Shown piece after piece: positions 1-43,624 of a DNA stretch of 43,624 nt (its first letter is position 1; each line of letters opens with the position of its first letter). Below the pieces are notes generated by a model that ran no database searches, was not told the DNA's origin, and was given only the letters and a program-made list of their open reading frames with translations. The position numbers and the translations under genes were made by a program. Source of the DNA: an uncultured Pelagibacteraceae bacterium (GTDB taxonomy: Bacteria > Pseudomonadota > Alphaproteobacteria > Pelagibacterales > Pelagibacteraceae). The stretch is taken from NCBI GenBank assembly GCA_902551215.1, contig CACDCI010000004.1:1-43624 (forward strand), written 5' to 3'.

Positions 1-1
1 G

Positions 2-538
2 GGACCGTTAGCATTTTTACCAATTTCGAATATTAAATCTTCAATAGTATTTTCAGCAATTAATAAAAAAAAAAATTTTAGTGAAAAAGAAATTAAAAAT
101 TTAATTTATCAATATAATAAAAATTATGAAATTAAAAGTTTCGGTAAATTAGAAAAATTCGAATTAAATTTTTCTGTTGCTAGAAAATATTATTATAAAA
201 ATATAATCAGTTTTGGTGATAGTCTTCACAAAATTCATCCACTTGCAGGGCAAGGTTTTAATATGACTTTAAGAGATATAAAAATTTTATCAAAAATTAT
301 AAAAGAACGTGTAGATTTAGGTTTGCAGATAGATCATTCAATTTATGAAGATTTTGAAAAAAAAACTAAACATTTTAATTTTATTTTTTCTTCTGCTAAT
401 GATTTTATTTATGAATTTTTTAAATTTGATAACAAATATAAAAACAATTACTTGAATCAATTAGTAAAATTTTTAGGTAAAAATAAATTATTTAACAATA
501 TTGCATCTAAATATGCTGATCAGGGATTATCTATTTAA
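2..538 (+). CDS. UbiH/COQ6-family FAD-dependent hydroxylase, C-terminal part (5' end outside window)
   Basis: The reading frame is open from the first bases of the window, so the gene starts upstream; about 178 codons are present. The piece carries the second FAD-binding motif of the UbiH/UbiF/COQ6 aromatic-ring hydroxylases, GDSLHKIHPLAGQGFNMT (around positions 220-275), preceded by GPLAFLPIS at the window edge. These flavoproteins hydroxylate the ring of ubiquinone precursors. The C-terminal tail after the motif is of ordinary length for the family. It converges on the LON-domain gene with only 3 bases between the stops. Which ring position is hydroxylated cannot be told from this fragment. 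Confidence 0.85.
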   Translation, partial: GPLAFLPISNIKSSIVFSAINKKKNFSEKEIKNLIYQYNKNYEIKSFGKLEKFELNFSVARKYYYKNIISFGDSLHKIHPLAGQGFNMTLRDIKILSKIIKERVDLGLQIDHSIYEDFEKKTKHFNFIFSSANDFIYEFFKFDNKYKNNYLNQLVKFLGKNKLFNNIASKYADQGLSI

Positions 539-541
539 AAT

Positions 542-1186
542 TTACTGAATAGTCGTGTTACTGAAATCATCCAATATATAAGTTTTAATAATTTCTTCTA
601 ATTTAAATTTTCTTGAAATTAGATTTTGGGTTTCCAATAATGCTTGCTTTTCTTCTAAAGAAAATGGTGAAGCCATTGCAAGTGTATTGATTGTTTGGTT
701 TAGATCTTGTTTTTCCAACTCTTTCCAATTTATAATATAGCCTTTTTTTTGAAATAAATTTTTTAAATTTTTAAATATAAGCTCAAGATCAGTAAATTTA
801 ATTTCCTCTTTGTTAGAATTAATATCATTTTTAAATTCATTAAAACTAACTTTGCACTCACGGTAAAGTTTATTATTTTTTATTTCATCAATAATTTTAA
901 AACGACTAAGACCATTTATAATAATTAAATATCTTCCATCTTCACTTTCATTAAAGCTTGTTATTTTTCCTAAACATCCAATATTATATAATTCAGGGAT
1001 AGAGTTATTAGAATTTTTTTTTGGTTGTATCATGCCTATCATTCTTGAATTTTTCATACTATCATCAACCATTTCTATATATCTTGGTTCAAAAATATTT
1101 AATGGAACTGTTGTTTTGGGAAAAATTATAAAATTTGATATTGGAAATACAGGAATTTTATTTGGTAATTTATTTTTATTATCCAT
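542..1186 (-). CDS. LON substrate-binding-domain protein (Lon N-terminal domain only)
   Basis: The 214-residue protein opens with PVFPISNFIIFPKTTVPLNIFEPRY-type sequence (residues about 12-38), the classic start of the Lon protease N-terminal substrate-binding domain, followed by a MIGMIQP strand near residue 50. There is no AAA+ ATPase or Ser-Lys protease domain, so this is the free-standing LON-domain family found widely in alphaproteobacteria rather than Lon itself. Its biochemical role is not established; a role in recognising proteins is inferred from the domain. It is transcribed away from the tRNA-Gly promoter. Confidence 0.85.
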   Translation of the reverse strand: MDNKNKLPNKIPVFPISNFIIFPKTTVPLNIFEPRYIEMVDDSMKNSRMIGMIQPKKNSNNSIPELYNIGCLGKITSFNESEDGRYLIIINGLSRFKIIDEIKNNKLYRECKVSFNEFKNDINSNKEEIKFTDLELIFKNLKNLFQKKGYIINWKELEKQDLNQTINTLAMASPFSLEEKQALLETQNLISRKFKLEEIIKTYILDDFSNTTIQ

Positions 1187-1215
1187 TCATTAACTTAACA
1201 AATTTTTATTATTTC

Positions 1216-1244
1216 TTGCATTAAAAAAAACCTCTATCTATAAT
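1216..1244 (+). promoter_or_regulatory. Sigma-70-type promoter of tRNA-Gly/phhB
   Basis: A TTGCAT box at 1216-1221 and a perfect TATAAT box at 1239-1244 are separated by 17 bases. A start about 7 bases downstream would fall near 1251, just ahead of the tRNA 5' end at 1258. It is one of the best promoter matches in the window. Confidence 0.7.
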
Positions 1245-1257
1245 AACTTTTTAATAA

Positions 1258-1332
1258 GCGGGCATAGCTCAGTGGTAGAGCGTCTCGTTGCCAACGAGAA
1301 GGTCGAGGGTTCGACCCCCTTTGCCCGCTCCA
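1258..1332 (+). tRNA. tRNA-Gly (anticodon GCC)
   Basis: A full cloverleaf can be drawn. The acceptor stem GCGGGCA (1258-1264) pairs with TGCCCGC (1322-1328). The D arm is GCTC/GAGC, the anticodon stem TCTCG/CGAGA with loop TTGCCAA gives GCC, and the T arm is GAGGG-TTCGACC-CCCTT. The discriminator base is T and CCA is encoded (1330-1332). The phhB start codon follows only 17 bases later, so the tRNA and that mRNA are probably made as one transcript. Confidence 0.98.
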
Positions 1333-1349
1333 AAAGACATAAGGTATTT

Positions 1350-1688
1350 ATGAATAATTTAGCAAATAAAAAATGTATTCCTTGTGAGGGAGGCATACCA
1401 AAGTTTGATACAACTGAAATCCACAAATATCTAAAAATGGTAGATGGCTGGGAAGTTAAAGAAGATGAATCGAAAATTTTTTATTTGATTAAAAAATTTA
1501 AATTTAAAAATTTTTTAGAAAGTCAAAACTTTATAAATAAAGTAGGTGAAATTGCAGAACAAGAAGGACATCATCCGGATATATGGTTTGGATGGGGTTA
1601 TGCCAAAATAAAAATTTTTACTCATTCTATAAAAGGTTTACATGAAAGTGATTTTATTCTTGCAGCTAAAGTAGATAAAATACTTTAA
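1350..1688 (+). CDS. phhB: 4a-hydroxytetrahydrobiopterin dehydratase (pterin-4a-carbinolamine dehydratase)
   Basis: The protein is 112 residues, the usual size. It shows the N-terminal CIPCEGG element (residues 9-15) and the catalytic core EGHHPDIWFGWGY, with His74-His75-Pro76 and a further His92 in THSIKGL. The enzyme dehydrates 4a-hydroxy-tetrahydropterin after aromatic amino acid hydroxylation. No phenylalanine hydroxylase gene lies in the window. The frame stays open upstream into the tRNA, but the ATG at 1350 is chosen because it follows the tRNA and has AAGGT at 1341-1345 as a ribosome binding site. It overlaps the end of convergent purH by 4 bases. Confidence 0.9.
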   Translation: MNNLANKKCIPCEGGIPKFDTTEIHKYLKMVDGWEVKEDESKIFYLIKKFKFKNFLESQNFINKVGEIAEQEGHHPDIWFGWGYAKIKIFTHSIKGLHESDFILAAKVDKIL

Positions 1689-3226
1689 TGTTTAAAATGT
1701 CTTGTTTTTGAAAATACCAAGACCGTTTCAGTTTGATTGGCAAACTTAATTATTTCTTTATCTCTGATTGATCCAGATGGTTGAATTACAGCAGAAATAC
1801 CAGCTTGAACTAAAGTCTCAATTCCATCTACAAATGGAAAAAATGCATCTGAAGCAGCTACTATCCCATCAGTATTATTAGTTTTTTGAAATTGATTCAT
1901 TTTATTTATTGCAATTTTGCAACTATCTAATCGACTTGGTTGTCCTGAACCAATCCCAACAGTAGTATTATTTTTTGCCAAAACAATTGCGTTTGATTTA
2001 ACAAATCTACATATATTAAAAGCAAAAATTAAATTTTTTAATTCTGTAACAGATGGTTTTTTCTTTGACACAACTCTGAAATTTTTTTTAACAAATGGAT
2101 TTATGTCTGTAGATTGAACTAAAATAGAATTGAAATTCGACATAAAATTATACATATTTTCAAAAGCCAAATTATTAGCATCAATAATTCTCAAATTTTT
2201 TTTCTTTTTTAAGATTCTAAGAGCTTCTTTTTCAAAGCCATTAGCAATTACAACTTCAAAAAAAATTTTATTTAATTCTAAAGCCAAATTTTTATTAACT
2301 TTATAATTGCAAGAGACGATACCCCCAAAAGCACTTATGGGATCGCATCCTAATGCTGATTGATAACTTTTTTTATTATTTTTATCTATAGAAACACCGC
2401 ATGGGTTAGCATGTTTTACAATTACTGTGCCAATATTTTTTGGTAGAGACTTAGAAATCATTAAAGCTGAGAATATATCGTTATAATTGTTATAGCTTAA
2501 TTGTTTTCCGTGAATTTGCGAAATCCCTAATTCGTTAGTTTTAGAATAAATTGCACTTTCTTGGTGAGGATTTTCTCCATATCTTAATTTTTGAACTAAA
2601 TTGCTGTAAAAAATTTTTTTTTTTGGAAAAAAATTTTTGGAAATTCTATTAAAGTAGTTAGAAATTAAAGCATCATAGTAGGCAGTTTCAGAAAAAGCTT
2701 CTTCTGACATTTTTCGCCTAAAAGTTAATGAGGTTGAACCTTTATTGGAGTGAAGTTCATTTATTAATCCCTTATATTGTTTTGGTGAAGTGATTACTGT
2801 TACGTCATTATAGTTTTTGGCAGCAGCTCTAACCATGGTTGGCCCTCCAACATCTATATTTTCAATAATTTTAGAATGATTTTTTGTGTTTTTTAATGTT
2901 TCTTCGAATGGATAAAAATTTACAATTACCAAATCAATTTCATCAAAATTATTTTTTATTAGTTCTTTTTTATGAGATTTATTATTTCTTTTACTTAATA
3001 TTCCTGCATGAATTTTTGGATGTAGTGTTTTTACTCTGCCATTTAAAATTTCTGGAGAATTAGTATATTTGGAAATTTCAATACATTTGTGTTTTAATTT
3101 TTTTATTTTTTTATAAGTTCCACCAGAACTAATTAATTTTATTTTATACCTGGATAGTGTCTTTAAAAGAGGTGTTAATTCTTCTTTATTAGACAAAGAA
3201 ATTAACGCCTTTTTTATTTTTTTCAT
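1685..3226 (-). CDS. purH: Bifunctional AICAR formyltransferase / IMP cyclohydrolase
   Basis: At 513 residues it has normal PurH length. The N-terminal MGS-like cyclohydrolase domain begins KKALISLSNKE and continues with GRVKTLHPKIHAGIL. The transformylase domain carries RYGENPHQ and the KHANPCG motif around residue 267, and ends near FPFVDGIETLVQAGISAVIQPSGSIRD-type sequence. It catalyses the last two steps of IMP synthesis. It is followed upstream on the same strand, with a 1-base gap, by the heparinase-like gene, a pairing also seen in other alphaproteobacteria, so the two are likely cotranscribed. Confidence 0.97.
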   Translation of the reverse strand: MKKIKKALISLSNKEELTPLLKTLSRYKIKLISSGGTYKKIKKLKHKCIEISKYTNSPEILNGRVKTLHPKIHAGILSKRNNKSHKKELIKNNFDEIDLVIVNFYPFEETLKNTKNHSKIIENIDVGGPTMVRAAAKNYNDVTVITSPKQYKGLINELHSNKGSTSLTFRRKMSEEAFSETAYYDALISNYFNRISKNFFPKKKIFYSNLVQKLRYGENPHQESAIYSKTNELGISQIHGKQLSYNNYNDIFSALMISKSLPKNIGTVIVKHANPCGVSIDKNNKKSYQSALGCDPISAFGGIVSCNYKVNKNLALELNKIFFEVVIANGFEKEALRILKKKKNLRIIDANNLAFENMYNFMSNFNSILVQSTDINPFVKKNFRVVSKKKPSVTELKNLIFAFNICRFVKSNAIVLAKNNTTVGIGSGQPSRLDSCKIAINKMNQFQKTNNTDGIVAASDAFFPFVDGIETLVQAGISAVIQPSGSIRDKEIIKFANQTETVLVFSKTRHFKH

Positions 3227-3227
3227 T

Positions 3228-4856
3228 TTATATTTTGATTAATTCCCATTTTATAGTCTGGTTTTCATTTTGAGTCATGCCAGAAATAAATATATTTTGA
3301 TTTTCAACATATGAATTTTTTTTGCCAAAATACAAACCTGTTTCTATGTCAATAGTGTGTCCGTCGCATGTAAACTTCCATCCTTCATTTTCAAGCTCTA
3401 TAAATATTGATTTATTATCTTGTGTTTTCATAGTTTTTATATTTGGTTCTAAATGAAAACGAATTTCAAAATTTGTGCTTTTATTTTTTTTTTTTCTAAT
3501 TAGCTTATCAATTCCAATGAATTTGTTATTTTCTGGAAAAAATTCAATTTGTCTATCATGAATAATACCGTATTGTTTGCTATATCCATCATGTGCAGCT
3601 TTTATGCTCCAATAATTTTTTTGACATATAACTGATTTATTGGTTATTTTTAAACCACTTTCAACTATTGAATGTTTGTTACCTTGCTTTCTTAATTTGC
3701 AGGAAGATTGATTATCAATAATTAAAGTACTTTGTGAAGCAGTTGATTTTGAAAGATCATTAAGTTGATGTTTGTAATTTTGAAAATAACCAGAATTACA
3801 AATTAGTTTTTTTTCACCAGACATAATTTCAAAAGATAAAGCTCCTGCTTGATAGTCTCTAGAAAATTTTTTTTCTGGGGATGGGCCAATATCCATTATA
3901 AGTGCATTTTTTTTATTTTTTAAAATTGAATAACCAGCAACTTCATTATTTTCATTTTTAAATTTGTAACCGTATCTTTTTAAATAATTATCAAAATCGT
4001 TATTATTAATTTCATTATTTCCATTAAATAAAATATTTTTTTTAAAATTTTGGAAAATTAATGAGTAAGATTGACCCAAATGATAAATAGCCTCATCAAT
4101 ATATTCTGGTATATCATTTTGAGATTCTTTTAACCATTCTCTAATTAATATAAAATATTTTAAATAAAAATTTAATTGTCTTATACTTCTTGATTTTGGA
4201 AATCCTTCATTATCAAATGAAAATTTGATTATTTTTTTAAGTAAGTTTAATCCAAAATCTAGATATCCCGATTTATCATGAAAGGAAAGACCAGTTAGAA
4301 TTATTGCTGTACACCCTATCATTTTATCATCAATCCAATCTGATCTCTTTATTTCATTTATTAAGTGGTTAATTTGTTTTTGAATAATAGAATTAAATTT
4401 TGTTTTATATTCTTGACTACTATCTTCATAAGTTAATTTTGAATTAGATATCCAGGCAATTATTCTCTTTGAAAGAATGTCAACATCCCAACTTTTATAA
4501 TTATAGTTATGATTAGATTCTATCCATTTAAGAATAATTGACTGAGTAGACTGTTTAGAAGATTTTAAATCTAATGTGAATAACCAAAAAAAACTATGTA
4601 ATTTTTTATAATCTTTTTCTTTTATATTTTTATTTATCCAAATAGAATTTAGTGAAAAATCTTCTATTTTATTTTTTTTTTCATATTTAATTAAACAATC
4701 TAATATACTTGGGCTAGGTTTATATTCTAAATTTTTATCATTAATTTTAGAAATTTTTTTATTATAAATATTTGAATTTAAATAAAAATTTCTTGCTTTG
4801 CTTGTAAAGAAAAAAAAAAATTGACTTATGTAATTTAATGAACTTTTAAAAATCAT
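3228..4856 (-). CDS. Heparinase II/III family protein
   Basis: The protein is 542 residues. An all-helical N-terminal half (residues about 60-270, rich in Trp and Tyr) resembles the alginate-lyase-like toroid. A C-terminal beta-rich half contains MDIGPSPEKKFSRDYQAGAL and the stretch LICNSGYFQNYK, typical of the heparinase II/III-like domain. Experimentally known members cleave acidic polysaccharides. The alphaproteobacterial copies next to purH are uncharacterised and may act on a cell-envelope glycan, which is inference. No clear signal peptide is seen, although the first 20 residues are hydrophobic and aromatic. It lies 6 bases downstream of rpe. Confidence 0.85.
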   Translation of the reverse strand: MIFKSSLNYISQFFFFFTSKARNFYLNSNIYNKKISKINDKNLEYKPSPSILDCLIKYEKKNKIEDFSLNSIWINKNIKEKDYKKLHSFFWLFTLDLKSSKQSTQSIILKWIESNHNYNYKSWDVDILSKRIIAWISNSKLTYEDSSQEYKTKFNSIIQKQINHLINEIKRSDWIDDKMIGCTAIILTGLSFHDKSGYLDFGLNLLKKIIKFSFDNEGFPKSRSIRQLNFYLKYFILIREWLKESQNDIPEYIDEAIYHLGQSYSLIFQNFKKNILFNGNNEINNNDFDNYLKRYGYKFKNENNEVAGYSILKNKKNALIMDIGPSPEKKFSRDYQAGALSFEIMSGEKKLICNSGYFQNYKHQLNDLSKSTASQSTLIIDNQSSCKLRKQGNKHSIVESGLKITNKSVICQKNYWSIKAAHDGYSKQYGIIHDRQIEFFPENNKFIGIDKLIRKKKNKSTNFEIRFHLEPNIKTMKTQDNKSIFIELENEGWKFTCDGHTIDIETGLYFGKKNSYVENQNIFISGMTQNENQTIKWELIKI

Positions 4857-4862
4857 TACTCT

Positions 4863-5522
4863 TTAACTTGCTTTTAAAGTATCAATATTTTTTTTAATAT
4901 TACCATTGTTGTTTTTGAAAATTGTTGTGCCTGAAACAAGAATATTTGCCCCAGCTTCTATTGCAAGCTTACTGTTATCAAAATTGATTCCACCATCAAC
5001 TTCAATGTCAAAATTAAAATTTTGTTGATCTTTTATTTTTTTTAATTCTTTTATTTTTACTAAAACTTCAGGCATAAACTTCTGACCTCCAAAACCAGGA
5101 TGAACGCTCATTATTAAAATTAAATTTATTTCAGAAAAAAATTCTTTAATAATATCAATTTTTGTATTGGGATTTAAAGAAACCCCAACTTTTTTTCCTA
5201 GCTCTTTTATATGATTAATTGATTCTTTTAAATCGTCGGTTGCTTCTGGATGTATTGTTATAATATCAGCTCCAGCTTCAGCATAATTTTTAATATATTT
5301 ATGAACTGGCGCTATCATCAAATGAACATCGAAAGGTAATTTTGTATAATTTCTCAAAGTTTTAATTACTGGCGGTCCTATAGTTAAATTTGGAACAAAA
5401 TGACCATCCATTACATCAACATGAATCATATCAGCGCCACCATCTTCAAGTCTTTTAATTTCATTACCTAATTGACTAAAATCTGCTGATAAAATCGATG
5501 GAGAAATTTTTATTTTTTTCAT
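4863..5522 (-). CDS. rpe: Ribulose-phosphate 3-epimerase
   Basis: The 219-residue TIM barrel carries all family signatures: SPSILSADF at the N terminus, HVDVMDGHFVPN (metal-binding His and Asp), DVHLMI, SVHPGFGGQKF and EVDGGI near residue 178, followed by GANILVSGTTIF. It interconverts ribulose 5-phosphate and xylulose 5-phosphate in the pentose phosphate pathway. It heads the rpe - heparinase-like - purH run on the minus strand. Confidence 0.97.
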   Translation of the reverse strand: MKKIKISPSILSADFSQLGNEIKRLEDGGADMIHVDVMDGHFVPNLTIGPPVIKTLRNYTKLPFDVHLMIAPVHKYIKNYAEAGADIITIHPEATDDLKESINHIKELGKKVGVSLNPNTKIDIIKEFFSEINLILIMSVHPGFGGQKFMPEVLVKIKELKKIKDQQNFNFDIEVDGGINFDNSKLAIEAGANILVSGTTIFKNNNGNIKKNIDTLKAS

Positions 5523-5565
5523 TGAATACTAAATAACTAGTATCAATTTTAGTTTTTAATTTGAA

Positions 5566-5916
5566 TTAATTTTTGCCAAAAATTTGGTAAATTTGTGCTG
5601 CAATTTCACTTTCTAAAGGAAAAGATAGCATACCCATAACAGAATATCCCAATAAATACGGCATTAGATAAAATCTAAACATGAAAAAAAACCATGCTAC
5701 ATAAAGTGGAACAATGGGTCTTATTATGAATGAAGGCGTTATTGGTTTGAAAAAATTTATTAATGGATCTGTTAATTTTACAAATATTTTCATAAAAAAA
5801 AATTCAGAATCTTCTCTTTGAAAGATGTTCATTGCCACTCTACCAATTAATGTCCACATAATCATGCCCATTACATAATCGATTAAATAGACTAACGGGT
5901 GAAAGTTTGCAGACAT
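5566..5916 (-). CDS. YggT-like small membrane protein
   Basis: The 116-residue protein has two or three hydrophobic segments (about 10-30, 65-82 and 85-105). It has the motif KLTDPLINFFKPITPSFIIRPIVPLYVAWF, shown here in overlap of KLTDPLINFFKPI and FIIRPIVPLY, which follows the YggT pattern of a PL..P motif before a hydrophobic helix. The family is an inner-membrane protein of unclear function. A second, more canonical member is encoded at 21888-22178. It is separated from the upstream symporter gene by a strong terminator at 5935-5957. I place it in the YggT family on pattern alone. Confidence 0.6.
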   Translation of the reverse strand: MSANFHPLVYLIDYVMGMIMWTLIGRVAMNIFQREDSEFFFMKIFVKLTDPLINFFKPITPSFIIRPIVPLYVAWFFFMFRFYLMPYLLGYSVMGMLSFPLESEIAAQIYQIFGKN

Positions 5917-5930
5917 TTAAGATTTCTAGA

Positions 5931-5958
5931 TTAAAAGGGGCGAAACTATCGCCCCTTA
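5931..5958 (-). terminator. Rho-independent terminator after the acetate symporter operon
   Basis: AAGGGGCGA at 5935-5943 and TCGCCCCTT at 5949-5957 form a perfect 9-bp stem with a 5-base loop. Read on the minus strand it is followed by TTTT. It sits just past the stop codon of the symporter (5975), so it ends that transcript before the YggT-like gene. Confidence 0.85.
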
Positions 5959-5974
5959 AAATTATATAATTATT

Positions 5975-7834
5975 TTAGTGTTGTTTTCCAAGTATTGTTC
6001 TACCGCTAGGTATACGTACTTCATCAACCATTCTTTGAGTAGCAGCATCAGGTGCTTTAGTCATTAAACTAACAACAACCATAGCAATTAAACTAACTGT
6101 TGCTCCAACTATTCCAAATGTAAGGTTAGTTATATCCCAGAATCCACACTTAGCACCTTCTGCACAAGTCATTACCCATATTAAGTATGCAGTTCCGGAA
6201 AGTAGTCCTAGTACCATACCTGCAATAGCACCTTGTGCATTTGCTCTCTTCCACCATACTCCTAGTACTAGTGGGAAAAACAATCCTGACATTGCAAAAT
6301 CAAAAGCCCATATAACTGAACCTAAGATCTGTTTTATACCCATGGCTGCAATAGTTGCTGCAGCAAAACCAATTACAACAAGTAGTGCCCTTGCAACAAT
6401 TAATCTTTTTGCAGTTTCTGCTTTAGGATCAATGATCTTGTAGTACAAGTCATGAGATAAAGCATTTGCAATTGCTAAAACTAAACCATCAGCAGTAGAC
6501 ATGGCAGCAGCCATACCTCCAGCGGCAACCAGTCCTGAAATTACATAAGGTAATCCAGCGATTTCCGGTGTTGCTAATACAACGGCTTTACCACCCATAA
6601 AGAACTCGTTTAACTCTAAAGTTCCATTTGAGTTAAAGTCTTGAACTAGCATTAGTTTTGCTTGGTTCCAGTTTTTATACCATTCTAATGCTTCAACTTC
6701 CGCAATTGATTTACCAATAATTCCTGTTGTCAGGGTTGGATCCATCAGTGATAGTTTTGATAACGTTGCTAACATTGGTGCAGAAGAATAAAGTAGGAAT
6801 ATAAAGAACAATGACCAGCCTACTGATCTTCTAGCAGTTTTAACACTTGGAGTAGTAAAATATCTCATCATAACGTGAGGTAATGACGCTGTTCCAGCCA
6901 TCATACAAATCGCTAACGAGATAAATTTCCAAGGAGTAGTATTAACTTCAGAGTGAGCTTTAGTAATACCAGATAATACCCACTTAGCTTCTCCAGGCTC
7001 TACTTTCGTTGCTTCTTTAAGCATCGCCATGTTTTCTGGAGAGTTTTTAATAATACCAAACTGAGCTTCCAATTCAGAAATTCTTGCAACTTCGTCTGCT
7101 AACATTAAATGTGGGAACCAATTCCCTCCAATTTTGCTACCAATCCAAAATACAGGTAACAAGTATGCTATAATTAGCACAATGTATTGTGCAACCTGCG
7201 TCCAGGTAACTGCCCTCATTCCACCTAGCATTGAACATATAAGTATACCTGCAAGCCCTATATAAACAGCATATTTAAAATCAATATCTAAAGCCACAGA
7301 AGCAATTGTTCCTGTTGCATTAATTTGAGCTGTCACATAAGTGAATGAAGCTACTGTTAAAACTACAACGGCACATACTCTTGCTACGTTTCCACCATAT
7401 CTTGTACCAATAAAATCTGGAACTGTATAACATCCAAATTTTCTTAAATAAGGTGCTAACAAAGAAGCAACAAGTACATATCCACCTGTCCATCCAACTA
7501 ATAAAGCCATATATCCGTAGCCTTTAAAGTAAATTCCACCTGCCATTGCAACGAATGATGCTCCAGACATCCAGTCTGCTGCAGTTGCCATTCCGTTGAA
7601 TACAGTTGGAACTTGTCTTCCTGCTACGTAATAAGCGTCAAGCTGAAGTGTACGTGACAGATACCCAATCAATGCATAAATAAAAACAGTAAATGCTACA
7701 AAGAAAACACCTATTGCCTCCTTGCTCATTCCCATTGACTCGGCAATTGCCATTAAGATTATAAATACTAGGAAACCTCCAGTATATATTCCATAGACTT
7801 TTGGTAAATTATCTATAAATTTTCCTTTAATCAT
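5975..7834 (-). CDS. Sodium/solute symporter large subunit, probable acetate transporter (ActP-like, VC_2705 type)
   Basis: The 619-residue SSS-family protein has about 13 hydrophobic helices. Typical stretches are AADWMSGASFVAMAGG (residues 86-100), GCYTVPDFIGTRYGG (134-148), GGMRAVTWTQVAQYIV (204-219) and STADGLVLAIANALSHDLYY (446-465). A soluble insert at about 375-415 contains an EF-hand-like loop, DFNSNGTLELNE (399-410). The gene starts directly after the stop of the DUF4212 small subunit, and acs lies nearby, so acetate or another short carboxylate is the likely substrate. Family members pair a large SSS protein with a small two-helix DUF4212 protein. Substrate is inferred from context, not shown by sequence. 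Confidence 0.88.
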   Translation of the reverse strand: MIKGKFIDNLPKVYGIYTGGFLVFIILMAIAESMGMSKEAIGVFFVAFTVFIYALIGYLSRTLQLDAYYVAGRQVPTVFNGMATAADWMSGASFVAMAGGIYFKGYGYMALLVGWTGGYVLVASLLAPYLRKFGCYTVPDFIGTRYGGNVARVCAVVVLTVASFTYVTAQINATGTIASVALDIDFKYAVYIGLAGILICSMLGGMRAVTWTQVAQYIVLIIAYLLPVFWIGSKIGGNWFPHLMLADEVARISELEAQFGIIKNSPENMAMLKEATKVEPGEAKWVLSGITKAHSEVNTTPWKFISLAICMMAGTASLPHVMMRYFTTPSVKTARRSVGWSLFFIFLLYSSAPMLATLSKLSLMDPTLTTGIIGKSIAEVEALEWYKNWNQAKLMLVQDFNSNGTLELNEFFMGGKAVVLATPEIAGLPYVISGLVAAGGMAAAMSTADGLVLAIANALSHDLYYKIIDPKAETAKRLIVARALLVVIGFAAATIAAMGIKQILGSVIWAFDFAMSGLFFPLVLGVWWKRANAQGAIAGMVLGLLSGTAYLIWVMTCAEGAKCGFWDITNLTFGIVGATVSLIAMVVVSLMTKAPDAATQRMVDEVRIPSGRTILGKQH

Positions 7835-8098
7835 TTAGTCATCCTCCTTTTCAGAGTAGCCAAATTCTTCATCTATTTTTTCTTGTCTACTTGCAAACCA
7901 AAAAATTAATATTACAAATATTCCGAGTGATCCTTGGCATGTCATATAGTATGACAATGGATATCCAAGAGGTCTAAAACTTGATGCTTCCATTTGGGCT
8001 CCGAAGAAAAAGATGCCAATTGAGAAAACAAACCAGATTGCTAATGTTATCCAAAGCAGATTTCTAGTTTTTTCCCAATGTTTTGCTTGTTTTGACAT
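7835..8098 (-). CDS. DUF4212 small subunit of the sodium/solute symporter
   Basis: The 87-residue protein has two membrane helices (about 13-33 and 52-68). The intervening sequence FGAQMEASSFRPLGYPLSYYM matches the DUF4212 family, the small partner of VC_2705-type symporters. Its stop codon abuts the start codon of the large subunit, so translation is coupled. A GGGAG ribosome binding site lies about 8 bases before its ATG. It is the first gene of the two-gene operon that ends at the 5935-5957 terminator. Confidence 0.88.
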   Translation of the reverse strand: MSKQAKHWEKTRNLLWITLAIWFVFSIGIFFFGAQMEASSFRPLGYPLSYYMTCQGSLGIFVILIFWFASRQEKIDEEFGYSEKEDD

Positions 8099-8124
8099 AT
8101 TCTAACTCCCTTTAAGTTTAAAAA

Positions 8125-8153
8125 ATCGTACCTTACTTATTAATAATTTTGAA
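8125..8153 (-). promoter_or_regulatory. Probable promoter of the DUF4212-symporter operon
   Basis: On the minus strand, TTCAAA (8153-8148) and TACGAT (8130-8125) are spaced by exactly 17 bases. A start near 8118 would give a short leader of about 20 bases before the ATG at 8098, enough for the GGGAG site. The match to the consensus is moderate. The remainder of the 154-base divergent gap (8099-8252) shows no other feature I can name. Confidence 0.4.
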
Positions 8154-8252
8154 TGAAACCTAAAAGAAAGCTTAAAAATATTGAATTTTTTAATATAAAA
8201 CAACCTTAGGTAGTGTTATTTAATTAAATGATTTTTTACAACTGCAATTATT

Positions 8253-8879
8253 ATGGCCTTAAAATATAGATTAAATTTAAAAGATATAAAACTTGAAGAT
8301 TTTAAGATTTATTTATTTTCACTGTTTAAAGCCTTTATACCTAAAAAAAAAATTAAAAATATTAAAGATCTTAAAGAATTTATTCAAAAAAAATCATCAT
8401 GGGTTTCTCAGGTTACATTATATGGTTATCTAAAAACAAGAATGGGAACAAGATATGTTTTAATGTTTGATGATGAAATTTTTTTATCATCAATTAATAA
8501 AGCAAAGTGGAATATTTATTCTATCGCACTTCAAGATCTTACTTTTTATTGTCTATCATATTTATATGTATTTTATAACTACGACCTAACAACTAAGGCA
8601 AATGATATATATGAAGAATTTTTAAATGATGAAATAAAAAATGGAATGCCACAAGAAGTAATTTCAAAAGGAAAAGAAAAATTTAAAGAAAGATTAGAAA
8701 AAATAAATTGGAGAAAATATTATAATTCATGGCCATTTAATGAAAGTGCTTTAGCTTTATATGAATGGTCTCCAGTAGCTCAAGAATTAAAAAATTTAGA
8801 TAGAAAAATAGTTTTGAATTCTATGATTTTAAAATGGGAGAATATTCAAAAAGAATTTATAAAATTAATTAATTTTTAA
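8253..8879 (+). CDS. Conserved uncharacterised protein, 208 residues
   Basis: No family with known function is recognised. The protein is soluble, with no signal peptide or clear membrane segment. It is rich in Lys, Trp and Tyr, and appears mostly helical. A distinctive region reads [20 protein letters not shown] (residues 49-68), and the C-terminal half has [22 protein letters not shown]. It is transcribed divergently from the acetate symporter operon and ends 4 bases inside acs on the opposite strand. The position between an acetate importer and acetyl-CoA synthetase may hint at a link, but no function can be assigned. Confidence 0.75.
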
Positions 8880-10873
8880 TTATTTTTTCTATTATCAACT
8901 AAATTTTTAACAACACTCGGGTCAGCAAGAGTTGTTGTATCTCCAAGTTGATCATGTTCATTGGCTGCAATTTTTCTCAAAATTCTTCTCATTATTTTTC
9001 CTGATCTTGTTTTAGGAAGACCTGGTGAAAATTGAATGAAGTCTGGTGTTGCGATTGGTCCTATTTTTTTTCTAACCCAAAGTTTTAGTTCTCTTTCAAG
9101 ATCTCCATCTTCTTTTTCTCCTACGTTTAAAGTAACATAACAATATAAGCCATTACCTTTAATATCATGAGAAAAACCAACTACTGCTGCTTCAGCAACT
9201 TTTGGATGAGCAACAAATGCACTTTCTACTTCTGCTGTTCCAAGATTGTGTCCTGATACAATAATTACATCATCTACTCGTCCTGTAATCCAATAATATC
9301 CATCTTTATCTCTACGGCATCCATCGCCAGTAAAGTATTTTCCATCAAATTGTGAAAAATAAGTGTCAATAAATCTTTGATGATCACCATAAACTGTTCT
9401 CATCTGTCCTGGCCAGGATTGAGCTATGCAGAGTCTTCCTTCACATTCACCTTTTAAAGTTTTACCAGATTGGTTTACAATAACAGGCTTAATTCCATAA
9501 AATGGTTTTGTAGCGGAGCCTGGTTTTAAATTAATAGCCCCAGTTTGTGGACTTATTAATATTCCTCCAGTTTCAGTTTGCCACCATGTATCAACTATAG
9601 GACATTTTGAATCTCCAACAGTTTTATAATACCATTTCCATGCTTCTGGATTAATAGGCTCTCCAACAGTTCCTAAGAGTTTTAAAGATTTTCTTGATGT
9701 TTTTTTAACAGGTCCATCACCTTCTCTCATTAAAGATCTAATTGCAGTTGGAGCTGTATAAAAGATATTAACTTTATATTTATCAACTATTTGCCACCAT
9801 CTAGAGCTATCAGGATATGTTGGAATACCTTCAAACATTATAGTTGTTGCACCATTAGCTAGAGGTCCATAAATTATGTAGCTATGTCCTGTTATCCATC
9901 CAATGTCTGCAGTACACCAGTAAATGTCTTTTTGTTTATAATTAAAAATATATTGATGAGTCATGGAAGCATAAACCATATAGCCACCTGTAGTATGAAG
10001 AACCCCCTTAGGTTTTCCGGTTGATCCAGAGGTATAAAGTATAAATAATGGATCTTCTGCACTCATTTCTTCAGGGTTACACTGACTAGATACATTTTTA
10101 ATTATTTCATGATACCAAATATCTCTTTGATTATTCCAGTTTATGTAGTTGCCAGTTTTTTTGATTATAATACATTTCTTAATGCTTCGACATTTTGCAA
10201 GTGCTTCGTCAACAGTATATTTTAAAGGAATTATTTTTCCTCCCCTAATACCTTCATCAGCAGTTATTACATAATCTGATTTACAATCATCGATTCTTCC
10301 AGCAATAGAGTCGGCGGAAAAACCACCGAAAATAATTGAATGAATTGCACCAATCCTCGCACAAGCCAACATTGAAAATGCCAATTCAGGTATCATTGTT
10401 AAATAAATTGTAACACGATCACCTTTTTTTACTCCAAGATCTTTTAAAGCATTAGCAGTTTTTGAAACTTCTTTATGTAATTGTCTGTAAGAAATTTTCT
10501 TTGTATCTTTTGGATCGTCTCCAACCCATATAATTGCCGTTTTATCTTTTTTATCTTTAAGATGTCTATCAATACAGTTTGCAGAAGCATTTAAGGTACC
10601 ATCTTCATACCATTTAATACGAACTTCATCTTTACTATACTTTACGTTTTTTATTTTTTTGTAAGGTTTAATCCAAGTTATTCTTTTTCCTTCTTTTTTC
10701 CAAAATTCATCATTATTTTTTAAAGATTTTTTATATTTTTTTTCATACTCTGATTTATTAGCTAAAGCTTTATTGATCCAGTCTTTTTTGGTTTTAATTA
10801 TAAATTCTTGATTAATTTCTGATTTCTTTAATTTATTCTTAAATTTATTTTTTTTTTTTGATCTTTTAGTCAT
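8876..10873 (-). CDS. acs: Acetyl-CoA synthetase (acetate-CoA ligase)
   Basis: The 665-residue protein aligns with Acs across its length. It has [20 protein letters not shown] near residue 90, the adenylate motif [11 protein letters not shown] (280-290), [10 protein letters not shown], the hinge region [20 protein letters not shown], and the C-terminal [10 protein letters not shown]. Lys626 there is the position acetylated in characterised enzymes. It turns acetate, ATP and CoA into acetyl-CoA. The first 20 residues are a lysine-rich extension absent from E. coli Acs. The broken EVE-domain gene ends 9 bases upstream on the same strand. With the nearby symporter it forms an acetate uptake and activation module. 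Confidence 0.97.
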
Positions 10874-10882
10874 AAATTTTTT

Positions 10883-11297
10883 TTAAATATTACTCATCTT
10901 ATTTAATATTTTCCAGCACTTAGAATCAATAGACATTACGGATAATCTACTTTGTTTTATTAGAGACAAATGTCTAAGATATTTGTTTTTTTTAATATTT
11001 TCGAGCGTGACTGGTTTTTTAAGCATTTTTTTATATTTAACTTTAACAGAAACAAATTTTTTTTGTCTATCAGTTTTATCAATAAAAGCAGTTTTAATAA
11101 CTTCAACAATACCAACAATTTCTTTGCCAATATTAGAATGATAAAAAAAAACACAAATCTCCTTTTTTCATTTTTTTTAAATTGTTTGCTGCCTGGTAAT
11201 TTCTTACACCATCCCAGTCTGCACCTTTAAATCCAGCTTTTTTCTGTTGTTTAATAGACCAAACATTTGGTTCGGATTTTAATAACCAGTACTTCAT
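10883..11297 (-). pseudogene. EVE-domain protein, frameshifted by one base in an A/T run
   Basis: From the ATG at 11297 the minus strand encodes MKYWLLKSEPNVWSI, then GADWDGVRNYQAANNLKKM and KKGDLCFF, the hallmark start of EVE-domain proteins. EVE domains are related to PUA/YTH folds and bind modified nucleic acid bases. In the expected frame the next residues would be YHSNIGKEIVGIVEVI. A run of nine A on the plus strand (11143-11151) where eight are needed shifts the frame and gives an early stop. With one base removed, the gene encodes 137 residues, ending at a TAA at 10885-10883, which is the normal family length. It could be a real pseudogene, an assembly error, or a gene rescued by polymerase slippage. 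Confidence 0.85.
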
Positions 11298-11327
11298 TTA
11301 ATTATTTTCCAAGTGCTTACTTATTAT

Positions 11328-11356
11328 TTGATAAAATTTAATATACAAAGTATACA
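11328..11356 (+). promoter_or_regulatory. Promoter of the deoxysugar gene cluster
   Basis: TTGATA at 11328-11333 and TATACA at 11351-11356 are spaced by exactly 17 bases. The expected start near 11363 lies about 20 bases before the ATG at 11385. It points into the C-methyltransferase, dehydratase and aminotransferase run. Confidence 0.5.
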
Positions 11357-11384
11357 AAATAAACTTTATTTGTAATTAAAATTA

Positions 11385-12600
11385 ATGTCAAAAGTTGTTT
11401 TTTTAAATTTGGGAAAACATCCTGTTACCAACTCTTACTTAAAAAATTTAAAAAAAAAAAATAAAGAATATTTTTATAATTTAAAAATAACCTTTAATGA
11501 AAAAAATTTCCTTGTTTCTTTGTCCAGCTATGTAAAACCAACAATGATGTTTAATAACAAATATGCACATAGGGCATCATCTTCAAAAACTATGAGATTG
11601 CATTTTAAAAAATTATCGGATGAACTAAAAAAAAAAATAAAAAAAATTAAATGTCTGGAAATAGGCAGTAATGATGGAGTTTTCATAAAGAATTTTAACA
11701 AAAACGATACCGTAGCTGTTGAGCCTTGTTCAAATTTAGCAAAAATAACTAAAAATTTTGGATTTGTTACATACCCTGTTTTTTGGAATCAAAAAATTGC
11801 AAAAAAAATTTTAGAAAAACATGGAAAAAGAAATATAATATTTTCTGCAAATACCATTTCGCATATTAAAAATTTAAATGAAGTATTTTTATCTGTAAAA
11901 AAACTACTCGATAGAAATGGAATTTTTATTTTTGAAGATCCATACATTTTGTCAGTTTTAAAAAATAATTCTTATGATCAATTTTACGATGAACACGCTC
12001 ACCTATTCTCGTATTTATCTGCAAGTAGATTAATTGAAAAATTTAAATTAAGAATATTTGATGCAAAGATATTGGATGTTCATGGTGGTTCAATTAGATT
12101 TTACGTTTGCCATGAAAATAGTAAGTATAAAAAAAATAAGAATGTAACTAAGATAATTAACACAGAACTCAAAAATAAACTAAATAAACTTAAAACTTAT
12201 AAAAAAATTCGCTGATAGAGTTAAAAAATCAAAATTTCAATTATTAAAAATTTTAAGAAAAATAAAAAAAAAGAAAGAAATTATTATTGCCTATGGGGCA
12301 ACATATAAGTCATCAACTATTTATAACTACTGCAAAATCGATAATAATTTAATTGATTACATTATAGATAATACAAAAAACAAACAAAATAAATATGCAC
12401 CGGGATCACACATAAAAATTATATCTCCATCAAAAGGTCTAAATAAAAAAATTAAATATATATTTTTGTCTGCATGGAATTTTAAAAAAGAGATAATAAA
12501 TAAAGAATTAAATTTTTTAAAAAAAGGTGGAAGTTTTATTACACACGTTCCAAAGCCAAGAATAATTAAATTTAAAGATGTTAAAAAAGAAATTTCTTAA
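11385..12600 (+). pseudogene. Sugar C-methyltransferase (TylC3/EvaC-like), frameshifted by one base
   Basis: Two open frames join into a single family. The first (11385-12215) has the SAM-binding motif LEIGSNDGVFIKNF (about residues 90-103), VEPCSNLAK, and the family stretch QFYDEHAHLFSYLSASRL followed by DVHGGSIRFYV. The second, read in the next frame from about 12200 to 12600, is the C-methyltransferase C-terminal domain, with EIIIAYGATYKSSTIYNYC, DYIIDNTKNKQNKYAPGS and FITHVPKPRII. The join is a run of seven A at 12201-12207; six would give one uninterrupted protein of about 404 residues, the family's usual length. Characterised relatives add a methyl group to C3 of NDP-keto-deoxysugars. 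The zinc-binding cysteines normally found in the N-terminal domain are absent. Its end overlaps the next gene by 23 bases. Confidence 0.85.
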
Positions 12601-13849
12601 TTGGTTCGAGAGTAGTGACAAATCGTCAGAATCTAGAATTGATAATATTGATATAATTAATTTAAAAAAATGGAAATTTGAAAATAAATTTATTTATCAT
12701 GAAAGTAAAAGATTTTTTAAAATTAAATTTTATAAAATTTTAAGCAAATTTATTAAAAAAAAAATTTCTTATTCACCATTTATAGAGCAAAAAGAAGTAG
12801 GTATTTTAGGCATAATAGTTAAAAAATTCAAAAAAGGTTACAAATACTTACTTCAAGCAAAATTTGAGCCTGGAAATATAAATAAAATACAAATATCTCC
12901 AACTGTCCAAGCAACTAAAAGTAACTACACCAAAGTTCATAAGGGGAAAAAAGTAAATTTCATAGATTTGTTTTTTACAGAAGTCGAAAAAAAAAATTAT
13001 ATTTTTAATGCCAAATTACCAGAGCAAGGAACAAGATATGTAAATAAATTTAATCAAAATATTACAATAGAAGTAAAAAGTAAAAAATTAAATATTCCAA
13101 ATAATTTTCTATGGGTTTCAAAACAAGAAATTCATTCATTATTAAAAAAAAATAATCTTATCAATATGGATACTCTTTCAGTACTTTCTTGTATTGTAAA
13201 AAAAGAAACTTTTGATGTTCCATTGAATAGTATAAAAAAAATAAAAGATAAAATAAAATTTTATAATAATTCTCACAAAATAAAAATAATTTCTATTGAA
13301 TTAAAAAAATTAATGGGTTGGCGTTATCAAAATAAAAAAATAATAAATCTAAAAAAAGAATATTTTTCAATTATTGGGATTAGAACAACTGCAAAGTCAA
13401 GAGAGATAAAAATTTGGGACCAACCAATTTTGAAAGAATATCACAAAGGAATAGTTGGTTTTATAGTAAAAAAAATAAATAATAGTTTGCATTATTACAT
13501 GCAAATAGTCAAAGAACCGGGACATAAAAAATCATTATTGACTTCAAGTATCTGTATTAAAAATTTTTCAATTAAACACTATAAAAATAATTTTTTTATG
13601 AATCTTTTAAAAAAAAAAAATAGTTCAAAAATATTGTTTAATAAAATTCTTTCAGAAGAAGGTGGAAGGTTTTTTCATAAACAAAATAAAAATATTGTTA
13701 TTGAGTTAAAAAAAAATGTTAATATACCTGATAAAAAAAATTTTATTTGGGTTTCACATAATCAAATGGTTGATTTAATTAAAAAAGGAATTATTAGTAT
13801 TGAAGCAAGAAATCTATTTGTTTCTTATAACATTAAAAAAATACTATGA
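12578..13849 (+). CDS. NDP-hexose 2,3-dehydratase
   Basis: The 423-residue protein is built of two related halves (about 33-205 and 246-415), as in the EvaA/TylX3 family. The first half has HESKRFFKIKFY, LLQAKFEPGN (91-100), SPTVQATKSNYTKVH (107-121) and LPEQGTRY (148-154 region). The second has GIVGFIVKK, YYMQIVKEPGH and LSEEGGRFFH, but lacks the SPTVQ stretch. Family enzymes remove the C2 hydroxyl of TDP-4-keto-6-deoxyglucose, giving a 3,4-diketo-2,6-dideoxy sugar for the aminotransferase. Its start lies inside the end of the C-methyltransferase gene, and it shares an ATGA overlap with the aminotransferase gene, so all three are one transcription unit. Confidence 0.88.
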   Translation: MLKKKFLNWFESSDKSSESRIDNIDIINLKKWKFENKFIYHESKRFFKIKFYKILSKFIKKKISYSPFIEQKEVGILGIIVKKFKKGYKYLLQAKFEPGNINKIQISPTVQATKSNYTKVHKGKKVNFIDLFFTEVEKKNYIFNAKLPEQGTRYVNKFNQNITIEVKSKKLNIPNNFLWVSKQEIHSLLKKNNLINMDTLSVLSCIVKKETFDVPLNSIKKIKDKIKFYNNSHKIKIISIELKKLMGWRYQNKKIINLKKEYFSIIGIRTTAKSREIKIWDQPILKEYHKGIVGFIVKKINNSLHYYMQIVKEPGHKKSLLTSSICIKNFSIKHYKNNFFMNLLKKKNSSKILFNKILSEEGGRFFHKQNKNIVIELKKNVNIPDKKNFIWVSHNQMVDLIKKGIISIEARNLFVSYNIKKIL

Positions 13850-14982
13850 TTAAAGTTTGGGATTATTTACCAGAATATAAAAAATATAGAAAAAGTTTTT
13901 TAAATGCTATTGATGAAGTATTTAAAAGTTCAACATTAATATTTGGACCAAAATTAAATAAATTTGAAGATAATTTCAAAAAATATATTGGAGTAAAATA
14001 TGGATTAGGTGTTGGCAACGGAACAGATGCTTTATATATAGCGATGAAAGCACTAAATATAGGAACTGGAGATGAAGTTATAACAACCTCAAATACTGCC
14101 GTACCAACTGTCACTGCAATTGTTAATGCTGGTGCTATCCCTGTATTTGTAGATGTTAATGATTATTATTTAATCAATACAAATTTGATTGCTAAAAAGA
14201 TCACAAAAAAAACTAAAGCAATTATACCTGTTCATTTATATGGTCAATCATGTGAAATGGATGAAATAAATAAAATAGCAAAAAAAAATAATCTGTATGT
14301 TATCGAAGATTGTGCACAATCACACGGAGCCGAATACAAAAAAAAAAAAACTGGATCACTAGGAAATATTGGTTGTTTTTCATTTTATCCTACAAAAATA
14401 TTAGGAAGCTATGGCGATGCTGGCTTTATAACAACTAATGATAAAAAATTATTTGAAAAAATGATGAGAATTAGATTTTTGGGAATGGAAAGAAAGAAAA
14501 TGTCATCAGGTCATTGGAACGGAAAATATTATGCAGTAGAACATGGGACAAATTCTAGATTAGACGAAATTCATGCCGCAATACTTTTGATTAAATTAAA
14601 AAATTTAGAAAAAAATATAAAAAAAAGACGACAAATAGCAAAAAGATATTATAAAGAATTAAAAAATACGGGCTTGTTATTGCCAGAAGAAAATAAAAAA
14701 AATAAACATGCTTATTATATTTATGTAGTTCAACACAAAAAAAGAAATAAAATAATGTCCGAGCTAGTAAAGAAAAATATCCATTTAAATATTAGCTACC
14801 CTTGGCCAATCCATATTATGAAAGCATATAAAAAATATGCACTTAGGTCATCTAAAGATCTTAAAAAAACCAATTTTTTCTCAAAAAAAATATTCTCACT
14901 ACCTATGTATCCAGAACTTACATTAAAAAAACAAAAATACACAATTAATTCACTAAAAGAAATTCTCTCAAATTTAAGTTGA
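13846..14982 (+). CDS. DegT/DnrJ/EryC1 family sugar aminotransferase
   Basis: The 378-residue protein is a PLP-dependent aminotransferase of the DegT family. It has GVGNGTDALYIAMKAL (residues 55-70), EDCAQSHGA (154-162, pyridine-contacting Asp155 and Gln158) and CFSFYPTKILGSYGDAGF (177-194), with Lys184 as the Schiff-base lysine. Such enzymes aminate keto-sugars bound to nucleotides. Next to a 2,3-dehydratase and a C-methyltransferase, amination at C3 is the best inference, as for EvaB. It overlaps the dehydratase stop by ATGA. Its 3' end runs 9 bases into the convergent SDR gene. Confidence 0.93.
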   Translation: MIKVWDYLPEYKKYRKSFLNAIDEVFKSSTLIFGPKLNKFEDNFKKYIGVKYGLGVGNGTDALYIAMKALNIGTGDEVITTSNTAVPTVTAIVNAGAIPVFVDVNDYYLINTNLIAKKITKKTKAIIPVHLYGQSCEMDEINKIAKKNNLYVIEDCAQSHGAEYKKKKTGSLGNIGCFSFYPTKILGSYGDAGFITTNDKKLFEKMMRIRFLGMERKKMSSGHWNGKYYAVEHGTNSRLDEIHAAILLIKLKNLEKNIKKRRQIAKRYYKELKNTGLLLPEENKKNKHAYYIYVVQHKKRNKIMSELVKKNIHLNISYPWPIHIMKAYKKYALRSSKDLKKTNFFSKKIFSLPMYPELTLKKQKYTINSLKEILSNLS

Positions 14983-15789
14983 AAATTTTTTAATTATTTC
15001 AGATAAAAAAAAATCAAGATTATTTTTTGGTACAAATTTATATTCTTTTTTAATTCTAGATATATTAATTATTGGTTCATCATATTTTATTTTTTGATTT
15101 GAATAAATTATTTTGCAATTTGTTAGCTTTTTAATTACCAAAGCAATTTTTTCTATTGTGACTCTTTTATCTGAGGCTATATTATAAAGTCTATACTTAC
15201 TTCTATTAACAATTTTAATTATAATACCTATGGCATCATAAATATTTAAATAATTTTTTTTTGACTTTTTATTAATTGAAATATTTATTTTTTTATTTTT
15301 TTTTGAATTTCTAATTAAATTAGGAAGAAGATAAGTTTGTTTTTTAAAATTAAATCCATATAAATTTGACAATCTTACAACTTTAATATTTTTATTTTTT
15401 TGTGACAAACAAAGGTTTTCAGAAGAAGCTTGTAGTAAATTATAAAAGTAATCTTTCGAATTAATATTTATTTTAATGTTATCATTTTCTTTTGTATTTT
15501 TAGAATTTAAATAAACTCTTGTGCTAGATATGAAGATAAATTTTTTAAATTTGTTTTTTAATAAGATTTTAGATAATAATTTTAAATTCGACTCAATTCC
15601 CTTCTCAGGATTTTCTAGTACATTGTCGGAGCCAATACAATAAATCACATTGTTTAAATTTTTAGAAAATTTTATCTTATTTCTTGAAGGGAGAAAAACT
15701 TCGTATTTTTTTTTTTTTAAATATTTAACAATATTACTTCCTAAAAAACCACTGTGTCCAAAAATAGTATACTTAATATTTTCTTTCAT
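14974..15789 (-). CDS. Extended SDR (NAD-dependent epimerase/dehydratase family), probable sugar ketoreductase
   Basis: The 271-residue protein has the N-terminal nucleotide-binding motif GHSGFLG (residues 11-17), the FIFISSTRVY strand around 85-93 with the catalytic Ser, and VRLSNLYGF. The active-site pattern Tyr-x-x-x-Lys reads YNLLQ here (Tyr116, Gln120), so the catalytic lysine appears replaced by glutamine. In the epivancosamine pathway the last step is a 4-ketoreductase of this family (EvaE), and that role is proposed from context. It is on the opposite strand to the dehydratase and aminotransferase and diverges from the GT4 gene. If the Lys is truly missing, activity may be altered or lost. 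Confidence 0.8.
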   Translation of the reverse strand: MKENIKYTIFGHSGFLGSNIVKYLKKKKYEVFLPSRNKIKFSKNLNNVIYCIGSDNVLENPEKGIESNLKLLSKILLKNKFKKFIFISSTRVYLNSKNTKENDNIKININSKDYFYNLLQASSENLCLSQKNKNIKVVRLSNLYGFNFKKQTYLLPNLIRNSKKNKKINISINKKSKKNYLNIYDAIGIIIKIVNRSKYRLYNIASDKRVTIEKIALVIKKLTNCKIIYSNQKIKYDEPIINISRIKKEYKFVPKNNLDFFLSEIIKKFST

Positions 15790-15822
15790 AGATTAATATG
15801 ATTTAAACATTTAAATTTATAT

Positions 15823-15851
15823 TTGTTCAGTTGCTAATTTTATTTTTATAA
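15823..15851 (+). promoter_or_regulatory. Probable promoter of the GT4 glycosyltransferase gene
   Basis: TTGTTC at 15823-15828 and TTATAA at 15846-15851 are separated by 17 bases. The predicted start near 15858 falls inside a tandem repeat of AGTATTTTAA (15851-15860 and 15861-15870), which runs up to the GTG start codon at 15872. The leader would be about 14 bases and has no purine-rich ribosome binding site. Confidence 0.4.
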
Positions 15852-15871
15852 GTATTTTAAAGTATTTTAAA

Positions 15872-16957
15872 GTGAAAAAAATTTATTACATCGCCGAATT
15901 AAATTTGCCAAATCCATCAGCATATTCAATTCACGTAGTAAAAATGTGTGAAGCAATTAAAAAAACAGGTGCAAATGTTTGTCTATTAACAATTAATGGA
16001 GATAACCGATCATTAATTTCAAATTTCTATAATATAAAAGAAAAATTCAAAATTATTTCAATTTTCAAAAAAAAAATTAATTTAAATTTTTTTTTTAGAA
16101 TTTTTTTTACATTAAATATTTTAATAAAGACTAATAGTGCTAATTGTATATATATTTCAAGAAGTGTAGTTTTTGCGTTGATTGCATCTTTATTGAGAAA
16201 AAAAGTAATATTAGAATTGCATCATGAAATTTCTGGTTTTTCTAAAACTCTTTATTTTTTTTTAAAATATACTTATCAATTAAAAAATTTAAATTACATA
16301 TTCACTAGTAAAAAATTAAATAATATTTATAAAATTGAGAAAAATAATAATATAGTTTTGGATAGCGCTGTGAATATAGAAGATTTTAAAATAAAAAAAA
16401 AATTTAAAAGATTTAAAAATACATGTGTATATATTGGAAGTTTTTTCCAAGGAAAAGGTATTGAACAAATTGTAAGACTAGCAAATCTAGATGAAAAGAT
16501 GAAATTTCACCTTTATGGCGAAAAAAAATTTTTAAAATTTCAAATTAACAATAAAAATATAAAGATATTTAATCATAAAAGTTACAAAAAAGTACCTAAT
16601 ATTTTATCTTCTTATGATGTTGCACTTATGCCTTATCAAAAAATTGTAAAAGGCAGATCAAGCATTGCGATACAAAAATATATGTCGCCTATGAAAATGT
16701 TTGATTATATGGCAGCTGGAGCAGTTATAGTTGCTTCAGATCTGAAAGTTTACAAACATATTTTAAAAAATAATTTTAATTCTAAACTAATTCAATTAAA
16801 CAATGATAATGAATGGATTAAAACAATAAACAAACTTTTTACCTATAAAAACAAAAATAAATTTCTTAAAAAAAATGCTTACAAAACTGCAAAAAAATAT
16901 ACTTGGGATAATAGAGTCAGAAAAATTTTTAACAAATTTAAAATTGAAGTTAATTAG
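15872..16957 (+). CDS. GT4-like glycosyltransferase
   Basis: The 361-residue protein has a GT-B architecture. The N-terminal Rossmann half starts IYYIAELNLPNPSAYSIHVVKM, shown in part as NLPNPSAYSIHVVKM, with a glycine/serine-poor acceptor loop. The second half has VYIGSFFQGKGIEQIV (about 187-202) and the donor-binding segment YMSPMKMFDYMAAGAVIVAS (about 270-289), the family's E-x7-E-like region. Family members transfer a sugar from a nucleotide donor to a glycan or lipid. Within this island it is the likely enzyme that attaches the deoxyamino sugar. It begins with GTG; no upstream in-frame ATG gives a better start. Confidence 0.85.
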   Translation: MKKIYYIAELNLPNPSAYSIHVVKMCEAIKKTGANVCLLTINGDNRSLISNFYNIKEKFKIISIFKKKINLNFFFRIFFTLNILIKTNSANCIYISRSVVFALIASLLRKKVILELHHEISGFSKTLYFFLKYTYQLKNLNYIFTSKKLNNIYKIEKNNNIVLDSAVNIEDFKIKKKFKRFKNTCVYIGSFFQGKGIEQIVRLANLDEKMKFHLYGEKKFLKFQINNKNIKIFNHKSYKKVPNILSSYDVALMPYQKIVKGRSSIAIQKYMSPMKMFDYMAAGAVIVASDLKVYKHILKNNFNSKLIQLNNDNEWIKTINKLFTYKNKNKFLKKNAYKTAKKYTWDNRVRKIFNKFKIEVN

Positions 16958-16985
16958 TTTTATTAATAATTTTTTTAACCTATTT

Positions 16986-17981
16986 TTAAAGATTAAATAT
17001 TTTTTGTATTGTCTGATAGTTAAGATTTTTTTTATTATATTTTTTTACAAAAAAATTAAATAATTCATTTAAATTTTCTTTAAACAAAAGGAAATTTAAT
17101 TTGGAAATCATATCTTCAGATGAATTAAATGTTAGTCTATCTGTTAAATCATTAAAAAGATTTTTTGAATTCTTGTTGAATGCTTGAAATAATATCCCTC
17201 CACTTTCAATTATTTGTATACTTCTTGTGTACAATGTTTCTTCACCATCTTTTGCCATAAAATCTACACAGATGTTTCCTTGATAAAAATTTGCAATAGA
17301 ATTTGCATCATAATTACTTGGATATGATTCTGGATATATTTTTTTTAAATCATCTCCAATTAATATACATTTTTTTCCAAAAACATTTTTAATTTTTTTT
17401 ATAAGCTCAAGTCTCAGTAATATCCTTAGATTTATGTAAATTTTATGTTTTTCAATGTTGCTTAAATTATCTATATTTTGATTTTCCCAAAAAACTTCAT
17501 TATCTAATAAAGATAGGTTTTCAAAAATTTCTAATTTATTTTTGTTCCATATTTTTAAAGAGTTCTTATCCTTAATTTCGCTAACTTTCATTGCTATTAC
17601 AATTTTTGGACTACTAAAATTTATACTTTTAGCAAGATCACATGGATAAAAATTAATCAAATTATTTTTTCTTGAAAATAAATTTGATGCTGTTACAAAA
17701 TTATTTTTGTATTGTTGAAAATCTTTATTAATTTTAAAGTCTGTACCTCCAAACCAAATATTAATCGAATTTTTTTCGTTGCTTAAAAAAGGTAAGCCAT
17801 CACATGATAAGAAAAAAAATTTTTTTGATAAATTTGTCATTAATATTATTTTTCCAATATAGCAAAGGATTGGACCTGATAAGTTTATGATTTTAAAATT
17901 TTCAATTTTTTTACATTTTAGAAAATTATTTAATGATTGCCTTCTAAATTTATATTTAAATATAAAAAATATATACTTCAT
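16986..17981 (-). CDS. Glycosyltransferase-like protein, uncertain family
   Basis: The 331-residue protein has no signal peptide or membrane helix that stands out. The clearest feature is near residues 238-263, CVDFMAKDGEETLYTRS followed by IQIIESGGILFQ. This resembles the C-terminal donor-binding region of CgeB-like and other GT-B glycosyltransferases, where a Pro/Thr-Arg-x-hydrophobic-E segment precedes a gly-gly turn. Residues 204-212 (KCILIGDDL) look like the start of the second Rossmann domain. It closes the sugar island on the tsaD side, convergent with the GT4 gene. The family assignment is tentative; a second sugar-transfer step is the simplest guess. Confidence 0.55.
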   Translation of the reverse strand: MKYIFFIFKYKFRRQSLNNFLKCKKIENFKIINLSGPILCYIGKIILMTNLSKKFFFLSCDGLPFLSNEKNSINIWFGGTDFKINKDFQQYKNNFVTASNLFSRKNNLINFYPCDLAKSINFSSPKIVIAMKVSEIKDKNSLKIWNKNKLEIFENLSLLDNEVFWENQNIDNLSNIEKHKIYINLRILLRLELIKKIKNVFGKKCILIGDDLKKIYPESYPSNYDANSIANFYQGNICVDFMAKDGEETLYTRSIQIIESGGILFQAFNKNSKNLFNDLTDRLTFNSSEDMISKLNFLLFKENLNELFNFFVKKYNKKNLNYQTIQKIFNL

Positions 17982-18052
17982 AATTTTATTTTAAAATCTC
18001 TTTAAAACTTAAAATCTTCATAATTTTTTTAGATATCATGTTGTAGTCTTAA

Positions 18053-19126
18053 TTACAATTTAACTCCCGCACCTTTCAAAAACTTTGCTTTTTCATCTAG
18101 TGGCCATCTTGGTTTTGGAGAAAAATCTAAACTGTTAAACTTGTTTTTTTTAAATTTTTCTAAACCAACCATTGCAATCATTGCGGCATTATCTCCACAT
18201 AAACTAGTTGGAGGAAAAATAGGATTGAAATTTTTTTCCCTACAAAGATTTGTTAGATTTTCTCTTATTTTTTTATTTGCAGCCACACCTCCTGCTACAA
18301 CAAAAGTATTATCTTTACTTCCATTAATTTTTTTAAATTCTTCAAATGCAAATTTACTCTTTTTATTTAATATTTCTTCAACAGTTCTTTGAAATGAAGC
18401 TGCAAGATCATATTTTTCTTGATTAGTTTTAATTTGTTTAGAAATTTTTAGAACTGCAGTTTTAAGACCAGCAAATGATAAATTGCATCCACCTTTATGC
18501 ATTATAGGTTTGGGTAATTCATATTTTTTTGGATCGCCTTTTTTTGCGAATTCTTCTATCCTTGGGCCACCTGGAAATTCTATTCCAAGTAATTTTGCAG
18601 TTTTATCAAAAGCTTCACCAACAGCATCATCAATTGTTGTTCCTAATCTTTTATATTTACCCAAACCTTGAACGTTTAAAAATTGAGTGTGACCACCTGA
18701 AATTAAAAGTAATAGATAAGGATAGTTTAATTTTGAATTTAATTTAGGACTCAAAGCATGTCCTTCGAGATGATTAACTGCAATAAATGGTTTGTTTAAG
18801 GAAGAGGCTACAGATTTTCCAAAACTAAGACCAACTGCAAGACAGACAATAAGACCAGGGCCAGCGGTGGCTGCTATTGCATCAAGGTCTTTAAACTTAA
18901 CACCACTTTCATCAATTGCTTTTTTTGTTATTAGATCAATTTTTTCAATATGTGATCTTGCGGCAAGTTCAGGAACTACTCCACCAAACTCTTTATGCAC
19001 ATTTACTTGACTTGATACAACATTAGACAATATGATGGGAATACCTAGATCATTTTCTTGAATTACTGATGCTGCAGTTTCATCACAGCTTGATTCAATT
19101 CCTAAAATTATATGTTTTTTTTTCAT
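18053..19126 (-). CDS. tsaD: tRNA N6-adenosine threonylcarbamoyltransferase
   Basis: The 357-residue protein begins MKKKHIILGIESSCDETAAS, the canonical TsaD start. It carries the metal-binding NHLEGHA motif, LLLISGGHTQ, and GPRIEEFA, and a C-terminal VAGGVAANKKIRE and PTSLCGDNAAM. It transfers threonylcarbamoyl to A37 of ANN-decoding tRNAs, working with TsaB and TsaE. The frame is open 16 codons further upstream, but the ATG at 19126 is chosen because family members start at this point. It diverges from hemC across a 50-base gap, an arrangement common in alphaproteobacteria. In many relatives gpsA follows it; here the sugar island lies there instead. Confidence 0.96.
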   Translation of the reverse strand: MKKKHIILGIESSCDETAASVIQENDLGIPIILSNVVSSQVNVHKEFGGVVPELAARSHIEKIDLITKKAIDESGVKFKDLDAIAATAGPGLIVCLAVGLSFGKSVASSLNKPFIAVNHLEGHALSPKLNSKLNYPYLLLLISGGHTQFLNVQGLGKYKRLGTTIDDAVGEAFDKTAKLLGIEFPGGPRIEEFAKKGDPKKYELPKPIMHKGGCNLSFAGLKTAVLKISKQIKTNQEKYDLAASFQRTVEEILNKKSKFAFEEFKKINGSKDNTFVVAGGVAANKKIRENLTNLCREKNFNPIFPPTSLCGDNAAMIAMVGLEKFKKNKFNSLDFSPKPRWPLDEKAKFLKGAGVKL

Positions 19127-19176
19127 TAAATTAATTTTTATTAGTAATACAATCTCAATATAAGAATAAAGCATAA

Positions 19177-20100
19177 ATGAAAAACAAAAAAATTATTATT
19201 GGCTCTCGTGGTAGTAAATTAGCATTATGCTATGCCGAAAGAGCCAAGGATGAAGTTTTAAATATTTCACCTAGTTTTGAAATTGATGATGTTTTAATTA
19301 AAAAAATCAAAACTAAAGGTGACATAATTCAAGATATCAGATTATCAGAGGCTGGCGGCAAGGGATTATTTTCCAAAACAATTGAAGACGAACTATTGAA
19401 TGGAAAAATTGATATTGCTGTTCATGCATTAAAGGATATGCCATCACACGAAACAAGAGGGCTTATAACAAATTGTTTTTTAGAAAGAAACGATCCAAGA
19501 GAAATTTTAATTAGTAAAAATAATAAAAAGATCAAAGACCTTGCTAGCAATGCAATAGTTGGAACTTCATCTTTTCGAAGAGAGTTTCAATTAAAAAAAA
19601 TACGACAAGATCTTAATTATAAATTAATAAGAGGAAACGTTGACACAAGGATTAAAAAATTAAATGATGGTTTATTTGATGCCATCATTTTATCTTATGC
19701 TGGAATTAAATCATTAAATTTAGAAAATAAAATTTCCCAAACTTTTTCAACATCAGAAATTATCCCAAGTGCTGGACAAGGGGTTGTTGCTCTTCAATGT
19801 AGAGATAATGATAAAAATGTAATTGAATTATTAAAAAAAATTAACCACCAACCAACACATAATTGTGTTTTGGCAGAAAGAAATGTTCTTAAAATTTTAG
19901 ATGGAGATTGTGAAACTGCTGTTGGTGCAATTGCTAAAATTAATGAGGAAAATATTAGTCTTGAGGCAGAGTTATTTTCTTTAGATGGAAAAGAAAGATT
20001 TTATCATAAAGATTCAAAAGAAATTAAATTTGCTTTTGAACTAGGCAAAGAAGTAGGATTAATATTAAAGAAAGAATCTAAAAATTCGTATAAAAAATAA
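19177..20100 (+). CDS. hemC: Porphobilinogen deaminase (hydroxymethylbilane synthase)
   Basis: The 307-residue protein begins with IIIGSRGSKLAL and has HALKDMPS (residues 83-90, catalytic Asp87), SSFRREFQL and RGNVDTRI for substrate phosphate binding. LDGDCETAVGA follows, where Cys245 should carry the dipyrromethane cofactor. It polymerises four porphobilinogens in haem synthesis. hemD follows after 4 bases, so the two form an operon, and MscS, YggT and folD follow with gaps of 2, overlap and 7 bases. Confidence 0.97.
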   Translation: MKNKKIIIGSRGSKLALCYAERAKDEVLNISPSFEIDDVLIKKIKTKGDIIQDIRLSEAGGKGLFSKTIEDELLNGKIDIAVHALKDMPSHETRGLITNCFLERNDPREILISKNNKKIKDLASNAIVGTSSFRREFQLKKIRQDLNYKLIRGNVDTRIKKLNDGLFDAIILSYAGIKSLNLENKISQTFSTSEIIPSAGQGVVALQCRDNDKNVIELLKKINHQPTHNCVLAERNVLKILDGDCETAVGAIAKINEENISLEAELFSLDGKERFYHKDSKEIKFAFELGKEVGLILKKESKNSYKK

Positions 20101-20104
20101 AACT

Positions 20105-20803
20105 ATGCATATATTATTAACAAGACCATTAGAAGATAGTCATGAGATGATTTTAAGATTTCAATCACTTGGTCATAAAGTTTTTCACATACCACTGATT
20201 AATATTGAGAGTAAGAATTATGAATCTATAAATTTTTCTGATTATAATGGAATTATTTTTACAAGCGCCAATGCAATAAAATTTGTTGATTCAAAATTAA
20301 TTGATAAAAAGATTAGTTGTTTTTGTGTTGGAAGATCAACTGAAAAAAAAGCTAAAAGCATTGGTTTTCAAAATATATTTTGCGCAGATGGCAATGTTAA
20401 TAATTTAAAAGAATTAATTTTACAGAATTTTAATTCTTCAGATGGAAAATTACTTTATGTAAGTGGGGAAATTATTTCTAATGAGTTAGATCAACAACTT
20501 ATAGTTAAAGGTTATAATGTTAAAAGAATAATTAATTATACAGCTAAACCAGTTGAAAAATTTAATAATGAGCTCATAGAAAATCTTAAATTAAAAATGC
20601 CTGAAATTGTTTATATTTATTCTCAAAATAGTGCGATTAGTTTTTTGAATTTAATTAAGAATTACCAGTTAGAAAATCTTTGGATGGGTACTAATTTAAT
20701 GTGTATTAGCGAGAAAACGTCAAATGTTTTGAATGAAATTAAATGGAAAAAAATTTTCCTTTTTAACCCTGGAGAAGAAGAATTTTTGCTATATAAAATT
20801 TAG
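20105..20803 (+). CDS. hemD: Uroporphyrinogen-III synthase
   Basis: The 232-residue protein has the weakly conserved HemD pattern: ILLTRPLEDS at the N terminus, IIFTSANAIKF near residue 50, CVGRSTEKKAKSIGF near 75, and VYIYSQNSAISFLNLI and CISEKTSNVL in the second half. It closes and inverts hydroxymethylbilane to uroporphyrinogen III. Its place directly after hemC makes the assignment firm despite the family's low sequence conservation. Confidence 0.9.
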   Translation: MHILLTRPLEDSHEMILRFQSLGHKVFHIPLINIESKNYESINFSDYNGIIFTSANAIKFVDSKLIDKKISCFCVGRSTEKKAKSIGFQNIFCADGNVNNLKELILQNFNSSDGKLLYVSGEIISNELDQQLIVKGYNVKRIINYTAKPVEKFNNELIENLKLKMPEIVYIYSQNSAISFLNLIKNYQLENLWMGTNLMCISEKTSNVLNEIKWKKIFLFNPGEEEFLLYKI

Positions 20804-20805
20804 TT

Positions 20806-21891
20806 ATGGAATTATTTAATAATTTTAATGAATTGTTTTTATCAGTCTGGAATAAAGGAATTCTTGGTGTAGATATATTTCAAATACTAATTGGTGTTGG
20901 AATTTTTCTTATCTTTTTGATTTTTAGAGGGATAATTAGCAAAGTAATTATAAAGCGATTAGAAAATATAGCAAAAAGAACAACTAATAAGCTTGATGAT
21001 ACTTTTGTTCAAGCAATGGAAGGACCTGCAAGGTTTTTACCAATTGTTTTGGGTTTTTTTATTGCAAGTTATTATATGTCATTTTCAGACGATGGTAGAG
21101 CTATTGTTGACACTATAAATAGAACTTTAATAACTATTTTTATTTTTTGGGTTATTCATCAAATTATAGAACCCATTTCTTATATCTTGAGTGGCTTAGA
21201 TAAAGTTTTAACTCGAGAATTAATTGGTTGGATAATTAAGTCATTAAAAATTTTAATTTTCATTTTAGGTTTGGCTGCAGTTCTTGAGCTTTGGGGAATA
21301 AAAATTGGACCAATTATTGCAGGATTAGGTTTATTTGGTGTTGCAGTTGCCTTGGGTGCTCAAGATTTATTTAAAAATTTAATTTCAGGAATTTTAGTTT
21401 TAGTTGAAAAAAGATTTAAAATTGGAGATTGGATTTTAGTTGAAGGTATAATTGAAGGCATTGTTGAAAAAATAGGATTTAGATCAACTGTGATAAGAAA
21501 GTTTGATAAATCTATTGCCATTATTCCAAATTTTCAATTTGCTGAAAATGCAGTAATTAATATTAGTCAAACAACAAACTGGATTATTAGTTGGGTAATT
21601 AATTTGCAATATGACACAACAGTTGAACAACTTAAAACAATAAGAGATGAAATTGAAGAATATATAAAACAAAATGAAGATTATAAACCAGAACTTGGAT
21701 ATGCAGTTAGAGTAGATAAATTTGCTGAAAGTTCTATTGATATGTACATTCGTTGCTTTACAAAAACAGATGATTGGGATGAATGGTTAGCCGTTAAAGA
21801 AAGGCTTGCTATTTCAATAAAAAAAATTGTAGAAAAAAATAAAGCATCATTTGCTTTTCCAAGTCAGTCTATTTATGTTGAGAAAAAATGA
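20806..21891 (+). CDS. MscS-family small-conductance mechanosensitive channel
   Basis: The 361-residue protein has about five hydrophobic segments. The last, GPIIAGLGLFGVAVALGAQD (residues 168-187), is the Gly/Ala-rich pore helix TM3 of MscS. It is followed by the hinge and beta domain KNLISGILVLVEKRFKIGDWI and a cytoplasmic alpha/beta domain ending in FPSQSIYV. Such channels open under membrane tension and release solutes during osmotic downshock. It has two more membrane helices than E. coli MscS. It overlaps the YggT gene by 4 bases. Confidence 0.93.
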   Translation: MELFNNFNELFLSVWNKGILGVDIFQILIGVGIFLIFLIFRGIISKVIIKRLENIAKRTTNKLDDTFVQAMEGPARFLPIVLGFFIASYYMSFSDDGRAIVDTINRTLITIFIFWVIHQIIEPISYILSGLDKVLTRELIGWIIKSLKILIFILGLAAVLELWGIKIGPIIAGLGLFGVAVALGAQDLFKNLISGILVLVEKRFKIGDWILVEGIIEGIVEKIGFRSTVIRKFDKSIAIIPNFQFAENAVINISQTTNWIISWVINLQYDTTVEQLKTIRDEIEEYIKQNEDYKPELGYAVRVDKFAESSIDMYIRCFTKTDDWDEWLAVKERLAISIKKIVEKNKASFAFPSQSIYVEKK

Positions 21892-22178
21892 TTGCAATCT
21901 TTTATTTAGTTCTTCAAATATTAAAACTTTATTCTTACATTGTAATTGCCAATGTTATTATTAGTTGGTTGGTTGCATTTAATGTTTTAAATACTCAGAA
22001 TAGGTTTGTTTATTCCGTTCTTGACTTAACTTATCGTTTAACAGAACCATTTTTAAATAAAATAAGACGTTTTTTGCCTAACTTAGGTACACTTGATATT
22101 TCCCCAATAATTTTACTCCTGTTGATTTGGTTTATAGAAATGTGTATGAAGCTTTACGTGGCACCTATAATATTTTAA
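21888..22178 (+). CDS. YggT family membrane protein
   Basis: The 96-residue protein has two hydrophobic helices (about 3-30 and 70-95). Between them lies the family motif YRLTEPFLNKIRRFLPNLGTLDISPI, given in part as LTEPFLNKIRRFLP and LDISPI, followed by the second helix ILLLLIWFIEM. YggT proteins are inner-membrane proteins with a suspected role in division or osmotic tolerance. It shares an ATGA overlap with the MscS gene, so the pair is translationally coupled. Confidence 0.88.
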   Translation: MIAIFYLVLQILKLYSYIVIANVIISWLVAFNVLNTQNRFVYSVLDLTYRLTEPFLNKIRRFLPNLGTLDISPIILLLLIWFIEMCMKLYVAPIIF

Positions 22179-22185
22179 CTAATTT

Positions 22186-23031
22186 ATGATTTTAATAGAC
22201 GGAAAAAAAGTAGCAGCTGAACTTAGAGAAGAATTAAAAAAGAAAGTAACTGAACTTAAATCTAAATATAATACTGTTCCTGGATTAACTGTAATTTTAG
22301 TTGGAGAAGATCCAGCAAGTAAAATTTATGTAAAAAATAAAGAAAAATTTGCAAAAGAAATTGGAATGAATTCCGAAGTAGTTAGATATCCTGCGGATTT
22401 AGAAGAAAAGGCGTTACTAAACAAAATTAAAGAACTTAATAAAAATGAAAAAATTTCAGGCATATTAGTTCAACTGCCCCTTCCGAAACATATTGATAAA
22501 AGAAAAGTTATAGAAACCATAGATCATGGAAAAGATGTTGATGGTTTTCATCCTATGAACGTTGGCAATCTATCCTCCGGTTATGATAGTAGCATTCCGT
22601 GCACACCTCTAGGCTGTAGTTTATTGCTCAAAAAAGTTGAAAAAAATTTAAGTGGAAAACATGCAGTAGTAATTGGGAGATCTAACTTAAATGGAAAACC
22701 AATGACTCAATTACTTCTTAAAGAGAATTGTACTGTCACTATTACTCATTCAAAAACTGAAGATCTAAAAGCGGAATGTCTTAGAGCTGATATAATCATT
22801 GCAGCTGTAGGAATACCTGAATTAGTTAAGGGTGATTGGGTAAAAAAAGGCGCAATAGTTATAGATGTTGGAATTAATAAAACAGAAAAAGGTATTGTAG
22901 GTGATGTTGCATTTGATGAAGTTTCTAAAATAGCAGGTGCACTTACTCCAGTTCCTGGTGGTGTGGGCCCAATGACAATTGCTTGCTTATTAAAAAATAC
23001 TATAGAGTGCTTTACAAAACTTAATTCTTAA
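22186..23031 (+). CDS. folD: Methylenetetrahydrofolate dehydrogenase / cyclohydrolase
   Basis: The 281-residue protein has the full set of FolD motifs: PASKIYVKNKEKFA (Tyr and catalytic Lys), GILVQLPLPKHI, DVDGFHPMNVGNL, CTPLG, the NADP-binding VVIGRSNLNGKPM, and the signature PGGVGPMTIACLL near the C terminus. It interconverts methylene-, methenyl- and formyl-tetrahydrofolate, supplying one-carbon units for purH and others. It ends the hemC-hemD-mscS-yggT-folD run. Confidence 0.97.
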   Translation: MILIDGKKVAAELREELKKKVTELKSKYNTVPGLTVILVGEDPASKIYVKNKEKFAKEIGMNSEVVRYPADLEEKALLNKIKELNKNEKISGILVQLPLPKHIDKRKVIETIDHGKDVDGFHPMNVGNLSSGYDSSIPCTPLGCSLLLKKVEKNLSGKHAVVIGRSNLNGKPMTQLLLKENCTVTITHSKTEDLKAECLRADIIIAAVGIPELVKGDWVKKGAIVIDVGINKTEKGIVGDVAFDEVSKIAGALTPVPGGVGPMTIACLLKNTIECFTKLNS

Positions 23032-23034
23032 AAT

Positions 23035-24720
23035 TTAACTAACTAATTTTATAAAAATTTTTTCTAAATCTGAAATTACAAATTTATTTTCAAAAAGATT
23101 TTCCTTAGCTTTTTCATTATAATATTTTTTAATTTCATCTAAGTTTTTATTATTTGCTACTGCAACTGCAGTTGACACATAATCATTTATTGTATCTACT
23201 ATTGGATATATTGGAGCATCTTTTATTTTCATTTGATTATAAGCGCCTAAAACTAGTCTTGATTTTGTATACTTGGTTGGTTTAGTTACAGTAGGTGTGC
23301 CATAAAACATTGACTCATAAAAACTATTTCCAGCACTAAAATATAATGGATCTAACAAAACTGAGGCTTGACCACAGTGGTTAATATATTCTTCCCAAGA
23401 AAAACCTTCCATAAACTTTATTCTATCAAGATCTATGTTTTTGTTTTTCTTAAATCTAGATATTAATTTTTTGTAATAAGTCTTATTTGAGTCTTTAATA
23501 AAATATAATATTGCCTTTTTATCTTCTTTTAAAATACTACCAAGCACATCATCAAAATCAGGATGTATCTTAAATAAAGTTTGTGGACATGAATAAATAT
23601 TATTTTTGGACAATTCATCTTTTTTAAGTTTGTTTTTTATAGTTGGAGTGTAATAGTACATTGGTACATAATTTGAATATAATAAAGTTTCAGAAAATGT
23701 TTTTTCACTACCTTCTGCCTCTATTAATTTAGACGTTAAAAAGTAATCAATAGTATTGTTTCCTGTAGTTATGGGGTGCCCCCATGAAGTAATTTGGTAT
23801 TTAGCAAGTCTTATAAAAGAAAGATAATACAAATCTAATGAAAGGCCAATTTCAGGATAAAAAAGAATATCCAGGTTTTTTTCTGAAATTATTTTTTGTT
23901 TATCTTTGAATTTTGTAGGTAAAATATAATTTTTAATTATTTTGTTTTTTTCTGCGTGAATGAAATTTTCATAAATTTTACCTTTTTTAGTTTTTTGAGT
24001 GTGAAAAACTATTGTCTCAAATTTATTTTTGTCTAAGTTTAGAATAATTCCTTTATATAATTTACCAATTGTATGGTCAGTCAAATATTCAGAAATAAAT
24101 CCTATTTTAATTTTACTTTTAGAATTGTTTTTTAATAGATTCACCTCATTTATTTGGGGATATATTTTTCTAAAAAATTTAACACATTTTTTGTTAATTT
24201 CTAAATTATTATATTCATCATAAGATAGTTCAAAATGTGGTGGTTTAAGTAATTGATTATTTATATCTAATGTGATTTTTTTTTTTGAATTTAATATTTC
24301 ATTTAAATTTTTATCTAATCGATTTCTCGAAGATTTAACATCATCTTTATCTTTAAAAATCATGGGCAAGATAATTTTTTCTCTAATAAGCCATCTTTCA
24401 TCTAGGATTTTTTCTTCTATTCCAAGATTTATATAATGTATTGCTTCCTCTACTTTATCTTGTTTTTCTAAAACAACTATAAGCTGAGAAATTACATTAG
24501 GTATATTTATTTTTATTTTAATAATTTTTTTTAAAATCAGCTCTGCTTGTTCAAAATTTTTGGTATCAAAGTAACATAGAGATAAGTTTATTAGCGCAGA
24601 AAGATTTTTAGGGTCAATTTCTAATATCTTATTAAGACAATTTTGAGCTTCTAAATAGTTTTTTTTATTATAATTTTCTTGAGCTATTTTAAAAAGTTTT
24701 TCGGCTTCTATCTGTGACAC
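23035..24720 (-). CDS. TPR protein with GT41 (O-GlcNAc transferase/HMW1C-like) glycosyltransferase region
   Basis: The 561-residue protein starts with about three tetratricopeptide repeats (residues about 1-105; one reads NLSALINLSLCYFDTKNFEQ). From about residue 205 a GT-B region follows, beginning KIKIGFISEYLTDHTIGKLY. It includes YQITSWGHPITTGNNTIDYF (about 315-334), close to the GHP-TT-IDY element of GT41 enzymes. A later stretch, QASVLLDPLYFSAGNSFYESM, matches the UDP-binding region. Family enzymes glycosylate Ser/Thr or Asn side chains with GlcNAc or glucose. Acceptor and donor are unknown here. It converges on folD with a 3-base gap. Confidence 0.8.
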   Translation of the reverse strand: MSQIEAEKLFKIAQENYNKKNYLEAQNCLNKILEIDPKNLSALINLSLCYFDTKNFEQAELILKKIIKIKINIPNVISQLIVVLEKQDKVEEAIHYINLGIEEKILDERWLIREKIILPMIFKDKDDVKSSRNRLDKNLNEILNSKKKITLDINNQLLKPPHFELSYDEYNNLEINKKCVKFFRKIYPQINEVNLLKNNSKSKIKIGFISEYLTDHTIGKLYKGIILNLDKNKFETIVFHTQKTKKGKIYENFIHAEKNKIIKNYILPTKFKDKQKIISEKNLDILFYPEIGLSLDLYYLSFIRLAKYQITSWGHPITTGNNTIDYFLTSKLIEAEGSEKTFSETLLYSNYVPMYYYTPTIKNKLKKDELSKNNIYSCPQTLFKIHPDFDDVLGSILKEDKKAILYFIKDSNKTYYKKLISRFKKNKNIDLDRIKFMEGFSWEEYINHCGQASVLLDPLYFSAGNSFYESMFYGTPTVTKPTKYTKSRLVLGAYNQMKIKDAPIYPIVDTINDYVSTAVAVANNKNLDEIKKYYNEKAKENLFENKFVISDLEKIFIKLVS

Positions 24721-24749
24721 AAAAATAATTAATTATTATTAATAAATTA

Positions 24750-25937
24750 TTATCTAAATAATTTTTTTTTATGGAAGTCAATAAATCTTTCAACATTTGA
24801 TTTATTAAATGTTTTATTTTCTTCAAATGAAACCTTTTTAATTGAATAAGCATTGCTTTTGGTTTGTCTTGAAATAATTGTTATATTTCCCTTATATAGT
24901 TTAAGTTTAATTGATCCATTTACTTTGTTTTTTTTTAGATCTACAATTTTTTGTAATTTAAGTCTTGATTTTGAATACCAATATCCATTGTAAATTAATT
25001 TTGCATATTTAGATATAATTTCATCTTTTTTGTGCATTGTTTCCTTATCCAAGGTAATTGATTCAATTGCTCTATGGGCAGCCATTAATAAAGTTCCACC
25101 AGGAGTTTCGTAAATACCTCTGGATTTGATTCCAATAAATCTGTTTTCAACAAGATCAACTCTTCCAATACCATTTTTACCTGCAACAATATTTATTTTT
25201 TGAAGTAGTTTTGCTGGAGATAATTTTTTACCATTAATAGTTATAGGATCTCCGTTTTTAAATCCTATGGTTATATAAGAAGATTTGTTTGGCGCTTTTT
25301 CGGGTGAAGTTGTTCTTTGAAAAATATATTCTGGTGCTGGATTTTTGGGATTTTCTAAAACATTACCTTCAGTTGATGTGTGATATAAATTATCATCAAT
25401 TGAAAATGGTGGAATACCTTTTTTATTTTTAGGTATTGGTATATTATTTTTTTTTGCATATTTTATTAAATCTGTTCTTGAATTTAATTTCCAAATTCTC
25501 CATGGAGTTATAATTTTTACTTTTGGTCCAAAATAGTGATAACAAAGCTCAAATCTAACTTGATCATTACCTTTTCCAGTTGAGCCATGTGAGACTGCAT
25601 AAGCTTTAAATTTTTTTGCTATTTGAATTTGTCTTTTTGCAATTAATGGTCTAGCAATTGAAGTTCCTAATAAGTATACACCCTCATAAATTGCATGCCC
25701 TCTTAGCATTGGAAATACATAATCTTTAATAAATAAATTTTTAAGATCTTCAATTATAATTTTTTTAACACCAAGTGCTTTTGCATTTCTTAATATTTTT
25801 TTTCTATCAATTTTTTGACCAATATCAGCAGTGTATGAAATTACTTCAGCTTTGTAGTTTTCTTGAAGCCATTTTAAAATTATAGAGGTATCTAACCCGC
25901 CCGAATAGGCAAGCACGATTTTCCTTTTTGAAATCAT
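24750..25937 (-). CDS. argG: Argininosuccinate synthase
   Basis: The 395-residue protein has normal ArgG length. It starts with the ATP pyrophosphatase P-loop AYSGGLDTSIILKWL, then has EVISYTADIGQ, YLLGTSIARPL, and the citrulline/aspartate-binding signature SHGSTGKGNDQVRFEL. It joins citrulline and aspartate in arginine synthesis. The IalB-like gene lies 6 bases upstream on the same strand. Confidence 0.97.
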   Translation of the reverse strand: MISKRKIVLAYSGGLDTSIILKWLQENYKAEVISYTADIGQKIDRKKILRNAKALGVKKIIIEDLKNLFIKDYVFPMLRGHAIYEGVYLLGTSIARPLIAKRQIQIAKKFKAYAVSHGSTGKGNDQVRFELCYHYFGPKVKIITPWRIWKLNSRTDLIKYAKKNNIPIPKNKKGIPPFSIDDNLYHTSTEGNVLENPKNPAPEYIFQRTTSPEKAPNKSSYITIGFKNGDPITINGKKLSPAKLLQKINIVAGKNGIGRVDLVENRFIGIKSRGIYETPGGTLLMAAHRAIESITLDKETMHKKDEIISKYAKLIYNGYWYSKSRLKLQKIVDLKKNKVNGSIKLKLYKGNITIISRQTKSNAYSIKKVSFEENKTFNKSNVERFIDFHKKKLFR

Positions 25938-25943
25938 TTAAAA

Positions 25944-26450
25944 TTAACTACAACTTTTTTTTGCAGTATTGTAAGCTTTTGTAAATCCCAATAATGAGTA
26001 ATGATCAATTGTTTGTGAACCCTCTTGATTATAACCAGAAACCATAATTCTTGATCCTTTTTTCATGGTGTTAATCATCTTTTTTTCCATTTTGTTATCA
26101 GCTAGCCATGCAAAGTTTTCTTGAACAATATCAAACTTATATTTATGTTTTCCAGACTTAGCTGTAACAGAATTTTCATTATTAAATTTATAACCTGAAG
26201 TAATATTAATTTCATTTGTAATTTTTTCATTTGGTCTAAATGATACAAACAATCTAGCTTCTCTTTTATATGATTTTGGCGATTGTAAAACAGGTTTTGA
26301 TTGAGCAAAGCAAACTAGTTTAGAATTGTTTTTTATAATCATGGTTTCCCAATCTTTAAATTTTCCAATTTTTTTAACCTCTTCAGCAATAGCTTGATTA
26401 TTAAATGTTAAAAAAAGAAGTAAAATTATGACGTATCTAATTATGGACAT
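25944..26450 (-). CDS. IalB-like secreted protein (invasion-associated locus B family)
   Basis: The 168-residue protein has a signal peptide (residues 1-22, hydrophobic IILLLFLTF core, likely cleavage after AIA). The mature part matches the IalB pattern: FKDWETM near the start, a cysteine at 47, ARLFVSFRP, MVSGYNQEGSQ-like sequence, and YSLLGFTKAYNTAKKSC with a second cysteine at 167. The two cysteines may form a disulfide in the periplasm. The name comes from Bartonella; free-living relatives have no known function. It overlaps the end of the aldo/keto reductase gene by 10 bases. Confidence 0.75.
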   Translation of the reverse strand: MSIIRYVIILLLFLTFNNQAIAEEVKKIGKFKDWETMIIKNNSKLVCFAQSKPVLQSPKSYKREARLFVSFRPNEKITNEINITSGYKFNNENSVTAKSGKHKYKFDIVQENFAWLADNKMEKKMINTMKKGSRIMVSGYNQEGSQTIDHYSLLGFTKAYNTAKKSCS

Positions 26451-27481
26451 GGGTTAGGATAAATTGTTTGAACTTCATTAATTTCTTTAATAATTTCATC
26501 AGTTAATTTTACATTTACACTTTCTATATCAGTTTTCAACTGCTCCATAGTCGTAGCACCAATAATTACGCTTGTCATAAATGCTTGGATTTCACAAAAT
26601 TTTATCGACATTTGACTCATATCAAGATTATATTTTTTACTTATTTTATAATATTTTTCTACTGCATTTTCCATATGGGGCGTGTTGTATCTATATTTCC
26701 AAAAATCCCAATCTCTTTCCATTCTAGATCCTTTTGGATATGTTTTATTTCTATATTTTCCACTTAAGTACCCACTTGCTAAAGGAGAATATGCCAGTAA
26801 GCCGATTTGTTCTCTTATTGAAATTTCTGCCAGACCAACTTCATAGGCTCTGTTTAATAAGCTGTAAGGATTTTGAATAGACATCATTCTAGGTAAATTT
26901 TCATCTTTTGAAACTTCTAGGTATTTTTTAGCACCCCATGCAGTTTCATTAGACAATCCAACATGTCTTACTTTTCCTTGATCAATAAATTTTTTAAGGT
27001 TTCCTAAAACATCTTCAAATTTATTCCAATCACCATTATCTTTATGTTCGTATCCCAATCTACCAAACATATTTGTATTTCTTTCTGGCCAATGAAGCTG
27101 ATATAAATCAATATAGTCAGTCTGAAGTCTTTTTAAACTTCCTTCTAATGCTTCGGTAATATTTTTTATATCATATTGATTACCGCCACCTCTTAAATAT
27201 GGGCGCATAGGTCCAGCTATTTTGGTAGCGAGTATAACTTTTTCTCTCTTTTTGGTTTTATTAAACCAATTTCCAATAATTATTTCTGTATGACCAAAAG
27301 TTTCTTTTTTTGGTGGAACCGAGTAAAGTTCGGCTGTATCCCAAAAATTTATTCCTTCATCTAAAGCATAATCCATTTGTTCAAAACCTTCTTCTTGAGA
27401 ATTTTGCTCACCCCAAGTCATGGTTCCCAAGCAAATAGTGCTAACATCAAGATCTGTAGTTCCTAATTTTTTATAATTCAT
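26441..27481 (-). CDS. Aldo/keto reductase (Tas-like)
   Basis: The 346-residue TIM-barrel oxidoreductase has the complete catalytic tetrad in recognisable motifs: INFWDTAELY (Asp48, Tyr53), VILATKIAG (Lys87) and DLYQLHWPER (His130). The beginning, YKKLGTTDLDVSTICLGTMTWG, is typical of the Tas/YajO branch. The C terminus has the NADPH-binding SVIIGATTMEQL. These enzymes reduce aldehydes or ketones with NADPH; the natural substrate is not predictable. The gene diverges from the Bax-inhibitor-1 gene. Confidence 0.92.
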   Translation of the reverse strand: MNYKKLGTTDLDVSTICLGTMTWGEQNSQEEGFEQMDYALDEGINFWDTAELYSVPPKKETFGHTEIIIGNWFNKTKKREKVILATKIAGPMRPYLRGGGNQYDIKNITEALEGSLKRLQTDYIDLYQLHWPERNTNMFGRLGYEHKDNGDWNKFEDVLGNLKKFIDQGKVRHVGLSNETAWGAKKYLEVSKDENLPRMMSIQNPYSLLNRAYEVGLAEISIREQIGLLAYSPLASGYLSGKYRNKTYPKGSRMERDWDFWKYRYNTPHMENAVEKYYKISKKYNLDMSQMSIKFCEIQAFMTSVIIGATTMEQLKTDIESVNVKLTDEIIKEINEVQTIYPNPCP

Positions 27482-27518
27482 GAGATTTTAAATATTTTTA
27501 AAAGCTTTTTATGATATC

Positions 27519-27547
27519 TTGAATTAATAGTAAAAGGCTATTATATT
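27519..27547 (+). promoter_or_regulatory. Promoter of the Bax-inhibitor-1 gene
   Basis: TTGAAT at 27519-27524 and TATATT at 27542-27547 are separated by exactly 17 bases. The expected start, about 27554, falls at the ATG itself (27555), which suggests a leaderless or nearly leaderless mRNA. Confidence 0.5.
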
Positions 27548-27554
27548 AAAGGTT

Positions 27555-28316
27555 ATGGAATTCAATAAACAGAATATTCTAAATAAAGTAAAAGCTGCAA
27601 CACAAACAACCGTTGTAATGGATGAAGGTTTGAGAGCCTACATGCTTAAAGTTTATAATTATATGGCAACAGGAGTTTTGCTAACAGGAATTATAGCTCT
27701 TATTTCCTTTAAAATGTCAGTTGTAACAGATTCTACTGGTTCAATAGCTGGTTTTACAAGTTTTGGTAATGCTTTGTTTTTTTCAGGATTAAAGTGGGTA
27801 GTGATGTTAGCTCCACTTGGTATAGTTTTTTATATGAGTTTTGGTATTAATAAAATGAGTGCCGGTAAAGCACAAACCGTATTTTGGCTGTTTGCAGCAC
27901 TAATGGGATTATCATTATCTTGGATTTTATTAGTTTATACTGGAGTAAGCGTTGCTAGAGTTTTTTTTATAACATCAGCAACTTTTGGAGCAATGAGTAT
28001 TTATGGTTATACAACTAAGAGAGATCTTACAAAGCTTGGATCTTTTTTAATGATGGGTTTAATAGGAATTATTATTGCCTCATTGGTAAATATTTTTCTT
28101 AAATCATCAATGATGTATTTTGTTATTTCAATTTTGGGTGTACTTATTTTTGTTGGTTTAACAGCTTATGATACTCAAAAAATTAAGAATATGTATGTGG
28201 CATCTGACAGTGGAGAAATAATTGGAAAAAAAGCTGTCATGGGTGCTTTAACTCTCTATTTAGACTTTATTAATCTATTTATAATGCTTTTGAGACTTTT
28301 TGGTCAAAGAAGATAA
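27555..28316 (+). CDS. Bax inhibitor-1/YccA family membrane protein
   Basis: The 253-residue protein has seven hydrophobic segments after a soluble N terminus of about 35 residues. Family signatures include YNYMATGVLLTGIIALI, MSAGKAQTVFWLFAALMG and the C-terminal LIFVGLTAYDTQKIKNMY with LYLDFINLFIMLLRLFG. The YDTQ stretch holds the conserved acidic position of the BI-1 pore. Bacterial members are pH-sensitive leak channels or modulators of the FtsH protease. It ends 1 base from the convergent DUF2794 gene. Confidence 0.93.
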   Translation: MEFNKQNILNKVKAATQTTVVMDEGLRAYMLKVYNYMATGVLLTGIIALISFKMSVVTDSTGSIAGFTSFGNALFFSGLKWVVMLAPLGIVFYMSFGINKMSAGKAQTVFWLFAALMGLSLSWILLVYTGVSVARVFFITSATFGAMSIYGYTTKRDLTKLGSFLMMGLIGIIIASLVNIFLKSSMMYFVISILGVLIFVGLTAYDTQKIKNMYVASDSGEIIGKKAVMGALTLYLDFINLFIMLLRLFGQRR

Positions 28317-28317
28317 T

Positions 28318-28662
28318 TTATCCAGCTAGTTTTTTCCAATTAGTATTTTTTAACATTTTATCTAAATCATTTGAATTTTTTAAAATTTTACCTTTAGAGT
28401 CCGTAACTAAATATTTTAAATTGTTGTTGCTAGGCCTAAAGTTTTTACAAATTTTGTACATAGCATTTTCAGTTGCATTTTTAAAAACACTAAAACCAAC
28501 TTGTCGATTTGATATTGTTAAACCATAGTCTTTCCAAGATCCTTTGGATACCATTTGGGCGTATAAATTTAATATAATTTTTAATTCATCTTTCTCAAAA
28601 AAATATTTTTCATCGATATTTTTTGATGAATTATTAATTACTAACTTTAAATTTTTATTCAT
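28318..28662 (-). CDS. DUF2794 family protein
   Basis: The 114-residue protein matches the alphaproteobacterial DUF2794 family through FFEKDELKIILNLYAQMVSK (in part) and GSWKDYGLTISNRQVGFSVF, then an AMYKICKN segment. No signal peptide or membrane helix is seen and the function is unknown. Its start overlaps the end of the yciB gene by 8 bases, so the two are coupled. Confidence 0.8.
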   Translation of the reverse strand: MNKNLKLVINNSSKNIDEKYFFEKDELKIILNLYAQMVSKGSWKDYGLTISNRQVGFSVFKNATENAMYKICKNFRPSNNNLKYLVTDSKGKILKNSNDLDKMLKNTNWKKLAG

Positions 28663-29209
28663 TAGTTTTATATTTATTTATTAAGGGTATTTGAAAAGCA
28701 GTAAAAATAAAAGTTATTGGTAATATGCCCCATACTTTAAAATTAACCCAAAATTCTTCTGATTGAGTTCTCCATATAATTTCATTTAAAAAAGCCAATG
28801 CAAAGAAAAAATAAATCCATCTCTTATTTAACAATTCCCATCCCTGATCATTTAATGGAACTGATTTTCCCATTAATTTTTTTAGAACAGGTTCGCTAGT
28901 AAAATATTTTCCAAATATAAGTGCACAACCAAATAAAATATTTATTATTGTTGGTTTAATATAAATGAAAACAGGGTTATCAAAATATATTGTTAGTCCT
29001 CCAAAGACAGTAATTAATATTCCACTTAATAAAGGAACTTTTGGAATTTTTTTTTCTAAAAACCATATTATTGCTATTGAAATAATTGTTGCGACTATAA
29101 ACGGAGGTATCGCTATTTTTAAATCTTTAACTCCTTCATCATAATAATACCAAAAAAAGATAACTAAAGGACCAAAATCTGTAATAAGTTTAATAAAAGA
29201 TTTATTCAC
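28655..29209 (-). CDS. yciB: Inner-membrane septation protein (YciB/IspZ family)
   Basis: The 184-residue protein has five or six hydrophobic helices. Family motifs are FIKLITDFGPLVIFFWYYY at the N terminus, TVFGGLTIYFDNPVFIYIKP in the middle, and LNKRWIYFFFALAFLNEIIW with FWVNFKVWGILP near the end. YciB (IspZ) is an inner-membrane protein linked to cell division and envelope integrity. It diverges from hspQ over 83 bases. Confidence 0.93.
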   Translation of the reverse strand: MNKSFIKLITDFGPLVIFFWYYYDEGVKDLKIAIPPFIVATIISIAIIWFLEKKIPKVPLLSGILITVFGGLTIYFDNPVFIYIKPTIINILFGCALIFGKYFTSEPVLKKLMGKSVPLNDQGWELLNKRWIYFFFALAFLNEIIWRTQSEEFWVNFKVWGILPITFIFTAFQIPLINKYKTNE

Positions 29210-29292
29210 TAATAAAGATATTAACAGATTAAAAAAAATTTAATATTTTTTTTATTGATTTTTTTTTTAAAAGATCCATATTAAAATTATTA

Positions 29293-29613
29293 ATGAGCAT
29301 TCAAAAAGCAAAATTCTCAATTGGTGATATTGTGAGACATAAACACTTCGACTTTAGAGGAGTTATTTACGATGTTGATTTTGAGTTTAATAACTCAGAA
29401 GAATGGTATCAGTCTATTCCAAAAAATGTTCGTCCAAAAAAAGATCAGCCTTTTTATCATTTACTTGCTGAAAATGATGAAATTACATATGAGGCTTATG
29501 TATCTGAACAAAATTTATTAACAGATGATTCTGAAGAACCTATAAAACATCCTTTAATTAATGAAATTTTTTCTGGGAAAAAAGGATCCAGTTATTTTAA
29601 GCCTTCAAATTAA
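29293..29613 (+). CDS. hspQ: Heat shock protein HspQ (YccV family)
   Basis: The 106-residue protein matches HspQ along its length: AKFSIGDIVRHKHFDFRGV, DQPFYHLLAENDEITYEAYV and SEQNLL. HspQ binds hemimethylated DNA in vitro and acts as a specificity factor for the Lon protease. Possible promoter boxes upstream are TTGATT at 29255-29260 and a TATTAA around 29279-29284, but the poly-T context makes this weak. It stands alone between yciB and the ccm operon. Confidence 0.93.
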   Translation: MSIQKAKFSIGDIVRHKHFDFRGVIYDVDFEFNNSEEWYQSIPKNVRPKKDQPFYHLLAENDEITYEAYVSEQNLLTDDSEEPIKHPLINEIFSGKKGSSYFKPSN

Positions 29614-29647
29614 ACTCGTCATTTTTTAAACACAATTAGTTCAAAAC

Positions 29648-29676
29648 TTAGACATATGATCTTGTTACATTAAAAT
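29648..29676 (+). promoter_or_regulatory. Candidate promoter for the hairpin RNA / ccm operon
   Basis: TTAGAC at 29648-29653 and TAAAAT at 29671-29676 are 17 bases apart. The predicted start, about 29683, coincides with the base of the 15-bp stem at 29681-29738. Each box differs from consensus by a few bases, so support comes mainly from spacing and from the match with the hairpin. Confidence 0.4.
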
Positions 29677-29680
29677 ATAT

Positions 29681-29738
29681 TCTGATCAAGGATGCATAAC
29701 ATTCCCTTATATTATCTCCCTCAGCATTCTTGATCGGA
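29681..29738 (+). ncRNA. Candidate small structured RNA or 5' leader with a long hairpin
   Basis: TCTGATCAAGGATGC (29681-29695) pairs with GCATTCTTGATCGGA (29724-29738) over 15 consecutive positions, including two G-U pairs. It encloses a 28-base loop rich in C and T (TTCCCTT, TCTCCCTC). No T tract follows directly, so it is not a standard terminator on the plus strand. The 3' flank to 29767 is A-rich and then has another TTCTCCC. It lies 54 bases before ccmC. It does not show the conserved parts of SRP RNA, and the single uninterrupted stem with a 28-base loop does not look like 6S RNA. Confidence 0.5.
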
Positions 29739-29791
29739 TAAGAATAAAAAAATAATTAAGTTCTCCCATTTTTATTATATATAATGTTGTG

Positions 29792-30499
29792 ATGTTAAAT
29801 TTTTTAGAGCCTAATAAAATATTTGTAATTACTTCTAAAGCACCCAAATATGTTTTTTTTTTATTTATAATTGTTCTTTCCATTGGTTTAACTGAAGCAC
29901 TTTTTTTATCACCAGAAGACTATAAACAAAGTCATTCGGTAAGAATTATGTACGTTCATGTTCCTTCAGCATGGATATCACTTGGAATATTTTCAATAAT
30001 TGCTTTTCTATCCATATTTAGTTTTATTTTTAAAAATAAAAATTTTCCTTTAATATCTAAAAGTTTAGCACCATCAGGTTTTGTATTTAATATAATTGCA
30101 TTAGTCACTGGAGCTATATGGGGAAAACCTACTTGGGGAACATGGTGGGCTTGGGATGCAAGAATTACATCAATGTTAATTTTAGCATTATTTTATTCTA
30201 TGTATTTATTATCTTGGAAAATTTTTAAAAATGATGAAAAAGCTGGAAAAGTATCATCGGTCATTGCAATTTTAGGAGTTGTTAATGTTCCTATAATAAA
30301 ATTTTCTGTAGATTGGTGGTCAACTTTACACCAGAGTTCATCGGTAAAAATTTTGTCAACAACAACAATACATACATCTATGCTGATTCCCTTGGCTATT
30401 ATGACTGCGGCATTTACACTATTTTCAATATTAATTTTTTTAATGAAATATAATACGGAACTGATAAAGATTAAAAATAAAGGATTAGATAGATTATGA
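29792..30499 (+). CDS. ccmC: Haem exporter permease CcmC
   Basis: The 235-residue membrane protein has six helices and the tryptophan-rich WWD signature GKPTWGTWWAWDARITSMLI. The haem-liganding histidine region VPSAWISLG follows YVHVPSA, and WWSTLHQSSSV holds the second conserved histidine. CcmC handles haem and loads it onto CcmE at the periplasmic face. A GTG lies one codon upstream (29789), but the ATG is preferred. It opens the ccmC-D-E-F-G-H run; ccmA, ccmB and ccmI are not in this window. Confidence 0.95.
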   Translation: MLNFLEPNKIFVITSKAPKYVFFLFIIVLSIGLTEALFLSPEDYKQSHSVRIMYVHVPSAWISLGIFSIIAFLSIFSFIFKNKNFPLISKSLAPSGFVFNIIALVTGAIWGKPTWGTWWAWDARITSMLILALFYSMYLLSWKIFKNDEKAGKVSSVIAILGVVNVPIIKFSVDWWSTLHQSSSVKILSTTTIHTSMLIPLAIMTAAFTLFSILIFLMKYNTELIKIKNKGLDRL

Positions 30500-30729
30500 T
30501 AAATGAAATATTTTTAATGAATGGATATGGGATCTATGTATGGTCTGCATTTTCTTTTACACTGATGAGTTTTGGATCTTTATTTTTTATAACTAAATTA
30601 CAATTTTTAAAAGAAAGAAGAAAATTTGTTCAAAAATTTGGTTTATTAAATGGCAAAGCAATAAGAGTCGCAAAATCACAAAAGATTAACAAAGAAATAT
30701 TAGAAGGTGTTTTAAGCTCTAAAATTTAA
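30496..30729 (+). CDS. ccmD: Haem exporter protein CcmD
   Basis: The 77-residue protein has one membrane helix near the N terminus in the CcmD pattern GYGIYVWSAFSFTLMSFGSL, followed by a charged cytoplasmic tail beginning KLQFLKERRKF. CcmD helps release holo-CcmE from the CcmABC complex. The start overlaps the end of ccmC by ATGA. The tail is somewhat longer than in many CcmD proteins. Confidence 0.85.
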   Translation: MINEIFLMNGYGIYVWSAFSFTLMSFGSLFFITKLQFLKERRKFVQKFGLLNGKAIRVAKSQKINKEILEGVLSSKI

Positions 30730-30741
30730 CTTCTTCAACCT

Positions 30742-31161
30742 ATGTATGGTAAAAAAGTTAAATTAAGAATATTGTTTCTATTTTTGTTATTTGCTACTAT
30801 AATTTTATCAGTTTATTTAATTTTAAAATCCCTTGAAGAAAACGTTGTTTATTTTATTTCGCCTACAGAAATTAAAAATTTAACTGAAATAAATTCAGAT
30901 AAAATTAGAATTGGTGGAATGGTAAAAAATAAATCAATTAAAATTAAATCAAATAAAATTAATTTTATAATTACTGATTTTAAAAATGAAATTAATGTAA
31001 GTTATTCAGGTTCAGTTCCGAATTTGTTTGCCGAAGGAAAAGGTGTTGTGGCCGAAGGATACTTAAAAGATAGAAATTATTTTAATGCAGTAAAAATTTT
31101 AGCGAAACATGATGAAAATTATATGCCGCCAGAAATTAAAGAAGCTTTAGGGGAGGAATAA
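30742..31161 (+). CDS. ccmE: Cytochrome c-type biogenesis haem chaperone CcmE
   Basis: The 139-residue protein has an N-terminal membrane anchor (about residues 8-28), an OB-fold with [11 protein letters not shown], and the signature [13 protein letters not shown]. His123 there is the residue that binds haem covalently, and Tyr127 is the axial ligand. It receives haem from CcmC and hands it to CcmF in the periplasm. Confidence 0.96.
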
Positions 31162-31162
31162 A

Positions 31163-33049
31163 TTGTTAGCTCATCAAATTGGACATTATTCTTTAATTTT
31201 AGGATTTTTTTTTTCAATACTAATTATTCCAATATCCATTAAAAATTTTAATAAAAAAAATAAAATTATTGATAATAAAATTTTTTCAATATCTTTTTTT
31301 CAATTTTTTTTTGTATTAGTTAGTTTTTTTGGTTTAATTCTATCATTTGTTAATTCTGACTTTGGTAATGAAACAGTTTTTAATAATTCTCATACTACAA
31401 AACCTTTATTTTATAAAATTTCTGGAACGTGGGGAAATCATGAGGGAAGTTTATTACTTTGGCTGTTAGTTTTAACTCTTTTTATTTTTATATTTTTAAT
31501 TAAATCAAATAACCAACCCAAAAAATATAGAATTTTAACATTACTTTTTCAACAAGTGATTATAATTGGATTTTTTTTATTTCTTTTAAAAACATCAAAT
31601 CCTTTTAATTATTTATTTCCGACACCAAAAGAAGGATTAGGACTTAATCCAATATTACAAGATCCTGCGTTAGCTATTCACCCACCTATTTTATATTTAG
31701 GTTATGTGGGTTCTTCTATAATATTTTCTTCGTCTCTTGCAGCAGTTGTTGCAAAACATATTTCTACAGTTTGGGCCAAACATATTAAATTTTGGATATT
31801 AGTCTCATGGATATTTTTAACTTTTGGAATTATGCTTGGTTCAATTTGGGCTTATTATGAACTTGGTTGGGGTGGATTTTGGTTTTGGGATCCTGTTGAA
31901 AATGTTTCTTTAATGCCGTGGTTTTGTTTAACAGCATTGTTGCACTGTATTTTGGTTTTAGAAAAAAGATCAACACTTAGCTCTTGGACCATAATCTTAT
32001 CTATAGCAACATTCATGCTAAGTATGTCCGGAACTTTTTTAGTTAGGTCTGGCATACTTAATTCTGTTCATACATTTGCAAATGATCCTGAAAGGGGAAT
32101 ATTTATTTTAATTTTTTTATTTATTTTAATTTTATTTTCACTCATAATTTTTTTTCTATTTCATAAAGAAAAGGATCAAAAAATTGTTAAAATCAATTGG
32201 TCAAGTAAAGAAGCATCAATTTTATTTAATAATTGGTTTTTGATGTATTTTTTATCTGTTGTATTAATTGGAACAGTCTACCCAATTTTTTTGGATGTTT
32301 TATCTAGTGAAAAAATTTCAGTCGGTCCTCCTTTTTATTACAAGCTAATAATTCCTTTTTTAATTCCTTTTTTATTTTTTATGTCAATTGGACCAAATTT
32401 AAATTGGATTAAGTCCGAAATTAAAAAAATAAAAACACAAATAGTTTTATCATTTGTAATTTCTTTATTAATATCATTTGTAATTTTAAACCAAATTGGT
32501 TTTGTAGGTTTAATTAATAGTGTTTTAATTTTAGTAACTTTTTATTTATTTTTTATAACCATTAAAGATTTCTTTTTGAAAAAATTTAAAAATTATTCTC
32601 AAATTTTTTCTCATTTTGGTTTTAGTTTGCTTATTTTGAGTATTTTATTTAATAGCATTCTTTCAAGTGAAAAAACAATAAATTTAAAAGTTGGAGAAGA
32701 ATTTAGTTTTAGGGAGGAAACTATTTTTTTTGAATCAATAGAAAGCATTAAAAATGAAAATTATAAGTCAATTATTGGCAATTTTAAAATTAAAGATAAA
32801 CAAAATAATTTCTTACAATTAAAACCTGAACTAAGAATTTATAATCAACCTGTAATGATCACGAGCGAAGCAGACATCAAAACTACTTTATATTATGATA
32901 AATTTTTAGTTATGAATTTAGTCAAAGACTATGAATATTTTAATGTGAGATATCAAGTTAAAGCATTTATGATTTGGATTTGGATTTCAATAGTAATATT
33001 AGTTATAGGAGGTTTTCTTAGTTTATTTCAAAGATCATATGAAAAATAA
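31163..33049 (+). CDS. ccmF: Haem lyase subunit CcmF
   Basis: The 628-residue protein has about 15 membrane helices. It carries GTWGNHEGSLLLW near the N terminus, DPALAIHPPILYLGYVG, and the WWD domain WAYYELGWGGFWFWDPVENV. Together with CcmH it attaches haem to apocytochrome c. The start codon is TTG at 31163, one base after the ccmE stop, supported by a strong GGGGAGGAA ribosome binding site at 31151-31158. It overlaps ccmG by 11 bases. Confidence 0.96.
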   Translation: MLAHQIGHYSLILGFFFSILIIPISIKNFNKKNKIIDNKIFSISFFQFFFVLVSFFGLILSFVNSDFGNETVFNNSHTTKPLFYKISGTWGNHEGSLLLWLLVLTLFIFIFLIKSNNQPKKYRILTLLFQQVIIIGFFLFLLKTSNPFNYLFPTPKEGLGLNPILQDPALAIHPPILYLGYVGSSIIFSSSLAAVVAKHISTVWAKHIKFWILVSWIFLTFGIMLGSIWAYYELGWGGFWFWDPVENVSLMPWFCLTALLHCILVLEKRSTLSSWTIILSIATFMLSMSGTFLVRSGILNSVHTFANDPERGIFILIFLFILILFSLIIFFLFHKEKDQKIVKINWSSKEASILFNNWFLMYFLSVVLIGTVYPIFLDVLSSEKISVGPPFYYKLIIPFLIPFLFFMSIGPNLNWIKSEIKKIKTQIVLSFVISLLISFVILNQIGFVGLINSVLILVTFYLFFITIKDFFLKKFKNYSQIFSHFGFSLLILSILFNSILSSEKTINLKVGEEFSFREETIFFESIESIKNENYKSIIGNFKIKDKQNNFLQLKPELRIYNQPVMITSEADIKTTLYYDKFLVMNLVKDYEYFNVRYQVKAFMIWIWISIVILVIGGFLSLFQRSYEK

Positions 33050-33560
33050 AATTATATTAAGTGTACTGGTATTATTTTTTACTTTTTGTTTTATTGTTTT
33101 ATATAAAGGTTTAAATAATTCTAATATATATGTTCCAGAAACAAAAATTGAAAAAACTTTAATAAAATTTAATTCAACAGATTTTTATTCAGGAAATAAA
33201 ATTTCTTCTGACCAAATATTTGTTGGTAGCGAATATTATGTCTTAAATATATGGGCATCCTGGTGTGTTCCTTGCAGACAAGAACATCCAAAATTAATAA
33301 AACTTAGCAAAAACAAATCTATAAAGCTAATTGGCTTAAATTATAGAGATAATCCTAAAAACGCTAAAAAGTTTCTTAATGAATTTGGTGATCCTTATTT
33401 TATGATTATAAAAGATAGCAAAGGAATGATATCCGTTGATTTAGCTGCAATTGGTGTTCCAGAAACATTTATAATCAATAAAGATAAAAAAATTATAAAA
33501 AGATTTTTAGGATCTTTAAACGAAAAATCACTTAATGAAATAAATTTAATTACAAAATGA
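33039..33560 (+). CDS. ccmG: Thiol:disulfide interchange protein CcmG/DsbE
   Basis: The 173-residue protein has an N-terminal membrane anchor (about residues 4-22) and a periplasmic thioredoxin fold. The active site WCVPC (Cys76, Cys79) is in NIWASWCVPCRQEHP, and GVPETFII gives the cis-proline loop. It keeps apocytochrome CXXCH cysteines reduced for haem attachment. It overlaps ccmF and has a 4-base overlap with ccmH. Confidence 0.95.
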   Translation: MKNKIILSVLVLFFTFCFIVLYKGLNNSNIYVPETKIEKTLIKFNSTDFYSGNKISSDQIFVGSEYYVLNIWASWCVPCRQEHPKLIKLSKNKSIKLIGLNYRDNPKNAKKFLNEFGDPYFMIIKDSKGMISVDLAAIGVPETFIINKDKKIIKRFLGSLNEKSLNEINLITK

Positions 33561-33928
33561 AACTATCAGCTTTTTTATTAATTATTTTGATAATTTTTAA
33601 TTTTACTAATCTTAATTCAGAAGAAAATAATGATAAAATAAAAAATAAAATTTCAAAAAATATTCGCTGTTTGATTTGTCAAGGACAGTCTGTTTATGAT
33701 TCTGAATCTGATTTTGCAGTAAGTATAAAATTGATTATTGATAAAAAACTTAATGAAGGATTAAATGAGAATGAAATTTATGATTTTTTAAAAAAACAAT
33801 ATGGAGAGTGGATTACTTATGATCCTGAATTTAATAAAAAAACGTTTATTTTGTGGATATTGCCGATCTTGTTATTTTTTATTGGAGGTGCAATAATACT
33901 TAGAAAATTTATAGTTCAAAAACTATGA
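33557..33928 (+). CDS. ccmH: Cytochrome c-type biogenesis protein CcmH (CcmL-type)
   Basis: The 123-residue protein has a signal sequence, then the thiol motif NIRCLICQGQSVYDSES (Cys38, Cys41), KQYGEWITYDPEF, and a C-terminal membrane helix FILWILPILLFFIGGAII. It is the short CcmH form without the TPR half; no CcmI gene follows. It reduces apocytochrome c alongside CcmG. It overlaps the next gene by ATGA. Confidence 0.94.
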   Translation: MKLSAFLLIILIIFNFTNLNSEENNDKIKNKISKNIRCLICQGQSVYDSESDFAVSIKLIIDKKLNEGLNENEIYDFLKKQYGEWITYDPEFNKKTFILWILPILLFFIGGAIILRKFIVQKL

Positions 33929-34485
33929 CTATAATGTATAAAAGCCATAATTTTAATTTTATGAAATTAAATATATTTATAAAAAAATTTATTTTTGTTG
34001 TAGTTCTTTGTTTTTTTTTCTTACCAGTTAATAGCGAAGAAAAAAAAATATCTAGGGATGAACATAAATTTAATTTTTATTCTGGTATTTTTGATTTTAG
34101 TGATGATGGAAAAAGAGCTACAATATTTGGCCTTGAACACCAAAATGAAAATCTTTTTAGAGATAGTTTTTTAGGAACACTTTCTCCAGTAACTGGAGCT
34201 TTAATTACGGCCGATAATGCAGCTTATATTTATACAGGAGTGCAAGCTCAGTATAAAATTGGAAAAATTAATTTAACACCAAGTTTTACCCCAGGACTTT
34301 ATAGCGAAGGTGATGGTAAAGATTTGGGTCACATAGTGGAATTTAAAAGTGAAATTCAATTATCAGTAGATTTATTAAAAAATAGCCATCTAGGTTTTTC
34401 TTATAATCATATATCCAATGCAAGTTTGGGTGACAAAAATCCAGGTGCAAACAGTTATATGTTTAATTTTTTTAAAAATTTTTAA
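33925..34485 (+). CDS. PagL-like lipid A 3-O-deacylase family outer-membrane protein
   Basis: The 186-residue protein has a signal peptide. The hydrophobic core KKFIFVVVLCFFFLPVNS ends near residue 38, and the signal would be more typical if translation began at the inner ATG (33961) rather than at the ATGA overlap chosen here. The mature part is beta-barrel-like, and the last strands carry SYNHISNASLGDKNPGANSY. His162-x-Ser164 match the PagL catalytic His and Ser. At the PagL Glu position the residue is Asn176. PagL removes a 3-hydroxyacyl chain from lipid A. The link to the ccm operon seems to be by position only. Confidence 0.75.
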   Translation: MTIMYKSHNFNFMKLNIFIKKFIFVVVLCFFFLPVNSEEKKISRDEHKFNFYSGIFDFSDDGKRATIFGLEHQNENLFRDSFLGTLSPVTGALITADNAAYIYTGVQAQYKIGKINLTPSFTPGLYSEGDGKDLGHIVEFKSEIQLSVDLLKNSHLGFSYNHISNASLGDKNPGANSYMFNFFKNF

Positions 34486-34494
34486 TTTAAATTA

Positions 34495-35646
34495 ATGAAT
34501 TTGAAGGATTGTCATAATTTTGATGACTTTCGCAAATTAGCAAAAAAAAAATTACCATCTCCAATTTTTCATTATATTGATGGTGGTTCTGATGATGAAG
34601 TTACTTTAAAGAGAAATACAGAAGCATTTAACGACTGTGATTTAATTCCAAATGTTTTAGCTGATGTAGGCAATATAGATTTATCTACAACAGTCTTAGG
34701 TCAAAAAATAGATTTTCCACTTTTTCTTTCGGCTACTGCTATGCATCGTCTCTATCATCATCATGGAGAAAGAGCTACAGCAAGAGCTGCAGAAAAGATG
34801 GGTACGATTTTTGGTACATCAACTATGGCAACTGTTAGTATTGAAGAAATTGGTGAATTAACTAAAGGTCCTAAGTTATTTCAACTTTATATTCACAGAG
34901 ACAGAGGACTTACCGATAATTTAATAGAAAGATGTAAAAAATCAAATTTTAATAGTATGTGTTTAACTGTTGATACTGTGATTGCAGGTAACAGAGAGCG
35001 AGATCGTAGAACAGGATTTTCAACTCCACCAAAATTAACTTTGGAAAGCTTACTAAGTTTTGCACTGCATCCTGGATGGACTTTAAATAATTTATTTCAT
35101 GAAAAATTTAAGTTGGCAAATATTATTCATATGACTGAAAAAGGAAGTAGCATTGATAAATCAGTTATAGATTATATTAATGAACAATTTGATCCTTCTA
35201 TGAATTGGAAAGATGCTGAATACTGTGTAAAAAAATGGAATGGTCCTTTTGCATTAAAGGGAGTTATGTCTGTTGAGGATGCCAAGAAAGCTATTGATAT
35301 TGGATGTACTGCAATAATAATTTCAAATCATGGAGGAAGACAACTAGATGGCTCAAGAGCACCTTTTGATCAACTTGCTGAAATTGTTGATGCTGTTGGA
35401 GATAAAATAGAAGTGATTTTAGATGGAGGAGTTAGAAGAGGAACTCATGTTTTAAAAGCATTATCTTTAGGTGCAAAAGCATGTAGTTTTGGTAAAGGAC
35501 AATTATTTGCTTTAGCTGCTGGAGGACAAAAGGGTGTTGAGGCAATATTAAAAAAAATGAAAGAAGAAATTTATCGCGATATGACACTAATGGGATGTAA
35601 ATCAATTAATGAACTAAATAGATCTAAAGTAGTATTTAGAAAATAA
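34495..35646 (+). CDS. lldD: FMN-dependent alpha-hydroxyacid dehydrogenase (L-lactate dehydrogenase-like)
   Basis: The 383-residue TIM barrel has the complete family active site. FHYIDGGSDDE is at 25-35, LFQLYIHRDR at 128-137 holds Tyr132, LTVDTVIAGNRERD carries the substrate arginine, Lys255 is in ALKGVMS, and the catalytic His279 and Arg282 are in SNHGGRQLDGS. ILDGGVRRGTHVLKALSLGA binds the FMN phosphate. It oxidises L-lactate or a related 2-hydroxyacid to the keto acid, passing electrons to the membrane pool. Its neighbours (glcDEF and a TakP-like transporter) fit a hydroxyacid role. Glycolate or mandelate as substrate cannot be excluded. Confidence 0.9.
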   Translation: MNLKDCHNFDDFRKLAKKKLPSPIFHYIDGGSDDEVTLKRNTEAFNDCDLIPNVLADVGNIDLSTTVLGQKIDFPLFLSATAMHRLYHHHGERATARAAEKMGTIFGTSTMATVSIEEIGELTKGPKLFQLYIHRDRGLTDNLIERCKKSNFNSMCLTVDTVIAGNRERDRRTGFSTPPKLTLESLLSFALHPGWTLNNLFHEKFKLANIIHMTEKGSSIDKSVIDYINEQFDPSMNWKDAEYCVKKWNGPFALKGVMSVEDAKKAIDIGCTAIIISNHGGRQLDGSRAPFDQLAEIVDAVGDKIEVILDGGVRRGTHVLKALSLGAKACSFGKGQLFALAAGGQKGVEAILKKMKEEIYRDMTLMGCKSINELNRSKVVFRK

Positions 35647-35657
35647 AAAAAATTAAA

Positions 35658-36821
35658 ATGAAATTAGCAAAGAACCTAGAAAGATTAGGAACTGAATCTG
35701 CTTTTAAAATATTAGCAGAAGCAAAAAAACTTGAAAGCGAAGGAAAAGAAATAATCCATTTAAGTTTAGGACAACCTGATTTTAAAACACCAAAGCATAT
35801 AGTTTATGCTGCAAAAAAAGCTTTAGATGATGGTCATCATGGTTATGTTTTGCCAAATGGAACAATTGAATGCAGAAAAGCAGTTACCAGAAAGATAAAA
35901 AATCTTTATAATGCAGAAATTGACCCTAGTAGAGTAATTATTATGCCTGGGGGCAAACCCACAATGTATTATGCAATAACACTGTTTGGTGAACCCGGAA
36001 CAGAAATAATATATCCCGATCCAGGATTTCCAATTTATGAGTCCATGATAAACTATACTGGTGCAAAAGCAGTTCCAATAAACATTCTTGAAAATAATGA
36101 TTTTTCAATGAATCCAGAAAAAATATTGTCTTTAATTAATGATAAAACACGGTTGATAATTTTAAATAATCCAAACAATCCAACAGGTGGATTTACTGAA
36201 AAAAGTAAAATTGATCAACTTGCCGAAGGTTTAAAAAAATTTCCTAATGTTGCAATTTTAAGTGATGAAATTTATAGCAGGCAAATTTTTGATAATAAAA
36301 AAATGGCAACTTTTTTTGATTATCCTGAGTTATATAATAGGTTAATCGTGCTTGATGGCTGGAGTAAAGCTTATTCAATGACTGGATGGAGGTTAGGATG
36401 GGGAGTATGGCCAGAAGATCTAGTAGAATATGTAATAAAGTTTTGTGTAAATAATCATTCTTGTGTAAATGCTGCTATTCAATTTGGAGGCATTGCAGCG
36501 TTAGATGGATCAGATGATTTTATAAACATGATGATGGAAAAATTTACAAAAAGAAGAAAAATTATTTTTGAAGGATTAAATAATATTAAAGGAATTGAAT
36601 GTAGTTTGCCTGGAGGTGGATTTTATGCTTTTCCAAAAGTTATTGGTACTGGAATGAATGGACAAGAATTTGCAAAAAAATGTCTTCATGAAGCTGGTGT
36701 TGCAATTGTCCCAGGTGTAGCTTTTGGTAAAAAAGCAAATGATTATGTTAGATTTAGTTTTGCAGCGTCACAAAATGATATTTCTAAAGCTTTAGAAAAG
36801 ATAAGAAAAATGTTAGGCTAG
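35658..36821 (+). CDS. Class I/II PLP-dependent aminotransferase
   Basis: The 387-residue protein has the fold-type I signatures: LSLGQPDFKTPKHI (residues 36-49), NNPNNPTGG with the pyridine-contacting Asn, LSDEIYSRQIF, and DGWSKAYSMTGWRLGWG with the Schiff-base lysine. A C-terminal YVRFSFA arginine binds the substrate carboxylate. It resembles the AspC/AlaT-type subfamily Ib. Lying between lldD and glcD, it may transaminate the keto acid products (pyruvate or glyoxylate), which would make alanine or glycine; this is inference. Confidence 0.9.
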   Translation: MKLAKNLERLGTESAFKILAEAKKLESEGKEIIHLSLGQPDFKTPKHIVYAAKKALDDGHHGYVLPNGTIECRKAVTRKIKNLYNAEIDPSRVIIMPGGKPTMYYAITLFGEPGTEIIYPDPGFPIYESMINYTGAKAVPINILENNDFSMNPEKILSLINDKTRLIILNNPNNPTGGFTEKSKIDQLAEGLKKFPNVAILSDEIYSRQIFDNKKMATFFDYPELYNRLIVLDGWSKAYSMTGWRLGWGVWPEDLVEYVIKFCVNNHSCVNAAIQFGGIAALDGSDDFINMMMEKFTKRRKIIFEGLNNIKGIECSLPGGGFYAFPKVIGTGMNGQEFAKKCLHEAGVAIVPGVAFGKKANDYVRFSFAASQNDISKALEKIRKMLG

Positions 36822-36829
36822 AAAGCCTA

Positions 36830-38326
36830 ATGAGTAATATAGCGTTACCAGAGATAGATCAATCAACTATTAATAAAAAAGAATATATTTTTAAGAAATT
36901 AAAAAAATTAACTTCTTCAGAAAATGTATTGAGTCATGAAGCTGAAATAAAACCTTATGAAACAGATGCTTTATCGGCTTATAAACAAAAACCCTTATGT
37001 GTTGTGTTGCCTGAAAATACAGAAGAAATAAGTAATATTTTAAAATTTTGTTATAAAGAAAATATTAAAGTTATTCCAAGAGGTGCTGGTACAGGTTTAT
37101 CAGGAGGTTCTTTACCTCTTCAAGATGCCGTACTTATTAGTCTGACAAAATTTAATAAAATTTTGGAAATAGATTTTGAAAATAAATGTGTAGTTGCTCA
37201 ACCAGGTGTAACAAATTTATCTATTACTCATGCAGTGCAACATAAAGGATTTTATTATGCCCCAGACCCATCCAGTCAACTAGCTTGCTCAATTGGAGGA
37301 AACGTAGCTGAAAATTCAGGAGGTGTACACTCTTTAAAATATGGAACAACAACAAATAATATTCTTGGAGTTGAAATTGTTCTAATGGACGGAACAATTT
37401 GTAGGCTTGGAGGAAAAACTTTGGACCAAGAAGGCTATGATATGCTTGGTTTAATTTGTGGATCAGAAGGCTTGTTAGGAGTTATTACCGAGGTGACTGT
37501 AAAAATATTAAAAAAACCACAAACAGTTAGAGCTGCATTAATAGGGTTTCCAAGTCATGAGGACGGAGGAAACTGCGTGTCAGAGATAATTGCTAATGGC
37601 ATTGTCCCTGCTGGCATGGAGATAATGGATAAAGCTTTAATTATAGCTACAGACAATTTTAGCAAAGCAGGCTATCCAAGAAATGTCGAACTTTTATTGA
37701 TAGTTGAATTAGATGGAACCGCTTCTGAGGTAGATGAATTAATAAATAAGGTAAGTGAAATTAGTAAAAAAAATAATTCTTTAAACATAAAAATAAGCAA
37801 GAACGAAGCTGAAAGATTATCTTTCTGGATTGGACGAAAAGCCGCTTTTCCAGCTTGTGGAGCAATGGCTCCTGACTATTATTGTATGGATGGTTCAATC
37901 CCAAGAGGAAAATTAGCAGCAGCTTTGAAAGAAATAAATGAATTATCAAAAAAATATAATTTGCCTGTTGCTAATTGTTTTCATGCTGGTGATGGAAATT
38001 TACATCCTTTAATTATGTTTGATGGAAACAAAGAAGAGGAATTAAAAAAAACAGAAGAATTTGGTGCTGAAATTTTAAAAATGTGCGTAAGATTTGGTGG
38101 AGTTTTAACTGGTGAGCATGGAGTGGGAGTTGAGAAAAGAGAACTTATGTGTGAAATGTTTAATGATAACGATATTCAACAACAATTGAGTATTAAAAAG
38201 TCTTTAGACAATAAAAATTTGTTAAATCCTGGAAAAGTTTATCCAATATTAAGAAAATGTGCAGAGGAAGGAAGGGTTCATGTCCACAGAGGAGAAGAAA
38301 AATTTCCAGACATTCCAAGATTCTAA
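36830..38326 (+). CDS. glcD: Glycolate oxidase FAD subunit GlcD
   Basis: The 498-residue flavoprotein has the FAD-binding PCMH domain, with PYETDALSAYKQKPLCVVLP, IPRGAGTGLSGGSLP, DPSSQLACSIGGNVAENSGG and YDMLGLICGSEGLLGVITE. The C-terminal FAD-oxidase domain has CFHAGDGNLHP and FGGVLTGEHGVGVEKRE. With GlcE and GlcF it oxidises glycolate (and often lactate) to glyoxylate. glcE starts inside its 3' end. Confidence 0.95.
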   Translation: MSNIALPEIDQSTINKKEYIFKKLKKLTSSENVLSHEAEIKPYETDALSAYKQKPLCVVLPENTEEISNILKFCYKENIKVIPRGAGTGLSGGSLPLQDAVLISLTKFNKILEIDFENKCVVAQPGVTNLSITHAVQHKGFYYAPDPSSQLACSIGGNVAENSGGVHSLKYGTTTNNILGVEIVLMDGTICRLGGKTLDQEGYDMLGLICGSEGLLGVITEVTVKILKKPQTVRAALIGFPSHEDGGNCVSEIIANGIVPAGMEIMDKALIIATDNFSKAGYPRNVELLLIVELDGTASEVDELINKVSEISKKNNSLNIKISKNEAERLSFWIGRKAAFPACGAMAPDYYCMDGSIPRGKLAAALKEINELSKKYNLPVANCFHAGDGNLHPLIMFDGNKEEELKKTEEFGAEILKMCVRFGGVLTGEHGVGVEKRELMCEMFNDNDIQQQLSIKKSLDNKNLLNPGKVYPILRKCAEEGRVHVHRGEEKFPDIPRF

Positions 38327-39560
38327 TAATGTTTATAAGCCATTAGATGAAAGAGAAGCTTCAAACTTTGTAAAAGAAGTTTATAGCAAAAATTTACCAA
38401 TAGAAATAATAGGAACAAATTCAAAAAATTATATTGGTAATAAGTTACAGTGTGCAAAAGTATTAGATCTTTCAAATTTGTCTGGAATTGTAGAGTATCT
38501 TCCTGAGGAACTTTATATTAAAGTAAAAGCTTGCACTCCTATAAGTTTAATTGAGGAAGCTTTAGAAAAAAATAATCAACAACTAGCATTTGAACCTATT
38601 GATTTTGGATATATAAAAAATTTCAAATCAAATAAGGGCACAGCTGCTGGCCAACTCTCATGTAATTTTTCAGGCTCTAGAAGATTTAAGGTAGGGAGTA
38701 TAAGAGATCATGTTCTTGGATTTAAAGGTATAAATGGAAAAGGAGATATAATTAAATCTGGAGGAACAGTTGTAAAAAATGTTACTGGATACGATCTATC
38801 AAAATTAGTTACCGGATCTTTTGGAACATTAGTTGCTCTTACTGAAATTACTTTTAAAGTATTGCCTGTAAAAGACTCAATAAATACAATAGCTATATAT
38901 ACCGAAGATAATAAAATCGTTAGAAAGATTTTTGATCAATTACTTAGTTCAAGCAATGAAATATCAGGTTCAGTTTATATACCAAATGAACCAAAAAATA
39001 ATAATTATACAATAAATAGAGAAAAAATTTTAAAGTTTAATGATTTGAAAAGCGAAGAACCTTTTTTGGCTTTAAGAATCGAAGGTTCAAAAAAGTCAAT
39101 TGAAGAAAGAAGTAAAGAAATTTTTAAAGAACTTGAATTGCAAAAAATGAAAACTTCTATACTTGATTTTTATCAATCTAAATTATTTTGGGAAAAAATT
39201 AACAATATTGAACTATTTTCTGGAACAAAAAATAATTTATTAAGAGCAGTAATTCCACCTGCGAAAAGTTTAGATTTAATGAAACATCTCAAAAACAATT
39301 TTAAATATTATATTGATTGGTGTGGTTCATTATTTTGGTTAGAAGTATTAGATAATGAAAATGAAAAAATTGAAGAAATTAAAAGTATAGTTGTTAAATT
39401 AGGTGGATATTTGACTATTATAAAAAATTCAGAAAATTTTACTTCTGATATAGATCTTTTTACAATTAATAATACACGATTACTTTTAAGCAAAAAAATC
39501 AAAGAAAGTTTTGATCCAAAAAATTTATTAAATCCAGGAAAAATGTATAGAGAAGTATAA
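38280..39560 (+). CDS. glcE: Glycolate oxidase subunit GlcE
   Basis: The 426-residue protein is a second FAD-binding PCMH protein, lacking the glycine-rich GAGTGLSGG loop of GlcD but with KGTAAGQLSCNFSGSRR, RDHVLGFKGINGKG and GGTVVKNVTGYDLSKLVTGS, which are GlcE-typical. The frame is open from a GTG at 38259, but the ATG at 38280 is chosen because AGGAAGGAAGG lies a few bases before it. This start overlaps glcD by 47 bases. The final A of its TAA stop is the first base of the glcF ATG. Confidence 0.92.
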   Translation: MSTEEKKNFQTFQDSNNVYKPLDEREASNFVKEVYSKNLPIEIIGTNSKNYIGNKLQCAKVLDLSNLSGIVEYLPEELYIKVKACTPISLIEEALEKNNQQLAFEPIDFGYIKNFKSNKGTAAGQLSCNFSGSRRFKVGSIRDHVLGFKGINGKGDIIKSGGTVVKNVTGYDLSKLVTGSFGTLVALTEITFKVLPVKDSINTIAIYTEDNKIVRKIFDQLLSSSNEISGSVYIPNEPKNNNYTINREKILKFNDLKSEEPFLALRIEGSKKSIEERSKEIFKELELQKMKTSILDFYQSKLFWEKINNIELFSGTKNNLLRAVIPPAKSLDLMKHLKNNFKYYIDWCGSLFWLEVLDNENEKIEEIKSIVVKLGGYLTIIKNSENFTSDIDLFTINNTRLLLSKKIKESFDPKNLLNPGKMYREV

Positions 39561-40855
39561 TGCAAACAAATTTCAGTGAAGAGCAGCTTAAAATTGAAGA
39601 CAATAAATCTGCAGAAAAGATATTTAAGAAATGTGTTCATTGCGGCATGTGCAATGCAACATGCCCAACATTTAATTTGTTAGGAGATGAGTTAGATGGT
39701 CCAAGAGGCAGGATATATTTAATTCAAGATATGCTTGAAAATGAAAGGAAACCAACATCTAATGTTGTTAAACATATCGATCGTTGTTTATCTTGTTATA
39801 GCTGTATGACTACTTGTCCGGCCGGTGTAAACTACATGCATTTAATTGATCATGGTCGAAAATATATTGAAAAAAATTATGAAAGACCTTTTTTTGACAG
39901 AATAATTAGAAATTTTTTGTCTAAAATACTTCCTGATTCAAAATTATTTAAATTATCAATTTTACTAGCAAAATTAGGAAAACCTTTTAAATTTTTATTT
40001 CCTTCAAAAATAAAAAATATGTTGGATTTAATGCCAACATCATTTCCAAAAAAAGCTTTTAAAACAAAAGAGATTTATAAAACTAAAAATAAAAAAAGAA
40101 TTGCTCGAGTTGCTTTATTAACTGGATGTGTTCAAAAAGAAATATCTCCACAAATAAATGAATCAACAATTAGAATATTAAATAGACATGGTGTCGAAGT
40201 TGTAGTTCCAGAAAAAATAAGATGTTGTGGATCTTTAAATCATCATTTGGGAAAAAATGATGAAGCTCATCAAGACTTTATAAATAACATTAATATTTGG
40301 TATGATGAAAATTTAAAAGGTAACTTAGATGCTATTTTATCAAATACATCTGGCTGTGGAACAACAATGAAAGATTATGCATTTATATTTAGAGACGACA
40401 AAAAAATGAAGAAAAAAGCAAAAAAAATATCTGAATTAACAAAAGATGTATCTGAATATTTATCTGAAAATTTAAATCTGAAATTTAAAAAAAAAGAAAA
40501 AAAACTTAGGATTGCTTATCATTCAGCATGCTCTATGCAACATGGTCAAAAAGTACATTCACAACCTATCAACTTGCTTGAAAAAACTAAAAATGAAATT
40601 TTAGAAATTCCTGAAGGACATATATGTTGTGGGTCAGCTGGAACATATAATATTTTACAGTCAAAAATTGCTAAACAATTATTGAAAAACAAAGTAAGCA
40701 ATATAGAAAGTTTAAAACCTCAAATTATTTCTACAGGAAATATTGGGTGCATCACTCAAATTAGAAATGGTACAAATATTCCCATACTTCATACCATCGA
40801 ATTATTAGATTGGTATACAGGAGGACCAAAGCCAAAAATTTTAAATAAATTATGA
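39560..40855 (+). CDS. glcF: Glycolate oxidase iron-sulfur subunit GlcF
   Basis: The 431-residue protein has two 4Fe-4S motifs, CVHCGMCNATCPTF and CLSCYSCMTTCPAG, followed by two CCG domains with IRCCGSLNHHLG and HICCGSAGTYNIL. It passes electrons from the GlcDE flavins to the quinone pool. The start codon overlaps the glcE stop by one base, and its own stop overlaps the ATG of a small gene. Confidence 0.95.
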   Translation: MQTNFSEEQLKIEDNKSAEKIFKKCVHCGMCNATCPTFNLLGDELDGPRGRIYLIQDMLENERKPTSNVVKHIDRCLSCYSCMTTCPAGVNYMHLIDHGRKYIEKNYERPFFDRIIRNFLSKILPDSKLFKLSILLAKLGKPFKFLFPSKIKNMLDLMPTSFPKKAFKTKEIYKTKNKKRIARVALLTGCVQKEISPQINESTIRILNRHGVEVVVPEKIRCCGSLNHHLGKNDEAHQDFINNINIWYDENLKGNLDAILSNTSGCGTTMKDYAFIFRDDKKMKKKAKKISELTKDVSEYLSENLNLKFKKKEKKLRIAYHSACSMQHGQKVHSQPINLLEKTKNEILEIPEGHICCGSAGTYNILQSKIAKQLLKNKVSNIESLKPQIISTGNIGCITQIRNGTNIPILHTIELLDWYTGGPKPKILNKL

Positions 40856-41031
40856 AAAAAGTTTTAATTAAAGACGATAAAGGTAAGGAAATAGAAGTTG
40901 ATTTACTTAAATTTATTAATCACATAAATAAATTTCATAAAACTGGAACAACTATTCACGATGAGAATGGTCACTATTTTACTGTGAACGATAATTTTAG
41001 AAAAAGATTAAAAGAAATGTTGGAGATTTAA
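40852..41031 (+). CDS. Small uncharacterised protein (59 residues) at the end of the glc operon
   Basis: An ATG at 40852 overlaps the glcF stop (ATGA) and opens a 59-codon frame ending at 41031. The protein starts MKKVLIKDDKGKEIEVDLLK and contains two short histidine stretches (INHINKFHKTG and TIHDENGHYF), with a charged C terminus RKRLKEMLEI. It has no cysteines, signal peptide or membrane helix. No family is recognised. The overlap and frame quality suggest it is translated. The 128 bases from here to the TRAP gene show no clear promoter or structure beyond a short ACAA/TTGT hairpin. Confidence 0.65.
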   Translation: MKKVLIKDDKGKEIEVDLLKFINHINKFHKTGTTIHDENGHYFTVNDNFRKRLKEMLEI

Positions 41032-41159
41032 TACAATTGAAAGTTGTAATACTTTAAAATTCTATTCTTTTAGTGATTTTTATTAGTTGAATTATCAAGA
41101 CTCTTAAAAGTTTCTATGTTTAAATATTGTCAAGTTAATTAACAAAGAGGGGAAGACAT

Positions 41160-42290
41160 ATGTCAAAGAAAACTAAAACGTTAAAAGGAAAAACTCCTTC
41201 TAGACGTAAGTTTATGAAAGCTGCTGCTGCAACTGGTGTTGCTGCTGTTGCTGCATCATCTTTAGCTGCTCCAGCTGTTGCTGCTGAAAGAGTAGAAGCT
41301 GCGATGGTAGCTACTTGGCCAAGAGATTTTCCTGGTTTAGGTACAGGCGCACAAAGATTTGCAAAAAGACTAGCTGATATGAGTGACGGACGTATACAAG
41401 TTACTTATTATGCATCTGGAGAAAGAGTAAAAGCATTTGACTCATTTGATGAAGTTGCATCAGGTAACTCACAAATGTATCATGCTGCAGACTACTACTG
41501 GGTTAAAAAACACCCAGCTTTTGGATACTTTACAGCATGTCCATTTGGTTTTACTTACTCAGAAATAAACGCTTGGATCCACCATGGTGGTGGTCAGGAG
41601 CTTTGGGATGAACTATGTGATGATTATGGAACTCAAAGTTTTATTGCTGGTAACACAGGAGTTCAAATGGGTGGTTGGTTTAATAAAAAAATTAGATCAG
41701 CTAATGACTTTAAAGGTTTAAAAATGCGTATGCCTGGATTAGGTGGACAAGTTCTTGGAAAACTTGGTGGTTCTCCAATTTCACTTCCTGGTGGACAAAT
41801 TTATGAAAACCTTGTTTCAGGAGCAATTGATGCAACTGAATGGGTAGGTCCTTGGAACGATGAAGCTATGAAGTTTCATGAAGCTGCTAAATACTATTAC
41901 TATCCTGGTATGCACGAGCCTGGTTCGATGTTAGCATGTGGTGTTAACAAATCATGGTTTACAAGCTTAACAAAATCAGATCAGCTGACAATTAAAACTG
42001 CATGTGCTTGGGCAGATGAAATTACGATGGCAGAGTATAATGCTAAAAATGGTGCTGCATTAGCTCGTCTAGTAAATGATCATGGTGTTAAACTTGAGAA
42101 ATTTAATGATAAAGTTTATGACGCTTTTGCTAAAGGTGCTGCTGAAGTTTATGATGAAGTTCAGCAACATAGTGATCTTGCTGCAAGAACGCATAAAGCT
42201 TTTGTTAAAGCTCGAAAAGAAATTGGTGCTTGGACTAACTTGTCTGACTCACCATATATTCAGCAAAGAAATAGAGCTTTAGGAATTTAA
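41160..42290 (+). CDS. TRAP transporter substrate-binding protein, TakP-like (probable 2-oxoacid or lactate binder)
   Basis: The 376-residue protein has a twin-arginine signal (SRRKFM at 14-19, Ala-rich core, cleavage near AVAAE at 39-43), so it is folded before export. The mature protein closely follows TakP, the Rhodobacter 2-oxoacid-binding DctP, in YYWVKKHPAF, AWIHHGGG, GNTGVQMGGWF (164-174), LKMRMPG with Arg190, IDATEWVGPWND (223-234) and YYYYPG. A GAGGGGAAG ribosome binding site precedes the ATG and codon use is less AT-driven than in neighbouring genes, pointing to high expression. Ligand is inferred from TakP and from lldD/glcDEF nearby. Confidence 0.88.
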   Translation: MSKKTKTLKGKTPSRRKFMKAAAATGVAAVAASSLAAPAVAAERVEAAMVATWPRDFPGLGTGAQRFAKRLADMSDGRIQVTYYASGERVKAFDSFDEVASGNSQMYHAADYYWVKKHPAFGYFTACPFGFTYSEINAWIHHGGGQELWDELCDDYGTQSFIAGNTGVQMGGWFNKKIRSANDFKGLKMRMPGLGGQVLGKLGGSPISLPGGQIYENLVSGAIDATEWVGPWNDEAMKFHEAAKYYYYPGMHEPGSMLACGVNKSWFTSLTKSDQLTIKTACAWADEITMAEYNAKNGAALARLVNDHGVKLEKFNDKVYDAFAKGAAEVYDEVQQHSDLAARTHKAFVKARKEIGAWTNLSDSPYIQQRNRALGI

Positions 42291-42321
42291 TAATTCTTAA
42301 GGTTAGAATAAAATTTGATAT

Positions 42322-42345
42322 AAGGGCCCTTTATTAAGGGCCCTT
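42322..42345 (+). terminator. Intercistronic terminator/attenuator after the TRAP binding protein
   Basis: Two copies of the self-complementary decamer AAGGGCCCTT (42322-42331 and 42336-42345) form a 10-bp stem with a 4-base loop, followed by TATTTT. It lies between dctP and dctQ and should let the binding protein be made in excess over the membrane subunits. Because each decamer is itself a palindrome, the signal reads the same on both strands. Confidence 0.8.
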
Positions 42346-42381
42346 TATTTTACCAGTTTTCTTAAATAGGGTTTTTATTTT

Positions 42382-43365
42382 ATGGTTACGAAAAACAACT
42401 TACCGATATTAATTAGAATATTTAGTTTTTCGATATTATCTATTACTTTTGTTTTTTTAATTAATAATGTTTTAACAATTTGGTTTGATTGGCCTGGTAT
42501 TAAACAATTATTTTCAAATTATGGTCTATTTGGATTTAAAAAGTTAGGTAAACCTTTAGAAGGGTCAGTATTAACTTTCGCTTTTATTCAATTATTTTTT
42601 TATTTTATTTCAGTATTGTTGGTAATTTTTTATGTATTTAGATCTATTAACCAAACTTTAGAATCTGATGCAGAAATTCTTACTAAATTTACAGCTTATA
42701 TTATTCGGTCTTCTTTTTGGGCAGTTTTGATCGTTGGAATTGCAGATGCAATAGTTTCATTTATGGTTGTTGAAAAATTAACTGGTCCAATCTTAGGTGA
42801 ATATTTGAGAGTAAAATTAGTTATTCCAAACTTTAGAATTACTTATGTTCATTTTCCTTTAATATTAATTTCATTTATCATTGGATATTTTACAAGATCT
42901 GTAGGTTTTATTTGGTTAGCAATTTTAGTTGTTGGTAGTGAATTTACAATTGTTTTATCCAGATTTATATTTGAGTATGAACAAGCTTTTCAAGGAGATT
43001 TAGTTCGTTTTTGGTATTCAGCTCTTTATCTTTTCGCTAGCGCATATGCTTTAATGCACGAAGGTCATGTAAGAGTTGATGTTTTATACACTGGGTTTAC
43101 TGAACGAAAAAAAGCTTGGACAAACTCTATAGGATCGTTGGTATTAGGAATTCCGCTTTGTCTGATTGTTATATTTTTGGGAATGAGTGGTAAAGCGAGT
43201 ATTATTAATGGTCCCGTTACTGCTTTTGAAATTACACAGCAAGGTTCTAATGGATTATATTTGCTTTATTTAATGGCAATATATTTAGCTGTTTTTGCCG
43301 TAAGTATGTTAACCCAATTTACTAGTTATTTTATGAGCAGCAGTCATAAACTTTTAAAAAATTAA
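42382..43365 (+). CDS. TRAP transporter small permease (DctQ) with long N-terminal extension
   Basis: The 327-residue protein has about eight hydrophobic segments. Residues about 150-315 look like a DctQ domain: IWLAILVVGSEFTIVLSRFI, then YLFASAYALMHEGHVRVDVLY with the HVRVDV signature, and two further helices. The first about 150 residues are extra and contain about four helices not found in ordinary DctQ proteins, which are usually near 160-200 residues. It supports the DctM permease in sodium-driven uptake. It lies after the dctP-dctQ terminator. Confidence 0.85.
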   Translation: MVTKNNLPILIRIFSFSILSITFVFLINNVLTIWFDWPGIKQLFSNYGLFGFKKLGKPLEGSVLTFAFIQLFFYFISVLLVIFYVFRSINQTLESDAEILTKFTAYIIRSSFWAVLIVGIADAIVSFMVVEKLTGPILGEYLRVKLVIPNFRITYVHFPLILISFIIGYFTRSVGFIWLAILVVGSEFTIVLSRFIFEYEQAFQGDLVRFWYSALYLFASAYALMHEGHVRVDVLYTGFTERKKAWTNSIGSLVLGIPLCLIVIFLGMSGKASIINGPVTAFEITQQGSNGLYLLYLMAIYLAVFAVSMLTQFTSYFMSSSHKLLKN

Positions 43366-43368
43366 ATT

Positions 43369-43624
43369 ATGGAACATCTATTTTTATCTCTGCTTGTACT
43401 AATAATGATAGCAGCATTAGCTTCAGGTTTTCCAGTTGCTTTTGCATTACCGGGTTCTGCTATTATTGCAATAGGTCTCGCAGCTTTTTTTGGATATCTC
43501 TTTGAAGGAAATGCGAGTGCTTATTTTGCAACTGATGGTCCCATAGAATGGTTAACAGCAGGTATTACGAATTTCAGGAGTAATTATTGGGATGTAGAAA
43601 CTGATACTTTAATTGCAATACCTT
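43369..43624 (+). CDS. TRAP transporter large permease (DctM), N-terminal part (runs off window)
   Basis: An ATG at 43369, 3 bases after the dctQ stop, opens a frame that continues to the window end with 85 codons. The start MEHLFLSLLVLIMIAALASG and FPVAFALPGSAIIAIGLAAF are typical of the first helices of DctM, the sodium-coupled transport subunit. The segment from about residue 48 is a long periplasmic or cytoplasmic loop (FEGNASAYFATDGPIEW). Confidence 0.9.
   Translation, partial: MEHLFLSLLVLIMIAALASGFPVAFALPGSAIIAIGLAAFFGYLFEGNASAYFATDGPIEWLTAGITNFRSNYWDVETDTLIAIP

Follow-up and report, generated by a model that had tools for sequence, protein, structure and literature searches.

A one-base extension of an A run most likely reflects an amplification or assembly error in an ordinary SAR11 NDP-sugar C-methyltransferase gene

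Our analysis of a 43,624-nucleotide stretch of an uncultured Pelagibacteraceae genome (hereafter, the window) centered on a sugar methyltransferase gene that is interrupted by a frame break. The host is a SAR11 bacterium, as the relatives recovered were nearly all Pelagibacteraceae records, mostly single-cell genomes. An upstream open reading frame on the forward strand (11385-12215) encodes the zinc-binding region, the methyltransferase region, and the start of the C-terminal domain, while the remainder of that domain lies in the +1 frame (12208-12601, forward strand). Across these two abutting halves, PF08421, PF13489, and PF08484 (Methyltransf_13, Methyltransf_23, and Methyltransf_14) were found in order and above the cut-off, as in NDP-sugar C-methyltransferases. 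Judged by these domains, the product is an ordinary NDP-sugar (deoxysugar) C-methyltransferase, and the family together with the neighboring genes predicts C-methyl transfer to an NDP-sugar as its activity. The next gene, encoding an NDP-hexose 2,3-dehydratase (12578-13849, forward strand; PF03559, E 5e-95), overlaps the 3' end of the methyltransferase gene by 24 bases, and is followed by a DegT/DnrJ/EryC1 sugar aminotransferase gene (13846-14982, forward strand; PF01041, E 1e-110); both are companions expected from deoxysugar pathways. The order methyltransferase-then-dehydratase recurred in 40 of the 43 SAR11 loci carrying the methyltransferase, and epimerase and glycosyltransferase genes were also present nearby. 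The set of genes in this cassette suggests that it provides a surface glycan with a deoxysugar. The low-G+C deoxysugar/glycosyltransferase cassette as a whole (11385-19174) sits between conserved genes, with acs and an EVE-domain gene on one side and tsaD, hemC, and hemD on the other, and its gene content differs from one SAR11 genome to another, resembling a variable surface-glycan island. In a record titled Chloroflexi MAG NAT118 (L105:1506-6207), one methyltransferase shares 57% identity with the SAR11 gene of the window, and a second, more distant methyltransferase lies on the other strand; a misassigned contig or lateral transfer may perhaps account for these two genes.

The interruption coincides with a run of seven A (12201-12207), shortly 3' of which the upstream frame closes with TGA. 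Our Pfam search placed columns 2-45 of PF08484 in the frame of the upstream half and columns 46-160 in the +1 frame (118 bits, E 3.4e-34), so that the two partial matches abut exactly across frames. Removing one A yields a C-methyltransferase of 404 residues in a single frame, with the stop at 12599-12601. The original prediction that the two halves are one C-methyltransferase split by an extra A, with good similarity on both sides of the junction, was thereby borne out. Moreover, 43 SAR11 reference open reading frames each independently located the shift of reading frame in the window copy to the seven-A run. The +1 frame remains open for 130 codons, a length with a chance probability of about 6e-7 given the base composition. 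Both the Pfam match and the frame check showed the C-terminal half to be free of decay, which rules out an old pseudogene. An independent C-terminal gene was likewise ruled out, because the +1 frame offers no usable start, with no ATG or GTG at all and no TTG before 12466. A ribosomal -1 frameshift on the run was also rejected, as the -1 frame meets a stop soon 3' of it and does not encode the conserved domain. The gene contains runs of up to 12 A, and the seven-A run is among its shorter ones.

A tblastn search with the joined 404-residue protein, followed by the removal of duplicates, provided 57 distinct SAR11 orthologs spanning the run, all of which were read in one frame (0/57 broken). 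Many of them encode Tyr/Phe-Lys-Lys-Phe at this position, as in TAT AAA AAA TTT with six A, while others use AAG, TTA, or further codons and have no run. Two orthologs had a stop within the aligned stretch, located at its extreme end, where their proteins terminate. Comparison of run lengths among relatives had been proposed as one means of recognizing an assembly error, and none of the 57 orthologs carried a seventh A; the extra base is therefore private to the window copy among the orthologs compared, the closest of which is only 61% identical in protein, so that the comparison is one between, not within, species. Among 300 genomes of the genus, the nearest DNA copy was 68% identical. The one-base frame break is the only feature that sets the window gene apart from NDP-sugar C-methyltransferases in general, the SAR11 orthologs all being intact.

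The frame break was not an isolated case in the assembly, which comprises 806 kb in 61 contigs at 27.8% G+C and is 58.6% complete. Alignment of the proteins of a one-contig relative (G297) to this genome, covered in full but for 467 bases at the end of contig C12, gave 625 gene places over 549 kb, of which nine showed frame changes, eight of these at homopolymers. On the coding strand, and with genes named by NCBIfam, the affected runs were A6 in nrdA and metG, T7 in nuoL, T7 in lpxD (one base short), G6 in purM, T8 in ftsW (beside the best-scoring position), and A8 in a gene for an unnamed protein, while the ninth break, on contig C35, rested on a weaker match. A break in an A11 run of ihfA was found in addition to these nine. 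The homopolymer breaks in nuoL, lpxD, ihfA, metG, nrdA, purM, ftsW, and the unnamed gene lie at C1:69386, C1:47541, C10:272, C10:21035, C19:1859, C23:10233, C3:5618, and C44:3077. The eighth homopolymer break of the nine gives the window itself a second slip of the same kind, in the EVE-domain gene (10892-11297, reverse strand) adjoining the acetyl-CoA synthetase gene; a single surplus base in the A9 run at 11143-11151 (T9 on the coding strand) divides columns 1-48 and 49-145 of PF01878 between two frames, as was also evident from alignment with the G297 ortholog. In total, 11 breaks were counted (the nine, ihfA, and the methyltransferase), and 10 of the 11 had one base too many (P 0.012). No error model tested here explains this strong +1 bias. 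As controls, the reverse test gave 2/612 in G297, and the same test applied to 44 SAR11 loci of other genomes gave 2/249. Homopolymer breaks were more common in the assembly than in these controls (8/625 versus 2/861, P 0.02), while the excess of all breaks was borderline only (9/625 versus 4/861, P 0.053). Within G297, an acyl-CoA ligase homolog was disrupted at nine consecutive G (L175:243-253, corresponding to G297:C1:140243-140253), a run that is rare at 29% G+C and that could be either a real switch or an error.

The reading we favor, with a probability of roughly 0.86, is that the seventh A is a one-base error introduced during whole-genome amplification, sequencing, or assembly, the draft being low-input and single-cell-like. 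The methyltransferase gene of the living cell would then be intact, with six A, and the homopolymer would have slipped during one of these steps. The technical origin is suggested by like one-base slips that affect about ten further genes of the assembly, many of them essential; together with the frame break itself and its absence from the relatives, these slips point to an error, not a genuine mutation, at this particular A. Many such SAR11 genomes come from a single-cell workflow that retains contigs of >2,000 bp and that, when benchmarked, showed 3.0 indels per 100 kbp (PMC6122165; PMC11247762). With a smallest contig of 2,039 bases and its 58.6% completeness, the present assembly is probably a single-cell genome from such a workflow. 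At the published rate, the 549 kb checked would be expected to contain about 16 indels, and nine were seen, so that a technical source would be sufficient. The break thus resembles homopolymer indel artefacts of low-input drafts in being a one-base run change private to one assembly, in being accompanied by numerous comparable cases in core genes of that assembly (nuoL, metG, nrdA, purM, ftsW, lpxD, ihfA, and others), and in occurring at a rate compatible with the benchmark (PMC6122165), although the present assembly is biased toward extra bases, whereas the published figure gives no sign.

The main rival to an error is a private mutation of this single cell or strain, in which recent replication slippage would have truncated the methyltransferase without rescue and left a surface sugar lacking its C-methyl branch. 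A runs are prone to mutation, surface-glycan genes are often dispensable, and both the privacy of the break and the undecayed C-terminal half would fit a very recent event. However, such a mutation leaves the equal slips in nuoL, metG, purM, nrdA, ftsW, and others unaccounted for, and it is unnecessary given a shared technical cause; we therefore regard true inactivation as unlikely. Given their functions, NuoL, MetG, NrdA, PurM, FtsW, and LpxD could not all be lost in one free-living cell, and the breaks in their genes therefore imply either a technical source or the rescue of every one of them.

Rescue by slippage would require that the genome truly carry seven A and that RNA polymerase, or a ribosome shifting by +1, return a fraction of the product to the correct frame. 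The original prediction had raised this on the grounds that very AT-rich genomes tolerate such runs, and the low G+C content of this genome, the location of the frameshift in an A run, and the undecayed remainder of the gene do recall the poly(A) frameshifts described as rescued in the insect endosymbionts Blochmannia and Buchnera, which can be conserved between species (PMC3017870). In contrast, the run examined here is short, its frameshift is shared by no relative, and insertion by slippage would not restore the frame. RNA data from Escherichia coli and Buchnera indicate that slippage in A/T runs consists mostly of single-base insertions and grows with run length, that deletions in runs are rare, that insertions in G/C runs were not found, and that no frame restoration by slippage was seen in either organism (PMC5574713). 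Because the polymerase mostly adds bases and the methyltransferase gene needs one removed (or two gained), slippage would be a poor means of rescue, and at seven bases the run is shorter than the approximately nine at which many genomes begin to show selection against slippage in coding runs (PMC1088944). The like slip in purM lies in a G/C run, and a ribosomal -1 shift on AAAAAAA would yield the wrong frame. No paper in the collection searched dealt with transcriptional slippage and Pelagibacter together. Taken together, these observations run against the proposed rescue in an AT-rich genome, which appears highly improbable.

Equally improbable is phase variation, by which the length of the run would turn the methyltransferase gene on and off within a population. 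The switch would act on a surface-sugar gene through a change of a single run unit, but longer A runs occur within the same gene, the orthologous position consists of two lysine codons that are often AAA AAA and often others, so that no repeat is maintained, and the off state occurred in no ortholog. Of the explanations originally listed, sequencing error was thus the one that gained support, and inactivation, switching, and slippage rescue did not. The least probable reading is that of a SAR11 species truly possessing seven A here as well as the extra bases in nuoL, purM, metG, and others, with the frames restored in expression even at short runs; if true, it would mean a free-living bacterium tolerating genome-wide frameshifts in essential genes, and such real and rescued breaks would be very surprising, with nothing here favoring them.

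The locus is therefore most likely an ordinary gene affected by an assembly or amplification error, with no real biological feature at the run. The wider message is one of caution, as this single-cell-like SAR11 draft contains roughly ten one-base frame breaks among its checkable genes, and for that reason, in drafts of this sort, no gene split within an A run should be taken for a pseudogene, switch, or site of recoding without reads.
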